From NCBI RefSeq assembly GCF_002846335.1, contig NZ_PJMQ01000001.1:682001-746000 (forward strand): a DNA stretch of 64,000 nucleotides, in the 5' to 3' direction. The DNA is from Janthinobacterium sp. 61 (GTDB lineage Bacteria > Pseudomonadota > Gammaproteobacteria > Burkholderiales > Burkholderiaceae_D). Made by a program: the position numbers and the translations under genes. How positions within the stretch are numbered: the first letter of the stretch is position 1; the number at the start of each line of letters is the position of its first letter. Below the pieces are notes generated by a model. That model was not told the origin of the DNA and made no database searches. It saw nothing but the letters and a program-made list of their open reading frames with translations. Positions 1 through 64,000 of this stretch are shown here, piece after piece.

Positions 1-1
1 G

Positions 2-391
2 TTTGCCGTGCATGCCTTGGCCGCCAGCTTGAATGTGCGCGACGCGGTGGCGCGCATGCTGGAAGAAGCCGTGCTGCTGTACACGCGCAGCGGCCAGCCG
101 CAAGGCTGCATGGTGGTCACGGCCGCCACGAATACGAGTGCGGAAAACGCCGGCATCGCCGACTGGCTGGCGCAACACCGCCGCGCGCGCACGCAAGCCG
201 TCATCGAGCGCTTGCGCGCGGCGCAGCTGGCGGGAGAATTAAAAAAGGAAGCGGATGTGCAGGCGCTGGGCGACTACTATGCAGCCTTGCTGCACGGCCT
301 GTCGGTGCAGGCGCGCGACGGCATTCCCGCCGAACGGCTGCTGGCGCTGATTCAGCCTGCCATGGCGCCGCTGGCGCTGGCTATGATGTAA
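2..391 (+). CDS. TetR-family transcriptional regulator, C-terminal part (truncated by window edge)
   Basis: The frame enters from the left edge, so the N-terminal DNA-binding helix-turn-helix is outside the window. The 129 visible residues are all-helical, with a segment matching the TetR ligand-binding fold: a helix ending ADWLAQHRRAR, then a helix with VIERLRAAQLAGEL, then DVQALGDYYAALLHGLSVQARDG, which is the usual C-terminal dimerisation signature of AcrR/TetR proteins. The stop is at 389-391. The target genes cannot be told from what is visible; the next gene runs convergently and is unrelated. The family call is fairly safe, the specificity unknown. Confidence 0.75.
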   Translation, partial: FAVHALAASLNVRDAVARMLEEAVLLYTRSGQPQGCMVVTAATNTSAENAGIADWLAQHRRARTQAVIERLRAAQLAGELKKEADVQALGDYYAALLHGLSVQARDGIPAERLLALIQPAMAPLALAMM

Positions 392-404
392 ATAGTCACA
401 GGGT

Positions 405-776
405 TCAGGTTTTGACGTCGATCAGGCTACCCAGGGCCTGGTCGGCTGCCTTGACGACATTGGCCGACAGGTTGAAACCTGCCTTGTAGACCAGGTTATC
501 CGTCAGTTCAGAAGCGAGGCCCACGCCGTTCGGCCGGCTTTCAGCCGTCTTGGCCGCAGTCGCATTGGCGCCGCTGACGCTTTCGCCGGCGGCCAGCTTG
601 CGCCCTTCGACGGAGAGGGTGACGCCCGTGCCGGCCGGGCTGGCTTCCTGGAAGTTGGCCGACTGTGGCTGGAAGCCCGGCGTATTCGCATTGGCGATAT
701 TGTTGGCGGCCACATCCAGCGCGCGCTGGTTGGCGGTCAGCCCCGAGGTGCCGGTGGTGAGGGCGGATATGGACAT
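405..776 (-). CDS. Solitary mini flagellar basal-body rod-like protein
   Basis: A 123-residue protein. The N-terminus carries the flagellar rod/hook signature (residues about 1-35, with ALDVAANNIANANTPGF). The C-terminus (LVYKAGFNLSANVVKAADQ and following) resembles the C-terminal helix of FlgC/FlgE/FlgG. The two helices that pair in rod and hook proteins are joined by only about 55 residues, against 134-260 or more residues in true rod proteins. The start at 776 is chosen over an ATG 21 bases upstream because GAAGGAGC lies at ideal spacing before it. No other flagellar gene is nearby. It may be an axial accessory or a relic; the family is clear and the role unknown. Confidence 0.75.
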   Translation of the reverse strand: MSISALTTGTSGLTANQRALDVAANNIANANTPGFQPQSANFQEASPAGTGVTLSVEGRKLAAGESVSGANATAAKTAESRPNGVGLASELTDNLVYKAGFNLSANVVKAADQALGSLIDVKT

Positions 777-1226
777 GGCAGCTCCTTCAGAATGCACCTA
801 GTTTACTCCTGCCAGCGGGAAAAGTGTGGTGGTGCAAGGCAACAATTTTTCCTGGCGGTACTTGCCGGAAAAGGAGGTGCATGAGGTGATTTTTCATATT
901 CTCCTGTGGCATTTCACTGCCTGGAGTGGCACGGTAGTCTTCCGCCGAGTCCGCCACTTCCTGCCTGTATCGTTTCATGCTCCGGAGGTGTGCTGCTCAA
1001 CTTGTGTCGGCCAGCGGCGCAGCAGCATGCCGTGCCAGCTGTATTCGGTCGATGAAAGCGTTGCTTGGCCAGGCGCCAGCACCTGCGCGAGTACCGCCGC
1101 CGATGCGCAATAGGTGCACCGCGCACGATAGTTGTCGCCGAAACGGGGGATGGGCGAATATACTAGGCGAAAAGGGAGGCGTAGCGCTTCCCGTCCGCCC
1201 TTATCATCCAGCGAGAATTCACCCTT
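777..1226. other. Intergenic stretch without a supported gene
   Basis: About 450 bases between two divergent genes. Short ORFs exist on both strands but none has both coding-like codon use and a ribosome site. A TATACT hexamer at 1159-1164 could be the -10 of the downstream NYN gene, but no -35 sits at 16-18 bases. I see no repeat, tRNA or clear terminator. Confidence 0.5.
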
Positions 1227-2726
1227 ATGGCGTCATCCCCAGAAAACCTCAGCATGGCCGTGTTTTGCGACTTCGAGAACGTCGCGCTCGGCGTGCGAGA
1301 TGCAAATTACGAAAAATTCGATATCAAGCCCATCCTTGAACGCTTGCTGCTCAAGGGCAGCATCGTTGTCAAGAAGGCATATTGCGATTGGGACCGTTAT
1401 AAAAGTTTCAAGGGCACCATGCATGAGGCGAACTTCGAACTGATCGAAATTCCCCACGTGCGCCAGTCCGGCAAGAATTCGGCCGACATCCGCCTGGTGG
1501 TCGATGCCCTGGACCTGTGCTATACCAAGGCTCACGTGAACACCTTCGTCATCATCAGCGGCGATTCCGACTTTTCCCCGCTGGTGTCGAAGCTGCGCGA
1601 GAACGCCAAGCAGGTGATCGGCGTGGGCGTCAAGCAATCGACCTCCGACCTGCTGGTGGCCAACTGCGATGAATTCATTTTCTACGACGACCTGGTACGC
1701 GAGAGCCGCCGCACGGCCGCCAAGCGCGACGCGCGCGAAAGCCCGGCTGCGGCCACCAAGCGCTCGCCCGACGAAGAAGTGCGCCGCAAGGAAAAATACG
1801 AGTCGCGCAAGACGGAAGCGATCGAGATGGCCGTCGAAACTTTCGACGCGCTGGTGTCGGAGCGCGGCGACAGCGGCAAGATCTGGGCCTCGATGCTGAA
1901 AGAAGCGATCAAGCGCCGCAAGCCGGACTTCAGCGAGTCCTACTACGGTTTCCGCACCTTCGGCAACCTGCTGGAAGAAGCGCAGGCGCGCGGCTTGCTG
2001 GAATTTGGCCGCGATGAAAAATCGGGCGCCTATGTCTACCGCAGCAGCGGCCTGGTGGCCGTGCCGGCCGCCGTGAACGCGGATGCAGCCGGCGAGGCAA
2101 GCGGCAATGGCGAGACCGACGTGACGGCGGAAGAGGGCAATCATCGCGAAGGCGGCAATCGCCGCGATTCGCGCCGCAATGGCCGTGGCGGCCGCAAGCA
2201 GAACGAGCATCGCCGCGGCGAAGCGCCACAGGCCTTCGTGCCGGTGGCCGACGCCGAAGCAGTCGTCGTCGAGCAGTATGCGCCGACGCCGCAGCCGGAA
2301 GTGCAGCACGAGGTAGCCGAAGCGGTGGCCGAGGTGGTGGCCGAAGAAGGCAACGCCAAGCGCGGTTCGCGCCGCAATGGCCGTGGTGGCCGCAAGAATA
2401 GCGATGGCGCCCGTGAAGCGCGCGCCGAAGCGGTCGAGGTGGCGTCGGTGGAAGCCATGCCTGCGCCAGTGCCTGAACCTGTAGCCGAAGTGATCGTGGA
2501 AGCCGTCGCCGAAGCGAAGACTAAGGCCAAGCCGCGCACGCCGGCGCGCAAGACCGCAGCAGCCAAAAAGCCGGCCAAGAAGGCGGTCGACGTCGAGGTG
2601 GAAGCGGTGCCTGTCGTTGAAGCGGCGCCGGCGGAAGCGGCCGTCGTGGCGGAAGACAAGCCGGCCAAGGCGCCGCGCAAGACGCCGGCACGCCGTCCCG
2701 CGCGCAAGAAGGCGGAAGCGGCTTGA
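1227..2726 (+). CDS. NYN-domain (LabA-like) putative ribonuclease with OST-HTH/LOTUS domain and basic RGG-rich tail
   Basis: A 499-residue protein in three parts. Residues about 8-160 form a NYN (PIN-like) nuclease domain with the acidic residues in place: D15 in FCDFEN, D87/D93 in SADIRLVVDALD, and D113/D115 in SGDSDF. Residues about 195-275 form an OST-HTH/LOTUS domain (KIWASMLKEAIKRRKPDF, then YGFRTFGNLLEEA). Residues about 285-499 are disordered, rich in Ala, Glu, Lys and Arg, with the box SRRNGRGGRK present twice. The tail is longer than in most family members and should bind nucleic acid or protein. NYN-LOTUS proteins are inferred RNA-processing or RNA-silencing factors; the target here is unknown. 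It stands alone, with a weak ribosome site. Confidence 0.85.
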   Translation: MASSPENLSMAVFCDFENVALGVRDANYEKFDIKPILERLLLKGSIVVKKAYCDWDRYKSFKGTMHEANFELIEIPHVRQSGKNSADIRLVVDALDLCYTKAHVNTFVIISGDSDFSPLVSKLRENAKQVIGVGVKQSTSDLLVANCDEFIFYDDLVRESRRTAAKRDARESPAAATKRSPDEEVRRKEKYESRKTEAIEMAVETFDALVSERGDSGKIWASMLKEAIKRRKPDFSESYYGFRTFGNLLEEAQARGLLEFGRDEKSGAYVYRSSGLVAVPAAVNADAAGEASGNGETDVTAEEGNHREGGNRRDSRRNGRGGRKQNEHRRGEAPQAFVPVADAEAVVVEQYAPTPQPEVQHEVAEAVAEVVAEEGNAKRGSRRNGRGGRKNSDGAREARAEAVEVASVEAMPAPVPEPVAEVIVEAVAEAKTKAKPRTPARKTAAAKKPAKKAVDVEVEAVPVVEAAPAEAAVVAEDKPAKAPRKTPARRPARKKAEAA

Positions 2727-2748
2727 TTGCAACCCCAAAGCAAGAACT

Positions 2749-2775
2749 GGGGTCAGACCCGGCGGGTCTGACCCC
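2749..2775. repeat. GGGGTCAGACCC / GGGTCTGACCCC palindrome, possible terminator
   Basis: Perfect 12-base inverted arms (2749-2760 and 2764-2775) around a GGC loop, 22 bases after the NYN stop. There is only a short T tract after it (AATTTTG). From memory this palindrome recurs in intergenic DNA of Oxalobacteraceae. It could stop transcription or simply be a dispersed repeat. Confidence 0.7.
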
Positions 2776-2812
2776 GGAATTTTGCTGCGTCTTGGCAAAG
2801 CGGCATTAGTCC

Positions 2813-3430
2813 ATGTACCACGGTGAACGGTTCAACAGCATTTCCCATACGGTGGGCGCCGCGCTGGCGGCCATCGGCGGCGTCATCCTGATCGTCGCGG
2901 CGGCCCGCACGGGCGACCCCTGGAAAATCGTCAGCTGCAGCGTGTATGCTGCCATGCTGCTGACCTTGTACCTCACTTCAACCCTGTATCACAGCGTGCG
3001 TGGCAAAGCCAAGGCCGTGCTGCAGCGGCTCGACCACTGCGCCATCTACCTGCTCATCGCGGGAACCTACACGCCCTTCATGCTGGTGACCCTGCGCGGC
3101 CCGTGGGGCTGGTCGCTGTTTGGCGTCGTGTGGGGCCTGGCCCTGCTTGGCATCGTGCAGGAATATATGTACGCGAAAGGCGCGCGCATCCTGTCGCTGG
3201 TAATTTACGTGGCCATGGGCTGGCTGGTCGTCATCGGCATCAAGCCGCTGCTGGCGGCGCTCGAATGGAACGGCTTCCTGTGGCTGGTGGCAGGCGGGCT
3301 GTGCTACACGGGCGGCATCGTTTTCTACGCCACCGATCACAAGCTGCGCCATGGGCACGGCATCTGGCACCTGTTCGTGCTGGCCGGCAGTAGCTGTCAC
3401 TTTATCGCCATTTTGTTCTACGTTGCCTGA
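2813..3430 (+). CDS. Hemolysin III family (YqfA/TrhA-like) membrane protein
   Basis: A 205-residue polytopic membrane protein with about seven hydrophobic helices, full length for the family. Family motifs are visible: the N-terminal ERFNSISHTVGAALA, then LYLTSTLYHS, then RLDHCAIYLLIAGTYTPF, and the C-terminal HLFVLAGSSCHFIAILFYV. The Ser, Asp and His residues in these motifs are the conserved polar residues of the wider CREST/PAQR superfamily, where they bind a metal. The Bacillus namesake is haemolytic, but most homologues such as E. coli YqfA (TrhA) are not virulence factors; a role in membrane fluidity or signalling has been suggested. The start is the only ATG at the conserved N-terminus; no clear ribosome site precedes it. 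Confidence 0.88.
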   Translation: MYHGERFNSISHTVGAALAAIGGVILIVAAARTGDPWKIVSCSVYAAMLLTLYLTSTLYHSVRGKAKAVLQRLDHCAIYLLIAGTYTPFMLVTLRGPWGWSLFGVVWGLALLGIVQEYMYAKGARILSLVIYVAMGWLVVIGIKPLLAALEWNGFLWLVAGGLCYTGGIVFYATDHKLRHGHGIWHLFVLAGSSCHFIAILFYVA

Positions 3431-3510
3431 CGTTGCCTGTTGCCATCACTGTTGCTGTGATTCCTTTATAATGGCGCCATATGTGAAACACAGGCAATAA
3501 TAAGGCAGCA

Positions 3511-4392
3511 ATGGATATCAATTCGGACGACTTGAAAATCTTCGTCACCGTCATCGACAGCGGCACCCTGAGCGCGGCCGCCGTGCATCTGGGACAAACC
3601 ACCTCGGGGGTCAGCCGCGCCCTGTCGCGCCTGGAAGACAAGTTGGCCACCTCGCTGCTGACGCGCACCACGCGGCGCATGGAGCTGACGGAAGAAGGGC
3701 AGTTGTTCCTGGACAAGGCGCGCGCCATCCTCGCCTCGATGGAAGATGTGGAGGAGTCGATCCGCATCCGCCGCCAGAAGCCGGCCGGGCGCTTGTCCGT
3801 GGATGCCGCCTCGCCCTTCATGCTGCATTGCGTGGTGCCCCATGTGGCCGAGTTTCGCGCCATGTACCCGGACATCCGCCTGGAGCTGACCAGCAACGAC
3901 CAGATCGCCGACCTGCTCGAGCACCGTACCGATATCGCCATCCGCATCGGCGCCCTGGTCGACTCGACCCTGCATGCGCGCCCGCTCAGTGCCAGCCCGC
4001 TGCACGTGCTGGCCACGCCCGCCTACCTGGCGCGCCACGGCGTGCCAGAAACGCCGGAAGCGCTGTCCGGCCATGCGTTGCTGGGTTTTGCGCAATATGA
4101 ACTGGGCAATCACTGGCCGCTGCGCCACGACGACGGCAACAGCCTGCAGATCGTGCCCGCGCTGGCGGCCTCCAGCGGAGAGACCCTGCGCCAGCTGGCG
4201 CTGCATGACCAGGGCATCGTCTGCCTGTCCGACTTCATGACGAAGGACGACATCGCTGCCGGCCGCCTGGTGCAGGTGCTGCAGCCGTTCTATACGGGCT
4301 ACCGCCAGCAGATCCACGCCGTGTATTACCGCAACACGCAGCTGGCGCAGCGCATCAGCTGCTTCCTCGAATTTTTGCAGCACAAGCTGTAG
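3511..4392 (+). CDS. LysR-family transcriptional regulator
   Basis: A 293-residue protein, normal for the family. Residues about 3-60 form the winged helix-turn-helix (LKIFVTVIDSGTLSAAAVHL, then TTSGVSRALSRLEDKLATSL). Residues about 88-290 form the periplasmic-binding-protein-like effector domain, opening with AGRLSVDAA and containing LLEHRTDIAIRIG, a pattern of the CrgA/DmlR subgroup. A TATAAT hexamer at 3467-3472 probably serves it, but no good -35 lies at the right distance. LysR genes usually regulate a divergent neighbour; here the upstream gene reads the same way, so the target is not evident. Confidence 0.92.
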   Translation: MDINSDDLKIFVTVIDSGTLSAAAVHLGQTTSGVSRALSRLEDKLATSLLTRTTRRMELTEEGQLFLDKARAILASMEDVEESIRIRRQKPAGRLSVDAASPFMLHCVVPHVAEFRAMYPDIRLELTSNDQIADLLEHRTDIAIRIGALVDSTLHARPLSASPLHVLATPAYLARHGVPETPEALSGHALLGFAQYELGNHWPLRHDDGNSLQIVPALAASSGETLRQLALHDQGIVCLSDFMTKDDIAAGRLVQVLQPFYTGYRQQIHAVYYRNTQLAQRISCFLEFLQHKL

Positions 4393-4409
4393 GCATGATG
4401 GAGCGAGGC

Positions 4410-4643
4410 ATGCAATGTCCGACTTGCGGCGAGTATGGCGACCTGCTGCACGCAACGGTCAAGAAAACGGGGCAGGCGGTGATCGTTTGCACAGAGTGCG
4501 ATTTGCTGTGGGCGCATCCACAACAGGATATCGATCTGGCCCGTGCATCAGATGTGGAGTTGTTTTTGGCGCAAGCGGGTCTCGAACCCGATTGGCAAGA
4601 GCTGCAATTGGGTGCCAGGGTGCCGCCGCCCCCTAGTGCATGA
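4410..4643 (+). CDS. Small zinc-ribbon-like protein
   Basis: A 77-residue protein with two Cys pairs, CPTCG near the N-terminus and CTEC about 25 residues on, the spacing of a small zinc ribbon. A hydrophilic tail ends in VPPPPSA. The start at 4410 is favoured over the ATG at 4395 because GGAG (4400-4403) and GAGG (4405-4408) lie just before it; the upstream ATG has no ribosome site. It starts 17 bases after the LysR stop, so the two may be cotranscribed, and its end overlaps the convergent GGDEF-EAL gene by 11 bases. The function is unknown. Confidence 0.6.
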   Translation: MQCPTCGEYGDLLHATVKKTGQAVIVCTECDLLWAHPQQDIDLARASDVELFLAQAGLEPDWQELQLGARVPPPPSA

Positions 4644-7512
4644 CGTGCGTTTCTTCCGCCCGCAGCAGAGCTTCGACTTCGTGCGCCGGCAGCGGGTGGC
4701 TGAAGTAATAGCCTTGCGCTTCGTCGCAGCCGTGCTGGCGCAGGTAATCGAGCTGCGCAGCCGTTTCCACGCCTTCGGCTACCACGCGCAACTTTAAATT
4801 GTGCGCCAGGGCGATGATGGAGACGACGATGGCAGCATCGTCCGCGTCGCGCGCCACGTCACCGACGAAACTGCGGTCGATCTTCAGCACGTCGATGGGG
4901 AAGGTGCGCAGGTAGGCGAAGCTGGAATAGCCGGTGCCGAAGTCGTCGATCGACAGCTGCACCCCCAGCGCCTTCATGTCGTGCAGCTGGCTGACGGCCA
5001 GCGCCACGTCGTGCATGAACAGGCTTTCCGTCAGTTCCAGTTCCAGGCAGGCGGGCGGCAGGCCCGTTGCAAGCAGCACTTCGGAGATCGAGGCGACCAG
5101 GTTCGGCTCGTTGAACTGGCGTGCCGACAGGTTGACGGCCAGACGCAGCTTGTCCAGTCCCGCCGCGTGCCAGCTTTTCACCTGCGCGCAGGCCTGGCGC
5201 ATGACCCAGGCACCGATCGGCACGATCAGGCCCGTATCCTCTGCCAGCGCGATGAAGCGCTGCGGCGCCACCATGCCCAGGTCCGGGTGCTGCCAGCGCA
5301 GCAGCGCTTCCACGCCGACAATGCGTCCGCTGGCCAGGTCCACTTGCGGCTGGTAATACAGCACGAACTGCTCGCGCTCCAGCGCGTTGCGCAGCGCCGT
5401 CTCGATGCGCAGGCGCTCCAGGGTGGCCTGGTTCATGGCCGTCGTGTAGAACTTGATGTTGTTGCGGCCCTGTTTCTTGGCGCAGTACATGGCGATGTCG
5501 GCTTGCTCGATCAGGTTCTGCGTCTCGCCATTCAAGGTCACGTCGCCCGGGGCGTCGTAGCGCGACATGTCGTAGACGGCCACGCCGATGCTGCAGGTGA
5601 CGAAAAATTCCTTCCCATCTAACAATACCGGCTGCGCCACGGCATCCATCACGCGCTGCACGATGGCGCCGCTGAGCACTTCGTCGGCCTGTTCGCACAG
5701 GATGGCGACGAATTCATCGCCCGACAGGCGCGCCACCGTATCGCTTTCGCGCAGGCTGGCCTGCAAGCGCGTGGCGATGGTTTTCAGCAGCAGGTCGCCG
5801 GCCTTGTGACCGAGGCTGTCATTGACGAACTTGAAACGGTCGAGGTCGATCAACAGTACCCACAATGCGCGGTTCTTGCGGCGCGACAGGGCCATCGCCT
5901 GGGCCAGGCGGTCGCGCAGCAGGGCGCGGTTGGGCAAGCCCGTCAGCACGTCGTGGTGGGCGATGTGCTGGATTTGCTGTTCGACCAGCTTGCGTTCCGT
6001 GATTTCGGACCCCGTACCCCGGTAGCCGCGAAATTCGCCCAGTTCGTTGAACAGCGGTTCGCCATTGATGCTGAACCAGCGCAACTGGCCATCGCGGTCT
6101 TTCATCGCATATTCGAGGTTGGAAAAGGGCAGGTGCGCTTCCAGATTGGCGATATGCTGCTTGCCCCAGCGCGAGTTGCGCATCTCCGGGTTGTTTTCCC
6201 AGCGCGTCATGCCGATGAAGCGTTCCAGCGGCATGTTCGACTTGTCCGTGAAACCGCTGGTGATGTGGGTGAAGCAGAAGTTGGCATCCTGTTCCCAGTA
6301 CCAGTCCGAGGACAGGGCCAGCAGGCGGCGGAAGCGCTTTTCGCTTTCCTGCAAGGCGCGCTCCGTGCGCTGGCGCGCCCGCACGTCGGCGCTGAGCAGT
6401 TCATTGCTGCGCTTGAGGTCGGCCGTGCGCTGTTCCACCAGCAGCTGTACGCGGCGCGAGCGCTGCGTCAGTGTCTGCACGAAGGCCGCCGTCAGCACGC
6501 TGAACAGCAAACCCGTGATCAGGGTGAGCAATGAGCCCAGGTGGTCGGCCAGGAAGGGGCGCGGAAGGGCCACCACGCGCACATGCCAAGGCCGGCCGGC
6601 GGAGGAAAAGGCCCGGTCATAATGGCTGTGATAGGCAAATTGCAGCCAGCGTGGCAGCGACTTCCAGGCGTCGCCCGCTTCGTTGGCAGGCGCCTGGCCA
6701 TGCCGGAAGATCAGCTGGTGCGGATCGGCGCCGGCGTCGGCGTAAACGCTGAGTTCGAGCTGCGGGTCGCCCAGCAGGTCGGCGCCGGCGAGGATCTTCT
6801 GCACCAGTTCCCCGGCGCGGACGACGACCGCGGTATCGCCGATCAGCGCCGCGCGCCGCTGCTGCACCGTTTGCAAGGGCACGCCGTGGCGGTACACGGG
6901 GCGCAGGATGACGAAACCCTGCTGCGGTCCCTGCGCCAGGGCCAGCAGGCCAGTGGCAGTGGTCTGGCCGCTGATGATGGCCTGCTCCAGCGCGCCGGCC
7001 AGCAAGCCGTCAGGGCGCACGTTCAGGCCGAAGGCGGGACGGTTGCCCTGCAGTGGTTCGAGATAGTCCACCACCAGGTAGCTGGCGCGCTTCGTGGCGG
7101 GCACGATGACGCCATCGCGCATTTCCGTCATGGCGTAATCGGGGGTGATGCGTCGCAGCTCGGCCTCGAAGGCCGCGCGCTGGGCATGCGGCACGATGCG
7201 GTGGAAGTTGAAAGCCTGGATGAAAGGGTGGCGCTGCAGCAGCGGCGTGGTGAAGGCGTGGAACTGCTCGCGTGAGACGGGCACGACGGCGGCAAACAGC
7301 TGGTTCGTCGTGGTCAGTACCTCGACCGCGTCATCGAGTCCCTGCTCGATGGCGGCCACGCGCGCGCCGGCGCGCTGCTGCAAGCTCAGGCTCATCTTGT
7401 CGTATTCGAGCTGGCTGATGGCGGCGAACAGCATGGCGGTGATGCCGACGCCGCTGGCAAAGGTCAGCGCAGCCGCGGCAGAAATCGACAATGGCAGGCG
7501 GCCACGCAGCAT
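4633..7512 (-). CDS. CHASE-PAS-GGDEF-EAL c-di-GMP turnover protein
   Basis: A 959-residue inner-membrane signalling protein. A first membrane helix (about 10-32) is followed by a periplasmic CHASE-type sensor (about 80-310) with LLQRHPFIQAFNFHRIVP, and a second helix (about 327-347). Then come a short coiled linker, a PAS domain (about 392-508), GGDEF (about 515-690) and EAL (about 700-950). The diguanylate cyclase motif is SGDEF at 597-601; Ser at the first position occurs in active enzymes and the metal/catalytic D and E are present. The phosphodiesterase motif EAL is at 735-737 and DDFGTGYSS is intact. Both activities may exist. AGGA precedes the start at good spacing. The ligand is unknown. 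Confidence 0.93.
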   Translation of the reverse strand: MLRGRLPLSISAAAALTFASGVGITAMLFAAISQLEYDKMSLSLQQRAGARVAAIEQGLDDAVEVLTTTNQLFAAVVPVSREQFHAFTTPLLQRHPFIQAFNFHRIVPHAQRAAFEAELRRITPDYAMTEMRDGVIVPATKRASYLVVDYLEPLQGNRPAFGLNVRPDGLLAGALEQAIISGQTTATGLLALAQGPQQGFVILRPVYRHGVPLQTVQQRRAALIGDTAVVVRAGELVQKILAGADLLGDPQLELSVYADAGADPHQLIFRHGQAPANEAGDAWKSLPRWLQFAYHSHYDRAFSSAGRPWHVRVVALPRPFLADHLGSLLTLITGLLFSVLTAAFVQTLTQRSRRVQLLVEQRTADLKRSNELLSADVRARQRTERALQESEKRFRRLLALSSDWYWEQDANFCFTHITSGFTDKSNMPLERFIGMTRWENNPEMRNSRWGKQHIANLEAHLPFSNLEYAMKDRDGQLRWFSINGEPLFNELGEFRGYRGTGSEITERKLVEQQIQHIAHHDVLTGLPNRALLRDRLAQAMALSRRKNRALWVLLIDLDRFKFVNDSLGHKAGDLLLKTIATRLQASLRESDTVARLSGDEFVAILCEQADEVLSGAIVQRVMDAVAQPVLLDGKEFFVTCSIGVAVYDMSRYDAPGDVTLNGETQNLIEQADIAMYCAKKQGRNNIKFYTTAMNQATLERLRIETALRNALEREQFVLYYQPQVDLASGRIVGVEALLRWQHPDLGMVAPQRFIALAEDTGLIVPIGAWVMRQACAQVKSWHAAGLDKLRLAVNLSARQFNEPNLVASISEVLLATGLPPACLELELTESLFMHDVALAVSQLHDMKALGVQLSIDDFGTGYSSFAYLRTFPIDVLKIDRSFVGDVARDADDAAIVVSIIALAHNLKLRVVAEGVETAAQLDYLRQHGCDEAQGYYFSHPLPAHEVEALLRAEETHVMH

Positions 7513-7672
7513 GGTTTTTCCTATCTCACTTCATGGACACTTGAATTGGGCGGCGCCTGCCGGCCCCGCGCTGGCCGTAGTTTGTCATAAACCACATTCA
7601 TCATGCAGATTTTGCACCAAATTACTGCTAATAAGCAACAACATCCATGTCCATGGCGGGGGAAGACGGCAG

Positions 7673-8443
7673 TCAGTCTCTGCCCGCGCCTGACTGCCGG
7701 CGCATACGCCACAACTGCCATGCCGGCAGCCAGCGGTTCAGGAAAGCCATGCCGCACACCCGCCGCCAGCGCACCAGGCGCACGACGCGCAGTGCACGGC
7801 CCGCGCCTAGTTTGTCTGGCCTGGCGGCGAAGACGATGCGGTTATTGCCCGCGATGCCGTCGAAGTGGCAGACGGCGCCGCGGAAGGTGAGCATCAGGCG
7901 CGCGAGCATGGCGGGATAGTGTTCGTCATAACTGAACAGGTTTGCCACCAGCACGCCGCCGGGTAGCAGGGCGCGCAGGCAGTCCGCATAGAAGCGCGCG
8001 CTGCCCAGTGCGGGTGGCAGGCCCGTTTCATCATAGCCATCGAGCAGCAGTACGTCGGCGCAGCCCGGATGCTGGCGGATATAGCTGACGGCGTCCGTTT
8101 CGATGATATGCAGGCGCGCGTCGTCGGGCGGCAGCATGAACTGCTCGCGCAGGGCGATCACGTCGGCGCGCAATTCCAGCACGGTGATGCGCGCTTCGGG
8201 CAGGTGGCGGTGGCAGAATTTCAGCAGCGAACCGCCGCCCAGTCCCACCATCAGGATGTGCCGGGGACGCGGCACGAACAAGGTGAAGCACATCATGGCG
8301 CGCGCATAGCGCAGCAGCAGGTGGTCAGGGCGAGACAGCAGCATTTCGCTCTGGATCATGCCTGGCTGGAATTCCAGGCGGCGCCGGTCGCCGCAGGTAT
8401 GCACCTGGGGCGCGCGTACGGCAGGTAATTTGCTATCCGACAT
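7673..8443 (-). CDS. Spermidine-synthase-like (SpeE family) methyltransferase-fold protein
   Basis: A 256-residue protein with the Rossmann core of the polyamine synthase family: HILMVGLGGGSLLKFCHRHL (nucleotide loop), ITVLELRADVIALREQF (acidic residue after strand 2), DAVSYI, and DVLLLDGYDETGLPPAL in place of the aminopropyltransferase gate. The N-terminal beta domain is short. Such stand-alone proteins are usually annotated as spermidine synthase-like and their substrate is not established. The start at 8443 (MSDSKLP) is preferred to 8518, which adds a poorly conserved-looking stretch; neither has a strong ribosome site. The last 30 residues are Arg/Trp rich. Confidence 0.75.
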   Translation of the reverse strand: MSDSKLPAVRAPQVHTCGDRRRLEFQPGMIQSEMLLSRPDHLLLRYARAMMCFTLFVPRPRHILMVGLGGGSLLKFCHRHLPEARITVLELRADVIALREQFMLPPDDARLHIIETDAVSYIRQHPGCADVLLLDGYDETGLPPALGSARFYADCLRALLPGGVLVANLFSYDEHYPAMLARLMLTFRGAVCHFDGIAGNNRIVFAARPDKLGAGRALRVVRLVRWRRVCGMAFLNRWLPAWQLWRMRRQSGAGRD

Positions 8444-8659
8444 AGGACGACTTCGCTGAGTGGACTGGGGGAGATGCTTTGTTGCATTCAGAGAAATCTG
8501 ATAAGCTCCCGTGAGCATACCCGATTAATCCGCACCGAGCGTCCGTATATGGCAGAGGCGGGCTCGCCACTTGCCGTCCGACGTGCGGTGTGGCGCAGCG
8601 CAAGGCAGTCTACGGCACGCGGCGCCACGGCCGCGCAGTCGGGCACCATGGAGACAAGC

Positions 8660-8935
8660 ATGTTTTTGGATCACCCCATCATTACCGCGACGAATAGTTT
8701 TACCGAGCCTGACCGCATCGAGCGGCTGACGCGCGTATATGGTTACGCAGCGGCGCTGGCCGACGTGGCCGCCAATGTCGGATTCATTGAAAAAGTGGCC
8801 CAGATCCACGATCACAAGGGTACCCTCATCGTGTTCTGGCATGAGGCGCCCAACGAAGTGGAAAAGCAGTATTTCGTGCAGGCGTGGGCCAGCAAGGTGG
8901 GCGACGGCAGCACGAATGTCGAACACGAAATCTGA
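8660..8935 (+). CDS. Small conserved hypothetical protein
   Basis: A 91-residue soluble protein beginning MFLDHPIITATNSFTEP and ending in VGDGSTNVEHEI. I do not recognise a domain. It is mixed alpha/beta, with FIEKVAQIHDHKGTLIVFWH looking like strand-turn-strand. The start at 8660 is chosen because GGAGA (8650-8654) lies five bases before it; longer ATG and GTG starts upstream run into low-quality sequence. It precedes the GGDEF gene by 37 bases in the same direction and could share its transcript, which hints at a signalling accessory role but does not show it. Confidence 0.65.
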   Translation: MFLDHPIITATNSFTEPDRIERLTRVYGYAAALADVAANVGFIEKVAQIHDHKGTLIVFWHEAPNEVEKQYFVQAWASKVGDGSTNVEHEI

Positions 8936-8972
8936 CCTGGCGCACCGCGCCTGCGCATCGATAGCGTAGCCC

Positions 8973-10124
8973 ATGGATATCAAGACCCTGGTACTGGCCC
9001 TGGCGCTCGGCAACCTGAGCCTGTGCGCGGCCCTGTTCTTCTTCGAGTACGAGCGCAAGAAGTCGCTCAGCATGTCCACCTGGGCGGTGGCCAAGCAATG
9101 CCAGGCCGTGGCCTGGTGTTTGCTGTATTTCCGTGGCGTCTTGCCCGATGTGCTATCCATCCTGCTTGGCAACAGCCTGCTGTTTGCCGGCATGGCGCTG
9201 GACGCGGGCGCGCTGTGGCAGGCGGCCGGCCGCAGCGGCTGGCGCCGCACCATGCTGCCAGCGCTGGGCCTGTCGGTGGCGCTGTTTGCCGCCTGCTACC
9301 TGTTTGACGTGGCGCCGCTGCTGCGCAGTGCCGGCGGTTCGCTGATCGTGGCCGGTTTTTTCATTGCCGGCGTGGCCGCGTTGTGCATCAAATGGCGGGA
9401 GGCGAGCATGCTGCGCCGTTTTCTCGTCGTCAGCATGGGTATGCTGTCGCTGCTGATCGCCGCGCGCGGCGTGCTCGCTGCCGCCATGCCGTATGTTGAC
9501 ACCGAGCCGCTGCAGCTGGCCGGTTTTGGCGCCCTGTACCTGATGATGCTGACGAACGCCTTCGGCTATCTGCTGCTGTCGCGTGAAAAACTGGGCGGCG
9601 AACTGGCGCGCCTGGAAGTGCTCGACGCGGCCACGGGCGTGCCGAACCGGCGCGGCTTTTACCAGGCGCTGGCGCCGTGGATGGCGCTGGCGCGCCGGCC
9701 CGGCCTGCCGACGGCGCTGGTGGTGCTCAATATCGACCATTTCAAGCGCGTCAACGACAGCTACGGCCATCCGGTGGGTGACGCAGTGCTGAAAACCATC
9801 GTCGATACTTGCCGCCAGCAACTGCGCGACAGCGACCTGATGGGCCGCCTGGGCGGCGCCGAATTCGCCATCCAGCTGCCGCGCACGACCCTGGCCGATG
9901 CGCTGATGGTGGCCGAGCGCATCCGCGCCGCCGTCGAAGTGCTGCCCGTCAAGACGGAGCGCGCCGTGCTGCAACTGACGGCCAGCCTGGGCGTGACCAC
10001 CATCCGTGCCGAGGACAGCACCGTCAGCCTGTTCAAGCGGGCCGACGAGGCGCTGCAGGCTGCCAAACAGGCGGGCCGCAACAGGGTGGTTGAAGCGCAG
10101 GGCGCGTGCACGCTGGACGTGTAG
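8973..10124 (+). CDS. Membrane GGDEF-domain protein with GGAEF signature
   Basis: A 383-residue protein. Six or seven hydrophobic helices fill residues 1-203 without a recognised sensor domain name. A GGDEF domain follows at about 215-378 (LDAATGVPNRRGF, then LNIDHFKRVNDSYGHPVGD, then LTASLGVTT). The signature reads GGAEF at 294-298. The third position normally holds Asp or Glu, which binds the metal used in catalysis, so cyclase activity is doubtful; such proteins can act as receptors or interaction partners. The DNA reads GGC GGC GCC GAA TTC in good context, so this is not a translation slip. Confidence 0.88.
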   Translation: MDIKTLVLALALGNLSLCAALFFFEYERKKSLSMSTWAVAKQCQAVAWCLLYFRGVLPDVLSILLGNSLLFAGMALDAGALWQAAGRSGWRRTMLPALGLSVALFAACYLFDVAPLLRSAGGSLIVAGFFIAGVAALCIKWREASMLRRFLVVSMGMLSLLIAARGVLAAAMPYVDTEPLQLAGFGALYLMMLTNAFGYLLLSREKLGGELARLEVLDAATGVPNRRGFYQALAPWMALARRPGLPTALVVLNIDHFKRVNDSYGHPVGDAVLKTIVDTCRQQLRDSDLMGRLGGAEFAIQLPRTTLADALMVAERIRAAVEVLPVKTERAVLQLTASLGVTTIRAEDSTVSLFKRADEALQAAKQAGRNRVVEAQGACTLDV

Positions 10125-10129
10125 CGCCC

Positions 10130-10469
10130 CTATTTCTTGGGTGACCCCAGCCAGCTGGGCTCTTTGCCGCATTCCTTGCTAAGGAACAAGGCGTCGAGGC
10201 CGGGATCGCAGCGCCTGTCGGGCGCCTTCATGGGCTCCGCGCTGAACCATTCACTCCTGGGCAGGATCTTTTCTTCGCGTGGCGCCACCGGCGGCGCGGG
10301 CGGCAGGCGCAGGTGGGGTGGCCCAGTTTGCATCAACCTGCACTTCGCGGGCCTGTGGTTTGCTCGCGTCCTCGCGCGGCGCCTGCGTGCCTGCCTGTGC
10401 GGCGGCACACAGGACGCTGGCGAAGACGAATAATACGGTGCGCATGGCTGCGCTGCTTGATCGATTCAT
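10130..10469 (-). pseudogene. Small secreted protein gene interrupted by a frameshift
   Basis: From 10469, preceded by AAGGA at good spacing, a frame encodes a signal peptide (MRTVLFVFASVLCAAAQAG) and a polar segment to about residue 50, then continues into Ala/Pro-rich sequence and stops at 10251. A second frame picks up at about 10320 and runs to a stop at 10130, encoding PPAPPVAPREEKILP and ending ECGKEPSWLGSPKK with codon use typical of this genome. Joined, they give one periplasmic protein of about 112 residues. The total of 340 bases is one more than a multiple of three. The slip lies near the GCCACCCCACC tract. It may be a sequencing error or a real mutation. The family is not recognised. 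Confidence 0.55.
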
Positions 10470-10751
10470 GGTCTGTCCTTGGTCGGTAGCGGGAGGGTCT
10501 GCCCTGCAGTATGACGGAATCTGCAAGCAAAAAGACAAGGAATTGCAACGGCATGTTACCAAAGGGACTATAGTTATGGGTAGCAAGCAGGTGCACTGCA
10601 GCAAGGTGAGCGAGGCGCGGGGCGCCGGCATGCGGACGTGTGTATTCCCTAACTTTCATTTAAGCTAAGCAAGTTATGCTGTGGGGTGCACGCTAGGCCC
10701 CTCTTGTCGTCCGCACCGCAGTTCCCCTTTTTTACTCTTGCCAGGCCCATA

Positions 10752-11834
10752 ATGAAAATGCTTAAATCCCTGCCTGTATGGCCGCTTGCCGCCCCCCTTG
10801 CCGGCTGGCTGTTCCTGTTCGGTTCCACGTTCAATGTCGGCGGCGCTTACCAGATCCTGCTGGTGGCTGGCTTGATCGGCAGCGTGCTGGCCGCCGTGTA
10901 CCATGCGGAAGTGGTGGCGCACCGCATCGGCGAACCGTATGGCACCCTGGTGCTGGCGCTGGCCGTGACCCTGATCGAGGTGGCGCTGATCGTTTCGCTG
11001 ATGCTGGCCGGCGGGCCGGAAACGACGGGACTGGCGCGCGACACCGTGTTTGCCGCCATCATGATCATTTTAAACGGCATCGTCGGCATCTGTTTGTTGC
11101 TGGGCGCCGGGCGCCACAGGGAACAGACCTTCGGCCTGCTCGGCGTGAGCGCGTCGCTGGCGACCCTGGCGGCCATCGCGATCCTGACACTGGTGCTGCC
11201 GAATTACACCTCCAGCGCCGCCGGACCATATTACAACTCCAGCCAGCTCATTTTCATTGCCGTCATCTCGCTGGTCCTGTACGGCACTTTCGTGCTGGTG
11301 CAGACGGTGCGCCACCGGGACTACTTCCTGCCCAAGGAAGCCGTCGGCGACGAAGAGGTGCATGCTGCGCCGCCCACGCCCACCGTCGCCTGGGTCAGCG
11401 CCGGTGCGCTGCTGGTGTGCCTGGGCGCCGTGGTGTTGCTGGCCAAGTCGCTGGCGCCCGCGCTGGAAACGGCGATTGCCGCCATGGGGGCGCCGAAAAC
11501 CCTGGTCGGCATCGTCATCGCCGCCATCGTGCTGCTCCCCGAAGGCCTGGCCGCCGTGCGCGCGGCGCGCGCCAACCGTTTGCAAACGAGCTTGAACCTG
11601 GCGCTCGGCTCCGCCCTGGCCAGCATCGGCCTGACGATTCCCGCCGTGGTGGTGGTATCGCTGGCGACTGGCCTGACGATCACCCTGGGACTCGATATCA
11701 AGTCGACAGTGCTGTTGCTGCTGTCGCTGATGGTCGCCACACTGTCGCTGGGCACGGGCCGCACCACGGTCATGCAGGGCACGGTGCACCTGGTGATTTT
11801 TGCTGTCTATTTGTTTACCACCATCGTGCCTTAA
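10752..11834 (+). CDS. chaA: ChaA-type calcium/sodium/potassium:proton antiporter
   Basis: A 360-residue inner-membrane antiporter with about eleven helices arranged as two CaCA-type repeats. The first repeat contains AEVVAHRIGEPYGTLVLALA followed by VTLIEVALIVSLML; the second contains LLPEGLAAVRAARANRLQ and then LALGSALASIGLTIPA. The acidic residues in these two alpha-repeat motifs bind the cation. A hydrophilic loop (about residues 205-225, LPKEAVGDEEVHAAPP) separates the halves. E. coli ChaA exports Ca2+, Na+ and K+ at alkaline pH. The start at 10752 precedes the first membrane helix; longer ORF starts lack support. It ends 165 bases before ppx with a Pho box between, so ppx can be transcribed separately. 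Confidence 0.88.
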   Translation: MKMLKSLPVWPLAAPLAGWLFLFGSTFNVGGAYQILLVAGLIGSVLAAVYHAEVVAHRIGEPYGTLVLALAVTLIEVALIVSLMLAGGPETTGLARDTVFAAIMIILNGIVGICLLLGAGRHREQTFGLLGVSASLATLAAIAILTLVLPNYTSSAAGPYYNSSQLIFIAVISLVLYGTFVLVQTVRHRDYFLPKEAVGDEEVHAAPPTPTVAWVSAGALLVCLGAVVLLAKSLAPALETAIAAMGAPKTLVGIVIAAIVLLPEGLAAVRAARANRLQTSLNLALGSALASIGLTIPAVVVVSLATGLTITLGLDIKSTVLLLLSLMVATLSLGTGRTTVMQGTVHLVIFAVYLFTTIVP

Positions 11835-11854
11835 ACGTCGTCGCCGCGCGACTT

Positions 11855-11887
11855 CTTGTCACAATCCTGTCACGCCGCTGTCATACG
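11855..11887 (+). promoter_or_regulatory. Pho box (three 11-base repeats) upstream of ppx
   Basis: Three adjacent 11-base units in register: CTTGTCACAAT (11855-11865), CCTGTCACGCC (11866-11876) and GCTGTCATACG (11877-11887). Each carries TGTCA at the same offset, matching the PhoB repeat CTGTCAT. Candidate -10 hexamers lie 9-18 bases downstream (TAGTGT or TAGGAT), as expected when PhoB replaces -35 recognition. The next gene is ppx. Confidence 0.75.
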
Positions 11888-11998
11888 ATGGGGGTAGTGT
11901 GGTAGGATTTTTAAATCGTTTAAATGATTTATATAGTTTAGCAACTGAGTTTGCCAACTTTTCCGGTTGGCACAGCAATGACAAGACAAGAGGCCAGT

Positions 11999-13456
11999 AT
12001 GTATGCAGCGGTGGACCTAGGGTCCAACAGTTTTCGTTTACACGTCGGCAAGCATGATGGAGACACCATACGCGTAGTCAAGAGCGTGCGCGACCCGATA
12101 CGCCTGGCCGCCGGCCTGGACGCCAATGGCGACCTGACCGAGGCGGCCATGCAGGGGGCGCTGGCCTGCCTGCAGCGCTTTCGCGCCATCCTCGCAGGCT
12201 TCGAACTCGATGCCGTGCGCGTCGTGGCCACGTCGGCCATGCGCGTGGCGCGCAATGGCGCCGTCTTCCTGCCGCTCGCCGAGCAAGCCATAGGCTACCC
12301 GATCGAGATCATCTCGGGCGAAGAAGAGGGGCGCTTGATCTACATGGGCGTGGCCAATGCGCTGGCCATTCCTGGCGAACGCCGGCTGGTGATGGATATC
12401 GGCGGCGGTTCGACCGAACTGATACTGGGGCGTGGCAACGATATCGAACGGGTAGAGTCCTTCAGCCTGGGCACCGTCAAGCAAAGCCTGTCGTTCTTCA
12501 TCGGCGGGCGCATCGACGCACCGTCGTTCGAGGCGGCCATCCTGTCGGCGCGCAGCCATTTCGAGGATGCCGCGCCGCCGTACCGCCCGCAGCACTGGAA
12601 GACGGCCTACGGCTCTTCCGGCACCATTCGCACGATCGCCGACATCATCGCCCGCAACAAGCTCGGTGATGGCTTGCTGTCCGGCACCAGCCTCGATGCG
12701 CTGGCGCGCCGTTTCATCGAACTGGGCCACACCAGCCGCATCGACATGCCCGGCTTGCGCCCCGACCGCGCCAGCACCATCGTCGGCGGCCTGGCCATTT
12801 TGATCGGCCTGTTCCGCGAACTGGCCATTCCCGTCATGACGCCAATCGAGGCGGGCCTGCGCATGGGCGTGATGTGGGATTTGTACCTGCGTTCGACCAA
12901 GCGCGACCGCCGCGAACAGTCGGTGCAGGGCTGCATGGAGAAATTTCATATCGACCAGCAGCGCGCCGGCCGGGTGGCCGAGCAGGCACTGGCCATGTAC
13001 GCGCAGCTCAAGCCCACGTCCGACGCCATGGTGAAATGCCTGCGCTGGAGCAGCCTGCTGCACGAAGTGGGCCTGGCCGTGTCGCAGACGGGTTACCACA
13101 AGCACGCATCCTATATCGTGGAAAATGCAGACTTGCCCGGTTTTACCACGCGCGAACAGAAGACCATGAGCCGCTTGATCCTGGCGCAGAAGGGCAACTT
13201 GCGCAAGATCGGCGAAGTGCTGTCCGATCCTGATTTCGCCAAGGCCGTGCTGGCGCTGCGCCTGTCGATTCTGCTCATGCATGCGCGCATCGAAGCCGAT
13301 TTCAGCGAACTGCGCCTGCGCATGAAGAGCCGCATCGAGCTCGACATCAAGCGCGGCTGGGTGGCGCACCATCCCACCGTGTCGTTCTGGATCGAGAAGG
13401 AGCAGGAATTCTGGGATGAGGTCGGGGTCGATTTCACCATCCGCGCCAGCGCCTAG
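11999..13456 (+). CDS. ppx: Exopolyphosphatase / Ppx-GppA family phosphatase
   Basis: A 485-residue cytoplasmic enzyme that removes terminal phosphate from polyphosphate, or guanosine pentaphosphate in GppA relatives. The ASKHA ATPase-like fold is visible: AAVDLGSNSFRLHV at the N-terminus (phosphate 1), IISGEEEGRLIYMGV, VMDIGGGSTELILG (phosphate 2), and AYGSSGTIRTIADI. The C-terminal HD-like region (about 305-485) contains SLLHEVGLAVSQTGYHKHA. Length suits Ppx. The start at 11999 is supported by AGAGG five bases upstream; earlier TTG and ATG codons have no such site. A Pho box lies upstream. The gene stands between chaA and a DNA-binding protein gene. Confidence 0.92.
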   Translation: MYAAVDLGSNSFRLHVGKHDGDTIRVVKSVRDPIRLAAGLDANGDLTEAAMQGALACLQRFRAILAGFELDAVRVVATSAMRVARNGAVFLPLAEQAIGYPIEIISGEEEGRLIYMGVANALAIPGERRLVMDIGGGSTELILGRGNDIERVESFSLGTVKQSLSFFIGGRIDAPSFEAAILSARSHFEDAAPPYRPQHWKTAYGSSGTIRTIADIIARNKLGDGLLSGTSLDALARRFIELGHTSRIDMPGLRPDRASTIVGGLAILIGLFRELAIPVMTPIEAGLRMGVMWDLYLRSTKRDRREQSVQGCMEKFHIDQQRAGRVAEQALAMYAQLKPTSDAMVKCLRWSSLLHEVGLAVSQTGYHKHASYIVENADLPGFTTREQKTMSRLILAQKGNLRKIGEVLSDPDFAKAVLALRLSILLMHARIEADFSELRLRMKSRIELDIKRGWVAHHPTVSFWIEKEQEFWDEVGVDFTIRASA

Positions 13457-13549
13457 GAGGTCATGCCGTGTGCATGACTTGATGTGTAGCATGCAAGATT
13501 TTAAAAAACAGTATATATTGTTTATATTATTTGTTAAATTGGAAAATCC

Positions 13550-14233
13550 ATGACCAAATCCACCCCAGTGAAAAAAGCCGAGGGCGCGCCCGTATCGATG
13601 TTCCCCACCAGCGCCTCGATCAATGCGGCAGCGGCAAAGAGCGCACCGGCCGCCAAGCCTGTCGTGAAGCCAGCTGCCAAGCCGGTGGCAAAAGCCGCAG
13701 TCAAGCCAGTGGCCGCCAAGGCCGCCGCAGCGAAGCCTGTTGCCGCCAAGCCTGCCGTTGCCAAGGCGCCCGCCGCCAAGCCGGCGGCCAAGGCCGTCGT
13801 CGCCAAACCAGTTGTGGCCAAGCCAGTCGCCAAAGCCGCTGCCAAGCCGGCCGCCAAGGTTGCGGCCAAGGTTGCTGCGAAACCCGCCGCCAAGGCTGCG
13901 GTCAAGCCGGCAGCGAAAACTGCCGTCAAACCGGTGGCCAAAGCTGCCGCCAAGGCTGCACCAGCGAAAAAAGCGCCGCTCGCCAAGGTCGCCGCCGTCA
14001 AGGAAAAAGCCCGCAAGCCGAAACTGGTGCGCGACAGCTTCACCATGCCGGAAGCGGAATATGAAGTTTTGGGCCAGGTCAAAAAAGCTTGCCTGAAGGC
14101 CGGTTTCGAGATCAAGAAAAGCGAATTGCTGCGCATCGGCGTGGCGCTGATCAGCCAGATCGACCTGGCGACCCTGCAAAACGTGCTGGCCGGCCTGCCG
14201 CAGCTGAAAACGGGCCGTCCGAAGAAGGATTGA
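13550..14233 (+). CDS. Histone-H1-like Ala/Lys/Pro repeat protein with C-terminal ribbon-helix-helix-like domain
   Basis: A 227-residue protein in two parts. Residues about 27-150 are a low-complexity tail of AKPVAK, AAKPA and AKAAV repeats, like the eukaryotic H1 tail, AlgP and Bordetella BpH1. Residues about 160-227 form a compact domain: RDSFTMPEAEYEVLGQVKK, KSELLRIGVALISQI and KTGRPKKD. This resembles a ribbon-helix-helix DNA-binding fold (beta strand SFTMP, then two helices) ending in an AT-hook-like GRPKK. It should coat or bridge DNA. The promoter zone (about 13497-13535) is strikingly AT rich (TATATATTG, TTTATATTAT). Repeat number may vary between strains. The exact role is unknown. 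Confidence 0.75.
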   Translation: MTKSTPVKKAEGAPVSMFPTSASINAAAAKSAPAAKPVVKPAAKPVAKAAVKPVAAKAAAAKPVAAKPAVAKAPAAKPAAKAVVAKPVVAKPVAKAAAKPAAKVAAKVAAKPAAKAAVKPAAKTAVKPVAKAAAKAAPAKKAPLAKVAAVKEKARKPKLVRDSFTMPEAEYEVLGQVKKACLKAGFEIKKSELLRIGVALISQIDLATLQNVLAGLPQLKTGRPKKD

Positions 14234-14312
14234 TGACGCGAGCGGAGGGGCCGCCCCCCGCTTGCCCGTTCTGGTTTACCATGGGGGCTGTGATAGTTCC
14301 CCCGTGGTTGCC

Positions 14313-15131
14313 ATGTCAGAAGAAACCAGTATTGAACGCGCCGGCTTCGTCGAGCGCGCCATCATCCGCCACCGCGCGCACCAGTCCATTGATGCCATCG
14401 ACCATGTCGCCGAGGAAATCCCCGTCGCGCTGGTCTTCAATGGCATTTCCCACGTCGTCATGATGGCCACCCCGCGCGACCTGGAAGCATTTGCCTACGG
14501 CTTCGCGCTGACGGAAGGCGTGGTCGCTTCCGCCGGCGCCATTTTCGATTGCGAAGTGGTCCTGCGCCCTGACTCCGCCGAAGTGGCTTTGAGCATTGCC
14601 CAGGAGGATTTCGTGCGCCTGAAGGACCGGCGCCGCCAGCTGACGGGCCGCACGGGCTGCGGCGTGTGCGGCATCGACAGCATCGACATGCTCGATTTGC
14701 AGCCCGAAGCGCTGCCGCCGCCTCTGATCCACGTCGACTTGCCGGCCGCGCTGGCGCGCGCGTCGGGCGGCTTGCACGAACACCAGGCGCTGATGCGGGC
14801 AACGGGCGGCGTGCACGCGGCCGCGTGGTGCACGCCCGAAGGCGATATCGTCCACGTGTTCGAGGATGTCGGCCGGCATAACGGCCTCGATAAACTGATA
14901 GGCCATTTGGCACTGAGCGGCACTGACATGCGGCGCGGCTTCGTATTCCTGTCCAGCCGCGGCAGCTACGAACTGGCGCGCAAGGCGGCGCGCATGCGGA
15001 TCCCGCTGCTGGCGACGATCTCCGCCCCCAGTTCGCTGGCCATTTCCATTGCCACGCAGGCGGGCATGAAGCTGGTCGGCTTCTGCCGCCAGGATGCGTA
15101 CGTCGATTACACGCCCGGGATCACCTTGTAA
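14313..15131 (+). CDS. fdhD: Formate dehydrogenase accessory sulfurtransferase FdhD
   Basis: A 272-residue cytoplasmic protein that passes sulfur from cysteine desulfurase to the molybdenum cofactor before insertion into formate-dehydrogenase-like enzymes. The catalytic cysteine loop GRTGCGVCGIDS (CxxC) is at about 116-126. The family motifs GGVHAAAWC, VFEDVGRHNGLDKLIG and FLSSRGSYELARKAA are intact, and the C-terminus GFCRQDAYVDYTPG is typical. The start at 14313 (MSEETS) is chosen; the in-frame TTG at 14262 is unlikely. No good ribosome site is seen. It faces the molybdoenzyme gene, their ends overlapping by 25 bases, which supports that enzyme as its client. Confidence 0.93.
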   Translation: MSEETSIERAGFVERAIIRHRAHQSIDAIDHVAEEIPVALVFNGISHVVMMATPRDLEAFAYGFALTEGVVASAGAIFDCEVVLRPDSAEVALSIAQEDFVRLKDRRRQLTGRTGCGVCGIDSIDMLDLQPEALPPPLIHVDLPAALARASGGLHEHQALMRATGGVHAAAWCTPEGDIVHVFEDVGRHNGLDKLIGHLALSGTDMRRGFVFLSSRGSYELARKAARMRIPLLATISAPSSLAISIATQAGMKLVGFCRQDAYVDYTPGITL

Positions 15132-17431
15132 GTTCCGCTGCGTTCCAGCAGCACGGGGACAGATTTCGACGTCGGCGTGCCGGCGCCGTCCGCCGTGCTG
15201 GCGAGCGGCACCAGCGCGTTCGTCTCCGGGTAATACGCGGCCAGGCAGCCGCGCGGGATGTCGTAGTCCTCCAGCCGGAAACCATCGGCACGGCGCGCCA
15301 CGCCATCGTCCCAGGCGCCGATCAAGTCCACCAGGTCGCCATCGGAAAAGCCCAGCATGGCGATATCGTCCTTGTTGGCGAAGACCACCTTGCGCGTGCC
15401 GTACACGCCGCGGTAGCGGTCATCCATGCCATAGATGGTGGTGTTGTACTGGTCGTGCGAGCGCGTGCTCATCAAGACCATCAGGCGCTCGCCGTGGCGC
15501 GCGCGGGCGCGATGCAACGGCGTGTCGAGGTCCAGCGGGGCGACGAGGAAGCTGGCCTTGCCGCTGGCCGTCTTCCACACGCGTTCGCGCGAGGCCACCG
15601 TCAGATGAAAGCCGCCCGGCTGCGCCACCCTGGCGTTGTAGTCATAAAAGTCGTCAAACACTTTCTCGATGTCGTCACGGATACGCGCATAGTCGGCCGC
15701 ATACGCGCGCCAGTCCACCAGGCCGTTGCCCAGCGTCGCTTCGGCCATGCCGGCCACGATGGCCACTTCCGAGCGCAGCTGTGGCGAGGCGGGCGCATTG
15801 CGGCCGTACGAGATATGCACCATGCTCATCGAGTCTTCCACCGTCACGCCCTGCGCCACGCCGTGCTGCAGGTCGATCTCCGTGCGCCCCAGGGTAGGCA
15901 GCAGCAAGGCTTCCTTGCCGATGACCAGGTGGCTGCGATTGAGCTTGGTGGCCACTTGCACCGTCAGCGCGCACTGGCGCAACGCGGCAAAGGTCAGCGG
16001 CGTGTCGGGCGTGGCGGCCGCGAAATTGCCACCCAGCGCAATGAATACCTTGACGTCGCCGCGCTGCATGGCTTCGATGGTGGCCACGACGTCGTGGCCG
16101 TGCGCGCGCGGCGGCGCGAAGCCATACACCTGGCCCAGGCGGTCGAGGAAGGCGTTGGTGGGCTTTTCCTCGATGCCCATGGTACGGTCGCCCTGCACGT
16201 TCGAGTGCCCGCGCACGGGGCATAGGCCCGCGCCCGGCTTGCCGATCTGGCCGCGCAGCATCATCAGGTTCGACAACATGCGGATGGCTGCCACACTGTG
16301 CTTGTGCTGCGTCAGGCCCATGCCCCAGGTGGCGATAATGCGCTGGCCCTTGATGAAGATGTCCGTCAGCGCCTCGATCTGCGCGCGCGCCACGCCCGAC
16401 TCCCGTACCAGCAGTTCCCAGCTTTCTGCGCGCAGGTCGTCGCGGAAGGCCTCGAAACCGCTACAGTGTTCAACGATGAAAGCATGGTCGATGACGGCGG
16501 GCTCGCCGCTGGCCTGCGCCGCATCGTCATGCTCGACGACGCGCTTGGCGACAGCCTTGATCAGGGCGAAGTCGCCGCCCAGGGTGGGTTGCACGAACAG
16601 GCCGGCCAGGCGCGTGCTGCCCAGAGTCGCCATTTCCAGCGCGCTTTGCGGGTCCATGAAGCGCTGCAAGCCCCGTTCGCGCAGGGGATTGATGGAAACG
16701 ATGGAGCCGCCGCGGCGCGCGCAATCGCGCAGTTCGCCCAGCATGCGCGGATGGTTGGTGGCGGGATTCTGGCCGAAGATGAGGATGGTGTCGGCCAGTT
16801 CGAAGTCGGCCAAGGTCACCGTGCCCTTGCCGATGCCCACGGTGGCCGGCAAGCCGCGGCTGGTCGCCTCGTGGCACATGTTGGAGCAGTCGGGGAAGTT
16901 GTTCGTGCCGTACAGGCGCGCCATCAGCTGGTACAAAAAGGCCGCTTCGTTGCTGGCGCGGCCCGACGTATAAAACGCGGCCTGGTTCGGGTCGGGCAGG
17001 GCGCGCAGGTGGCGGCCCACGAGGGCGCAGGCGTCTTCCCAGGCGATGGGCACGTAGCGGTCGCTGGCAGGGTCGTACACCATCGGTTCGGTCAGGCGGC
17101 CGTGCTGCTCCAGCGCGTAGTCCGACTGTTCCAGCAGCTGGGTGACGGTATGGCTGGCAAACAGCTCCGGGCCGGCGCGGCGGCTGGTCGCTTCGGCGGC
17201 GACGGCCTTGGCGCCGTTTTCGCAAAAGGCAAACGTGGAAGCGTGGTTGCGGTCCGGCCAGGCGCAGCCGGGGCAGTCGAAGCCGTCCGGCTGGTTTTGC
17301 GCCAGCAAGGCTTTCAGATTGCCGGGCGTGACCCGTTCCTGGCGCAGGCTGATGACCACGTGTTTCAAGGCATCCCAGCCGGCGGCCGGCTTGGCATAGG
17401 GCGTGATGTGGGGCGCTTCGTGTTCGTCCAT
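15107..17431 (-). CDS. FdhF/YdeP-family molybdopterin oxidoreductase
   Basis: A 774-residue cytoplasmic enzyme of the bis-MGD DMSO-reductase superfamily, YdeP branch. Near residue 50 is DCPGCAWPD, the YdeP pattern that replaces the four-cysteine iron-sulfur motif. The cofactor domains show AAFYTSGRASNEAAFLYQL, NNFPDCSNMCHEATSRGL, ADTILIFGQNPATNHPRM and NVQGDRTMGI. The last part (about 640-774) is the MGD-binding domain with LMSTRSHDQYNTTIYG. E. coli YdeP is linked to acid resistance; the substrate is not known, and formate is only a family guess. The start at 17431 (MDEHEAP) has GGAAAG upstream; the longer frame to 17497 is less likely. Confidence 0.88.
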   Translation of the reverse strand: MDEHEAPHITPYAKPAAGWDALKHVVISLRQERVTPGNLKALLAQNQPDGFDCPGCAWPDRNHASTFAFCENGAKAVAAEATSRRAGPELFASHTVTQLLEQSDYALEQHGRLTEPMVYDPASDRYVPIAWEDACALVGRHLRALPDPNQAAFYTSGRASNEAAFLYQLMARLYGTNNFPDCSNMCHEATSRGLPATVGIGKGTVTLADFELADTILIFGQNPATNHPRMLGELRDCARRGGSIVSINPLRERGLQRFMDPQSALEMATLGSTRLAGLFVQPTLGGDFALIKAVAKRVVEHDDAAQASGEPAVIDHAFIVEHCSGFEAFRDDLRAESWELLVRESGVARAQIEALTDIFIKGQRIIATWGMGLTQHKHSVAAIRMLSNLMMLRGQIGKPGAGLCPVRGHSNVQGDRTMGIEEKPTNAFLDRLGQVYGFAPPRAHGHDVVATIEAMQRGDVKVFIALGGNFAAATPDTPLTFAALRQCALTVQVATKLNRSHLVIGKEALLLPTLGRTEIDLQHGVAQGVTVEDSMSMVHISYGRNAPASPQLRSEVAIVAGMAEATLGNGLVDWRAYAADYARIRDDIEKVFDDFYDYNARVAQPGGFHLTVASRERVWKTASGKASFLVAPLDLDTPLHRARARHGERLMVLMSTRSHDQYNTTIYGMDDRYRGVYGTRKVVFANKDDIAMLGFSDGDLVDLIGAWDDGVARRADGFRLEDYDIPRGCLAAYYPETNALVPLASTADGAGTPTSKSVPVLLERSGTYKVIPGV

Positions 17432-17512
17432 GGTGGCTTTCCGGAAGGGGCGTGTGGTAATTATGCACGATCCCCGAATGACATTGACTAGCGTCATGGA
17501 AATGACATTCGG

Positions 17513-17534
17513 CTGTCATTTTCCTGACATATTA
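17513..17534 (+). promoter_or_regulatory. Pho box upstream of olsB
   Basis: Two contiguous 11-base units, CTGTCATTTTC (17513-17523) and CTGACATATTA (17524-17534), match the PhoB direct-repeat pattern. TACGCT at 17541-17546 is a possible -10. Further TGTCA copies on the opposite strand lie just upstream (about 17478-17507), which could also serve the divergent molybdoenzyme gene. The next gene is olsB. Confidence 0.7.
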
Positions 17535-17575
17535 GGCAAGTACGCTGGAGTCGTCTTGATCACAGGGATGAAACC

Positions 17576-18337
17576 ATGCAAAACATAATCGCATCAAACG
17601 AAGCCAAGGCCCGGCCGGTTCAACTGGTGCTGAGCCAGGCCACTACAGCGGCGGAATTGCGCGAAGTCCAGCGTTTGCGTTACAAGGTGTTTATCGAGAC
17701 CATGGGTCTGACGTCGCTGGCCAACGCCGATGGCCTCGACAGCGATGAATTCGACGCGCACTGCGATCATCTGATCGTGCGCGACGCCGATACCCTGAAA
17801 GTGGTGGGCACTTACCGCGTGCTGAGCGCGGCCAAGGCGGCCAAGATCGGCCGGCTGTATTCGGAAAACGAGTTCGACCTGAGCCGCCTGAAGAACCTGC
17901 GCGGACGCATGGTCGAAGCGGGCCGCGCCTGCATCCACCCGAAATACCGGGGCGGCAGCGTGATCATGCTGCTGTGGTCGGGCCTGGCCGAGTACATGCG
18001 CCGCGAGCGCTGCGATTACCTGGTCGGCTGCGCCAGCATCAGCCTGGCCGATGGCGGGCATAACGCTGTCGCCGTGTACCAGGCGCTGGCGGAAAAGCAC
18101 ATGGCGCCGGCCGAATACCGCGTCACGCCGCACCTGCCTTTCCCCATCCACCAGGTGGAAGCAGCGCACAAGCCGCAAGTGCCGCCGCTGATCAAGGGCT
18201 ACCTGCGTTCGGGCGCCTGGATTTGCGGCGAACCGGCGTGGGATCCTGATTTCGAAAGCGCCGACATGTTCATGATGATGCCGCTGGCGAATCTGGACGA
18301 GCGCTATGCCCGCCATTACGGGGTGGTGCCTGGTTAA
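17576..18337 (+). CDS. olsB: L-ornithine N-alpha-acyltransferase OlsB-like (GNAT fold)
   Basis: A 253-residue acyltransferase that would transfer a 3-hydroxyacyl chain from acyl-ACP to ornithine, the first step of ornithine lipid synthesis. Family segments are visible: EVQRLRYKVFIETMGL near residue 30, DEFDAHCDHLIVRD, VVGTYRVLS (about 80), EAGRACIHPKYRGGSVIMLL (the acyl-donor loop, about 117-136) and DYLVGCASI. The C-terminus includes PPLIKGYLRSGAWICGEPAWD, the OlsB pattern. No olsA is adjacent. The Pho box upstream fits induction under phosphate starvation, when ornithine lipids replace phospholipids. The substrate is inferred from family and context. Confidence 0.82.
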   Translation: MQNIIASNEAKARPVQLVLSQATTAAELREVQRLRYKVFIETMGLTSLANADGLDSDEFDAHCDHLIVRDADTLKVVGTYRVLSAAKAAKIGRLYSENEFDLSRLKNLRGRMVEAGRACIHPKYRGGSVIMLLWSGLAEYMRRERCDYLVGCASISLADGGHNAVAVYQALAEKHMAPAEYRVTPHLPFPIHQVEAAHKPQVPPLIKGYLRSGAWICGEPAWDPDFESADMFMMMPLANLDERYARHYGVVPG

Positions 18338-18872
18338 GGCTGCCAAGGCGAATGCCGGGCAGTGAGGCCAGCCTCGCTACTGCCAGCGCGGCCAGGCAGG
18401 CATCGGTCATGGCGCGCTGCGCCGGCGCGCCAATTTCACCGGCGCGCCAATTTCACCAGCGGGCCGCGATGGCCGCTTGCGAGCCCTTTTCAATGAAGGC
18501 CGTGGCGAGGATGGCGGCCAGTGTCGAGCATGGCGCGATGACGTCGGGGCGCATGTCGCCCAGGAGCGTCGCCGGGGTGCGCTTGAGATCGCTGGTTAAA
18601 AGCTGACCTTGATGCCTGCGGGGACTATGCGTGTTGTGTCAGATCAAAGGTGAGTGCTCATGCTGGCTGGCAGAGGGCAATGCGGAGTGAATGCGGGGGG
18701 GGGGTATGGCGCTGGAGCGGGTGGGCAGAGAAACGGTCAGCATGGTTTGGGCTGGGTCTCTTCGCTATCGTGCTCGGATGTTGTACTGTGAGCGAACTAC
18801 GCGAATTTCATGGCAAAAGTTCATGGCGCCGGGGACCTGGGTGCCTGGCATGGCATTACAACAGCGGGTGAC
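18338..18872. other. Degraded intergenic stretch with minus-strand coding remnant
   Basis: No intact gene. On the minus strand, roughly 18460-18613 reads as plausible protein (LLTSDLKRTPATLLGDMRPD, then a segment ending GSQAAIAARW) up to a TGA. The same frame continues past the stop through a 17-base tandem duplication into another protein-like stretch (about 18345-18430, RAMTDACLAALAVARLAS). This looks like a gene remnant of unidentified family. A run of ten G bases lies at 18695-18704. From 18705 to 18872 I see nothing clear. Confidence 0.35.
18424..18457. repeat. 17-base perfect tandem duplication
   Basis: GGCGCGCCAATTTCACC occurs twice without a gap, at 18424-18440 and 18441-18457. It lies inside the decayed stretch downstream of olsB. 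Seventeen is not a multiple of three, so the duplication would shift any reading frame crossing it. Confidence 0.9.
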
Positions 18873-19160
18873 TCAATGGACTGGCGTGGCGGACAGTTCC
18901 TTCAGTTCGCGGATGGTGATGTCCGATTTTTCATGCATGCGCAATAAAATCGTTGCACCGACCGACAGTTTGCCGTGACGAATCTTGCTGATGATGGGGG
19001 GCTGGACTTCCAGAACACGGCACAGTTCCGCATCATTTTTCAGGTTCATCTTCTCGATCAGGGTATCGAGCAGCTTGTTGGGCACAAAACTCGATGGCTC
19101 GAGCGCCCGCGCCCGGTTCATCGCTTCAATCATTTCCAGCTTCTTTTGCCGAACGTTCAT
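18873..19160 (-). CDS. Small helix-turn-helix DNA-binding protein
   Basis: A 95-residue protein. Residues about 28-80 resemble a Cro/XRE-type helix-turn-helix: LLDTLIEKMNLKNDAELCRV, then EVQPPIISKIRHGKLSVGAT, where the recognition helix would be QPPIISKIRHGK. The N-terminal basic helix (MNVRQKKLEMIEAMNRARAL) may dimerise. A strong ribosome site (AAGGAGGAG) lies just before the ATG. It lies downstream of the LolD-like ATPase gene on the same strand with a 180-base gap, so cotranscription is possible but not shown. Its target is unknown. Confidence 0.72.
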   Translation of the reverse strand: MNVRQKKLEMIEAMNRARALEPSSFVPNKLLDTLIEKMNLKNDAELCRVLEVQPPIISKIRHGKLSVGATILLRMHEKSDITIRELKELSATPVH

Positions 19161-19340
19161 TTACTCCTCCTTCAGGTTATGCAAGGGACGGGACCACACT
19201 GATGCGGCCCCGGCTAAAGTTCGTCATCGCAGTACGGCTGTCTGGGTGACGTGACAACATTCGCGTTAAAACATTGATAACCAGGCAAGTGTTTTCAATA
19301 ATACTACGATAACAAAACTTGTGACAGATGGTCAGTTAAA

Positions 19341-20033
19341 TTAACTGATTGTTTGATCAATTTGGTTGACGGTTGTTGTATTTTGTAAGCCGTTTTTCGT
19401 CAGGATCATGGTTCTGTCCGCCATTTCTGCGGCGGCCAGCGAATGCGTGACCATGATCGCGCAACTGCCGTTGGCCTTGATTTCGGCGCGTAGCAATTGC
19501 AGGATGCTGTGCGCCGTATCCGGATCGAGGTTGCCGGTAGGCTCATCGGCCAGCACCAGTGCCGGCTTGTGCACGAGCGCGCGGGCAATGGCCACGCGCT
19601 GCATTTCGCCGCCCGACAGTTGCTGCGGAAAGTCGCCGCCGCGTCCGCCCAGGCCGACCGCTTCGAGCATGGTGGTGGCACGCTCCTGGGGCAGTCCGTT
19701 GAGCAGCAGCGGCAGGGCCACGTTTTGCAGCAGGGTCAGGTGCGGCAAGACGTGGAAGGCCTGGAAAATAAAGCCCATGCGGGCGCGACGCAGCCGGGTG
19801 GCGGCGGCGTCATCGAGGCTGGACATGGCTATGCCGTCCACCAGGATAGGATGCGCTTCGGTACCCGCATCGGGCGTATCGAGGCCGGCGATCAGGTTCA
19901 GCAAGGTCGACTTGCCGACGCCCGAGTCACCCATGATGGCGATGAATTCCCCGGCCTTGAAGCGGCAGGAAATGTTGGCCAGCACGGGACGGGCATGGGC
20001 ATAGGACTTCGACAGATGGCGCAATTCGAGCAT
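19341..20033 (-). CDS. ABC transporter ATP-binding protein, LolD/MacB type, without adjacent permease
   Basis: A 230-residue stand-alone nucleotide-binding subunit. Walker A is GDSGVGKSTLLNLIAG, the Q-loop is MGFIFQAFHVLPHLT, the signature is LSGGEMQRVAIARAL, Walker B is LVLADEPTGNLD and the switch histidine is in IMVTHSLAAAEMADR. The sequence type belongs to the LolD/MacB/FtsE group, which works with FtsX-like permeases to move lipoproteins or efflux substrates. No permease gene is next to it here, so it must pair with a distant one. The start at 20033 (MLELRHLSKSY) fits the family N-terminus; no ribosome site is obvious, and the longer frame to 20093 is less likely. Confidence 0.87.
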   Translation of the reverse strand: MLELRHLSKSYAHARPVLANISCRFKAGEFIAIMGDSGVGKSTLLNLIAGLDTPDAGTEAHPILVDGIAMSSLDDAAATRLRRARMGFIFQAFHVLPHLTLLQNVALPLLLNGLPQERATTMLEAVGLGGRGGDFPQQLSGGEMQRVAIARALVHKPALVLADEPTGNLDPDTAHSILQLLRAEIKANGSCAIMVTHSLAAAEMADRTMILTKNGLQNTTTVNQIDQTIS

Positions 20034-20343
20034 GGTGTTAACGGCTATCGTAAAGGGTGGCACGCGGGGGAGAGGGGGGCCTGGGAACTGCAAAGGGGCG
20101 CGGATTGTTTGGCCGGCAATGTGTAGTATACGACAGGCTTATCATTTTTGCTGGCTAATACCAATTTTGTTTGCACACTGTTAGTTTGACCTTAAGTTAC
20201 CTGTCGCACGGCCGGCTTGTGCGGATTCCGCTATGATGGGAAAAAGTCATCGGCAAAGGCGCCCGCAAACCGCTGTGGCAGGGGCGGCGCCCGGTGGCTG
20301 ACCGTGCAAGTCCATTGTGAACCTTGATAAACGACGCCAGCCC
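20034..20343. other. Intergenic region and GC-rich leader of egtD
   Basis: About 310 bases between divergent genes. A TATGAT hexamer at 20232-20237 could be the -10 for egtD. If so the leader is about 100 bases and GC rich, with GGCGCC repeated near 20258 and 20288 able to pair, and unpaired-looking GCAAACC and GTGCAAGTCC segments. I could not match it to a known riboswitch class. The rest shows nothing specific. Confidence 0.35.
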
Positions 20344-21336
20344 ATGACCATGCCATTCGCCCAACAGCAGTCAGAGTTGTATCACCCTAACAACGTCCGG
20401 GTGGCCAGCGCCACTCCTGCCACAATAGTCGAAATTAGCAGCGGCCTGCTGGCGCGCGACGCCTGGACCTCGCCCAAGTACCTGTACGACGCCTTGGGCT
20501 CGAAACTGTTCGAAGCCATTTGCGCCTTGCCCGAGTACTATCCCACGCGCACGGAGGCCGCCATCTTCGCCCGTTACGGCGCCGAGATCGCGCACGCCGT
20601 GGGGCCCGGCAGCACCCTGATCGACCTCGGTGCGGGCAATTGCGCCAAGGCCGCCAGCCTGTTCCCCCTGCTGCACCCGGCCCAGTATGTGGCCGTGGAT
20701 ATTTCCTATGATTTCCTCAGCGAATCGCTGAGCCGGCTGCAGCAGCGCTTTCCGCACATCGAGATGACGGGCCTGGGCCTGGATTTCTCCAGCCGCCTGG
20801 ACTTGCCCGACAGCGTGCGCGAGGCGCGGCGATTGTTCTTCTATCCTGGTTCGTCGATCGGCAATTTTGCTCCCGAGCAAGCGACTGCCTTCCTGCGCCG
20901 CCTGCGCGCGAATGCGGACGGCGATGGAGGCCTGTTGATCGGCGTCGATCTGATCAAGGATGATGCCGTCCTCGACGCCGCCTATGACGATGCGCTGGGC
21001 GTCACGGCCGCCTTCAACCTGAACATGTTGCGCCACGTGAACGGCCTGATTGGCGCGGACTTCGATGTGCGCGCCTGGCAGCATCATGGCTTTTTCAACG
21101 CCGACGAGCGCCGTGTCGAGATGCACCTGGAAGCACGCAGCGAGCAAGTTGTCCATTGGAAAGGTGGTCAGCGGCGTTTCGCGAAAGGCGAGCGTATCCA
21201 TACAGAAGACAGCTACAAATACACGCGCGCGACCTTCGTCGGCTTGCTGGAGCAGGCGGGGTTTTCCACAGTGCAAGTCTGGACGGATCCGCAGCAGTGG
21301 TTTGCCGTCATTTACGCGCGCGTGATCCGGGATTGA
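20344..21336 (+). CDS. egtD: L-histidine N(alpha)-methyltransferase EgtD
   Basis: A 330-residue SAM-dependent enzyme making trimethylhistidine (hercynine), the first step of ergothioneine synthesis. Conserved parts seen: SPKYLYDALGSKLFEAICAL (substrate entrance), PEYYPTRTEAAI, LIDLGAGNCAKAASLFPLL (SAM loop), YVAVDISYDFLSESLSRLQ, FFYPGSSIGNFAPEQATAFL (family hallmark) and LNMLRHVNGLIGADFD. Length fits the family. The start at 20344 is an ATG; a GTG at 20317 is in frame but less likely. It is followed after 10 bases by egtB, so the two form an operon. Confidence 0.93.
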   Translation: MTMPFAQQQSELYHPNNVRVASATPATIVEISSGLLARDAWTSPKYLYDALGSKLFEAICALPEYYPTRTEAAIFARYGAEIAHAVGPGSTLIDLGAGNCAKAASLFPLLHPAQYVAVDISYDFLSESLSRLQQRFPHIEMTGLGLDFSSRLDLPDSVREARRLFFYPGSSIGNFAPEQATAFLRRLRANADGDGGLLIGVDLIKDDAVLDAAYDDALGVTAAFNLNMLRHVNGLIGADFDVRAWQHHGFFNADERRVEMHLEARSEQVVHWKGGQRRFAKGERIHTEDSYKYTRATFVGLLEQAGFSTVQVWTDPQQWFAVIYARVIRD

Positions 21337-21346
21337 GAAGGAAAAG

Positions 21347-22579
21347 ATGCTGATCGATCATTACAACAAGGTGCGCCAGCACTCGCTGCGGCTGGCCGAA
21401 CCCCTGTCCGACGAAGATTGCGGCGCCCAGTCGATGCCGGACGCCAGTCCCGTAAAATGGCATCTGGCGCATACCACCTGGTTTTTTGAAACGTTTATCC
21501 TGGAAAGCATGGAAGCGGCGTTCGTGCCATTCCACCCCGCCTTTCGCGTGCTGTTCAATTCCTACTACAACGGCGTGGGCGAGAAGCATCCGCGCGCGCA
21601 ACGGGGCTTGCTGACGCGCCCCGGCATGGCGCAAGTACGCGCCTACCGGATGGATGTCGATGCGCGCATCGCCCGTTTGCTGGCGGGCGAACTGGCGCGG
21701 CCCGAGCGCGAACGCCTGACCATGCTGCTGGCGCTGGGCCTTGAACACGAGCAGCAGCACCAGGAATTACTGCTGACGGACGTGAAACACTTGCTGGCGC
21801 AGAGCGCCCTCTTTCCCGCTTACCTGGATAGCGCGCTTGGGCCAGCGCAAGAACATGCGCAGCCCACGGTCTGGCTCCCGTTTGACGGCGGCCTGGCGCA
21901 GATCGGCCATGCGGGCGATGGTTTTTGCTTCGACAATGAATTGCCGCGCCATCCGCAGTACGTGGCGCCGTTCGAACTGGCCAGCGCGCTGGTGACGAAT
22001 GGCGAATTTCTCGCCTTCATCGAGGCGGGCGGCTACCGCATGGCGCACTTGTGGCTGGCCGAAGGCTGGGACTGGGTGCGCAGCCAGCAGCTCGTATGCC
22101 CGCTGTACTGGCAGCGCGACGAGGCGGGCCACTGGCAGGAATTCACCTTGTTTGGCTTGCGCCCGCTGGACCCGCACGCGCCGGCTACCCACCTGTCGCT
22201 GTTCGAGGCGGATGCGTATGCGCACTGGGCCGGCGCGCGCCTGCCGACGGAAGGGGAGTGGGAAGTGGCGGCGCAAGGCGTCGCCGTGGAAGTGGGCCAG
22301 CTGCATCCGGCCCCGGCCACCTTGGGCGCAGGCTTGCGGCAAATGTTCGGCCACTGCTGGCAGTGGACCAGCAGCAGCTACGCGCCGTATCCCGGCTACC
22401 GCACGGCGCCGGGGGCGCTGGGCGAGTACAACGGCAAGTTCATGTTGAACCAGTATGTGCTGCGCGGCTCGTCGTGCGCCACGCCGGTCGGCCATGCACG
22501 CGCCAGCTACCGCAATTTCTTCCCGGCTGGTGCGCGCTGGCAATTTTCCGGCATCCGCCTGGCGCGCCAGGTGGAATAG
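21347..22579 (+). CDS. egtB: Ergothioneine biosynthesis iron-dependent sulfoxide synthase EgtB
   Basis: A 410-residue mononuclear iron enzyme joining hercynine to a thiol (gamma-glutamylcysteine or cysteine) with oxygen. The N-terminal DinB-like domain provides the iron histidines: HLAHTTWFFETF near residue 40 and HEQQHQE near residue 133. The C-terminal FGE-sulfatase domain (about 170-410) shows ARLPTEGEWEVAA, MFGHCWQWTSSSY and VLRGSSCATPVGHARASYRN. GAAGGA precedes the ATG. egtC and egtE are not in the window, as in the short two-gene pathway type. The thiol donor cannot be decided from sequence alone. Confidence 0.92.
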   Translation: MLIDHYNKVRQHSLRLAEPLSDEDCGAQSMPDASPVKWHLAHTTWFFETFILESMEAAFVPFHPAFRVLFNSYYNGVGEKHPRAQRGLLTRPGMAQVRAYRMDVDARIARLLAGELARPERERLTMLLALGLEHEQQHQELLLTDVKHLLAQSALFPAYLDSALGPAQEHAQPTVWLPFDGGLAQIGHAGDGFCFDNELPRHPQYVAPFELASALVTNGEFLAFIEAGGYRMAHLWLAEGWDWVRSQQLVCPLYWQRDEAGHWQEFTLFGLRPLDPHAPATHLSLFEADAYAHWAGARLPTEGEWEVAAQGVAVEVGQLHPAPATLGAGLRQMFGHCWQWTSSSYAPYPGYRTAPGALGEYNGKFMLNQYVLRGSSCATPVGHARASYRNFFPAGARWQFSGIRLARQVE

Positions 22580-22584
22580 CTTGC

Positions 22585-24186
22585 TTACTGCAAGCGCGGA
22601 ACGGACGGGGCAGGGCGGGGTGGCGCCTTGCGGTCGGCGTTTTGCTCCAGCTTGAACTGGCTGACGAGGGTCTCCAGTTCGCCTGCCTGTTCATGCATGG
22701 CTGCCGCTGCTGCCGCCGCCTCCTCGACCAGGGCCGCGTTCTGTTGCGTCGTCTGATCCATCTGCATGATGGCGGCATTGATCTGCTCGATACCTTCGCT
22801 CTGCTCGTGGTTGGCGACGCTGATTTCACCGACGATGGCGCTGACCCGGCCCACGCTGGCCACCACTTCTTCCATCGTGGCGCCCGCCTGACTGACCAGC
22901 TGCGCGCCCTGTCCTACCCGGGTGACGGAGTCGGCAATGAGTTCCTTGATTTCCTTGGCGGCCTGGCTTGACCGCTGCGCCAGGTTGCGCACTTCGGACG
23001 CCACCACGGCAAAGCCACGGCCTTGCTCGCCGGCCCTGGCCGCCTCGACTGCCGCGTTCAGGGCCAGGATATTCGTTTGGAAGGCGATGCCGTCGATGAC
23101 GGCGATGATGTCGACGATCTTGCGCGAGGAAGCATTGATGGCATCCATGGTGCCGATCACTTCCGCCATGGCCGTGCCGCCGCGCTGCGCGATGGCCGAC
23201 GCCGAGCGGGCCAGGCTGTCCGCCTGGCGCGCATTGTCGCTGTTGCTGCGCACGGTACCCGTCAGTTCGATCATCGACGAGGCCGTTTCTTCCAGTGCGC
23301 TGGCCTGCGCTTCCGTGCGGGCCGACAGGTCGGCATTGCCGCTGGCAATCTGGCTCGACGCCACGGCGATGGTGCCCGTGCCGCCGCGCACCTGTCCTAC
23401 CAGGGTGGCCAGGTTGGTATTCATGTCGCGCAGTGCCTGCAGCAGCTGGCCCGTTTCATCCTTGCCATCGGCCGCGATTTTACTGCTCAGGTCGCCTGCG
23501 GCCACGGCTTGCGCCACGCGCAAGGCATACGCGATCGGCGTGGTGATCGAGCGCGTGACCCTCCAGGCGAAGAGCACGCCCAGCAGCAGGGCGACTGTGC
23601 CCAGGCAGGCCATCAGCACATTTGCCGCGGAAATATTCTGCTGGATTTGCTGGCCGCCATGCACGACCACTTGGCGCTGCAGTTCGTTCAGTTGGTTGAC
23701 CGTTTTTTGCAAGCGGTTCAGGGCGGGCAGGGTATCGTCGCGCACATGCACGGCTGCTTCCGCGCGCTGTCCCGCCATCAGCAGCTTGTCGGCCTGGCTG
23801 AACGAGACGACATAGGCCTTGCGCTGCTGCTTCAGGGTGGCCAGCAGTTCCTTGCCTTCAGGCAGCACGATCAGGCGGTCGAGGATGGCCAGCGCATCGC
23901 TGATGGTGGCCTTGTTCGCGTCGATTTCTCCGTGGATGGCGTTGGCGCGGGCCGGATCTTCATGGATGAACAGCTCCAGCACGAGCGCAGCGTTCGACCG
24001 CGTGGTGCTGCGGATGGTGGCAATGGCATCGGCCTTGGCCCAGTCTTTCTCAATGATCGCTTCGCTGAGCGCGCCGATCTTGTCCAGCCGGAAAAGGCCC
24101 GTGCCTACCAGCACTGCCATCAGCAACAGCACCACGCCAAAACCGGCACCCAGGCGTACGCCTATCTTCATATCCGTCAATTTCAT
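22585..24186 (-). CDS. Methyl-accepting chemotaxis protein (4HB sensor, Tar/Tsr-like signalling domain)
   Basis: A 533-residue inner-membrane chemoreceptor. A first helix (about 9-29) leads into a periplasmic four-helix-bundle sensor (about 32-188, with VLELFIHEDPARANAI). A second helix (about 190-210) is followed by a HAMP domain (about 212-265, SITTPIAYALRVAQAVAAGD) and the long cytoplasmic coiled coil. The hairpin tip carries the invariant VIDGIAFQTNILALNAAVEA and GRGFAVVASEVRNLAQRS, which contact CheA and CheW. Methylation-type Glu/Gln/Ala-rich helices flank it. The tail ends PRPAPSVPRLQ without a CheR-docking pentapeptide. GAGGGAA precedes the start. The ligand is unknown. Confidence 0.94.
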   Translation of the reverse strand: MKLTDMKIGVRLGAGFGVVLLLMAVLVGTGLFRLDKIGALSEAIIEKDWAKADAIATIRSTTRSNAALVLELFIHEDPARANAIHGEIDANKATISDALAILDRLIVLPEGKELLATLKQQRKAYVVSFSQADKLLMAGQRAEAAVHVRDDTLPALNRLQKTVNQLNELQRQVVVHGGQQIQQNISAANVLMACLGTVALLLGVLFAWRVTRSITTPIAYALRVAQAVAAGDLSSKIAADGKDETGQLLQALRDMNTNLATLVGQVRGGTGTIAVASSQIASGNADLSARTEAQASALEETASSMIELTGTVRSNSDNARQADSLARSASAIAQRGGTAMAEVIGTMDAINASSRKIVDIIAVIDGIAFQTNILALNAAVEAARAGEQGRGFAVVASEVRNLAQRSSQAAKEIKELIADSVTRVGQGAQLVSQAGATMEEVVASVGRVSAIVGEISVANHEQSEGIEQINAAIMQMDQTTQQNAALVEEAAAAAAAMHEQAGELETLVSQFKLEQNADRKAPPRPAPSVPRLQ

Positions 24187-24290
24187 ACTGATTCCCTCGG
24201 TAGCTAATGATCTGTCTCCGGTGGTCTTGTTATGAAACGATTATACGGTCGGCGATACCTGATTTGCACTATTAATTGCTCAATAGAAAT

Positions 24291-24328
24291 GAAAAAGCGG
24301 CACGGCGATCAAGCCGTACCGCTTTTTC
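24291..24328 (-). terminator. Intrinsic terminator downstream of leuA
   Basis: GAAAAAGCGG (24291-24300) pairs with CCGCTTTTTC (24319-24328), and ACGGC (24302-24306) with GCCGT (24313-24317), around a GATCAA loop. Five T bases follow in either direction, so it can act both ways; leuA ends 28 bases before it on the minus strand. Confidence 0.85.
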
Positions 24329-24355
24329 TCCCTATGAGGGATGCCCGAGTCGCGC

Positions 24356-26062
24356 TCAGGCGGCGCTGGCCGCCAAGTCGGACGCTGTTGTTTTTTCGGC
24401 TTCCGTCTGCCCGATGCGGCGGTTCACGGCCGACAGCACGGCCTTGAACGAGGCGGTGACGATATTGCTGTCGATGGCGGCGCCGAACAGGGTCGGGCCG
24501 TTGTCGAGGCGCAGTTCCACGTAGCAAGCCGCTTGCGCGTTGGCGCCCGAGCCGATCGAATGCTCATGGTAATCCATCAATTTGATGTCCAGGCCCAGCG
24601 CATTGACGAAGGCATCGATGGGGCCGTTGCCGCCGCCTTGCAGGGCCAGTGGTGTCTGGCGGTGCGACAGGTTGATGTCGATCTGCACGGATTCATCGCT
24701 GTTCGTGTCTTCCACCATGCGGTGCGAGGCGTAGGCGTACGGCGCCGTCTGCTCCAGGTATTCCTTCTGGAAAATTTCATGGATATCCTGTGCGGCGATT
24801 TCGCGGCCCGTGGCATCGGCCACGGCTTGCACGGCGCGCGAGAATTCGATCTGCAGGCGGCGCGGCAAGACCAGGCCGTATTCCTGTTCCAGCAAATACG
24901 CCATGCCGCCTTTGCCGGACTGGCTGTTGACGCGGATCACGGCATCGTAGCTGCGGCCCAGGTCGGCCGGGTCGATCGGCAAGTACGGTACTTCCCAGAT
25001 GCTGTCCGGTTGTTGCTTGGCAAAACCTTTCTTGATGGCATCCTGGTGCGAGCCGGAAAACGCCGTGAAGACCAGGTCGCCCGCATACGGGTGGCGCGGG
25101 TGGACGGGTAACTGATTGCACTCCTCCACGCACTTGCGCACGGTGTCGATGTCGGAGAAATCCAGGCCCGGGTGCACACCCTGCGTGTACAAATTCATCG
25201 CCAGGGTGACCAGGTCGACGTTGCCGGTGCGCTCGCCATTGCCGAACAAGCAGCCTTCGACGCGGTCGGCGCCCGCCATCACGGCCAGTTCGGCCGACGC
25301 GACGGCCGTACCGCGGTCGTTGTGCGGGTGCACGCTGATGATGATGGAATCGCGGCGCGCCAGTTTGCGCGACATCCATTCGATCTGGTCCGCATACACG
25401 TTCGGCGTGCTGCATTCCACGGTCGATGGCAAGTTGATGATCATCTTGTTGGCCGGCGTCGGTTTCCAGATGGCGCTGACGGCGTCGCAGATATGCTTGG
25501 AGAAATCGAGTTCGGTAGTGGAAAACGATTCCGGCGTGTATTCAAAGCCCCATTCCGTTTCCGGATGCTGGGCTACCAACTGTTTTACCAAGGTGGTGCC
25601 GGTGGTGGCGATATTCGTGATTTCTTCGCGCGACATGCCGAACACGACCTTGCGGAACACGGGCGCCACCGAGTTGTACAGGTGGACGATGGCGCGCTTG
25701 GCGCCGACGACCGATTCCACCGTGCGGCGTATCAATTCTTCGCGCGACTGGGTCAGCACGATGATGGTGACGTCGTCCGGGATGCGGCCTTCATCGACGA
25801 GTTTGCGCACGAAGTCGAAATCTGTCTGTGATGCCGATGGGAAGCCCACTTCGATTTCCTTCAGGCCGATGGCGATCAGCATCTCGAAGAACCGCAGCTT
25901 CTTTTCCGCGCTCATGGGCTCGATCAAGGATTGGTTGCCGTCTCGCAAGTCGGTGCTCATCCAGATAGGCGGTTTGCTGATGATCTGGTTTGGCCATTGA
26001 CGGTCGGTCAATTTGACGGGAGGAAAGGCGCGGTATTTGGAAGCTGGGTTTTGCAACATCAT
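24356..26062 (-). CDS. leuA: 2-isopropylmalate synthase LeuA (long form)
   Basis: A 568-residue enzyme condensing acetyl-CoA with 2-ketoisovalerate, the first committed step of leucine synthesis. The catalytic TIM barrel (about 30-310) shows [20 protein letters not shown] (metal and substrate loop), [16 protein letters not shown] and [20 protein letters not shown] (metal histidines), then [19 protein letters not shown]. The C-terminal domain (about 440-568) is the LeuA dimer allosteric domain that senses leucine. The length is that of the Actinobacteria/proteobacterial long form. Tandem ATGs at 26062 and 26059 follow AGGAG by nine bases. A long leader with leucine-rich mini-ORFs precedes it, so leucine-dependent control is likely. 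Confidence 0.95.
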
Positions 26063-26109
26063 GATCGGGTACTCCTGAAGATAGGGGGAAATCAATGGTT
26101 GTGGCGCAA

Positions 26110-26147
26110 GCTTGCCGGGCGGCCACGCAACACTAGGCCAGGCAAGC
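26110..26147 (-). promoter_or_regulatory. Hairpin at end of leuA leader
   Basis: In RNA sense, GCTTGCC (26147-26141) pairs with GGCAAGC (26116-26110), with inner GGCC copies (26139-26136 and 26124-26121) also able to pair. It begins inside the last codons of the second leader peptide and includes its stop. Overlapping alternatives (GTGGC with GCCAC at 26128-26100, and the GCAAGCTTGC palindrome) make mutually exclusive folds possible. No strong U run follows, so control may act through Rho or on translation. Confidence 0.5.
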
Positions 26148-26243
26148 GGTCGGTAGTTTTAGCAGGCAAAGCAGGGCAACGGCGCCAGCGGTGGCGGTCG
26201 CGTCAGAAGTTACGGGTGTAGCGGGGGATGGTGCAAACATCAT
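26133..26243 (-). CDS. Putative leuA leader peptide 2 (leucine-rich, 36 residues)
   Basis: Tandem ATGs at 26243 and 26240 follow GGAAGG at ideal spacing. The first 22 residues are Ala/Thr/Pro rich; then comes ALLCLLKL, with leucine codons CTG CTT, CTG CTA and CTA, and the peptide ends PTACLA. CTA is rare in this CTG-dominated genome. The stop is 70 bases before the leuA ATG, and the last codons lie in the stem of a strong hairpin. This is the arrangement of a ribosome-stalling leader that senses charged leucyl-tRNA, by analogy with E. coli leuL, which also uses CUA. Translation is not shown. Confidence 0.5.
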
Positions 26244-26304
26244 CAAACCTTCCAGGGTTTTTGAAACACGCCGGCGTGTGGCCAGGCGAAGCAATGCGGC
26301 AAAC

Positions 26305-26373
26305 TTATGCGCGTGCTAGGTGTAGTCGCGATAGCGACAGCAGGGAAGGGGAGGAATGTTTGAAGGAGGACAT
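26305..26373 (-). CDS. Putative leuA leader peptide 1 (leucine-rich, 22 residues, possibly leaderless)
   Basis: The ATG at 26373 lies six bases after the -10 hexamer TACATT, so the transcript may start at or next to the A of the ATG and be translated without a Shine-Dalgarno sequence. The peptide is Ser-rich at first and ends with SLLSLSRLHLARA. Its five leucine codons are CTG CTG CTA CTA CTA, three of them the rare CTA, within nine codons. The coding RNA folds around TGTCGC-TATC-GCGAC, so stalling on those codons would change its structure. This is a strong pattern for a leucine attenuator, but translation is an inference. Confidence 0.5.
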   Translation of the reverse strand: MSSFKHSSPSLLSLSRLHLARA

Positions 26374-26379
26374 GCACTT

Positions 26380-26409
26380 AATGTACGGGAAGTTGGGCGC
26401 GGCTGTCAA
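26380..26409 (-). promoter_or_regulatory. Sigma-70 promoter of the leuA leader
   Basis: On the minus strand, TTGACA (26409-26404) is separated by 18 bases from TACATT (26385-26380). The -35 is a perfect match. The promoter lies 12 bases past the end of the barstar-like gene and about 320 bases before leuA. Confidence 0.8.
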
Positions 26410-26420
26410 GCGTTTCCGTT

Positions 26421-26708
26421 CTACATGTAATGTACCTGCGTCGCCCCGTCCGGCGCATCGTGCGCCATGCGCGCCAGGATGCGCTGCAGGAGGGCCGCAT
26501 CGCGCGGCAGCCGCTCTTCCAGCATGTGCCACCCCATGAATTGTATCTGTTGCGGCATATCCACCAGGCCAGTGATGGCATCCCAGAAGGCATCCCAGTT
26601 CATGCCGTAATTGGCAGGAAAGGCCAGCGCGGCTGCCAGGGTGGCATGCAGCTGGCGCGCGGTGTTGATATCGCTCAAGTCGATGCTGATATGGACTGGC
26701 CTGTTCAC
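26421..26708 (-). CDS. Barstar-family (RNase inhibitor-like) protein
   Basis: A 95-residue protein with the barstar fold pattern: VHISIDLSDINTARQLHATL (strand then helix), LAFPANYGMNWDAFWDAITG (the family hallmark NYG-NWDAFWD) and PQQIQFMGWHMLEERL. In Bacillus, barstar blocks the RNase barnase; chromosomal barstar homologues in proteobacteria often have no partner nearby. The start is GTG at 26708, with AAGGG six bases upstream, and its first bases overlap the TGA of the preceding gene (GTGA), so translation is coupled. No barnase-like gene is seen in the window; the RNase T2 at 60 kb is of another fold. Confidence 0.85.
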   Translation of the reverse strand: MNRPVHISIDLSDINTARQLHATLAAALAFPANYGMNWDAFWDAITGLVDMPQQIQFMGWHMLEERLPRDAALLQRILARMAHDAPDGATQVHYM

Positions 26709-27367
26709 AGTATGCCCTTGAGCAGGTTCTGCAGGTTTTGCCGCATGCCACCCACCACTGTTTCGTGCCGCTCCAGGATGGAGGAAGCATCGTTGAACGG
26801 TGCCGGGTCGAGGTACAGGCGCGGCAAGTCGGCCACGGCCACGCCGCGGGGTCCGCCGCGCAGGATGCCGTCCACATGCTTGTTGATCGAATTGACGGCC
26901 GCCTGGATGCGCGGCGTCGCTGACGCTGCCAGGCAGGCGGCCAGCGCGGCATCGAGGTAGGCGCGCGTGGGCGCTTGCGGCAGCACAGGCGCGGCAATCT
27001 GTTCCAGCGGCGACATGTTGGCGGCTGGTCTGCGGTAGGCATGCAGGGTATCGAGCGCCATCAGCCGGTGCGGGCCACCGCGCTGCAGCCAGGCAGCGAT
27101 GCGCGGCCAAGGCGTGCCCAGCAGCGCCGCCGCCACGCCCCATTGCCCCGCCACGGGCGAGCCGACATAGTCGTCGATCCAGTCCAATGCGGCTGGATTG
27201 CCCGTGTAGGCCAGCAAGATGGCGTTCGACGAACGCAGCGCGGGCGCCTGTGTGGCGAGGATGGCAGTCAGCCAGGTGAGGGCGCCATCGGGAGGATAGC
27301 TGGATAACTGTTGTGCAAATGGGGCGCTCAGGGCGCGGCTGTCGGAAAATTGATATTCGTCGGACAT
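26705..27367 (-). CDS. Hypothetical helical protein translationally coupled to barstar-like gene
   Basis: A 220-residue, mostly helical soluble protein of no family I can name. The middle (about 50-115: ALRSSNAILLAYTGNPAALD, WIDDYVGSPVAGQWGVAAAL) has the look of short HEAT-like helical pairs. The end (PRLYLDPAPFNDASSILERH) is more polar. The start at 27367 (MSDEYQFSD) is chosen; the longer frame to 27493 runs into the divergent promoter. Its stop overlaps the GTG of the barstar-like gene. The two are therefore made together and may act together, but nothing in the sequence says how. Confidence 0.65.
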   Translation of the reverse strand: MSDEYQFSDSRALSAPFAQQLSSYPPDGALTWLTAILATQAPALRSSNAILLAYTGNPAALDWIDDYVGSPVAGQWGVAAALLGTPWPRIAAWLQRGGPHRLMALDTLHAYRRPAANMSPLEQIAAPVLPQAPTRAYLDAALAACLAASATPRIQAAVNSINKHVDGILRGGPRGVAVADLPRLYLDPAPFNDASSILERHETVVGGMRQNLQNLLKGIL

Positions 27368-27534
27368 GTCATTGAAGGGTGGGGAGTCAACGGCCAGTCT
27401 AACAGCCGGGGCAGCGCGCACGGAAACATTGTCACCGCAATCATTTAAGACAGCCTTCAGTGCGGGCAACCCAGCTTGCGCTACAATCGGCACTCCTTTG
27501 TTGCCACTGCCGCGCGCAGTTCTCTTCTGCCATT

Positions 27535-28446
27535 ATGTTTCCTAAACGCCTGACCCTGCTTGCCCTGGCCGCCTTTGTGCTGGCCGGTTGCGATACCACC
27601 GCCCCGAAACCCGTACAAGTATTGACGCCACCCGAGCCCATCGTCGTGGCGCCGCGCAAGATCAAGATCGGCCTGGCGCTGGGTGGCGGCGCGGCACGCG
27701 GCTTTGCGCATATCGGGGTGATCAAAGCGCTCGAATCGCAGGGTATCCATGCCGACATTGTCACCGGCACCAGCGCCGGCAGCGTCGTGGGCGCCTTGTA
27801 TGCGGCAGGCAACTCCGGCTTTGCCTTGCAAAAGATGGCCTTTGATATGGACGAGGCGGCCATTTCGGACTGGGCCTTGCCCCTGTTCGGCAAGTCGTCC
27901 GGCGTACTCAAAGGCGAAGCGCTGCAAAGCTATGTCAACAAGGCTGTCGGCGGCTTGCCCCTGGAAAAGCTGAAGATTCCGTTTGGCGTGGTGGCGACCG
28001 ACCTGAAAAATGGCCAGCCGATCCTGTTCCAGCGTGGCAACACCGGCATGGCCGTGCGCGCCTCGTCGGCGGTGCCCGGTGTGTTCCAGCCCGTGACGAT
28101 AGCCGGCCACACCTATGTCGATGGCGGCCTGGTCGCTCCCGTGCCCGTGCGCTTTGCGCGCGACATGGGCGCCGATTTCATTATCGCCGTGAATATCTCG
28201 TCGCAAACGGATACGCAAAAGGCCATCAGCTCGATGGAGGTGATCATGCAGACGTTTGCCATCATGGGTCAGCGCATCAACCAGTTCGAGCTCAAGGATG
28301 CGGACGTGGTGATCCAGCCCAGCCTGGGCACCATGAAGGGCAACGATTTTAACAGCCGCAACCAGGCCATTCTGGCGGGTGAGCAGGCGACGTTTGCCGT
28401 CATGGCGCAGCTCAAGCAAAAGCTGAAAGCCAAACGCGAGCAGTAA
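27535..28446 (+). CDS. Patatin-like phospholipase lipoprotein (RssA/NTE type)
   Basis: A 303-residue protein beginning with a lipoprotein signal: KRLTLLALAAFVLAGCDTT, cleaved before the Cys of LAGC. The mature patatin domain has the oxyanion glycine loop LALGGGAARGFAHIGVIKAL, the nucleophile elbow TGTSAGSVVGALYAAG, and the catalytic Asp in YVDGGLVAPVPVRFARDMGA. The catalytic Ser-Asp dyad is thus intact. A GlyAspSer at position +2 of Cys is absent (Asp-Thr follows Cys: CDT), and Asp at +2 favours retention at the inner membrane by the E. coli Lol rule. The lipid substrate is unknown. The start at 27535 is the one that gives the signal peptide. Confidence 0.88.
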   Translation: MFPKRLTLLALAAFVLAGCDTTAPKPVQVLTPPEPIVVAPRKIKIGLALGGGAARGFAHIGVIKALESQGIHADIVTGTSAGSVVGALYAAGNSGFALQKMAFDMDEAAISDWALPLFGKSSGVLKGEALQSYVNKAVGGLPLEKLKIPFGVVATDLKNGQPILFQRGNTGMAVRASSAVPGVFQPVTIAGHTYVDGGLVAPVPVRFARDMGADFIIAVNISSQTDTQKAISSMEVIMQTFAIMGQRINQFELKDADVVIQPSLGTMKGNDFNSRNQAILAGEQATFAVMAQLKQKLKAKREQ

Positions 28447-28505
28447 GCGATAGCGCTGCTGCGCATTTCGTATACAATTTTGATTCAACATAACAAGGAT
28501 GCACC

Positions 28506-28910
28506 ATGCAATCGAAACCGATTTTGACCCTGGACGACGTAAAGAAAATCGCTGCCGCCGCCGAAGCGGAAGCGGTCAAGAATAACTGGGCGGTCACGAT
28601 CGCCATCGTCGATGACGGCGGCCACCTGCTGTGGCTGCAGCGCATGGATGGCGTGGCGCCGATCTCGTCGCACATTGCCCCATCGAAAGCCAAGACGGCG
28701 GCACTGGGCCGCCGCGAGTCGCGCATCTATGAAGAGATGATCAATGGCGGCCGAGTATCATTCCTGAGCGCGCCGGAAATCGACGGCTTGCTCGAAGGCG
28801 GCGTGCCCATCGTGTTTGATGGTCACTACGTGGGCGCCGTTGGCGTCTCGGGCGTCAAGTCGGCGGAAGACGCGCAAATCGCGAAAGCCGGTATTGCTGC
28901 GTTAGTGTAA
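28506..28910 (+). CDS. GlcG/HbpS family protein
   Basis: A 134-residue protein covering one GlcG/HbpS (PF03928) domain: LTLDDVKKIAAAAEAEAVKN, then VTIAIVDDGGHLLWLQRMDG, SKAKTAALGRRESR and the C-terminal GGVPIVFDGHYVGAVGVSG. No signal peptide is present, so it should be cytoplasmic. Streptomyces HbpS binds haem and E. coli glcG lies in the glycolate operon; most members have no proven role. It has its own terminator straight after and no obvious operon partner, so I do not assign a function. Confidence 0.85.
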   Translation: MQSKPILTLDDVKKIAAAAEAEAVKNNWAVTIAIVDDGGHLLWLQRMDGVAPISSHIAPSKAKTAALGRRESRIYEEMINGGRVSFLSAPEIDGLLEGGVPIVFDGHYVGAVGVSGVKSAEDAQIAKAGIAALV

Positions 28911-28933
28911 TTAATAAGGGTTATGGCCTTGCA

Positions 28934-28964
28934 AGCCGCCCCGCGCAAGCCGGGCGGCTTTTTT
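28934..28964 (+). terminator. Intrinsic terminator
   Basis: AGCCGCCC (28934-28941) pairs with GGGCGGCT (28952-28959) and runs into six T bases (28959-28964), 24 bases after the GlcG/HbpS-like stop codon. Confidence 0.92.
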
Positions 28965-29025
28965 CATGGGGCGGTGGATTTATGCTGCTGTGCAAAAAAA
29001 TGCCGGCCATTCCACATTTTCTTCC

Positions 29026-29054
29026 TTGTGGAAAAGCTTCCTTTTGGTTATAAT
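29026..29054 (+). promoter_or_regulatory. Sigma-70 promoter of carAB
   Basis: TTGTGG (29026-29031), 17 bases, then a perfect TATAAT (29049-29054). The carA start lies about 150 bases downstream. The leader holds an imperfect CCCTGAG/CTCGGG hairpin near 29128-29149 but no convincing leader peptide. Confidence 0.8.
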
Positions 29055-29205
29055 TCAAAGGTTTAGCCAATCACACATATACCGTAGCGACTACCCATCC
29101 CCTCATTCAAAATGACCGTTGAAACACCCTGAGTGCATCTGGCTCGGGTATCTAGGCGGTCGGTCTGACGTGGCGCAGCTACGGTAACTTTATCAGGAGT
29201 TGCCC

Positions 29206-30384
29206 TTGCCGCCATTTTTTTCTGGCCCTGCCGTTCCAGCCATATTAGCGCTTGCTGATGGAACGATCTTTAAAGGTTTTTCGATCGGTGCCGCCGGTCA
29301 TACCACGGGCGAGGTTGTTTTCAACACCTCCATGACCGGGTATCAGGAAATCCTTACCGACCCAAGCTATTGCCGCCAGATGGTCACCCTGACCTATCCG
29401 CATATCGGCAATACGGGCGTGAATCCGGAAGATGTCGAGTCTTCCAAAGTACACGCTGCTGGCCTCATCATCCGTGATCTGCCATTGCTGGCATCCAATT
29501 TCCGTTCCACCCTCTCCCTGTCCGATTACCTGAAAGCTGAAAATATCGTCGCCATCGCCGGCATCGATACACGCAAGCTCACGCGCATCCTGCGTGAAAA
29601 AGGTGCGCAGGGCGGCGCTATCCTGGTCGGCACGCAAGGCAACGAGCCATCCGCCGCGCAAGCGCTGGAACTGGCCCGTTCCTTCCCTGGCCTGGCCGGC
29701 ATGGACCTGGCCAAGGTGGTATCAAGCAAGACTGCCTATGAATACCGCGAAACGGAATGGACCCTGGGTGCAGGCTACGGCCAGCTGGCGGACGCCGACG
29801 CGAAATACCACGTGGTCGCTTTCGACTACGGCGTCAAGCGCAACATCTTGCGCATGCTGACGGCACGCGGCTGCAAAGTCACCGTGCTGCCGGCGCAGGC
29901 GAGCGCTGCCGACGCCCTGGCTTTGAACCCGGACGGCATCTTCCTGTCGAACGGCCCCGGCGACCCGGAACCGTGCGATTACGCCATTGCGGCGACCAAG
30001 GAATTGATCGAGAAGGGTATCCCGACCTTCGGCATCTGCCTCGGCCACCAGATCATGGCGATCGCTTCCGGCGCGAAAACGCTGAAGATGAAGTTCGGCC
30101 ACCACGGCGCCAACCACCCGGTACAAGACCTGGAAACCAAGCAAGTCTTGATTACCTCGCAAAACCACGGTTTCGCAGTCGATGCGGCAACCTTGCCCGC
30201 AAATTGCCGCGTGACCCATGAATCGCTGTTCGACGGCTCCCTGCAGGGCTTTGCCCGCACGGACAAGCCGGCCTTCTGCTTCCAGGGCCACCCTGAAGCG
30301 TCGCCGGGCCCGATGGATGTTGCTTACCTGTTTGACCGCTTCATCAACTTGATGGCTGCGGAGGAGAAAAAGAAAAATGCCTAA
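29206..30384 (+). CDS. carA: Carbamoyl-phosphate synthase small subunit (glutaminase) CarA
   Basis: A 392-residue subunit that hydrolyses glutamine and channels ammonia to CarB, feeding arginine and pyrimidine synthesis. The N-terminal CarA domain shows [15 protein letters not shown] and [20 protein letters not shown]. The class I amidotransferase domain has the nucleophile Cys in [27 protein letters not shown] and the His/Glu in [15 protein letters not shown]. The start is a TTG at 29206, supported by AGGAG (29195-29199) six bases upstream; a TTG at 29200 would leave no spacing. The last eight bases overlap carB. Confidence 0.95.
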
Positions 30385-33300
30385 ACGTTTAGATATTAAA
30401 AGTATTCTGATTATTGGCGCTGGCCCGATCGTGATCGGCCAGGCCTGCGAATTCGATTATTCCGGCGCGCAAGCGTGCAAGGCCCTGCGCGAAGAGGGCT
30501 ATAAAGTCATCCTGGTCAACAGCAATCCTGCGACCATCATGACGGACCCGGAAATGGCCGACGTGACCTATATCGAACCGATCACCTGGTCGGTCGTTGA
30601 GCGCATCATCGCCAAGGAGCGTCCTGACGCCATCCTGCCGACGATGGGCGGCCAGACGGCGCTGAACTGCGCGCTGGACCTGTTCAACAATGGCGTGCTG
30701 GCAAAATACAACGTCGAGCTGATCGGCGCGTCGCCGGAAGCCATCGACAAGGCCGAAGACCGTTCCAAGTTCAAGGACGCGATGACCAAGATCGGCCTCG
30801 GTTCGGCCCGTTCCGGCGTGGCGCACTCGATGGAAGAATCGTGGGCCGTGCAGCGCACGCTGGGCTTCCCGACCATCATCCGTCCATCGTTCACCATGGG
30901 CGGTTCCGGCGGCGGCATCGCCTACAACGAAGAGGAATTCGAAACCATCTGCAAGCGCGGCCTGGAAGCCTCGCCGACGAAAGAGCTGCTGATCGAAGAA
31001 TCGTTGCTGGGCTGGAAAGAGTACGAGATGGAAGTGGTGCGCGACAAGGCGGACAACTGCATCATCATTTGCTCGATCGAAAACCTTGATCCGATGGGCG
31101 TGCACACGGGCGACTCCATCACGGTGGCTCCTGCGCAAACCCTGACGGACAAGGAATACCAGATCATGCGCAATGCCTCCCTGGCAGTACTGCGCGAGAT
31201 CGGCGTCGACACGGGTGGCTCGAACGTACAATTCTCGATCAACCCTGTCGATGGCCGCATGATCGTCATCGAGATGAACCCGCGCGTATCGCGTTCGTCG
31301 GCCCTGGCATCGAAAGCGACGGGTTTCCCGATCGCGAAAATCGCCGCCAAGCTGGCCGTCGGTTTCACCCTGGACGAGCTGCGCAATGAAATCACGGGCG
31401 GCGCCACGCCGGCCTCGTTCGAGCCGTCGATCGATTACGTCGTCACGAAGATCCCCCGTTTCACGTTCGAGAAATTCCCGACCGCCGACCACCACCTGAC
31501 GACGCAGATGAAATCCGTCGGCGAAGTGATGGCCATAGGCCGTACCTTCCAGGAATCGTTCCAGAAAGCCTTGCGCGGCCTGGAAGTGGGCGTGGACGGC
31601 ATGAATGAAAAGACCAAGGACCGCGAAAAGATCGAAGAAGAACTGGGCGAGCCCGGTCCTGAGCGCATCTGGTACGTGGGCGATGCGTTTGCCCAGGGTT
31701 TCACCCTGGAAGAAGTGCACAACCTGACCAAGATCGACCCATGGTTCCTGATACAGATCAAGGAAATCGTCGACCTGGAACTGTGGCTGGACACGCAGAA
31801 GCTGGACAACCTGGACAAGAACACCCTGTACAAGTTGAAACAGAAGGGCTTCTCGGACCGTCGCCTGGGCTTCCTGCTGCAGACATCGGACACTGCCATC
31901 CGCGCCAAGCGTCACGAGTTGGGTATCCGTCCCGTCTACAAACGCGTCGACACCTGCGCGGCGGAATTCTCGACCGACACGGCGTACATGTATTCCACGT
32001 ACGACGAAGAGTGCGAATCGAATCCGACCGACAAGAAAAAGATCATGGTGCTGGGCGGTGGCCCGAACCGTATCGGCCAGGGTATCGAGTTTGACTATTG
32101 CTGCGTCCACGCTGCCCTCGCCATGCGCGAAGACGGCTATGAAACCATCATGGTCAATTGCAACCCAGAAACGGTTTCGACCGACTACGATACCTCGGAC
32201 CGCCTGTACTTCGAGTCCCTGACCCTGGAAGACGTGCTGGAAATCGTCGCCATCGAAAAACCGGTGGGCGTGATCGTGCAGTACGGCGGCCAGACGCCAT
32301 TGAAGCTGGCGCTGGATCTGGAAGCGAATGGCGTGCCTATCATCGGCACTTCGCCCGACATGATCGATGCGGCCGAAGACCGCGAGCGTTTCCAGCAAAT
32401 GCTGCACAAGCTGGAGCTGCGCCAGCCGCCTAACCGCACCGCGCGCACGGAAGCCGACGCTCTGGCGCTGGCGCAGGAAATCGGCTACCCGCTGGTCGTG
32501 CGTCCATCGTACGTGCTGGGCGGCCGCGCCATGGAAATCGTCCATGAGCAACGCGACCTCGAGCGCTACATGCGCGAAGCCGTCAAGGTATCGCACGATT
32601 CGCCCGTGTTGCTGGACCGCTTCCTGAACGACGCCATCGAGTGCGACGTCGATTGCATCTCCGACGGCGAAACCACCTTCATCGGCGGCGTGATGGAACA
32701 CATCGAACAGGCTGGCGTGCACTCGGGCGACTCGGCTTGCTCCTTGCCACCGTACTCGCTGTCGCAAGAAACCATTGATGAACTGAAACGCCAGACGGCG
32801 CTGATGGCCAAGGGCTTGAACGTGGTCGGCCTGATGAACGTGCAATTTGCGATCCAGAAACAAGAGATCGATGGCGAAATGAAAGACGTCGTCTTCGTAC
32901 TGGAAGTCAATCCACGCGCTTCGCGTACCGTGCCTTTCGTGTCGAAAGCCACCGGTTTGCAGCTGGCGAAGATCGCCGCCCGCTGCATGGTCGGTCAGTC
33001 GCTGGCTTCGCAAGGCATCACGCAGGAAGTCGTGCCGCCATACTTCAGTGTCAAGGAAGCCGTGTTCCCGTTCGTCAAGTTCCCTGGCGTGGACACCATC
33101 CTGGGTCCTGAAATGAAATCGACGGGCGAAGTCATGGGCGTGGGCCTGACGTTCGGCGAAGCGTTCGTGAAATCGCAACTGGGCGCCGGCGTGAACCTGC
33201 CAAAATCGGGCAAGGTCTTCATCAGCGTGAAAGCGTCGGACAAGCCGCGCGCCGTGCAAGTGGCGCGCGATCTGGTCGAGTCCGGTTTCACCGTGGTCGC

Positions 33301-33616
33301 CACCAAGGGTACCGCCGCCGTGATCGCTGCTGCCGGCATCGCCGTCACGCCAGTGAACAAGGTGATCGAAGGTCGTCCGCACATCGTCGACATGATCAAG
33401 AACCATGAAATCGTGCTGGTGATCAACACCGTGGAAGAAAAGCGCAGCGCCATCGTCGATTCGCGGGCCATCCGCACCTCGGCCCTGGCCTCGCGCGTGA
33501 CGACCTACACGACCATCGCCGGTGCGGAAGCGGCCGTTGAAGGCATCCGTCACCTCGATGAGTTGCGTGTGTACGATTTGCAAGGCTTGCACAAGACCCT
33601 GCAGCAAGCTGAATAG
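30377..33616 (+). CDS. carB: Carbamoyl-phosphate synthase large subunit CarB
   Basis: A 1079-residue ATP-dependent subunit with the tandem-duplicated layout. The first ATP-grasp half (about 1-400) starts [20 protein letters not shown] and has [19 protein letters not shown]. An oligomerisation domain (about 400-550) follows, then the second half (about 550-940) with [20 protein letters not shown] and [16 protein letters not shown]. The C-terminal MGS-like allosteric domain (about 945-1079) contains [20 protein letters not shown], the site that senses UMP and ornithine in E. coli. The ATG overlaps the carA end, so translation is coupled. Confidence 0.97.
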
Positions 33617-33630
33617 TCCGCGTGTCATTT

Positions 33631-33714
33631 GCAGTGGCCGCCGTTAGGCGGTACACTGCATACTTATCAACCACAGAGTTCCGTGCAGAGCAGCGCGCGG
33701 CCTCTGTGGTTTTC
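33631..33714 (+). terminator. Two consecutive hairpins after carB
   Basis: First hairpin: GCAGTG (33631-33636) with CACTGC (33654-33659) and CCGCC (33638-33642) with GGCGG (33647-33651). Second: AACCACAGAG (33669-33678) with CTCTGTGGTT (33702-33711), followed by TTT. Together they probably end the carAB transcript. Confidence 0.6.
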
Positions 33715-33784
33715 ACTTGGTAAGTCCGTTAAGCGCGACAAAACGCTGCAACGGCGCCGATAACTAGCAGATAGTAGAGATAAC

Positions 33785-34261
33785 ATGACCTCAGTCCCAT
33801 TGACCAAATACGGCGCAGAACTTCTGAAGGAAGAGCTGCATCATTTGAAGACCAAGGAACGCCGCATCGTCATCGATGCGATCGCCGAAGCGCGCTCGCA
33901 CGGAGATTTGTCGGAAAACGCCGAGTACGATGCCGCCAAGGAACGTCAGGCCTTCGTCGAAGGCCGTATCGCCGAGCTCGAAGGCAAGCTGGGCGCAGCG
34001 CAAATCATCGACCCGACCGCGCTCGACGCGGAGGGCCGCGTGGTGTTTGCCTCCACCGTGAACCTGGAAGACCTGGAATCGGGTCAGAAAGTCACTTACC
34101 AGATCGTGGGCCTCGATGAAGCCGACCTGAAAAAGAATAAAGTGTCTGTGACGTCACCGATCGCCCGCGCGCTGATCGGCAAATACGCCGGCGACGTGGT
34201 GGAAGTGCAGGCGCCGTCCGGCCCGCGCGAATACGAAATCCTGGAAGTACTGTACATTTGA
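33785..34261 (+). CDS. greA: Transcription elongation factor GreA
   Basis: A 158-residue factor that enters the RNA polymerase secondary channel and triggers cleavage of backtracked RNA. The N-terminal coiled coil (about 1-75) carries [20 protein letters not shown], whose tip acidic residues D and E are the catalytic pair. The C-terminal FKBP-like domain ends [21 protein letters not shown]. Length is standard. It follows carB by 168 bases including two hairpins, so it has its own promoter or is read through at low level. The next ATG overlaps its TGA. Confidence 0.97.
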
Positions 34262-34704
34262 TGCTGAACCGCGTGCGCCTCCTCGTTGCCACCCTGTGGG
34301 CGGGCAGCCTGTGGACCATCGGCTTCATCGTGGCGCCGACCCTGTTTGGCACCTTGAGCGACCGCGTGCTGGCTGGCAATATCGCCGGCAGCATGTTCCG
34401 CGCCGAGGCCTGGCTGTCCATCGCCTGTGCCTTGGTGTTGCTGGCCTTGCTGCAATGGGGCGCGGGCGCGCTGGAGCTGAAACGCCGGCGCCTGCTGGCC
34501 GCGCTGGTGCTGTCCATGCTGGTGTGCGCGCTGCTCAGCCATTTCGGCATCTCGCCCCTGATGGCTGAACTCAAGGCGCAAGCCCCGTCTGGCATCATGG
34601 ACGAAGCCATGCGCAGGCGCTTCGGCATGCTGCATGGCGTGTCGACCCTGATCTTTGCCGTGCAAAGCTTGCTGGCGGGCGTGCTGATCTGGAAACAGCA
34701 GTAA
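34261..34704 (+). CDS. DUF4149-type small membrane protein
   Basis: A 147-residue protein with four hydrophobic helices (about 5-25, 43-68, 78-98, 122-145). It starts [20 protein letters not shown], with FIVAPTLFGTLSDRVLAGNIAG, the pattern of DUF4149/TMEM205-like proteins. Its function is unknown. The ATG shares its A with the TGA stop of greA, so it is translationally coupled; this pairing is usual in this group of bacteria. Confidence 0.85.
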   Translation: MLNRVRLLVATLWAGSLWTIGFIVAPTLFGTLSDRVLAGNIAGSMFRAEAWLSIACALVLLALLQWGAGALELKRRRLLAALVLSMLVCALLSHFGISPLMAELKAQAPSGIMDEAMRRRFGMLHGVSTLIFAVQSLLAGVLIWKQQ

Positions 34705-34718
34705 TCGCTGCCGTGCTT

Positions 34719-34804
34719 GTCGGATTACGCACTGCGCGCTAATCCGACCTACATGACAATACGTAGGTCGGATTAGCGAGGCCGTAGGCCACGCGTCATC
34801 CGAC
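34719..34804. repeat. REP-like palindrome pair
   Basis: Inner arms GCTAATCCGACCTAC (34739-34753) and GTAGGTCGGATTAGC (34763-34777) are perfect inverted copies. Outer arms GTCGGATTACGC (34719-34730) and GCGTCATCCGAC (34793-34804) match with one mismatch. The GTCGGATTA core is a widespread REP-type intergenic element in proteobacteria. Confidence 0.8.
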
Positions 34805-34818
34805 GCCGCAGCGGCAAT

Positions 34819-34854
34819 AAAAAAGCGGAGCAGGGGATATCCCGTGCTCCGCTT
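34819..34854 (-). terminator. Terminator of yhbY
   Basis: AAGCGGAGCA (34823-34832) pairs with TGCTCCGCTT (34845-34854). On the minus strand the stem runs into six T bases (34824-34819). A second hairpin, CCCGGCA/TGCCGGG at 34867-34888, lies between it and the yhbY stop. Confidence 0.85.
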
Positions 34855-34898
34855 CTTGTTTCAAGCCCGGCAGCCTTGCGGTTGCCGGGTGAACAGGC

Positions 34899-35369
34899 TT
34901 ACTTGCTGCCCAGTGCGCTTTTCTTGGCGCTTTTCTGACGTGGCTTGGCACGCTTGATGGAACCGCCTTCAGTAACGCGCTCATTGCCCTTGATCATGAC
35001 TTTCGTCACGCTGGGGCGCTTGGTGCCGCTGGCGCTGGCCTTGACGATGGTCACTTCGCGCATGCCTTTGCCGGCGCTGACCTTCTCCTTAACCACTTCT
35101 TTTTTCGGACGGTAGATTACCAGCAGTTTGCCAATATGTTGTACCGGGGCGGCGCCGAGATTGCCGCAAATCGTATCGTACATTCCGACGCGGGCTTCGC
35201 GGTCGTCGCCGAACACGCGGACTTTAATCAGACCGTGCGAATCCAGGCCAAGGTCGATCTCTTTGAGGACAGCAGGTGTCAAGCCCGCTTCGCCAATGAT
35301 GACGATAGGCTTCAGCGCGTGTGCTTCGGCGCGCAGTGCGCTGCGCTCTACGGGTGTAAGTTTTAGCAT
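34899..35369 (-). CDS. yhbY: YhbY family CRM-domain RNA-binding protein
   Basis: A 156-residue protein. Residues 1-95 form the CRS1-YhbY (CRM) domain: LTPVERSALRAEAHALKPIV, then VIIGEAGLTPAVLKEIDLGL, LIKVRVFG, and a GxxG-type loop in NLGAAPVQHIGKLLVIYR. E. coli YhbY binds pre-50S particles and assists ribosome assembly. The C-terminal 60 residues are a Lys/Arg-rich extension (KRAKPRQKSAKKSALGSK) not found in the 97-residue E. coli protein. The gene is divergent from rlmE by 42 bases, pairing two ribosome biogenesis genes. No close ribosome site is seen. Confidence 0.9.
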   Translation of the reverse strand: MLKLTPVERSALRAEAHALKPIVIIGEAGLTPAVLKEIDLGLDSHGLIKVRVFGDDREARVGMYDTICGNLGAAPVQHIGKLLVIYRPKKEVVKEKVSAGKGMREVTIVKASASGTKRPSVTKVMIKGNERVTEGGSIKRAKPRQKSAKKSALGSK

Positions 35370-35411
35370 AATAATATTTAGTAATTCCCTTAAAAGCAGT
35401 ATTCTACGCGA

Positions 35412-36095
35412 ATGGCAAAGAAGAAATTAAACAAAAACTGGTTGCACGACCACATAAATGATCCTTATGTGAAGTTGGCGCAAAAAGAGGGCTACCGTGC
35501 CCGGGCAGCATACAAGCTCAAAGAAATCGATGAAGACGAAAAACTGATCAAACCTGGCCAGGTGATTGTCGACCTTGGTTGTACTCCAGGCAGCTGGGCC
35601 CAGTACACGCGGCGCAAGCTGGCTGGCAAGGACGGCGGCGGGGTCAATGGTACCCTGATTGGCCTGGACATGCTGGAAATGGAGCCGATCGCCGACTTCC
35701 ACTTCATTCAGGGCGACTTCCGCGAGGCGCGCGTGCTGCGCCAACTGGAAGTGGTGTTGCAAGGGCGCAAGGTTGACGTGGTCCTGTCGGACATGGCGCC
35801 GAACCTGTCGGGCATCGCCACGGCGGACGCTGCGCGCATGGAACACCTGATCGACCTGGCTATCGAATTTTCGCAATTGCATTTGAAACCATCGGGCGTC
35901 TTGCTGGTGAAATGCTTCAAAGACATGGGTTTCAGCCAGATCGTGGAAAAATTCCGCGCTGAATTCAAGGTCGTGGTGCAGAAAAAGCCCAAGGCTAGCC
36001 GCGATAAATCGTCGGAAATCTTCCTGATGGGCCGTGGAATCAAGAATCCCCTGAAAAATGCCGTGCAAGAAGATGATTCCGCCCTTGATATTTAA
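35412..36095 (+). CDS. rlmE: 23S rRNA (uridine-2552-2'-O)-methyltransferase RlmE
   Basis: A 227-residue FtsJ/RrmJ enzyme that methylates U2552 in the ribosomal A loop at a late stage of 50S assembly. The catalytic K-D-K-E set is recognisable: K in [17 protein letters not shown] in [17 protein letters not shown] in [13 protein letters not shown] and E near [13 protein letters not shown]. The SAM loop is [17 protein letters not shown] ([16 protein letters not shown]). Length is slightly above the E. coli protein owing to the tail. It precedes ftsH, as in E. coli. Confidence 0.96.
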
Positions 36096-36298
36096 GAGGG
36101 AATCCGCACATGGGAACGAGAAGTGCAGTAGCGTCTGATGGCATAAAAGCCTAAATTGTTTATACTGCATTTTTTTTGCGTGAACGCGGTTTTTTCGCGC
36201 GCACGGATCGGCGGGCTTTGGCACGGCCCGCTTATTGCGAGTAAAATCGTGTTTCTAGCTATTGGTAAAGAGATGCGCACTGCATCCAAGGAGTCTTC

Positions 36299-38182
<1,884 letters not shown>

Positions 38183-38215
38183 TAGCGACCACTGCTTGAT
38201 CGGTGGCGTGAAATA

Positions 38216-38246
38216 AAAGGGTAAGGAGCAATCCTTGCCCTTTTTC
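38216..38246 (+). terminator. Intrinsic terminator after ftsH
   Basis: AAAGGGTAAGGA (38216-38227) pairs with TCCTTGCCCTTT (38232-38243) with one G-T pair around a GCAA tetraloop, followed by T bases. folP begins 42 bases later. Confidence 0.85.
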
Positions 38247-38287
38247 GTTGCCGCAGCAGTTTTTTCCCGACGACTACAAAGATTCAC

Positions 38288-39121
38288 ATGCGACACTATT
38301 TGCAATTCGGCCGTTTCGGCTTCAACCTGCAGGGTACGCAGGCGCTGGTGATGGGTATCCTGAATATCACGCCCGATTCCTTTTCCGATGCCGGCCAGTA
38401 CCAACACCTGGAATTTGCCCTCTCGCGCGCGGAGCAGATGATAGTCGACGGCGTCGACATCATCGATATTGGCGGCGAATCGAGCCGTCCCGGCGCGCTG
38501 CCGCTGCCGCTGCAGGACGAGCTGCAGCGCGTCATGCCGGTGCTGTACGCCTTGCGCGACTGCGGCAAGCCCCTGTCCGTCGACACATATAAACCCGAAG
38601 TGATGCGCGAAGCCATTCTGGCGGGTGCCGACATGATCAACGACATCAACGGTTTCCGCGCGCCGGGCGCCATAGCGGCCGTGCAGGATAGCGATTGCGC
38701 GCTGTGCATCATGCACATGCAAAACGTGCCAGTAACCATGCAAGCCCAGCCCCAATATGAGGATGTGGTGCGTGAAGTCATCGACTTCCTGCGCGAGCGC
38801 ATAGTGACGATGACGGCCGCCGGCATAGACCGCGAGCGCCTGTGCGTTGATCCCGGCTTTGGCTTCGGCAAGACGGTGGAGCAGAACTATGCCTTGCTGC
38901 GCGCCACGCGCCAGTTGCGAAGCGAGCTGGACCTGCCCGTGCTGGCCGGCCTGTCGCGCAAATCGATGATAGGCGCCGTGACGGGGCGTCCCGTCGAGCA
39001 GCGCCTGGCGGGCAGCGTTGCCGGTGCGCTTGCTGCGGTAGCGCAAGGTGCGGAAATTATCCGCGTGCATGATGTCGCTGAAACCGTCGATGCGCTGAAG
39101 GTCTGGCGCATGGTGCACTGA
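38288..39121 (+). CDS. folP: Dihydropteroate synthase FolP
   Basis: A 277-residue TIM-barrel enzyme joining p-aminobenzoate to dihydropterin pyrophosphate in folate synthesis, the target of sulfonamides. Conserved loops: MGILNITPDSFSDAG (pyrophosphate loop 1), DIIDIGGESSRPGALPL (loop 2), SVDTYKPEVMREAILAGADM, INDINGFR, CVDPGFGFGKTVEQNYALL and LAGLSRKSMIGAVTGRPVEQ, and the final IIRVHDVAET. Residues usually altered in resistance look wild type. The ftsH-folP-glmM order is conserved across proteobacteria. Confidence 0.96.
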   Translation: MRHYLQFGRFGFNLQGTQALVMGILNITPDSFSDAGQYQHLEFALSRAEQMIVDGVDIIDIGGESSRPGALPLPLQDELQRVMPVLYALRDCGKPLSVDTYKPEVMREAILAGADMINDINGFRAPGAIAAVQDSDCALCIMHMQNVPVTMQAQPQYEDVVREVIDFLRERIVTMTAAGIDRERLCVDPGFGFGKTVEQNYALLRATRQLRSELDLPVLAGLSRKSMIGAVTGRPVEQRLAGSVAGALAAVAQGAEIIRVHDVAETVDALKVWRMVH

Positions 39122-39160
39122 AGCTGTAAGATTCATTATAAACAACAAAAAGAGAAATAT

Positions 39161-40498
39161 ATGACGCGTAAATATTTTGGCACCGATGGTATTCGCGGCC
39201 TGGTGGGCACGGCCCCGATCACCCCCGATTTCGTCATGCGCCTCGGTTATGCGGCCGGCATGGTGCTGGCCAAGTCGCAGGGCGGCAAGGCGCGCCCGAC
39301 TGTGCTGATCGGCAAGGACACGCGCATTTCCGGCTACATGCTGGAAGCGGCGCTGGAAGCTGGCCTGTCGGCGGCCGGCGTGGACGTGATGCTGGCCGGC
39401 CCCATGCCGACGCCGGCGATCGCCTACCTGACGCGGGCGCTGCGCCTGTCTGCCGGGGTGGTCATTTCCGCGTCGCACAATCCGTATCACGACAACGGTA
39501 TCAAGTTCTTTTCCGGCCAGGGCACCAAGCTGCCCGACAGCGTGGAACTGGAAATCGAAGCGGCGCTCGACGAGCCCATGGCCTGCGTGCCATCCGACAA
39601 GCTGGGCCGCGCCAAGCGCCTGGACGATGCCCAGGGCCGCTACATCGAATTTTGCAAGAGCACCTTCCCGAACGAACTGGACTTGCGCGGCCTGAAGATC
39701 GTCGTCGATTGCGCGCATGGCGCCGCCTACCATATCGCGCCGCACGTGTTCCATGAGCTGGGCGCGGAAGTCATCGCCATCGGCAACAAGCCCGATGGCT
39801 TCAACATCAATGCGGGCTTTGGCGCCACGGCAACCAAGGCCATGGCCGAAGCCGTCGTCGAGCACGGTGCCGATCTCGGCATCGCCCTCGATGGCGACGC
39901 CGACCGGCTGATCATGTGCGACGCCACGGGGCGGCTGTATAACGGTGACGAGTTGTTGTATATCATGGTCAAGGACCGCCTGGCGACGGGCCCCGTGGCC
40001 GGCGCCGTAGGAACGTTGATGACCAACATGGCGCTGGAAGTGCTGTTCAAGCAGCAGGGCATCGGCTTTGCGCGCGCCAAGGTGGGCGACCGCTATGTGC
40101 TGGAAGTCATGAAGGAAAAGGGCTGGATACTGGGCGGCGAGGGCTCCGGCCATTTGCTGTGCCTGGACCGCCACACGACGGGAGACGGTATCGTCTCCGC
40201 GCTGCAAGTCTTGTCCGCGCTCAAACGCAGCGGCCAGAGCCTGCAGCAATGCCTGGCCGAACTGGTGCTGTTTCCGCAAACCCTGATCAACCTGCGCGTG
40301 GCGCCCGGTTTCGACTGGCAACAAAATGCCGCCATGGTGGCCGAGAAAGCATTGGTCGAGGCCGAACTGGGCGACACAGGCCGCGTGCTGATCCGCGCTT
40401 CGGGCACCGAACCGCTGATCCGCGTGATGGTCGAGGCGAAAGATAAAGTGCAGGCCGAGAGCATGGCGCGCCGCATTGCCGATAAAGTCACCGCGTGA
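39161..40498 (+). CDS. glmM: Phosphoglucosamine mutase GlmM
   Basis: A 445-residue phosphohexomutase converting glucosamine-6-phosphate to glucosamine-1-phosphate for UDP-GlcNAc, hence peptidoglycan and LPS. It has the four-domain layout: [20 protein letters not shown] at the N-terminus, the phosphoserine loop [20 protein letters not shown] (active Ser in SASHNP), the metal loop [15 protein letters not shown], the sugar loop [19 protein letters not shown] and the phosphate-binding [14 protein letters not shown]. All are intact. It follows folP by 39 bases. Confidence 0.97.
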
Positions 40499-40543
40499 TA
40501 GGCAGGAACCGATAGTTATTTCCATCTAATTCGTCTATGGCAA

Positions 40544-40572
40544 TTGACGAAATTGGGTGGGGGCGTTATTAT
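40544..40572 (+). promoter_or_regulatory. Sigma-70 promoter of tRNA-Pro
   Basis: TTGACG (40544-40549), 17-base spacer, TATTAT (40567-40572). The mature tRNA begins nine bases after the -10, so transcription starts at or just before it. A GC-rich block follows the -35. Confidence 0.75.
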
Positions 40573-40580
40573 CTTGTCTT

Positions 40581-40657
40581 CGGAGTGTGGCGCAGCCCGG
40601 TAGCGCACCTGGTTTGGGACCAGGGGGTCCAAGGTTCGAATCCTTGTACTCCGACCA
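40581..40657 (+). tRNA. tRNA-Pro (anticodon TGG)
   Basis: A 77-nucleotide cloverleaf. Acceptor arms CGGAGTG and TACTCCG pair with one G-T, the D loop holds AGCCCGGTAGCGC, the anticodon arm CTGGT-TTGGGA-CCAG reads TGG, and the T arm is CTTGT-paired around GGTTCGAATCC. The CCA end is encoded. Read for CCN proline codons. Confidence 0.96.
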
Positions 40658-40667
40658 AAGTCATAAG

Positions 40668-40696
40668 CGGGCTGTCAGAAATGACAGCCCGTTTTC
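40668..40696 (+). terminator. Terminator after tRNA-Pro
   Basis: CGGGCTGTCA (40668-40677) pairs with TGACAGCCCG (40682-40691) around GAAA-like loop bases, followed by TTTTC. Confidence 0.88.
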
Positions 40697-40750
40697 TATT
40701 CCGCGCAGGCATTTCATTGCTAGCGCGCATGGATTAAAATACTGCACCTC

Positions 40751-40826
40751 TCCGCCCATCGTTCAACGGATAGGACAACGGTCTTCTAAACCGTGAATGG
40801 GGGTTCGATTCCCTCTGGGCGGACCA
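40751..40826 (+). tRNA. tRNA-Arg (anticodon TCT)
   Basis: A 76-nucleotide cloverleaf. Acceptor arms TCCGCCC and GGGCGGA pair fully, the D arm holds GTTCAACGGATAGGAC, the anticodon arm ACGGT-CTTCTAA-ACCGT reads TCT for AGA, and the T arm contains GGGGTTCGATTCCC. CCA is encoded. AGA is a rare codon in this genome, so this is a minor tRNA. Confidence 0.96.
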
Positions 40827-40896
40827 GTTTCATACTGGCCACGGCTTGCGCCATGCGGCCGCATCCTTCTCTCTTCCTGTCTATACGCTCGCGGCC

Positions 40897-41076
40897 TTAT
40901 GGCTGCGCAAACAGCACCACGCTCAGCAAATACAGCAGCGGCACCGCGCACAGCAGCGCAGACAATACGGACAGTATTTTCTTGCTCGCCAGGCGTGCCA
41001 GGCGCAGCCTTTCACGCGCAGGCAAATGCTGGCGGATCAGGTCGCGCGCGCGTGGCTGGAATGGGGATTCATGCAT
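40897..41076 (-). CDS. Small single-pass membrane protein
   Basis: A 59-residue protein. The basic N-terminus (about 1-33, RARDLIRQHLPARERLRLAR) is followed by one hydrophobic helix (about 35-57, ILSVLSALLCAVPLLYLLSV), so the charged part should lie in the cytoplasm. AAGGAG six bases before the ATG at 41076 supports this start over the longer frame to 41235. The family is not recognised. It stands between tRNA-Arg and the GbsR-like gene, downstream of the latter on the same strand. Confidence 0.62.
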   Translation of the reverse strand: MHESPFQPRARDLIRQHLPARERLRLARLASKKILSVLSALLCAVPLLYLLSVVLFAQP

Positions 41077-41185
41077 GGAAGCTCCTTCGCAAGGGTGGCG
41101 GTGGTGCCAGCCAGCATAGCGAGAGAGGCATAAAGACGGTGTAAAGAGTCGGGCGCCGCGTGTATGCGGCGTGTAAACGCTGCGC

Positions 41186-41764
41186 TTATTTCTCGCTGTC
41201 GTCGGGACTCTTGCCAAACAGGCGGTCCTTGGCATTGAGCAGCTTTTGCACCTTGGCGCCCATTTTCATCAGTTGCGCCATCGATTCGGGCGACAGGCGC
41301 TGCAAGTCGTCGAACCAGGTGTTGGCCAGGTCGACCAGTTCATACATTTCGCGCATGCGCTCTTGCGCATACTGGTCCACGGGTTCCGTGGCCGGCGCCA
41401 GCAGCGATTCGCGCAGCACTGTCAAGGTGGGTGCCACTTCGCGACGGCGGCGTTCGGCGGCCACCACGCGGAAGATTTGCCACACATCGCCCAGCGAGGA
41501 AAAATATTCGCGCCGGTCGCCGGGGATGCGCGACTGGCGGATCAAGCCCCAGCCCTGCAATTCCTTCAAACCGATGCTGACGTTCGAGCGTGAAAAACTC
41601 AGGTGTTCCGCGATTTCGTCCGCGTGCAAAGGAAGCTCCGAGACAAACAACAAGGCGTACACTTGTCCCACCGTACGGTTAAAGCCCCAGCGGCTGCCCA
41701 TCTCGCCGAAATGGCTGACAAAGGTCAGGATCAGCGGCGTCATGTGGATATTTTGAGTTTTCAT
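41186..41764 (-). CDS. GbsR/MarR-family winged-helix transcriptional regulator
   Basis: A 192-residue regulator. The winged helix (about 10-95) shows LILTFVSHFGEMGSRWGFNR, VGQVYALLFVSELPLHADEI and AEHLSFSRSNVSIGLKELQG (recognition helix), the pattern of GbsR-type MarR proteins. A helical C-terminal region (about 100-192) follows and ends in a charged tail. It is divergent from cydDC with 117 bases between, the usual place for a regulator of its neighbour. Control of the bd oxidase operon is inferred, not proven. The start at 41764 (MKTQNIH) lacks a clear ribosome site; 41743 is an alternative. Confidence 0.85.
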   Translation of the reverse strand: MKTQNIHMTPLILTFVSHFGEMGSRWGFNRTVGQVYALLFVSELPLHADEIAEHLSFSRSNVSIGLKELQGWGLIRQSRIPGDRREYFSSLGDVWQIFRVVAAERRRREVAPTLTVLRESLLAPATEPVDQYAQERMREMYELVDLANTWFDDLQRLSPESMAQLMKMGAKVQKLLNAKDRLFGKSPDDSEK

Positions 41765-41803
41765 AATTATCTGAATTTTTTCACGCCACACCCGCAGGGT
41801 CAA

Positions 41804-41861
41804 TTGATTTATGTCATGTTTCGCAGTATTATACAAAAAATCGAATTTACAGAAAATTCTG
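41804..41861 (+). promoter_or_regulatory. cydD promoter with FNR-like site and downstream operator-like palindrome
   Basis: TTGATT (41804-41809), 17 bases, TATTAT (41827-41832) form a good sigma-70 promoter. The -35 overlaps TTGAT-TTAT-GTCAT (41804-41817), a weak FNR/ANR-like half-palindrome. A perfect 12-base palindrome CAGAAAATTCTG lies at 41850-41861, about 18 bases past the -10, where a bound repressor such as the divergent GbsR-like protein would block transcription. Confidence 0.5.
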
Positions 41862-41881
41862 AAAACTCAAAAAGTTTAGAG

Positions 41882-43582
41882 ATGCCTGCCACGCCACCAT
41901 CCTTGCCCCGCTTTATTCTTCCCCGTGCCGCCAGCCTGGCGCAAGGTGGTGCCGCCTTGCTGTGGCTGCCGCAAGCGGCCTTGCTGGCCTGGGCCGTGCA
42001 AGCCATGCTCGACGGTGCGCCCTGGCGCGCGGCCCTGCTGCCGACCGCTGGCGTGCTGCTGCTGGGCGTGCTGCGCGCCGGCTGTGAAGCGTGGGGCGCG
42101 CGGCGCATGTATGCTGCGGCGCGCGAGCACCTGTCCAGCCTGCGCGGGGAAGTGGCGCAGGCGCTGGCGCGCCGTTCGCCGCTGGACCGCCAGCGCGCGC
42201 AGTCGGGCCAGGCGGCCAGCGTCATCGCCGAGCAGGCCGAAGCCATCGTGCCGTATCTGGTGCGCTACAAGCCCGCGCGCTGGAAGGTGATGCTTGTGCC
42301 CCTCGTGATCCTCGCCGTGGTGACGCCGCTGTCATGGATCGCCGCCTTGATCCTGCTCATCGCCGCGCCCCTGATTCCCGTCTTCATGGCCCTGGTGGGC
42401 ATGGGCGCGCAAGCGGCCAGCCGCGCGCAGATGGTGGAAATGGGCAGCATGAACGCCTTTTTGCTGGACCGCCTGCGCGGTCTGGCCACCTTGCGCGCGC
42501 TCGATGCCGTCGACGCCACGGCCGCAAGGCTGGATGTCTCGTCGCAATCCGTGCGCCGGCGCACGATGGTGGTGCTGCGCATCGCCTTCCTGTCGTCCGC
42601 CGTGCTGGAATTGTTTTCCGCGCTGGGCGTGGCCATGGTGGCGGCGTTCATCGGTTTCTCCTTGTTGGGCAGCATCAATTTCGGTACCTGGGGTCGGGAA
42701 CTGAGCCTGGGGCAGGGCTTGTTCATCCTGCTGCTGGCGCCCGCATTCTTCGAGCCGCTGCGCGAACTGGCCGCCGTCTGGCACGACAAGGCGGCCGGCG
42801 AAGCGGGCCTGGCCGGCTTGCACGACCTGGCTGCCGATGGCGTGCCCTTGCCTGGCGCCGGGGTGGAAGCTGCTGCCGTTTCCGCCGCCGCCATGGCGGT
42901 GGCGCCACCTCCCGCCGTCGAGATCCATCAACTGCGCTTTGCCCATCCTGGCGAAGCGCCCGTGTTCGAGCAGTTCAAGCTGACTGTGCGCGCCGGCGAG
43001 CACGTGGCCCTGCTGGGTGCCAGCGGCGCCGGCAAGACCACCTTGCTATCCTTGCTGGCCGGCTTGCTGCCCGCCAGCGGCGGCGATATCCGCATCGGCG
43101 GCGTGCGCCTGACCGACAGTACCGTGAATACCTTGCGCCAGCGCATGGCCTGGATGGGCCAGCGTCCGCACGTGTTTGCCGCTTCCGTCAGCCAGAACGT
43201 GACCCTGGGCCGCGTTGGCGCAAATGCCGCGCACGTGACGCAGGCGCTGCACCTGGCCGATCTGGCCGCCGTGGCGCAGGCGCAGCCGGCCGTCATGCTC
43301 AGCGATGGCGGCCAGGGCTTGTCCGGCGGCGAGGCCGTGCGCCTGGCGCTGGCCCGCGTGGCCCTGCATCCGCACGCCGATTTGCTGCTGGTCGATGAAC
43401 CGACGGCCCACCTGGACAGCGAAACGGCGGCACGCGTGACCGATGCCTTGCTGGAATTGGCCAAGGGCAAGACGATGATTGTCGCCACGCATGACCCCGT
43501 GCTGGCTGGCCGTTTGCAGCGCACGGTGCAGGTCGATGCGCAGGCGCAAGTGCAGGAGCATAAGGAAGAAGCGCGCGCATGA
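41882..43582 (+). CDS. cydD: Thiol reductant ABC exporter subunit CydD
   Basis: A 566-residue half transporter with six membrane helices (about 15-320) and an ATPase domain (about 345-560). Walker A is LLGASGAGKTTLLSLLAG, the signature is LSGGEAVRLALARVAL, Walker B is DLLLVDEPTAHLD and the switch is VATHDPVLAG. CydDC exports glutathione and cysteine to the periplasm and is needed to mature cytochrome bd. The start at 41882 (MPATPP) gives the family length; a start at 41816 is possible but would sit in the promoter. The end overlaps cydC by ATGA. Confidence 0.93.
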   Translation: MPATPPSLPRFILPRAASLAQGGAALLWLPQAALLAWAVQAMLDGAPWRAALLPTAGVLLLGVLRAGCEAWGARRMYAAAREHLSSLRGEVAQALARRSPLDRQRAQSGQAASVIAEQAEAIVPYLVRYKPARWKVMLVPLVILAVVTPLSWIAALILLIAAPLIPVFMALVGMGAQAASRAQMVEMGSMNAFLLDRLRGLATLRALDAVDATAARLDVSSQSVRRRTMVVLRIAFLSSAVLELFSALGVAMVAAFIGFSLLGSINFGTWGRELSLGQGLFILLLAPAFFEPLRELAAVWHDKAAGEAGLAGLHDLAADGVPLPGAGVEAAAVSAAAMAVAPPPAVEIHQLRFAHPGEAPVFEQFKLTVRAGEHVALLGASGAGKTTLLSLLAGLLPASGGDIRIGGVRLTDSTVNTLRQRMAWMGQRPHVFAASVSQNVTLGRVGANAAHVTQALHLADLAAVAQAQPAVMLSDGGQGLSGGEAVRLALARVALHPHADLLLVDEPTAHLDSETAARVTDALLELAKGKTMIVATHDPVLAGRLQRTVQVDAQAQVQEHKEEARA

Positions 43583-45261
43583 AAAATTCACTTATAGCGA
43601 ACCCTGTCCTGCGGCAATTGCTGCTGGCCCAGCCGGGCAAACTGATCGGTGGCGCCATGCTGGCGGCCCTGACGGCGGTGGCCGGCATGGCCTTGCTGGG
43701 CCTGTCCGGCTGGTTCATTACGGCCACCTCTATCGCTGGCTTGCACGCTTCGACGGCCTTGCTGTTCGATGTGTTCGGTCCTTCGGCCGGCATCCGCCTG
43801 CTGGCCATCGGCCGCACGGGTTCGCGCTATGCGGAGCGCCTCGTCACGCATGACGCCACATTCGCCGCGCTGGCCAGCATCCGCGTGCAGCTGTTCCGTG
43901 GCTGGTCGCGCCCGGAAGCGGCCAGCCGCTTGCTGCGCCAGCCGGCCAAACTGCTGTTCCGCCTGACGGCCGATATCGATGCGCTCGAAGCGCTGTACCT
44001 GCGCCTGCTGGTGCCAGCCTTCACGGCACTGTGCGCGGCCTTGCTGGCGGGCGTGGCGCTGGGCGCGATGCAGTGGCAGCTGGGCCTGGGCCTGGCTGCG
44101 TGGCTGCTGGCCGCCGGCGGGGGCATCAGCTGGCTGGTCGCGCGCGCTGCCCGCCGTCCCGCCATCGTGCGCTCGCGCGCCATCGAAAAACTGCGTTCCG
44201 GCACCATCGACCTGGTGGCGGGCCAGACGGACCTCGTCATGGCGGGGCGCATCGACGCCCAGTGCGCCGCGCTGGGGCAGATTGATTGCTCGCTGGCGCA
44301 AGCCGATTTCGCCCTGCAGCGCCTGGAGACGGCGGCTGGCGCCGCTTACGGCGTGGCCGGCAGCGTGACCCTGGCCGGCGTGCTGCTGGCCGTGGCCGCG
44401 CTGGTGCAGCAGCAGGCGCTGAACGTGCCGCTGGCAGCCCTGGCCCTGCTGATCGCCCTGACGGCCGTGGAGCCGTTTGCGGGACTGCGCCGTGGCGCCC
44501 TGGAAGCGGGCCGCATGCTGCTGGCCATGCGCCGCCTGGCGCCGCGGCTCGATGCTCAAGAGATCGCCGCTCTGCCGGCTGACAGCGCGCCGGGCTTGCG
44601 CCTGGAACATGTCAGCGCCGCGCATGCGGGCAGCAATGTCGCCATTTTGCATGACGTATCGCTGCACATCGCGGATGGCGAAAGAGTGGCCTTGATCGGT
44701 CCCAGCGGCGTGGGCAAGTCCACCTTGCTGGCCATCGCCGCCCGCGAACTGGCGCCGTTGTCGGGCAAGGTGAGCGCGCCGCGCGCCTGCCTGTTTACCC
44801 AGAAAACGGAACTGTTCCAGGACAGCCTGCGCGATAACCTGCGCCTGGCCGACCCGTCCGCCAGCGATGCGCAGCTGTGGGCTGCGCTGCAATCGGCCGG
44901 CCTGGACGAAGAAGTGCGGGCTTTCGCGGGCGGCCTCGATACCTTGCTGGGCGAAGGCGGCCTGGGCTTGTCTGGCGGGCAGGCGCGGCGATTGGCACTG
45001 GCGCGATTGTTCCTGCACGAATCGACCTTGTGGCTGCTGGACGAAGCCACCGAGGCGCTCAATGCGCAGGTGGCAATCGATGTCCTGCAGCGCCTGCGCG
45101 CGCGCAGCGACGGACGTACCTTGTTGATCGCCACCCACTTGCGGCGCGAAGCGGCGCTGGCGGACCGGCTGGTCAGCCTGCGCGATGGCCGCATCGTGGC
45201 TGACGCGCACCGTGGCACGCAAGCCTTCGAGGCGGCGTTGGCCGGCTTGCGCGGCGATTGA
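43579..45261 (+). CDS. cydC: Thiol reductant ABC exporter subunit CydC
   Basis: A 560-residue partner of CydD. The membrane part (about 15-310) begins with LIGGAMLAALTAVAGMALLG and SGWFITATSIAGLHAST, then FGPSAGIRLLAIGRTGSRYA, the CydC family pattern. The ATPase domain has Walker A LIGPSGVGKSTLLAIAAREL, signature LSGGQARRLALARLFL, Walker B LWLLDEATEALN and switch IATHLRREAAL. In Walker B the catalytic Glu is present. Its ATG overlaps the cydD stop, so translation is coupled. A 120-base gap separates it from cydA. Confidence 0.93.
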   Translation: MKNSLIANPVLRQLLLAQPGKLIGGAMLAALTAVAGMALLGLSGWFITATSIAGLHASTALLFDVFGPSAGIRLLAIGRTGSRYAERLVTHDATFAALASIRVQLFRGWSRPEAASRLLRQPAKLLFRLTADIDALEALYLRLLVPAFTALCAALLAGVALGAMQWQLGLGLAAWLLAAGGGISWLVARAARRPAIVRSRAIEKLRSGTIDLVAGQTDLVMAGRIDAQCAALGQIDCSLAQADFALQRLETAAGAAYGVAGSVTLAGVLLAVAALVQQQALNVPLAALALLIALTAVEPFAGLRRGALEAGRMLLAMRRLAPRLDAQEIAALPADSAPGLRLEHVSAAHAGSNVAILHDVSLHIADGERVALIGPSGVGKSTLLAIAARELAPLSGKVSAPRACLFTQKTELFQDSLRDNLRLADPSASDAQLWAALQSAGLDEEVRAFAGGLDTLLGEGGLGLSGGQARRLALARLFLHESTLWLLDEATEALNAQVAIDVLQRLRARSDGRTLLIATHLRREAALADRLVSLRDGRIVADAHRGTQAFEAALAGLRGD

Positions 45262-45381
45262 AGAAGAATAGGGGAGCCACAGGCGGCGCTGACTGACAAT
45301 TTTACAACACCGGCGCCAAGCGGACTGCAGCAGATAGATGCCAAGTTTACAATCACAGTAGGGACACACCAAGGAAATCAT

Positions 45382-46959
45382 ATGGACTTCGATATTGTCG
45401 CTTTATCCAGACTGCAGTTTGCGCTGACAGCTCTGTACCACTTTATATTCGTTCCGCTGACGATAGGCCTGTCAGTGATCCTCGCCATCATGGAGACGGT
45501 GTATGTGATGACGAACCGCCCCATCTGGCGCGACATGACCAAGTTCTGGGGTGTCTTGTTCGGCATCAACTTCGCCATGGGCGTGGCGACGGGCATCGTC
45601 ATGGAGTTCCAGTTCGGCATGAACTGGAGCTATTACAGCCATTATGTGGGCGACATTTTCGGCGCGCCGCTGGCCATCGAGGGCTTGATGGCCTTCTTCC
45701 TGGAAGCGACCTTCGTCGGCCTGTTCTTCTTCGGCTGGGACAAGCTGTCGAAGCGCGGCCACCTGGTCACGACCTGGCTGGTGGCCATCGGCTCGAACTT
45801 CTCCGCCCTGTGGATACTGATCGCCAACGGCTGGATGCAAAATCCCGTCGGCGCGGCCTTCAATCCACAGACCATGCGCATGGAAGTGACGGACTTCGGC
45901 GCCGTGCTGACAAATCCTGTAGCACAGGCGAAATTCGTGCACACCGTGTCGGCTGGCTATACGGCTGCGGCGATTTTCGTGCTGGGTATTTCCGCCTGGT
46001 ATTTGCTGAAAGGCCGCCACGTGCAGCTGGCCAAGCGCTCGATGACGGTGGCTGCCTCGTTCGGCCTGGCCGCCGCGCTGTCGGTGGTGGTGCTCGGCGA
46101 TGAAAGCGGCTACCTGTCGTCAGAACATCAAAAGATGAAGCTGGCCGCCATCGAAGCCATGTGGACCACGGAGCCGGCGCCTGCCGCCTTCACGGCCTTC
46201 GGCTTCCCTGACGCGAAAGCGCGCGAGACGCATTACGCCGTGCATATCCCGATGGTGATGGGCCTGATCGGCACGCGTTCGCTGACGACGGAAATCCCCG
46301 GCATCGAGCAATTGGTCGATCGCGGCGAGCTGCTGATCCAGGATGGCATCAAGGCGTATGACGCGCTGCAAACCATCCGCAGCGTGGCGCCAGGCAGCCC
46401 CGTACCGCAAGAGGCGAAGGACATGTTCGAGTCGAAAGGCCAGTCCATGGGTTATGCCCTGTTGCTGAAACGCTATGTCGATGATCCGCGCCAGGCCACG
46501 CCCGAGCAGATCCGCAAGGCCGCGCTCGACACCGTGCCGCCCGTGGCGCCATTGTTCTGGTCCTTCCGCGTGATGGTTGGCCTGGGCATGTTCTTTATCT
46601 TGCTCACTGGCACGTTCTTCATCCTGTCGACGCGCCGCACCCTGGACAAGCACCGCTGGCTGCTGAAGCTGGCCGTGTTCGCCATTCCGCTGCCGTGGGT
46701 GGCGATTGAAGCGGGCTGGATCGTGGCCGAAGTGGGCCGCCAGCCGTGGGTGATCGAAGGCGTGCTGCCAACGGCCGTGGCTGTCTCTAACCTGGGCGCT
46801 TCGACCCTCTTGATCACGATTGCCGGCTTTGCCGCCATCTACACCGTGCTCTTGGTTATTGAAATGAAGCTCATGCTCAAGGCCATCCGCAAGGGGCCGG
46901 AAGAGAAGGCGCCGGCCCCCGTGCCAGCGGCCGCAGCCATTCATACTCAACGCGCCTAA
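45382..46959 (+). CDS. cydA: Cytochrome bd ubiquinol oxidase subunit I CydA
   Basis: A 525-residue membrane subunit carrying haems b558, b595 and d. Conserved segments: LSRLQFALTALYHFIFVPLT (His ligand near residue 19), GVATGIVMEFQFGMNWSYYS, GWDKLSKRGH, LGDESGYLSSEHQKMKLAAI and the C-terminal IEAGWIVAEVGRQPWVIEG. Nine helices are expected. The quinol-binding loop (about 255-390) is of normal length, so total length is close to E. coli CydA. A TACAAT hexamer at 45348-45353 may give an internal promoter. Confidence 0.96.
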   Translation: MDFDIVALSRLQFALTALYHFIFVPLTIGLSVILAIMETVYVMTNRPIWRDMTKFWGVLFGINFAMGVATGIVMEFQFGMNWSYYSHYVGDIFGAPLAIEGLMAFFLEATFVGLFFFGWDKLSKRGHLVTTWLVAIGSNFSALWILIANGWMQNPVGAAFNPQTMRMEVTDFGAVLTNPVAQAKFVHTVSAGYTAAAIFVLGISAWYLLKGRHVQLAKRSMTVAASFGLAAALSVVVLGDESGYLSSEHQKMKLAAIEAMWTTEPAPAAFTAFGFPDAKARETHYAVHIPMVMGLIGTRSLTTEIPGIEQLVDRGELLIQDGIKAYDALQTIRSVAPGSPVPQEAKDMFESKGQSMGYALLLKRYVDDPRQATPEQIRKAALDTVPPVAPLFWSFRVMVGLGMFFILLTGTFFILSTRRTLDKHRWLLKLAVFAIPLPWVAIEAGWIVAEVGRQPWVIEGVLPTAVAVSNLGASTLLITIAGFAAIYTVLLVIEMKLMLKAIRKGPEEKAPAPVPAAAAIHTQRA

Positions 46960-46972
46960 GGAGGGCCAGACC

Positions 46973-48127
46973 ATGATTTTGCATGAAATGATTTCTTACG
47001 AAACCCTGCGCCTGATCTGGTGGCTGCTGATCGGCATCTTGCTGGTGGGCTTTGCCATCACGGACGGCTTCGACCTGGGCACGGGCATCTTGCTGCCCTT
47101 CGCCGGCAAGACGGACCTGGAACGCCGGGTCATCATCAACAGTATCGGCCCCGTATGGGAAGGCAACCAGGTGTGGCTGATCCTCGGCGGCGGCGCCATC
47201 TTTGCCGCCTGGCCGCAGTTGTACGCCGTCTCGTTCTCGGGTTTTTACCTGGCCATGTTCGTCATCCTCGTGGCGCTGATCGTGCGTCCCGTGGCCTTCA
47301 AATTCCGCAGCAAGCGCGAAGACCCGCGTTGGCGTGCCCGCTGGGACGCGGCCCTGTTCGTGGGCGGCTTCGTACCGGCCCTGATCTGCGGCGTGGCGAT
47401 AGGCAATGTGCTGCAGGGCGTGCCGTTCCGTTTCTCGTCAGACATGCACATCTTCTATGACGGCAGCTTCTTTGCGCTGCTCAACCCGTTCGCCTTGCTG
47501 TGCGGCCTCGTTTCGGTGGCCATGCTGGTGATGCACGGCGCCACCTGGCTGCAAGTGAAAACGGACGGTGCCGTGGCTGACCGTTCGCGCCGCTACGGCA
47601 GCGTGGCGGCGATTGCGACCGTCGCGCTGTATGCACTGGCCGGCGTGGCCCTGTGGCTGTGGGTCGATGGCTACCGCGTCACCAGCGCCGTCGTCGTCGA
47701 TGGCCCGTCGAACCCCATGCTGAAAACGGCGGAAGTGCACGTGGGCGCCTGGTTCCTCAACTTTGCCGCCCATCCGTGGACCTGGATCGCCCCTGCGGTG
47801 GGCCTGCTGGGCCCCTTGCTGGCCTTCGCCTTCCTGCGCGCGCGCCGCGAAGTGCCTGCCTTGCTGGCCAGCGCGGCCAGCATCGCCGGCATCATCCTCA
47901 GCGTAGGCGCGGCCATGTTCCCGTTCATCCTGCCATCGTCGATCGATCCGCGCGCCAGCCTGACGGTGTGGGATTCATCGTCCAGCCACATGACCCTGTT
48001 CATCATGCTGGTCGTTACGGCCGTCTTCATTCCCCTCATCGTGGCTTACACGACCTGGGTATATAGAGTGCTGTGGGGTAAGGTTGACGGCAAAGCCATC
48101 GAAGACGAAACCGGTCACGCTTACTAA
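46973..48127 (+). CDS. cydB: Cytochrome bd ubiquinol oxidase subunit II CydB
   Basis: A 384-residue structural subunit without haem, in full length for the family. It starts LIWWLLIGILLVGFAITDGF and contains DLGTGILLPFAGKTDLERRV, INSIGPVWEGNQVWLILGGG and AAWPQLYAVSFSGFYLAMF, then a C-terminal SLTVWDSSSSHMTLFIMLVV. Eight or nine helices are predicted. GGAGG eight bases upstream supports the ATG at 46973; an ATG at 46988 is in frame. It lies 13 bases after cydA. Confidence 0.96.
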   Translation: MILHEMISYETLRLIWWLLIGILLVGFAITDGFDLGTGILLPFAGKTDLERRVIINSIGPVWEGNQVWLILGGGAIFAAWPQLYAVSFSGFYLAMFVILVALIVRPVAFKFRSKREDPRWRARWDAALFVGGFVPALICGVAIGNVLQGVPFRFSSDMHIFYDGSFFALLNPFALLCGLVSVAMLVMHGATWLQVKTDGAVADRSRRYGSVAAIATVALYALAGVALWLWVDGYRVTSAVVVDGPSNPMLKTAEVHVGAWFLNFAAHPWTWIAPAVGLLGPLLAFAFLRARREVPALLASAASIAGIILSVGAAMFPFILPSSIDPRASLTVWDSSSSHMTLFIMLVVTAVFIPLIVAYTTWVYRVLWGKVDGKAIEDETGHAY

Positions 48128-48150
48128 GAATTAACGAAAAGGAAATAATT

Positions 48151-48276
48151 ATGTGGTATTTCGCCTGGATACTGGGTCTTCCGCTGGCGGCGACGTTCGC
48201 CGTGCTCAATGCGATGTGGTATGAAGTCGCCGATGGCGACACGACGCCCGAGCAGTACCGCGACACGCCCAAATAG
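48151..48276 (+). CDS. cydX: Cytochrome bd oxidase small subunit CydX
   Basis: A 41-residue single-pass protein. It begins MWYFAWILGLPLAATFAVLN, the CydX (YbgT) pattern of one N-terminal helix with conserved W and Y, followed by the polar AMWYEVADGDTTPEQYRDT tail. E. coli CydX (37 residues) binds CydA and is needed for a stable, active oxidase. AAGGAAA lies about seven bases upstream of the ATG, which starts 23 bases after cydB. It is easily missed because of its size. Confidence 0.93.
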   Translation: MWYFAWILGLPLAATFAVLNAMWYEVADGDTTPEQYRDTPK

Positions 48277-48295
48277 GCGCGTGTCGGCTTGACTG

Positions 48296-48331
48296 GCCCC
48301 GCCTGGCGCAAGCGTGCCCGGCGGGGCTTTT
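48296..48331 (+). terminator. Terminator of the cyd operon
   Basis: GCCCCGCC (48296-48303) pairs with GGCGGGGC (48320-48327), followed by TTTTGCTTT, 19 bases after the cydX stop. Confidence 0.88.
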
Positions 48332-48339
48332 GCTTTCTA

Positions 48340-48552
48340 TTAAAGCAAAATGAATTCGCCGCGGATGCGCAGCTTCATGCCGCGCGGGGCGTCGGCGCCC
48401 GCCGCCACGGCCCAGGCCGTGATCCATTGCGCGCAGCGTTGCCGCTCCGCCGCATCGTGCAAGCGCTGCAAGCGCGCATCGGCCTGGTCGATGCGCTGGG
48501 CCAGGTACAGGCGCTGGTCCATGGGATCCGTCTTTTTGCTGTAATGCTGCAT
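48340..48552 (-). CDS. Small hypothetical protein
   Basis: A 70-residue, charged, mainly helical protein (DQRLYLAQRIDQADARLQRL, then HDAAERQRCAQWITAWAVAA) ending in a short strand, LRIRGEFILL. AAAGGA seven bases before the ATG at 48552 supports it. No domain is recognised. The heptad-like leucines suggest a short coiled coil. It faces the cyd operon terminator. Confidence 0.6.
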   Translation of the reverse strand: MQHYSKKTDPMDQRLYLAQRIDQADARLQRLHDAAERQRCAQWITAWAVAAGADAPRGMKLRIRGEFILL

Positions 48553-48636
48553 GGCAATTCCTTTCCGCGTGGTAACTTCGTTTGCTCATGGCATAGCCAT
48601 GTACGCGGGGGCGGGGCGTCTGGATTCAGTTCAGGT

Positions 48637-48660
48637 AAAAAAGCCACCGCAAGGGTGGCT
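48637..48660 (-). terminator. Terminator downstream of the small ALKESFPASDP protein
   Basis: On the minus strand AGCCACC (48660-48654) pairs with GGTGGCT (48648-48642) around CTTGC, running into TTTTTT (48642-48637). Confidence 0.88.
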
Positions 48661-48674
48661 GGTCGGGTGTGCTC

Positions 48675-48854
48675 TCAGGCTGGCGCCTTGCTGGCCGGTT
48701 TGGGGGTGGCAATGGCGATCGGGTCGCTGGCCGGAAAGCTTTCTTTCAGTGCTTCATCGAGCGCTTGTTCGGCATGGCTTTCGCTGGCCGGCGTGGGCGA
48801 ATCGCGTTCTGGTGGCGGGGTGGGCGTGGTGGCGGCGTTGGTGCTCGAATGCAT
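48675..48854 (-). CDS. Small disordered protein with conserved ALKESFPASDPIA motif
   Basis: A 59-residue protein. The first half is a Ser/Thr/Pro-rich disordered stretch (NAATTPTPPPERDSPTPASE). The second half carries EQALDEALKESFPASDPIAI, a motif I recall from many short uncharacterised proteobacterial proteins. AAGGGGA before the ATG at 48854 supports the start over the longer frame to 48905. A clean terminator follows. The function is unknown. Confidence 0.7.
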   Translation of the reverse strand: MHSSTNAATTPTPPPERDSPTPASESHAEQALDEALKESFPASDPIAIATPKPASKAPA

Positions 48855-49019
48855 GGTAATCCCCTTGCGGTGGTGCGCCTCGCGGCCGGGATGACCATGG
48901 CGCATGCTGATGTTTCCAGCCTAGCACATCGCGCAAAAAGAGCGCGCCCGCTGCGCCTGCGGAAGGGAAGGATGACGGCGTCTGCTACACTGCGCTCCAC
49001 ATTTATCGACGGAACTGCC

Positions 49020-49739
49020 ATGACTTCGAACTCCCTGCCGTACCGCGCCACCGCCTTTGACGCCTGTGCCTGGCTGGCGCAACAGACGGGCACCCCGTGG
49101 ACCCTGGCGCGCCTGCTGGAGCAGGGCGGCTTGCCATACGTCTGGCTCGATTACAGCGACGAGTGGGCCGAACTCTTCCATGACGGCGTGACGCGCTACG
49201 CGGCGCCCGTCGTGTTCATCGGCGACAAGGAGCACCTGGCCTCGGGTGCAGACGATGTGTGGCTGCGCTTTACGCGCGACTCCGGCAATATCGCCATCGA
49301 ACTGAAGGCACCGGGCTTGCGCGTGCCGGTAGATGGCTTGCATTTCCAGGAACGCGATCTGCTGCGTTTGCTCAAGGACTTGCAGCATCCGCAGCCGGCA
49401 GAGGCCGAGATTGACAAGGCGCCGGTGGTCTTGCCCAGCGCCTTGAAGGGCCTGGGACGCGAACAGATTTTGATTGCCTTTGCCGGCGTGGGCAAGGTCA
49501 ACCTGGACCTGGGGCTAGCCAGTGGCGTAGGCATCTTTGGCGACGATGGCGCGCGCGTGCGCAAGAATTCGCGGGGCGGCAAGAACAGCCACCTGTGGCA
49601 TCCGGTGACGTTGGCATTCGGCTTGCACGATGTGCATCGGGTGCCGATGGCGCACCTGAAGAAGGCATTTGCCACGCAGCCCTTGCTGCGTGAATGGAAG
49701 GCGGACTGGCTGGAATCGCTGCGCCTGCTGGGCGAGTGA
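49020..49739 (+). CDS. Hypothetical protein
   Basis: A 239-residue soluble protein that I cannot place in a family. The first half (about 1-105) reads FDACAWLAQQTGTPWTLARL, then YVWLDYSDEWAELFHDGVTR and FIGDKEHLASGADDVWLRFT, an alpha then beta pattern. The middle holds a strand and a helix (LHFQERDLLRLLKDLQHP). The end is basic (VRKNSRGGKNSHLWHPVTLA). The start at 49020 is the ATG nearest the conserved-looking N-terminus; the longer frame from 48669 crosses another gene's promoter. It is followed by a convergent DUF1294 gene. Confidence 0.7.
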   Translation: MTSNSLPYRATAFDACAWLAQQTGTPWTLARLLEQGGLPYVWLDYSDEWAELFHDGVTRYAAPVVFIGDKEHLASGADDVWLRFTRDSGNIAIELKAPGLRVPVDGLHFQERDLLRLLKDLQHPQPAEAEIDKAPVVLPSALKGLGREQILIAFAGVGKVNLDLGLASGVGIFGDDGARVRKNSRGGKNSHLWHPVTLAFGLHDVHRVPMAHLKKAFATQPLLREWKADWLESLRLLGE

Positions 49740-49741
49740 GC

Positions 49742-50116
49742 TTACAGCTCGATGGGCGCCACCTCGGTGCCGATGTCGGGCGCCGCGTAATGCATGCTGA
49801 AATACACGAAAGCGCCGATATTGAGGGCGACCGTGATCCAGAACAGGATGCGGAACGAGCGCTTGCTGGACTTGTGGCGCAGCCATTGCTGGGCCAGCAC
49901 GGCCCCCGGCCAGCCGCACAGCAGTCCCAGCAGTAGCAAGGTGCGTTCCGAGGTGCGCCAGCGGCCCTGTTTGGCAGCCGACTTGTCGATCGCATAGGCA
50001 ACGAAGCAGCTCAGGCTCAGCACGCCATACACGAGGGCGACCAGGGCGGGAATGTGGAAAAAGAACGTGGCCAGTAAATACAGAGCGACAAAGAACAGGA
50101 TGACAAAGTAGGGCAT
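49742..50116 (-). CDS. DUF1294 membrane protein
   Basis: A 124-residue protein with three or four helices. The core is VYGVLSLSCFVAYAIDKSAA, then GRWRTSERTLLLLGLLCGWP, GAVLAQQWLRHKSSKRSFRI and FWITVALN, which is the DUF1294 signature (AIDKxxA, WRxxExxLLxxxLxGGxxGA, RHKxxKxxF). Many relatives carry an N-terminal cold-shock domain; this one has only the membrane part. The start at 50116 fits the first helix. Function unknown. Confidence 0.87.
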   Translation of the reverse strand: MPYFVILFFVALYLLATFFFHIPALVALVYGVLSLSCFVAYAIDKSAAKQGRWRTSERTLLLLGLLCGWPGAVLAQQWLRHKSSKRSFRILFWITVALNIGAFVYFSMHYAAPDIGTEVAPIEL

Positions 50117-50175
50117 AGGATGTGCAGACTTGAGCGGAGGGCGTGAGTATCCCACACGGGGAGCGATATTGCCGC

Positions 50176-50742
50176 CTAAAACAAACAGCCTTGTGCCGTA
50201 TCCACATGCACGGCGCGGCGCCTGGCGTGGCCCGTCTTCAGCGCTTCGCGCTCGCTGGACAAGGAAATGCCTTCCAGTGCCAACAGGGTTGCCTTGGCAT
50301 GCAGGCCGCCCGCAAAACCCGTCAGTTCGCCCGTGGCGCCGATGACGCGGTGGCAGGGGGCGATGATGGAAATGGGGTTCTTGCCGTTGGCGGCGCCCAC
50401 GGCGCGCACGGCGGCGGGGCGGCCGATCTGGCGCGCGATCTCGCCATAGCTGCGGGTTTGGCCATAAGGTATCGTCAGCAGCGCGCGCCAGACTTCTTGC
50501 TGGAATGGCGTACCGGAAAAATCGAGCGGCACATCAAAGCATTGCAGCGTGCCGGCAAAATAGGCGCGCAGCTGGCGTGCCGTTTCCTGCAGCACGGTGC
50601 AACCGTCATCGACGCGCATCTGGCCCAGGCGCACGCGGTTCGGCGTGTCGTTTTCCCACAGGATGGCGGCCAGCGCCGCCCCGCGCGCCACCAGGGTCAG
50701 CTCGCCCACGGGCGAGGGCACCACGAGGCAGTCGTATTCCAT
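50176..50742 (-). CDS. ogt: Methylated-DNA-protein-cysteine methyltransferase
   Basis: A 188-residue suicide repair enzyme that takes alkyl groups from O6-alkylguanine onto its own cysteine. The active-site motif is SIIAPCHRVIGATGELTGF (PCHR). The DNA-binding helix-turn-helix is FQQEVWRALLTIPYGQTRSY, then GEIARQIGRPAAVRAVGAAN with the arginine finger. The N-terminal ribonuclease-like domain is degenerate, as in Ogt rather than Ada. AAGGAAG precedes the ATG at 50742. It is not linked to an ada or alkA gene here. Confidence 0.93.
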   Translation of the reverse strand: MEYDCLVVPSPVGELTLVARGAALAAILWENDTPNRVRLGQMRVDDGCTVLQETARQLRAYFAGTLQCFDVPLDFSGTPFQQEVWRALLTIPYGQTRSYGEIARQIGRPAAVRAVGAANGKNPISIIAPCHRVIGATGELTGFAGGLHAKATLLALEGISLSSEREALKTGHARRRAVHVDTAQGCLF

Positions 50743-50837
50743 GTTTCTTCCTTGGATCAGATGGCGCCAGTGTAGCAGGATGGCGGCAGCGTGCATATCG
50801 CGTGTAGCATAGTGTTTTTCGGCATGGAGAACTGGCT

Positions 50838-51587
50838 TTGACGACGATCCCCACTTATGACGCCATCCGCGCGATTGCCTTGCGGCTGGTGCAGGAACAC
50901 TACCCCACGGCCGTGGCGGCCATCATCGGCGGCTCGTTCGCCACGGGCCGGCAGACGCCCACTTCCGATATCGACTTGCTGCTGCTGTTCGAGCACGTCG
51001 ATTGCGCCTGGCGCGACACCCTTGTCGCCGAGGGACGCACGGTGGAACTGTTCGGGCATGACCAGGGCACGTTCACGTACTTTTGCCAGGAAATGGATGC
51101 ACCGGGCGGCACGGCGCCGCTGGCGATGATGGTGGTGGAAGGGGAAAATATCCTCACTGGCAGCGATGCCTACGCCCGGCTTCACGCGCTGGCGCAAGGC
51201 ATCGTCGTGGCCGGGCCGCCCGTGCTCGAGGTGGACAATGTGCAGCGGCGCCGCTACGCCATCACCACCGGGCTGGAAGACCTGGTCGACAGTCGGCACC
51301 CGGGCGAGGCGCTGGCCGTGGCTTGCCAGCTGTATCAAGCGCTGGCCGACCTGCACCTGCGCGCGGCCGGCGAATGGAGCGGCGGCGGCAAGCACCTGTT
51401 CCGCCGCCTGCAGGCATTCGACGCCGATGTCGCCACCCAGCTCGATGGTGCCCTGCGCCTGGTTGCCAGCGACTTGCCTGCCGGCCAGCGCGCCTTCGAG
51501 CAGCTGAGCGCCGTCGTGCTGGCGCCCGTGGGCGGACCCTTGCTGGAAGGATTTACCTTGCCCGCACCCGCCCACTGGCGTGCTTAG
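50838..51587 (+). CDS. Nucleotidyltransferase-domain (MNT-type) protein
   Basis: A 249-residue protein. Residues about 25-75 carry the pol-beta-type nucleotidyltransferase motif IIGGSFATGRQTPTSDIDLL, with GS and DxD in place, so catalysis is plausible. The rest (about 110-249) is helical, with LHLRAAGEWSGGGKHLFRRL. Relatives include aminoglycoside-type and toxin-antitoxin MNT proteins, but no HEPN partner is adjacent. The start is TTG at 50838, with GGAGAA upstream; no ATG lies in a better place. The last four bases overlap the convergent receptor gene. Confidence 0.75.
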   Translation: MTTIPTYDAIRAIALRLVQEHYPTAVAAIIGGSFATGRQTPTSDIDLLLLFEHVDCAWRDTLVAEGRTVELFGHDQGTFTYFCQEMDAPGGTAPLAMMVVEGENILTGSDAYARLHALAQGIVVAGPPVLEVDNVQRRRYAITTGLEDLVDSRHPGEALAVACQLYQALADLHLRAAGEWSGGGKHLFRRLQAFDADVATQLDGALRLVASDLPAGQRAFEQLSAVVLAPVGGPLLEGFTLPAPAHWRA

Positions 51588-53818
51588 AATGCCGTTCGCA
51601 CGGACAGGCTGATGTTGCGCGGCTCGCCCCAGAACACGCCATCGAAGAAGCCCACGTTGCGGTAGTACTTTTTATCGAGCAAGTTATTCACGTTCAGCTG
51701 CACGCTGGCGTGGCCGTTGAGCGCGTAGCTGGCCATGGCGTTGACCAGCGCATAGCCCGCTTGCGGGATGTTGGTGATGGTTCCTGATGGCGGGCGGCCG
51801 TACCACGATTCGCTGTAGGTGGCGCTTTGCGCCGTCATGCTGGCGCCTGCTTTCAGGCCAGCCAGGCGGCCGTCGAAGCGGAAGCTGGTGGCCAGGCGCA
51901 GCAAATGGCGCGGTTGCGTGGTGGCGGCGCGGCGGCCATCGGCTTCGGCCGCGTGCAGATAGGTGTAGCCGCCGCTCGCTTCCCAGGCGGGCGTGATCTG
52001 GCCGGAGACGTCGAATTCCACGCCCTTGGCCGTGATGCCGGCGCCATTGGCCACCATGGCCTGGCCACCGTCGGGCAGCAAAAATCCTGGCGGCACGCTG
52101 CGGTCGAGTTCCGCCAGATTCTTTTTCTTCGTGTGAAACACGGCGGCCGACGCGTTCAGCTTGCCTTCATAGAATTCGCCCTTGATGCCCAGTTCCGCAT
52201 TGTCGCCCGTTTCCGGCGCCAGGAACTGGTTGTTGCGGTCCTTGCTCGATTGCGGGTTGAACAGCTGCGTGAAGCTGGCGTAGGCCGAATATTGCTTGTT
52301 GATATCGAACACGGCGCCCACATACGGCGTGACTTCATTGCGCGTTTCCGTAAAGTCGCCGCTGCCCGTGTACACGCCTTGCGTATTGTAGTTGCGCGTA
52401 TCCGTGCGGTAAGTGCTGCTGCGCGCGCCGATGATCACGTGCAGCGGGTCGGCCAGGCTCAAACGCGTGGCCACATAGCCGCCCGCCAGGCGCGTCACGG
52501 TTTCCGTGTGCGCGCCGTCCGGGTGGAAGACGGGGCGGGGGATGTTGCCCGTCCAGCTGCGGTAATCGGGGATAAAGGCCGGGTAATTGATTTCCGCCTC
52601 GCCGCCCAGCGAGCGGGCGCGCTGGTTGCCGCCGTTCCAGCCGGCGATGGCCGTATGCTTGCGTCCCAGCAAGGTGAACGGTCCGCTGGCGTAGACGTCG
52701 AAATTGTCGCTGGTATTCTTGCCCGCGCCCCAGGCGCCCGTCCACAGGCGCATGCCTGCACCGGTGGCCGGGTCGGGGTAACCCGCGCCCGCGTAGGCGA
52801 CGGTGGTGCGGTTCGTGCTTTCCGTGCGCGCATAACCGAGGTGCATATTCCAGTTGCCGGGCAGGCGCTGGTCCAGCGACGTGAACAGCGTATGCTGCTT
52901 GTTGGCCCAGGTGCTCCATGGCGTCGTGAAACTGGTGTTGCGCGGCAAGTTGGCCAGGCTGCCATCCGCATTCCAGTAGGGCACGGCACCCCAGGTGGCG
53001 CCTGTCGGCTTGTTGTCCTGGAAGTCGACGCCGGCCGTCAGCAGGGTGCCGGGACGCAAGTCCGCCTCGACGATGAGCATGCCGACTGTCTTGCGCTCGT
53101 GATACATATCCAGGTAGGAATCGCGTTTTTGCCAGGCCAGGGCCGTGCGTGCGCGCACGCTGCCTTCGGCGTTCAGCGGCGTGGACAGGTCGGCCTCGAA
53201 GCGCTGGTCATCCCAGCGTCCCATGATGAGTCCGGCGCTGGCCTGGAATTCCTTCGTCGGCCGCTTGCGTATCATGTTGATGGTGGCCGACGGATCGCCC
53301 GTGCCGCCCATTAGGCCGGTGGCGCCGCGCACGACTTCGATGCGGTCATACAGGATGGTGTCTTGCAGCGGCGCATTGCCGCCGCGCGCCATGCCGTCGA
53401 TCTGGAGACTGTTGATGCCGAAGCCGCGCGCATAAAACGTCGTGCGCTCCGTGTCGTTCTGGCCTACCTGAATGCCCGTCGTCTGCGCCAGTGCCTGGTC
53501 CAGGCGCACAGCGCCCAGGTCGTCGAGCAACTGGCGTGTGATGATGCTGACCGATTGCGGCGTTTCGCGCAGGGACAGGTCCATGCGCGTGGCGCTGCGC
53601 GTTTCTCCTGCCGTGTACGATTGCGTGCCTTCCGTAGTCGCCGTCGACTGGCCCAGGACGGTGACGGCCGGCATGGTCACATCGGTCGCAGCGGCGTCGG
53701 TGGCCTGTGCCGGCAGGGCCACGCCGGCGGCAAGACTGAGCAGGCTGATGTGTAATAAACGGGGCAGGGGGCGCAAGGCGGGCTGGCGCGAAGAAGAGAG
53801 TACGGTAGTCGATTGCAT
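51584..53818 (-). CDS. TonB-dependent siderophore receptor (FhuE/FpvA-like)
   Basis: A 744-residue outer-membrane receptor. A signal peptide (about 1-39, LLSLAAGVALPAQA) is followed by a plug domain (about 65-180: LRETPQSVSIITRQLLDDLG, then FYARGFGINSLQIDGMARG and RIEVVRGATGLMGGTGDPSA) and a 22-strand barrel ending in VRTAF, whose final Phe is the BAM signal. The residues around GRPPSGTITN and LDKKYYRNVGFFDGVFWGEP are typical of FhuE/coprogen receptors. There is no N-terminal signalling domain, so it is not a transducer type. A Fur box lies upstream. The siderophore is unknown. Confidence 0.93.
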   Translation of the reverse strand: MQSTTVLSSSRQPALRPLPRLLHISLLSLAAGVALPAQATDAAATDVTMPAVTVLGQSTATTEGTQSYTAGETRSATRMDLSLRETPQSVSIITRQLLDDLGAVRLDQALAQTTGIQVGQNDTERTTFYARGFGINSLQIDGMARGGNAPLQDTILYDRIEVVRGATGLMGGTGDPSATINMIRKRPTKEFQASAGLIMGRWDDQRFEADLSTPLNAEGSVRARTALAWQKRDSYLDMYHERKTVGMLIVEADLRPGTLLTAGVDFQDNKPTGATWGAVPYWNADGSLANLPRNTSFTTPWSTWANKQHTLFTSLDQRLPGNWNMHLGYARTESTNRTTVAYAGAGYPDPATGAGMRLWTGAWGAGKNTSDNFDVYASGPFTLLGRKHTAIAGWNGGNQRARSLGGEAEINYPAFIPDYRSWTGNIPRPVFHPDGAHTETVTRLAGGYVATRLSLADPLHVIIGARSSTYRTDTRNYNTQGVYTGSGDFTETRNEVTPYVGAVFDINKQYSAYASFTQLFNPQSSKDRNNQFLAPETGDNAELGIKGEFYEGKLNASAAVFHTKKKNLAELDRSVPPGFLLPDGGQAMVANGAGITAKGVEFDVSGQITPAWEASGGYTYLHAAEADGRRAATTQPRHLLRLATSFRFDGRLAGLKAGASMTAQSATYSESWYGRPPSGTITNIPQAGYALVNAMASYALNGHASVQLNVNNLLDKKYYRNVGFFDGVFWGEPRNISLSVRTAF

Positions 53819-53988
53819 TATTTTCCTGGCATATTTTTAGTCGTGTTTTCCTATCTCGTCTGGCGAAGTGCGCAGTAGCTGGGGGATGGCATGACGCTGG
53901 CCCGTGGTCTGGCTTGGATAGCAGTTCCACCGCAAGGCCCGGCGCGAACGGGTGGTGGAAAAGAGGGGCGCGCGATTTCCGTCGCATT

Positions 53989-54007
53989 GCGAATAGGAAT
54001 CATTATC
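53989..54007 (-). promoter_or_regulatory. Fur box upstream of the siderophore receptor
   Basis: On the minus strand, GATAATGATTCCTATTCGC matches the 19-base Fur consensus, perfectly in the left GATAATGAT half and partly in the right. It lies about 170 bases before the receptor start. Confidence 0.75.
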
Positions 54008-54139
54008 AATATAGATGATATTTGCTACATAATCAAGCGAACGCACCAAAAGAGTGCAGGCAGGCCAGAAGCGGCGCATTGGCTGGCCTTCTGCGATAAT
54101 GCGGGGCTGATAAAATATTTTCCTTATTGAAAGAAATGC

Positions 54140-54988
54140 ATGCGTACATGGATCGCTTGTGCCGGATGGTTGTGTGTCGTGTCGCTGGGCCAGGCCCAGG
54201 AGCACGCGCCGCCGCCAGCTGTTCCCGCGCCGCTGCAGAGCGCCAGCATGCCGCCCGCCATTGATGCCGTGCCTGCCACATCTGCTGCGCCGACGCTGCC
54301 GACGGTGCCGGCGCCCGCAGAAGACGCATTGCCCTCGCAAACGGTGACGATCACGGCCAACAGCGACGCCAAGGCGCCGCGCATCCGTTTCACGGCGTAC
54401 CGCGAGAGTTATCTGACGGCCAGGAAAGTGTGGCAAGTGTCGAGCGGCAGTGTGGTCATGGCCCTGCGCCTGATTCCGGCCAAGCTGAGCGCCACCATCG
54501 ACGATGTGCGCGTGGCCCTGCAAGGCAATGGCGCCCCTGTGCCGATCAAGGTGTCCGACGGCGGCGTGTTTGTCGTGCCGCTCAATGAGGACATTGCCGC
54601 GCAGGATGGCACGTTCCTGGTGAACAAGGGCAGGGGCGAACTGACGGCAAATATCGTGCTGCAGCCGTCCGTGGCGCGCGATGCGTGGAATGTCACGCGC
54701 GTGGGGCAAGTCTTGCGCGACGCGCGGCGCGCCGTGCGGGCCATCACGCCGTGGTACAAGCGGCCGTTCGCCAGCGATGTGCAAGCGCTGGCGTTTTGCG
54801 CGGCCGAGCGGGGCAGCGCCTTGCAGTTGATGGATGGTGAACAGCTGATCGCTACCTTGCCCATGCACGAGCCGGCCGTCAACGATATCAACCAGCCCGT
54901 GTTTTGCAAGATTTTCGACGGCGAAGACAAATACCCGGGACACTACCGCGTGGTCTTGCCCGAGCAAGCCACGGTGCTGCTGCTGTAG
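54140..54988 (+). CDS. Secreted hypothetical protein with Pro/Ala-rich linker
   Basis: A 282-residue protein. A signal peptide (about 1-20, RTWIACAGWLCVVSLGQAQ) is followed by a Pro/Ala-rich linker (about 20-65, APPPAVPAPLQSASMPPAID). A folded part comes after, with FTAYRESYLTARKVWQVSSG, ALRLIPAKLSATIDDVRVAL, FVVPLNEDIAAQDGTFLVNK and a C-terminal CKIFDGEDKYPGHYRVVLPE. Two cysteines in the folded part could pair. It is probably periplasmic. I do not recognise the family. It is divergent from the siderophore receptor across the Fur-box region. Confidence 0.7.
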   Translation: MRTWIACAGWLCVVSLGQAQEHAPPPAVPAPLQSASMPPAIDAVPATSAAPTLPTVPAPAEDALPSQTVTITANSDAKAPRIRFTAYRESYLTARKVWQVSSGSVVMALRLIPAKLSATIDDVRVALQGNGAPVPIKVSDGGVFVVPLNEDIAAQDGTFLVNKGRGELTANIVLQPSVARDAWNVTRVGQVLRDARRAVRAITPWYKRPFASDVQALAFCAAERGSALQLMDGEQLIATLPMHEPAVNDINQPVFCKIFDGEDKYPGHYRVVLPEQATVLLL

Positions 54989-54991
54989 TGT

Positions 54992-55390
54992 CTAGTTCGG
55001 CTGGCGCTGCACCAGCTCCAGGGCCGCCGCCAGGGCCAGGTCCATGGTGGCTTGATGAAAGATCAGCCATTGCGGCAAGAGCGATAGCGCATGGCGCCCC
55101 TGTTCCAGGTCGCCTTCATCGACGGCGGCCCACGCATGGTGCAAGCCGCTGAGCACGCGCGCATGTTGTTCGCGGTGGTTGGCCAGCGAGGGAAAGGCGA
55201 TTTGCTCCATCAAATCCTCTTCCTCGCGGAAATCGCGTTCGACGGCCGCAATCAGGTCGCGAAACGCCATGCTGAAATGCTGGTCGCTCAACTGCCCCAG
55301 CCGCGCAAGTTCTTGAAACAGCGCCTCATGCGCTTCGTCAATGGCGGGAACGCCCAGCGCCATCTCATCCTTCCAACCCGATATACCCAT
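54992..55390 (-). CDS. Bacteriohemerythrin-like protein with an altered iron ligand
   Basis: A 132-residue four-helix protein of the hemerythrin family. Di-iron ligands are found at H21 (AIDEAHEALF), E57, H72 and H76 (NHREQH), and H112 and D117 (FHQATMD). The His of the canonical HFxxEE motif is replaced by D53 (ERDFREEEDL), so the iron site would have an Asp in place of one His. It may still bind iron, or one of the two irons weakly. Hemerythrins carry or sense oxygen and NO. It ends four bases from the convergent secreted protein gene. Confidence 0.88.
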   Translation of the reverse strand: MGISGWKDEMALGVPAIDEAHEALFQELARLGQLSDQHFSMAFRDLIAAVERDFREEEDLMEQIAFPSLANHREQHARVLSGLHHAWAAVDEGDLEQGRHALSLLPQWLIFHQATMDLALAAALELVQRQPN

Positions 55391-55639
55391 GCCGATGCTC
55401 CCGGTTAAGTCCGTCGCGATGTGGAGCGGACTGTTCCAGTGTGGGCGCAGCGAAGGTGGAAATCCATGATCTGGATCAAAAGTATGGCGAAGTGGAGAAA
55501 GTGTGGGCTACTGATCAATTTAAACAAAAAGTGGGGAACAAATTCCCACGTGCTACAAGGCGCTTTTGGAACGTGCATGCCACTAGCGAGCGCCGCTGAA
55601 AAACGCCGTCAGCAGCGCTTTCTCAGGCGCGCGTATTAC

Positions 55640-55795
55640 TTAGTGCTTGGGCCAGTGGGCCCACAGGGCCTGCGCATCGACATTCGGCACCTGCAATTGC
55701 TGCCCGGCCGACAACTGCATGGTATCCCTCAACACGAGGGGGGCGAGCATCAAGGCCGACAGGGCAAGGCAGGCCAGCACTTTAAGCGTCAACAT
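55640..55795 (-). CDS. Small secreted or membrane-anchored protein
   Basis: A 51-residue protein. A hydrophobic N-terminus (LTLKVLACLALSALMLAPLV) serves as signal or anchor, followed by a short polar tail with DTMQLSAGQQLQVPNVDAQA and WAHWPKH. GGGAG six bases before the ATG at 55795 supports it; the longer frame to 55867 does not look coding. No family is recognised. Confidence 0.55.
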   Translation of the reverse strand: MLTLKVLACLALSALMLAPLVLRDTMQLSAGQQLQVPNVDAQALWAHWPKH

Positions 55796-55946
55796 GGTCG
55801 TCTCCCGGTGTCCCGGTGGCGGCGCGGGGATGCGGCGCCTGCCGGTCACTTCCTTATGTACTACCATGCTTGCAGTTTAGTTCATCTGATTGTAATTTCA
55901 ACTTATTGCTGTGATGCACCGCACCAGTTCGCCTATTGCCAGGGTC

Positions 55947-56132
55947 TTATTTTGCCTTGCGGCGGCGCCGCGGCTTGCCTGTTGGCGGAAGAAAGGAATC
56001 GAACCACACCTGCGTCAACTGCTGCGTATTTTTCGCCGCTTCACGCTTGACGGCGGCCGTGGCATGGCCGCGTGCCGTGCTGGCGATGCGGTTAGCGGCG
56101 CTCAGGTACATGCTCATCCAGGGGTTCTTCAT
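55947..56132 (-). CDS. Small phasin-like hypothetical protein
   Basis: A 61-residue basic protein. It starts MKNPWMSMYLSAANRIASTA, then AAVKREAAKNTQQLTQVWFD, and ends PRRRRKAK. The amphipathic helix with alternating Ala and the trailing basic residues look like a truncated phasin or a DNA/granule-binding peptide, but the similarity is weak. GAGA precedes the ATG. It lies between the small secreted protein and the PepSY reductase. Confidence 0.5.
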   Translation of the reverse strand: MKNPWMSMYLSAANRIASTARGHATAAVKREAAKNTQQLTQVWFDSFLPPTGKPRRRRKAK

Positions 56133-56259
56133 GGCTAGTCTCGCAGAAAGTGGGTGGGGCGGCGCTTGTGCCGCGATGTCCCCACTCTAATCCGATGGCT
56201 GGCGCTGACTGTGCGCCCGCCCACATAGCCGGGCGGCGCCGGCAATGTGCTGAGGCAGA

Positions 56260-58797
56260 TCAATACACGTCGCGGCGGTAGCGTCCGGCCGCCAGCAGGG
56301 CGTCGAGACCTTCCTGGCCCAGCACTTCTTGCAGTACAGCATCGATGCCAGCCGCCATGCCTTGCAGGCTGCCGCACACGTAGACGATGGCGCCTTGCGC
56401 AAGCCAGTCACGCAGTTCATCCGCGCAGGCGCGCAGGCGGTCCTGCACATATTCACGTTTGCCACCTTCCTTGCCATCGCGCGAAAAGACGCGGTCCAGG
56501 CGTGCCAGGTGGCCAGTGTCGAGCCAGCCTTGCAACTCTTCGCCGCAGACGCTGTCAAAAGCTTGCTGGCGCTCGCCGAACAGCAGCCAGTTGCGTGCCA
56601 GCCCCGCCCGCCGGCGTGCGCGCAGGTGCGCCCGCAGGCCCGCCAGGCCGGAACCGTTGCCAATATAGATGCAGGGCACGTCGACCAGGGCGGGCGCGAA
56701 GGCGGGATTGGCTTGCAGGCGCAGGCGGATGGTGGCGCCCGGCGGCGCGAAGCGCGTGAGCCAACCGGAACAGAGGCCAAAGCCCTGGTTGTCAATGCCC
56801 GCATGGCGTTCCTGGCGCACCAGCAACTGCAGTTCGCCATCCGATGGCAGCGAAGCGAGCGAATAGCTGCGCGGCGCATATTGTGCAAAATGTGCGTCGC
56901 CCTCGCTGCCGTCCGCGTTGCACCCGATGATTTCGGCCAGCGCACCCGCTTCCCAGGTGGCTTCGGCCGGGCCTGTCAAGGTAATTTCATGCAGTTCGCC
57001 GCCCAGGCTGCCCGGGTTGAGCAGCACGCGGCGCAGCAAACGCCACTCGTCATATGACGCGTCTTCCTGCACGCCGATGGCGTCGATGGCGCTGCCGCTG
57101 CAGCGGGCCAGCGCGTGCGACCAGTCGGCCAGCGCGTTCGCGTCGTGTTTGTCGACTTCGATCAGGGGGAACAATGGCGTTGCGCCCAGCGTTTGCAACT
57201 GTTGCGCCAGCGCATGGCCAAAGCCGCAGAAGGCGCTGTAATGGCGGTCGCCCAGGGCCAGCACACCCACTTGCAAGCCGGCCAGCGGCGTGCCCGATGT
57301 TTGCTGCAACAGGCGCGCGAAGCGGCGCGTGCCGTCCGGCGCCTCGCCTTCGCCAAAGGTGCTGGCGACGATCAGGGCCCGTTCGTACTGGCGCAATTGT
57401 GCTGGATCAAAGCGGTCCAGCGATTGCACGTCGACGGCCACGCCCGCCTGTTGCAGGGCGCGCGCGCTTTCCAGCGCCAGGCGCTCGGCCTGGCCCGACT
57501 GGCTGGCGTAGGCCACCAGGGTGGCCAATCCAGTATTTTTCTTGCCCGTCGCGCCGGCGCCCAGCATGGCCCGCTGCGCCTGCACAGCCCGTTTTGCCTT
57601 GCGGCGGCCCAGGTACAGCATCCAGCCTGTGATGGCGAACAGGGGCAGGCCCAGGCTGGCCACGGTGACGATGATGCGCCCCGGCAAGCCGAAATACGTG
57701 CCCATGTGCAGCGGATAAATGATGTTGACGAGGCGCGCTCCCAGCGCCTGCTGGCTGTACGGGTCGTTTTCCGTGACCGTGCCATCGGCCGGCAGAATAC
57801 TCATGCGGCTGCGCGCCCGCTCGTGCGGTGCATCGCTGGCCAGCCACGTGAATTGCACGGCTTCTCCGGAACGGGTGGGCAGGCGCACCGTAGCCAGGGT
57901 CCAGCCGGGGGCGTGCTGCTGGAAGCTGCTCCAGGCCAGGCCGATGTCGACGGCGGGCGATAGCTCCTTGGGCGCGCCTTTCTTGCCTGGTGCTTGCGCC
58001 ACCCGTGGGGGCTTGCCTGCCCAGGCGTCGATGTTGTCGCGCACCACGTCATAGCTCCAGTAAATGCCCGTCAGGGTCAGTGCCACGTAGACGAGCAGGC
58101 ACCAGGTGCCGGCCACGGCGTGCAAGTTCCACAGGAAGGAGCGGCCTTTCAAGGCCGGGTCGACGGTCAGCCAGGTGCGCCAGTCCAGCGGGCGGCGCGG
58201 CCAGCGCAGGTACAGGCCGGACAGCGCCAGGCCCAGCAGGCACAGCGCCAGCGCGCCCGCCACTTGCCGGCCCGGATCGCGGGGCAGCAGCAGCCAGCGG
58301 TGCAATGACTCCGTCCACTCGAAAAAGCCCACGCCCGCCAGTGCCGGCCGGGTGGCGCCCGTGTACGGATGTACATAGATGGACTCGCCACGCCGCTGGC
58401 CATTCTTCGGCATGAAGAACAGGCGCGGCGCGGCGCCTGCCTGCGCATACACGGTGATGGACGCCACGCGCTGGCCATGTTCGGCTGCGGCAATGCTGCT
58501 CAGCTGGGCGGGCGTCAGCGGCGCGCGGGTTTCCACGGCCACATGGCGCACGCCGGGATTCATGACATCGAGCAATTCCTCCTTGAAGGCCAGGGTGGCC
58601 CCGCTCAGGCCGATGATCACCAGCACCGTGCCGGCCGTGATGCCGATGAACCAGTGCAGTTGAAACCAGACCTGCTTCCAGCTCCAGTGCCAGCGCCTTT
58701 GTTGCGGCGCGGCGGCAAGCGGGCGCTGCTGGCGGGTATCCGAAGCAGCGTCAGCGCTGGCGCGCAACTGGGGTTGTGGAAGGGTGGAGGTCGTCAT
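56260..58797 (-). CDS. PepSY-domain flavoprotein reductase (CysJ/CPR-like), probable iron reductase
   Basis: An 845-residue inner-membrane fusion. The N-terminal third (about 40-400) is a PepSY-associated region with four helices (FQLHWFIGITAGTVLVIIG, FLWNLHAVAGTWCLLVYVAL), whose histidines could hold haem. A flavodoxin domain follows (about 435-580, TLVAYASQSGQAERLALESA, VASTFGEGEAPD, VLALGDRHYSAFCGF). The C-terminal part is an FAD/NADPH reductase (about 595-845, PRSYSLASLP, IYIGNGSGLAGLRAHL, VYVCGSLQGMAAG) ending in Tyr. It would pass electrons from NADPH through FMN to the membrane, most likely to ferric siderophores. A Fur box lies upstream. The start (58797 or 58821) is uncertain. Confidence 0.88.
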   Translation of the reverse strand: MTTSTLPQPQLRASADAASDTRQQRPLAAAPQQRRWHWSWKQVWFQLHWFIGITAGTVLVIIGLSGATLAFKEELLDVMNPGVRHVAVETRAPLTPAQLSSIAAAEHGQRVASITVYAQAGAAPRLFFMPKNGQRRGESIYVHPYTGATRPALAGVGFFEWTESLHRWLLLPRDPGRQVAGALALCLLGLALSGLYLRWPRRPLDWRTWLTVDPALKGRSFLWNLHAVAGTWCLLVYVALTLTGIYWSYDVVRDNIDAWAGKPPRVAQAPGKKGAPKELSPAVDIGLAWSSFQQHAPGWTLATVRLPTRSGEAVQFTWLASDAPHERARSRMSILPADGTVTENDPYSQQALGARLVNIIYPLHMGTYFGLPGRIIVTVASLGLPLFAITGWMLYLGRRKAKRAVQAQRAMLGAGATGKKNTGLATLVAYASQSGQAERLALESARALQQAGVAVDVQSLDRFDPAQLRQYERALIVASTFGEGEAPDGTRRFARLLQQTSGTPLAGLQVGVLALGDRHYSAFCGFGHALAQQLQTLGATPLFPLIEVDKHDANALADWSHALARCSGSAIDAIGVQEDASYDEWRLLRRVLLNPGSLGGELHEITLTGPAEATWEAGALAEIIGCNADGSEGDAHFAQYAPRSYSLASLPSDGELQLLVRQERHAGIDNQGFGLCSGWLTRFAPPGATIRLRLQANPAFAPALVDVPCIYIGNGSGLAGLRAHLRARRRAGLARNWLLFGERQQAFDSVCGEELQGWLDTGHLARLDRVFSRDGKEGGKREYVQDRLRACADELRDWLAQGAIVYVCGSLQGMAAGIDAVLQEVLGQEGLDALLAAGRYRRDVY

Positions 58798-58868
58798 GGC
58801 GGCTTTCGATAGCGCTGCCATGCGGGGCGTCAGGCATGGCAGGGAAGAAGGAAGGCTGACATATTAAC

Positions 58869-58887
58869 GCAAACGAGAATCATTCGC
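58869..58887 (-). promoter_or_regulatory. Fur box upstream of the PepSY reductase
   Basis: On the minus strand, GCGAATGATTCTCGTTTGC carries the AATGATTCTCGTTT core that matches the Fur consensus on both sides of the centre. It lies about 70 bases before the reductase start. Confidence 0.75.
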
Positions 58888-59041
58888 AAATGATGGTGTG
58901 CGTTTTCGCGGGGCGGGGCCGTCGTCTTGCCCATCCTCCTGCCCATCCCTGTCTGGCCATCCTCCTGGCCATTCTCGTTTGCCTGATCGGGCGCCAGAGG
59001 CGCTACAATAGGGATACTGTTCACTAGTTACCATTGCTGCC

Positions 59042-60142
59042 ATGACCACTTCCACACCGAATCTCGTCGTCACTCCATCCGCCCACCCCTTGTCCGATGC
59101 CGAGCGCGCCGCGCGCATGGTCAGTCCCGCCTTCGGCCGCATCTTCACGGACCACATGGTGGTAATTCCTTACCGTGACGGCAAGTGGCAGCAGGGCGAA
59201 CTGAAGGCTTACGGCCCGCTGATGCTGGACCCGTCCGCCTCGTCCCTGCATTATGGCCAGGCCATTTTCGAAGGCTATAAAGCGTTTGCCCAGCCCGATG
59301 GCAGCATCAAGACTTTCCGTCCAGAGCAAAATGCCGCGCGTTTCAACCGCAGCGCCGCGCGCCTGGCCATGCCGGCCATCCCTGTCGAGCTGTTCCTGGA
59401 AGCGGGCGACGCGCTCATTTCCCAGGATCGCAACTGGGTGCCGAAGAACACGGGCGAGAGCCTGTACATGCGTCCGCTGATGATCGCCACCGATCCTTAC
59501 CTGGGCGTGCGTCCATCGGAAGAATACCTGTTCGTGCTGTTCGCCTCGCCGGCCGGCGCCTATTTCCCGAAAGGCGTGAAGCCCGTCACCGTGTGGATCA
59601 GCGAAGACTTCGTGCGCGCCGCGCCGGGCGGCACCGGTGAAGCCAAGTGTGCAGGCAACTACGCGGCCAGCCTGATGGCCCAGTCGCAAGCACAAGAGAA
59701 GGGCTGCGACCAGGTCGTGTGGCTGGACGCCGTGCACCGTGAATTCATCGAAGAAATGGGCGGCATGAATTTGTTCTTCGTCTACAAGGATGGCGAGAAA
59801 ATCACCGTCGTGACGCCGGAACTGACGGGCACCTTGCTGCCAGGCATTACTCGCCGCAGCCTGCTGGAAATGGCCAAAGACCTCGGCTATGCCACGGAAG
59901 AGCGTAAATTGTCCGTCCAGCAATGGCGCGACGACATCGCCTCGGGCCGCATGACGGAAGTGTTCGCCTGCGGCACGGCTGCCGTCATCACGCCCGTGGG
60001 CGTGGCCAAGGCCAATGGCTTTGAAATGACCATCAACAACAATGAAAACGGCGCCGTCACCCTGGCCCTGCGCGAAGCGCTGCTGGGCTTGCAGCATGGC
60101 ACGGCTCCTGATACGCATGGCTGGATGCACACCGTTTGCTAG
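59042..60142 (+). CDS. ilvE: Branched-chain amino acid aminotransferase
   Basis: A 366-residue PLP enzyme for the last step of leucine, isoleucine and valine synthesis. It is of the longer class II BCAT type (about 350-365 residues) rather than the 309-residue E. coli type. The PLP lysine is in GTGEAKCAGNYAASLMAQS. Other conserved parts are HYGQAIFEGYKAF, RLAMPAIPVELFLEA, HREFIEEMGGMNLFFVYKDG, LLPGITRRSLLEMAKDLGY and FACGTAAVITPVG. No other branched-chain gene is next to it. A terminator and a dispersed repeat follow. Confidence 0.94.
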   Translation: MTTSTPNLVVTPSAHPLSDAERAARMVSPAFGRIFTDHMVVIPYRDGKWQQGELKAYGPLMLDPSASSLHYGQAIFEGYKAFAQPDGSIKTFRPEQNAARFNRSAARLAMPAIPVELFLEAGDALISQDRNWVPKNTGESLYMRPLMIATDPYLGVRPSEEYLFVLFASPAGAYFPKGVKPVTVWISEDFVRAAPGGTGEAKCAGNYAASLMAQSQAQEKGCDQVVWLDAVHREFIEEMGGMNLFFVYKDGEKITVVTPELTGTLLPGITRRSLLEMAKDLGYATEERKLSVQQWRDDIASGRMTEVFACGTAAVITPVGVAKANGFEMTINNNENGAVTLALREALLGLQHGTAPDTHGWMHTVC

Positions 60143-60147
60143 TAGAT

Positions 60148-60267
60148 GTCACCTGACCAAACCTACTGCGCGTCGCGCTTTGCGGCCGGCGATGCTCACC
60201 GTACTAGAGTACGGTTGCGCTTCTCGGCCACAAATTACTGACGCTCGCTACGGTTTTGTCAGGTGTC
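60148..60267. repeat. Dispersed palindromic repeat of about 120 bases
   Basis: Ends GTCACCTGACCAAACC (60148-60163) and GGTTTTGTCAGGTGTC (60252-60267) are near-inverted copies. At the centre CCGTACT-AG-AGTACGG (60199-60214) is a perfect hairpin, followed by TGCGCTTCTCGGCC. It looks like a mobile-type intergenic element of betaproteobacteria (from memory). It has no reading frame. Confidence 0.7.
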
Positions 60268-60293
60268 GTGACTGATGTTGTTCGTTTTGACTC

Positions 60294-60320
60294 CGCCGGC
60301 ACTTTGTTGCCGGCGTTTTT
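60294..60320 (+). terminator. Intrinsic terminator after ilvE and the repeat
   Basis: CGCCGGCA (60294-60301) pairs with TGCCGGCG (60308-60315), followed by five T bases. The RNase T2 start is 20 bases later, so its promoter must overlap or lie within the repeat. Confidence 0.85.
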
Positions 60321-60339
60321 ATATCTTGAAGGAAATACG

Positions 60340-61056
60340 ATGAAAATTCGCTCTGTCTTGCCCGCGCTGGCCGCCATTTTCCTCAGCCTGTCGGCCGGTG
60401 CCGTCCACGCGGCCGATGCCACCTGCGCCATTCCCCGCAACGTCAGCTACGTCGATTACGACGTCAAGCCGTCGGACGAGAAAAACACCTGCTACAAGCA
60501 AAGCACAAACGTGCCCACGGATTCCTTCATCCTGGCGCTGTCGTGGTCGCCCGGTTTTTGCGACAGCCAGCGCCGCCGAGGCGAAGTGTCGAAAAAAGCC
60601 GCCTTCCAGTGCGCCGAGAGCAACCACTTCGGCTGGATCGTGCATGGCTTGTGGGCGCAGTCGGCCAATCCGGCCACCTGCGAGGATATTTCCGTGACGC
60701 CGCCGCGCAAGACGGAGCTGCATCCGCGTTACTGCAAGGGCAATCTGCCGAAGCTGGCGCCGTCCGAGATCTTGCCCTACATGTGCATGCAGCCCGGTGA
60801 AGCCTTGCTGCAGGGCGAATGGGAGAAGCATGGCGCCTGCGATTTCGCTACGGCCAAGGAATATTTCGAGAAAGAACGTGAATTGTTCCAGGCTTTGAAA
60901 TTGCCGGACAGCACCATGCCAAAGAATGAGCTGTTCCAGTGGATGAAGCAGCACAACCCGCAACTGAAGGGCCGCTGGCTGGGCTATGAAAAGCACTCGG
61001 GCGAGTTGCGCATCTGTTATTCGAAAGACTACAAGGTCATCGACTGCCAGAAGTGA
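60340..61056 (+). CDS. RNase T2 family secreted ribonuclease
   Basis: A 238-residue enzyme with a signal peptide (about 1-24, SLSAGAVHAADA). The two catalytic segments are intact: CAS I FGWIVHGLWAQ and CAS II GEWEKHGACDF, each with the catalytic His. Eight or more cysteines (CYKQ, FCDSQRR, FQCAES, ATCED, RYCKG, YMCMQ, GACDF, RICYS) suggest the usual disulfides. It should degrade RNA without base preference in the periplasm or outside, like E. coli RNase I. GAAGGA before the ATG at 60340 supports the start. It follows a terminator, so it has its own promoter. Confidence 0.93.
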   Translation: MKIRSVLPALAAIFLSLSAGAVHAADATCAIPRNVSYVDYDVKPSDEKNTCYKQSTNVPTDSFILALSWSPGFCDSQRRRGEVSKKAAFQCAESNHFGWIVHGLWAQSANPATCEDISVTPPRKTELHPRYCKGNLPKLAPSEILPYMCMQPGEALLQGEWEKHGACDFATAKEYFEKERELFQALKLPDSTMPKNELFQWMKQHNPQLKGRWLGYEKHSGELRICYSKDYKVIDCQK

Positions 61057-61158
61057 TGCGGGGGAATCGGCGGGCCTGCCCGGCAGAGTCCATCCATCCA
61101 TGCTAGTGTCTTGCCTGCGGCGAGTTGCCGCGCACGCTAGGCATGACGAACAGGCAAC

Positions 61159-62571
61159 ATGATGAAGCAGAAAAACGGGGCGCAGCCCTTCCTCGTGGGC
61201 GAGGACGGCTTGCCGCCCGATGCCCGGTTATGGGCCATGCTGGCGCTGGCCATTGGCGTGGGCATGGCCTCGCTCGATACGGCGATCGCCAACACGGCCT
61301 TGCCGGCCATCGCCAGCGAGCTGCACGCGACGCCGGCCGCTTCCGTCTGGATCGTGAATGTGTACCAGCTGGCCATGGTGGCGACCCTGCTGCCGTTTTC
61401 CGCCCTGGGCGAGATCGCTGGCTACCGCCGCGTGTTTATCTCCGGCATGTTTTTATTTACCCTGGCATCGCTCGCTTGCGCACTGGCCTGGTCCTTGCCG
61501 TCGCTGGTGGTAGCAAGGTTTTTTCAAGGCGTCGGCGCCAGCGCCATGATGAGCGTCAATACGGCGCTGCTGCGCGCCCTGTACCCTAAACATTTGCTGG
61601 GCCGCGCGTTCGGCAACAATGCGCTGGTGGTGGCTGTCGCGTTCGCCATCGGGCCCACGGCCGCCTCGCTGATCCTGGCGACGGCGTCGTGGCCGTGGCT
61701 GTTCGCCATCAATGTGCCGTTGGGCGTGATCGGCTTCTTCCTCGCCAGCCGCATGCTGCCGGCGACAAAACTCTCAGGGCACACGCTCGATGCGCGTACG
61801 GCGCTGTACAACGTGGGCGCCTTCGGCTTGCTGATTTTGCTGTTTGGCGATGCCGCCCATCACGCGTCCAGCGCCGTCCTGCTGCCGGAACTGGTGGCCG
61901 TGGCCGTGTTCTTTGTCTTGCTGCTGCGCCGCCAGGCGGGGCACGTGGCGCCCATGCTGCCCATCGACCTGTTTCGCCGCCCCCTGTTCCTGCTGTCATC
62001 GCTGACGGCCATCTGCACGTTTGCCGCGCAAGGACTGGCCTTCGTCTCGCTGCCATTCTATTTTGAAGTGACACTGGGCCGCTCACCCGTCGAGACGGGT
62101 TTTTTGATGACGCCTTGGGCCGTGCTGGTAGCCGTGATGGCGCCCGTGGCCGGGCGTTTGAGCGACCGTTATTCACCGGGCGTGCTGGGCGGCATCGGCC
62201 TTGCTGCGCTGGCCGGCGGCTTGCTGACATTGGTGTGGATACCGGCCCATCCGAGCGCTTTTGACATCGGCTGGCGCATGGCCTTGTGCGGCATCGGTTT
62301 CGGCTTTTTCCAGGCGCCCAATTTGAAAGCCATCATGGGCAGCGCGCCGCCCGAACGGGCTGGCGGCGCCAGCGGCGTGGTAGCCACGTCGCGCCTGATC
62401 GGACAGGCCACGGGCGCGGCGCTGGTCGCGTATTGTTTTACTGTTTCCGCCGCCAAGGGCACGACCTATGCGCTGTGCCTGGCGGCAGGATTCGCCGCCG
62501 TGGCCAGCATCGCCAGCTTTTCGCGCCTGGTGGTGGCGCAGCCGGCATGGCCGCAAGGCAGGCGCGACTGA
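61159..62571 (+). CDS. MFS drug-exporter-like transporter (DHA2, 14-helix type)
   Basis: A 470-residue inner-membrane protein with about fourteen hydrophobic helices. Motifs of the DHA2 group are visible: SLDTAIANTALPAIASELHA in helix 1, WIVNVYQLAMVATLLPFSAL, GEIAGYRRVFISGMFLFTLA (motif A-like), RFFQGVGASAMMSVNTALLR (motif C-like) and GRAFGNNALVVAVAFAIGPT. It should export drugs or metabolites using the proton gradient. No TetR/MarR gene or membrane fusion protein is adjacent. The start at 61159 (tandem ATGs) has a poor ribosome site. Confidence 0.9.
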   Translation: MMKQKNGAQPFLVGEDGLPPDARLWAMLALAIGVGMASLDTAIANTALPAIASELHATPAASVWIVNVYQLAMVATLLPFSALGEIAGYRRVFISGMFLFTLASLACALAWSLPSLVVARFFQGVGASAMMSVNTALLRALYPKHLLGRAFGNNALVVAVAFAIGPTAASLILATASWPWLFAINVPLGVIGFFLASRMLPATKLSGHTLDARTALYNVGAFGLLILLFGDAAHHASSAVLLPELVAVAVFFVLLLRRQAGHVAPMLPIDLFRRPLFLLSSLTAICTFAAQGLAFVSLPFYFEVTLGRSPVETGFLMTPWAVLVAVMAPVAGRLSDRYSPGVLGGIGLAALAGGLLTLVWIPAHPSAFDIGWRMALCGIGFGFFQAPNLKAIMGSAPPERAGGASGVVATSRLIGQATGAALVAYCFTVSAAKGTTYALCLAAGFAAVASIASFSRLVVAQPAWPQGRRD

Positions 62572-62581
62572 CGGGGTTGGG

Positions 62582-64000
62582 TCAGATGTCGATGGCCTTG
62601 TCTGACTGCATGCGCTTGCGCAACTCGAACTTCTGGATCTTGCCCGTCGAGGTGCGGGGCAGGGGGCCAAAATAAATGGCCTTCGGCACCTTGAAACCGG
62701 CCAGGTTGTTCTTGCAAAAGGCGATCAATTCCGCTTCCGTCACGGTGCCGCCTTCGCGCAGTTCGACGAAGGCGCATGGCGTCTCGCCCCATTTCTCGTC
62801 CGGCTGGGCGATGACTGCGGCGGCCAGCACTTGCGGGTGGTGGTACAGCGCATCTTCCACTTCCACGCTGGAAATATTCTCGCCTCCGGAAATGATAATG
62901 TCCTTGCTGCGGTCCTTCAGCTTGATATAGCCGTCCGGATACATGACGCCCAGATCGCCCGTGTGGAACCAGCCACCGGCGAATGCTTCCTGCGTCGCCC
63001 TTTCATTCTTCAGGTAACCCTTCATGCAGATGTTGCCTCGGAACATGATCTCGCCGATCTGCTCGCCGTCGGCCGCCACGTGCTGCATGGTTTCCGGGTC
63101 AATCACGGCGACCGCGCTTTGCAAATGGTAGCGCACGCCCTGGCGCGACTTTAATACCGCCCGCTCTTCCTGGCTCAAAGCCGCCCATTCGTCCTGCTCG
63201 GCGCAGATGGCGGCCGGGCCATATACTTCCGTCAAGCCATACGAGTGGATCAGATCAAAGCCCATGGCTTCGATCTTTGCCACCATGGCCGCTGGCGGCG
63301 GCGCGCCGGCCACCATGCCGCGTACTGACCAGTCGATTCCTTCGCGCCAGTTGGCGGGCGCGTTGGCCAGGGCTGCGTGCACGATGGGCGCCGCGCAATA
63401 GTGGGTGATGCGCAATTCGCGCATCAGGTCGAACACCAGTTTCGGCTCGAACTTGCGCAGGCACACGTTGACGCCGGCGCGCGCGGCGATCGTCCACGGG
63501 AAGCACCAGCCATTGCAGTGGAACATGGGCAAGGTCCACAGGTAGACGGCATGCTTGGGCATGTCCCACTCTAATATGTTCGACAGGGCATTCAGGGCCG
63601 CGCCCCGGTGATGGTAGACCACACCTTTGGGGTCGCCCGTGGTGCCGGACGTGTAGTTGAGGGCGATGGCATCCCACTCATCTGCTGGCGGCTGCCAGTC
63701 GTAATCGGGGTCGCCGCTGGCCAGCAAGCTTTCGTAGTCGAGGTCGGAAAAAGCCTCCACTTCCGGTCCCAGCACGTCATTGACCTGGATCACGCGCAGA
63801 CCCGGGATCTGCGCCGCCATCTGGCGCGCCAGCTCGGCAAACTCCGTGTCGGCCAGCAAGACTTTCGCCTGGCCGTGGCGCAGCATGAAGGTCAAGGAGG
63901 CCAGGTCGAGGCGGATATTCAGGGCGTTGAGGACGGCGCCGGCCATGGGCACGCCAAAGCTCGCTTCCACCATGGCGGGCGTGTTCGGCAGCATCACGGC
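62582..64000 (-). CDS. Acyl-CoA ligase (AMP-binding), N-terminus outside window
   Basis: The visible 472 residues include the whole C-terminal part of an ANL-family ligase; about 70 residues are missing past the right edge. The ATP motif is TSGTTGDPKG (P-loop), followed by FHCNGWCFPW, the adenylate motif HSYGLTEVYGPAA, the hinge ..FHTGDLGVMYPDGYIKLKDR and the catalytic Lys motif PRTSTGKIQKFELR. The sequence type is that of medium-chain or 3-methylmercaptopropionyl-CoA ligases (DmdB-like), common in betaproteobacteria. The substrate cannot be fixed. The stop lies 11 bases from the convergent MFS gene end. Confidence 0.9.
   Translation of the reverse strand, partial: AVMLPNTPAMVEASFGVPMAGAVLNALNIRLDLASLTFMLRHGQAKVLLADTEFAELARQMAAQIPGLRVIQVNDVLGPEVEAFSDLDYESLLASGDPDYDWQPPADEWDAIALNYTSGTTGDPKGVVYHHRGAALNALSNILEWDMPKHAVYLWTLPMFHCNGWCFPWTIAARAGVNVCLRKFEPKLVFDLMRELRITHYCAAPIVHAALANAPANWREGIDWSVRGMVAGAPPPAAMVAKIEAMGFDLIHSYGLTEVYGPAAICAEQDEWAALSQEERAVLKSRQGVRYHLQSAVAVIDPETMQHVAADGEQIGEIMFRGNICMKGYLKNERATQEAFAGGWFHTGDLGVMYPDGYIKLKDRSKDIIISGGENISSVEVEDALYHHPQVLAAAVIAQPDEKWGETPCAFVELREGGTVTEAELIAFCKNNLAGFKVPKAIYFGPLPRTSTGKIQKFELRKRMQSDKAIDI

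Follow-up and report, generated by a model that had tools for sequence, protein, structure and literature searches.

The window, a 64,000-nucleotide stretch of DNA from Janthinobacterium sp. 61, carries on its minus strand a leuA gene whose product scores 800 bits against TIGR00970 (cut-off 697), also matches PF00682, PF22615 and PF08502, and has its closest named relatives in Janthinobacterium (98–99% identity). A second, distant leuA-family gene of the same genome, about 30% identical to this LeuA, lies at G000:C1:2652434-2653927. On the far side of the leuA leader is a Barstar-family (PF01337) gene (26421-26711, minus strand), the 3′ end of which is 11 bases upstream of the −35 box of the leader. 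The 5′ leader of leuA in this soil bacterium appears to be a conserved RNA control region, composed of two tiny leucine-rich ORFs (LP1 and LP2) and an RNA pseudoknot, and it looks like a two-step leucine sensor. The three parts and their order emerge from comparison of related loci. The features, all on the minus strand, are listed here from the −35 box towards leuA.

26404..26409, minus strand: −35 box TTGACA of the leader promoter (TTGACA in 71 of 76 loci, TTGACG in 5 of 76)
26380..26385, minus strand: −10 box TACATT (TACATT in 58 of 76 loci; the remaining boxes are TAnnnT variants, a form that the search pattern demanded)
26305..26373, minus strand: LP1, putative leaderless Leu-rich leader peptide MSSFKHSSPSLLSLSRLHLARA, 22 codons, the TAA stop ending at 26305
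26344..26362, minus strand: 5′ arm of H0, in LP1 RNA, with core CCTTCC at 26349-26344 (predicted pairing with the LP2 SD and start)
26325..26338, minus strand: H1, hairpin GTCGC-TATC-GCGAC in LP1, over the middle Leu codon (predicted fold, alignment)
26234..26253, minus strand: 3′ arm of H0, the LP2 SD GGAAGG and start codons (predicted fold)
26133..26243, minus strand: LP2, 36-residue second leader peptide (SD GGAAGG, conserved frame and stop)
26137..26147, minus strand: 5′ arm of pseudoknot helix P1 (overlaps the end of LP2)
26110..26120, minus strand: 3′ arm of pseudoknot helix P1 (alignment covariation)
26122..26126, minus strand: 5′ strand of pseudoknot helix P2, GTGGC (Watson-Crick partner test)
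26101..26105, minus strand: 3′ strand of pseudoknot helix P2, GCCAC (Watson-Crick partner test)
26072..26076, minus strand: Shine-Dalgarno sequence (SD) AGGAG of leuA (sequence)
24356..26062, minus strand: leuA, 2-isopropylmalate synthase of the TIGR00970 type (profile matches)

A sequence-only reading of this DNA had pointed to a promoter, TTGACA-18-TACATT, ending six bases before an ATG. It is indeed present, with its boxes at 26409-26404 and 26385-26380 separated by 18 nt and with AAGTGC (26379-26374) filling the six bases before the ATG at 26373, and it is the only promoter-like site in 25900-26800 (shuffled sequences: mean 0.4, sd 0.6). Transcription is predicted, from the spacing between −10 box and ATG only, to start at the A of the LP1 ATG (26373). 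The 22-residue minus-strand ORF that follows contains, as had been described, the leucine codons CTG CTG CTA CTA CTA in that order. LP1 is at the same time the in-frame tail of a 245-codon mechanical ORF (26305-27042, minus strand) that overlaps the Barstar gene, and an ORF caller could therefore hide it.

The comparison drew on 134 loci around relatives of this leuA, 132 of them with a usable leuA marker (L029 and L030 are without). The LP1 search pattern required a TTGAC(A/G)-type promoter of this shape, allowed any distance of 3 to 10 nt from −10 box to ATG, and retained candidates of 16–31 codons with at least three Leu. LP1 is present in 76 of the 77 Oxalobacteraceae-group loci with upstream DNA, the exception being Undibacterium L075 (L057 has no upstream DNA and was left out); these 76 represent 54 distinct LP1 DNAs and 46 peptides, some records being from the same genome. 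Such recurrence argues that the promoter and ORF seen in the window are more than chance. A Leu-rich frame is kept in the same 76 of 77; loss of the leucine codons in related genomes had been named in advance as what would refute the proposal, and the outcome favours it.

The sequence of LP1 has the marks of a leaderless ORF: an SD-like motif ahead of it was found in 0/76 loci, and the distance from −10 box to ATG, which is 6 nt in 67/76 loci and 7 nt in 9/76, would place the transcription start at the AUG. CTA accounts for 58.7% of the Leu codons in LP1 (n = 528) and 39.9% in LP2 (n = 419), compared to 0.1% in the leuA genes (n = 3137) and 0.5% in four long ORFs from the window (n = 207), so the rarity of CTA previously supposed holds. 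(Six pattern matches outside the Oxalobacteraceae, L084, L086, L093, L097, L103 and L104, are excluded from the LP1 codon and spacing counts.) In a 34-sequence alignment, all 35 gaps within LP1 are multiples of three, which is not so for the gaps behind it, and among single-base codon differences the synonymous/non-synonymous ratio is 1.26 in the LP1 frame versus 0.27 and 0.41 in the other frames. We consider it very likely, on this comparative evidence, that LP1 is a translated, leaderless leucine sensor. The trpL of Sinorhizobium meliloti (peTrpL) is reported to be a short leaderless attenuator ORF with Ribo-seq support (PMC7298713, PMC10117765), and leaderless mRNAs are described in Cupriavidus metallidurans and Burkholderia cenocepacia (PMC7563307, PMC4603805); these precedents make a leaderless reading of LP1 plausible. 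The trpL leader also resembles LP1 in being a short sensor ORF with which a proteobacterial biosynthetic transcript begins, but it responds to tryptophan, has one leader ORF and works by transcription attenuation that generates an sRNA.

The second ORF, LP2, and the pseudoknot behind it were absent from the sequence-only reading, and what that reading had observed is part of something larger. LP2 is preceded by the SD GGAAGG (26253-26248, minus strand), and 68/74 loci have an SD-like motif at this place, by a pattern slightly looser than that used for LP1 (GGAA added). The length of LP2 is variable, and the rule used to pick its starts errs in L019 at least; of the 97 loci that have the pseudoknot element, 84 place the LP2 stop exactly 12 nt into P1. 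The third codon before P1, 6 nt from the pseudoknot, is CTA in 73/75 Oxalobacteraceae-group loci and in 20/22 others, and, among LP2s with the usual tail (66 distinct), 65 have Leu as the codon five before the pseudoknot element. For these 66 the synonymous/non-synonymous ratio is 0.71 in frame versus 0.30 and 0.32. LP2 is also rich in C and poor in G (median C/G 1.95 versus a 99th percentile of 1.62 for windows inside leuA), a bias not special to LP2, since the start of leuA reaches 1.73.

The element behind LP2 is best described as an H-type pseudoknot, with compensatory changes seen in both helices of the aligned sequences. In an alignment of 32 hand-picked sequences, 95.5% of the P1 cells are paired, with 16 double-change cells versus 3.3 in shuffles (0/500), and all slid versions of P1 are far worse; two weaker measures gave 4 pairs with a double change versus 2.3 (44/500) and 11 further pair types versus 9.3 (87/500). 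A permissive test of P2 was matched by its controls in 63% and 73% of cases, and a Watson-Crick-only test was used instead. By this test the P2 5′ strand has a perfect partner no more than 30 nt away in 103/119 loci, and several of the 16 loci that lack one pair through G-U; L024 and L055 are counted as non-matching owing to a wrong P1 register, though GTGGC and GCCAC are visible in both. Pairing of P2 is kept through changes on both sides in six loci (GCGAC/GTCGC in three, GCGGC/GCCGC in two and CTGGC/GCCAG in one). For the nine loci with a variant P2 strand, shuffled downstream DNA matched in 1058/9000 trials and swaps in 183/910.

The covariance model R1 gives the window element 66.5 bits and has one match in the genome of the window. 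Its matches among 49 sources include Cupriavidus, Undibacterium, Herbaspirillum, Parvibaculum and others. Under strict filters, by which weak matches are lost, it was found in 26/300 genomes of the order, where 23/27 matched loci carry the leuA marker, and in 5/398 of a phylum sample, all in the same order; in the order search, L168-L170, at 27-29 bits, appear to be false matches, and L171 is truncated. A search of Rfam 15 over 25900-26800, with E up to 5, returned a single chance match of 11 bits (gathering score 45). P1 lies 83 to 140 nt from the leuA start in the Oxalobacteraceae group and 73 to 208 nt from it overall, a spread that speaks against a single fixed contact with the leuA SD.

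Predicted folds suggest how the two ORFs may be connected. They fold the LP1 region into a multi-branched domain; within it the LP2 SD and start would be paired with the first half of LP1 (H0), and H1 would be one arm of this larger fold. The fold TGTCGC-TATC-GCGAC proposed earlier survives as the 5-bp hairpin GTCGC-TATC-GCGAC (26338-26325), the leading T being unpaired. Over 39 hand-picked loci the pairing of the LP2 start region with LP1 averages 0.65 and exceeds 0.5 in 34, compared to 0.52 when synonymous LP1 codons are permuted and 0.40 when codon order is shuffled. This signal comes mainly from relatives of Duganella and Massilia; the Janthinobacterium rows are no better than the synonymous control (0.42 versus 0.47 for the window), and pairing is weak in L046 (0.03) and L055 (0.39). 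The duplex energy within clades was reached by 54 of 5040 clade permutations, and the clade swap test was failed by L046, L055 and L056. In the 34-sequence alignment used for pair counts, which left out L035, L046, L055, L056, L058 and L134, 82.5% of the H0 and 92.7% of the H1 cells are paired, with 11 double-change cells versus 5.6 in shuffles (7/500); the Janthinobacterium rows are gapped at H1 and not counted there, and in other genera the equivalent hairpin shows a U-A to C-G exchange in 5 sequences. The LP1-LP2 domain set, from which both the 39 loci (also used for the clade permutations) and the 34 aligned sequences were taken, consisted of 70 loci, 54 of them distinct (L016, L019, L050, L054, L093, L097 and L104 were left out). 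Run on the gapped LP1-LP2 alignment, RNAalifold returned no base pairs, and we used per-sequence folds, permutation tests and the count on named structures, which are weaker evidence than an alignment-based prediction. When whole leaders are folded (77 loci), pairing is only modestly stronger at the LP2 start than at the leuA start, with medians of 0.61 and 0.48. Support for H0 is thus moderate and uneven; that LP1 gates LP2 is likely, as judged from these models.

Our results point to a two-stage, translation-based leucine sensor. Transcription would start at or beside the LP1 ATG, and LP1 would be read as a leaderless ORF, as its spacing from the −10 box implies. The LP1 coding RNA, with its internal hairpins, is predicted to adopt a structure in which the LP2 SD and start are paired with its 5′ half. 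When leucine is sufficient, the ribosome would clear LP1, the pairing would re-form and LP2 would stay closed. When leucyl-tRNA is short, above all the one that reads CTA, a ribosome may stall at the earliest LP1 Leu codons. These fall on the stretch that masks the LP2 SD or directly behind it, and a stall there would open LP2. The anatomy of LP2, with CTA 6 nt before the pseudoknot and a stop usually 12 nt into it, suggests that pseudoknot formation and coverage of the C-rich, G-poor leader would both be governed by a ribosome on LP2. For the output we favour loss of transcripts to Rho before leuA when the leader is uncovered and not when it is covered; translational control of leuA is a live alternative, and both the Rho step and the sense in which the switch operates are inferred. 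Because the evidence for LP1-LP2 pairing is uneven, we give this full model an even chance. Its more specific form is a ribosome relay, in which stalling on LP1 turns on LP2 and the LP2 ribosome at the pseudoknot sets leuA, so that charged tRNA would be read twice in series, with a sharper or two-threshold response, by a leader that would be an old cassette; this form we hold tentatively, at somewhat less than even chance.

Part of this arrangement has a parallel in the actinobacterial LEU element, in which, according to its description, the leader ORF carries a run of Leu codons, the RNA folds into a pseudoknot, and the Leu run pairs with the leuA SD to form a stem (PMC1262725). LP2 is likewise a leader ORF with a Leu run upstream of leuA, and P1 and P2 would form a pseudoknot just after that run; a leuA-type gene downstream and the lack of a typical terminator are also shared. 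In addition, leuL1 of Streptomyces lividans is reported to be leaderless and without a typical terminator (PMC8079986), which recalls what we propose for LP1. The LEU element as described there differs in having one leader ORF, whereas here there are two, of which the one adjacent to the pseudoknot (LP2) has an SD. The base stem between Leu run and leuA SD reached p ≤ 0.05 in 3/63 Oxalobacteraceae loci (mean z 0.24) and in 8/22 Alcaligenaceae-like loci, by a weak test in which the three actinobacterial controls gave p values of 0.12, 0.46 and 0.06; the stem is not supported in the former group and finds partial support in the latter. LP2 with its pseudoknot resembles the LEU element, and the window element works partly like one, but we do not class it as one.

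It is conceivable, though we think it unlikely, that LP2 and the pseudoknot are the real leucine sensor, in the manner of the LEU element, and that LP1 is translated only to open or shape the RNA and senses no leucine. The fixed 6-nt distance of the LP2 CTA from the pseudoknot fits such a sensor, as do the Alcaligenaceae-like loci, which have LP2 and the pseudoknot and no LP1 by the promoter-plus-ORF pattern, and Cupriavidus L141/L142, where no LP1 is seen by eye. The same order of parts is found by eye in three actinobacterial leaders (L138-L140), namely the Leu run, about five nt, P1, the stop in the loop, and P2. On the other hand, CTA is even commoner in LP1 than in LP2, and L044 and L045 retain LP1 while LP2 and the pseudoknot element are both absent, which suggests that LP1 is useful alone.

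In the usual picture of leader-peptide control, one SD-driven sensor is combined with a terminator. The enterobacterial leuL is of this kind: its leader peptide is rich in Leu and uses rare CUA codons, and it has both a ribosome-binding site and an intrinsic terminator. In the leu leader of Salmonella, the rare CUA codons are important. The Leu-rich peptide with rare CUA codons upstream of leuA is shared with the leader described here; LP1 differs in having no SD-like motif, and no terminator was found here. The leaderless leucine attenuator proposed by the sequence-only reading therefore stands as regards a conserved sensor peptide without a ribosome site, and not as regards a classical attenuator: a simple consensus scan of 25900-26800 for an intrinsic terminator gave 0 terminator-like sites (0.7 expected in shuffles). 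A conventional transcription attenuator, with LP1 and LP2 in one switch and a terminator that was missed, is weak or is assisted by Rho, is accordingly improbable in our estimate, even though the ORFs before leuA are rich in codons for the amino acid of the pathway and several loci show, by eye, T-rich stretches soon after the pseudoknot; these stretches are not conserved. Comparison of loci thus supports a leaderless leucine sensor well and a simple attenuator not.

A binding role for the RNA itself deserves slightly less credence still. The pseudoknot would then bind a protein or ligand, as has been suggested for the LEU element of Actinobacteria, with little importance left to the ORFs. Its structure is strongly conserved, and, for the Streptomyces coelicolor leuA leader, which has a related layout, codon mutations are reported not to fit classical attenuation and a binding protein was proposed (PMC1262725), which would count against a purely translation-based reading if the two systems are related. 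CTA enrichment, frame conservation and the fixed distances of both ORFs nevertheless point to translation. That LP1 is conserved RNA structure or promoter-proximal sequence only, with no translated ORF, is very improbable: much of LP1 does lie within the predicted RNA fold, but its gaps keep to multiples of three where those after it do not, its frame has a synonymous bias, and the ATG, stop and Leu-rich frame are retained in all but one of the 77 loci.

The two-stage sensor that we prefer also recalls translational attenuation of the ermC type, in which the RNA of a leader ORF sequesters an SD further downstream until a ribosome stalls on that ORF. A stall-freed SD is what we propose for LP1 and LP2; here, unlike in ermC, the SD set free would be that of another leader peptide instead of the regulated gene's own, and charged tRNA would take the place of a drug as the signal. 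The surprise of the finding is the tandem arrangement with a pseudoknot, in which a sensor without a ribosome site sits in series with a second sensor, across many genera. No description of a betaproteobacterial leuA leader was recognised in searches of a set of open-access papers, which leaves most subscription papers outside. If our reading is correct, leaderless initiation is used for control, a cascade of two stalled ribosomes becomes testable, and the long-unsettled actinobacterial LEU element is suggested to be part of a wider, translation-linked group.

Natural variants with LP1 only, with LP2 and pseudoknot only, or with both allow direct comparison. Outside the named Oxalobacteraceae, inspection by eye reveals a Leu-rich first ORF 6-7 nt after a −10-like hexamer in L154, L158, L162, L163, L167 and L097, and 8-9 nt after one in L159, L160 and L093; the pseudoknot is present in most of them as well. 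In two Parvibaculum loci (L086, L104) the first ORF is likewise spaced by 6 nt, and the pseudoknot is present. LP1-like leaders before this leuA thus appear to recur in several betaproteobacterial families and in Parvibaculum. Pairing of LP1 with the leuA SD in L044 and L045 was looked for in folds and not found.

Other leuA leaders in the collection are built differently. A different Leu-rich leader ORF (..TLSLLLARSTGLGLLLRAS..) lies upstream of leuA in Burkholderia sp. H160 and Paraburkholderia (L094, L105), with a strong inverted repeat, CTAGCCCG..CGGGCTAG, across its Leu codons. On Sphingomonas and Shinella plasmids (L143, L144), Leu-rich ORFs followed by long hairpins precede leuA, and there is no R1 match. 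In Achromobacter and relatives (L063-L065, L067, L148, L150), the spacer between pseudoknot and leuA is long and has GAATCC..GGATTC ends; in L063-L065 and L067 the leuA SD (GAGGTGTAG) is complementary to the Leu codons of LP2, recalling the actinobacterial base stem.
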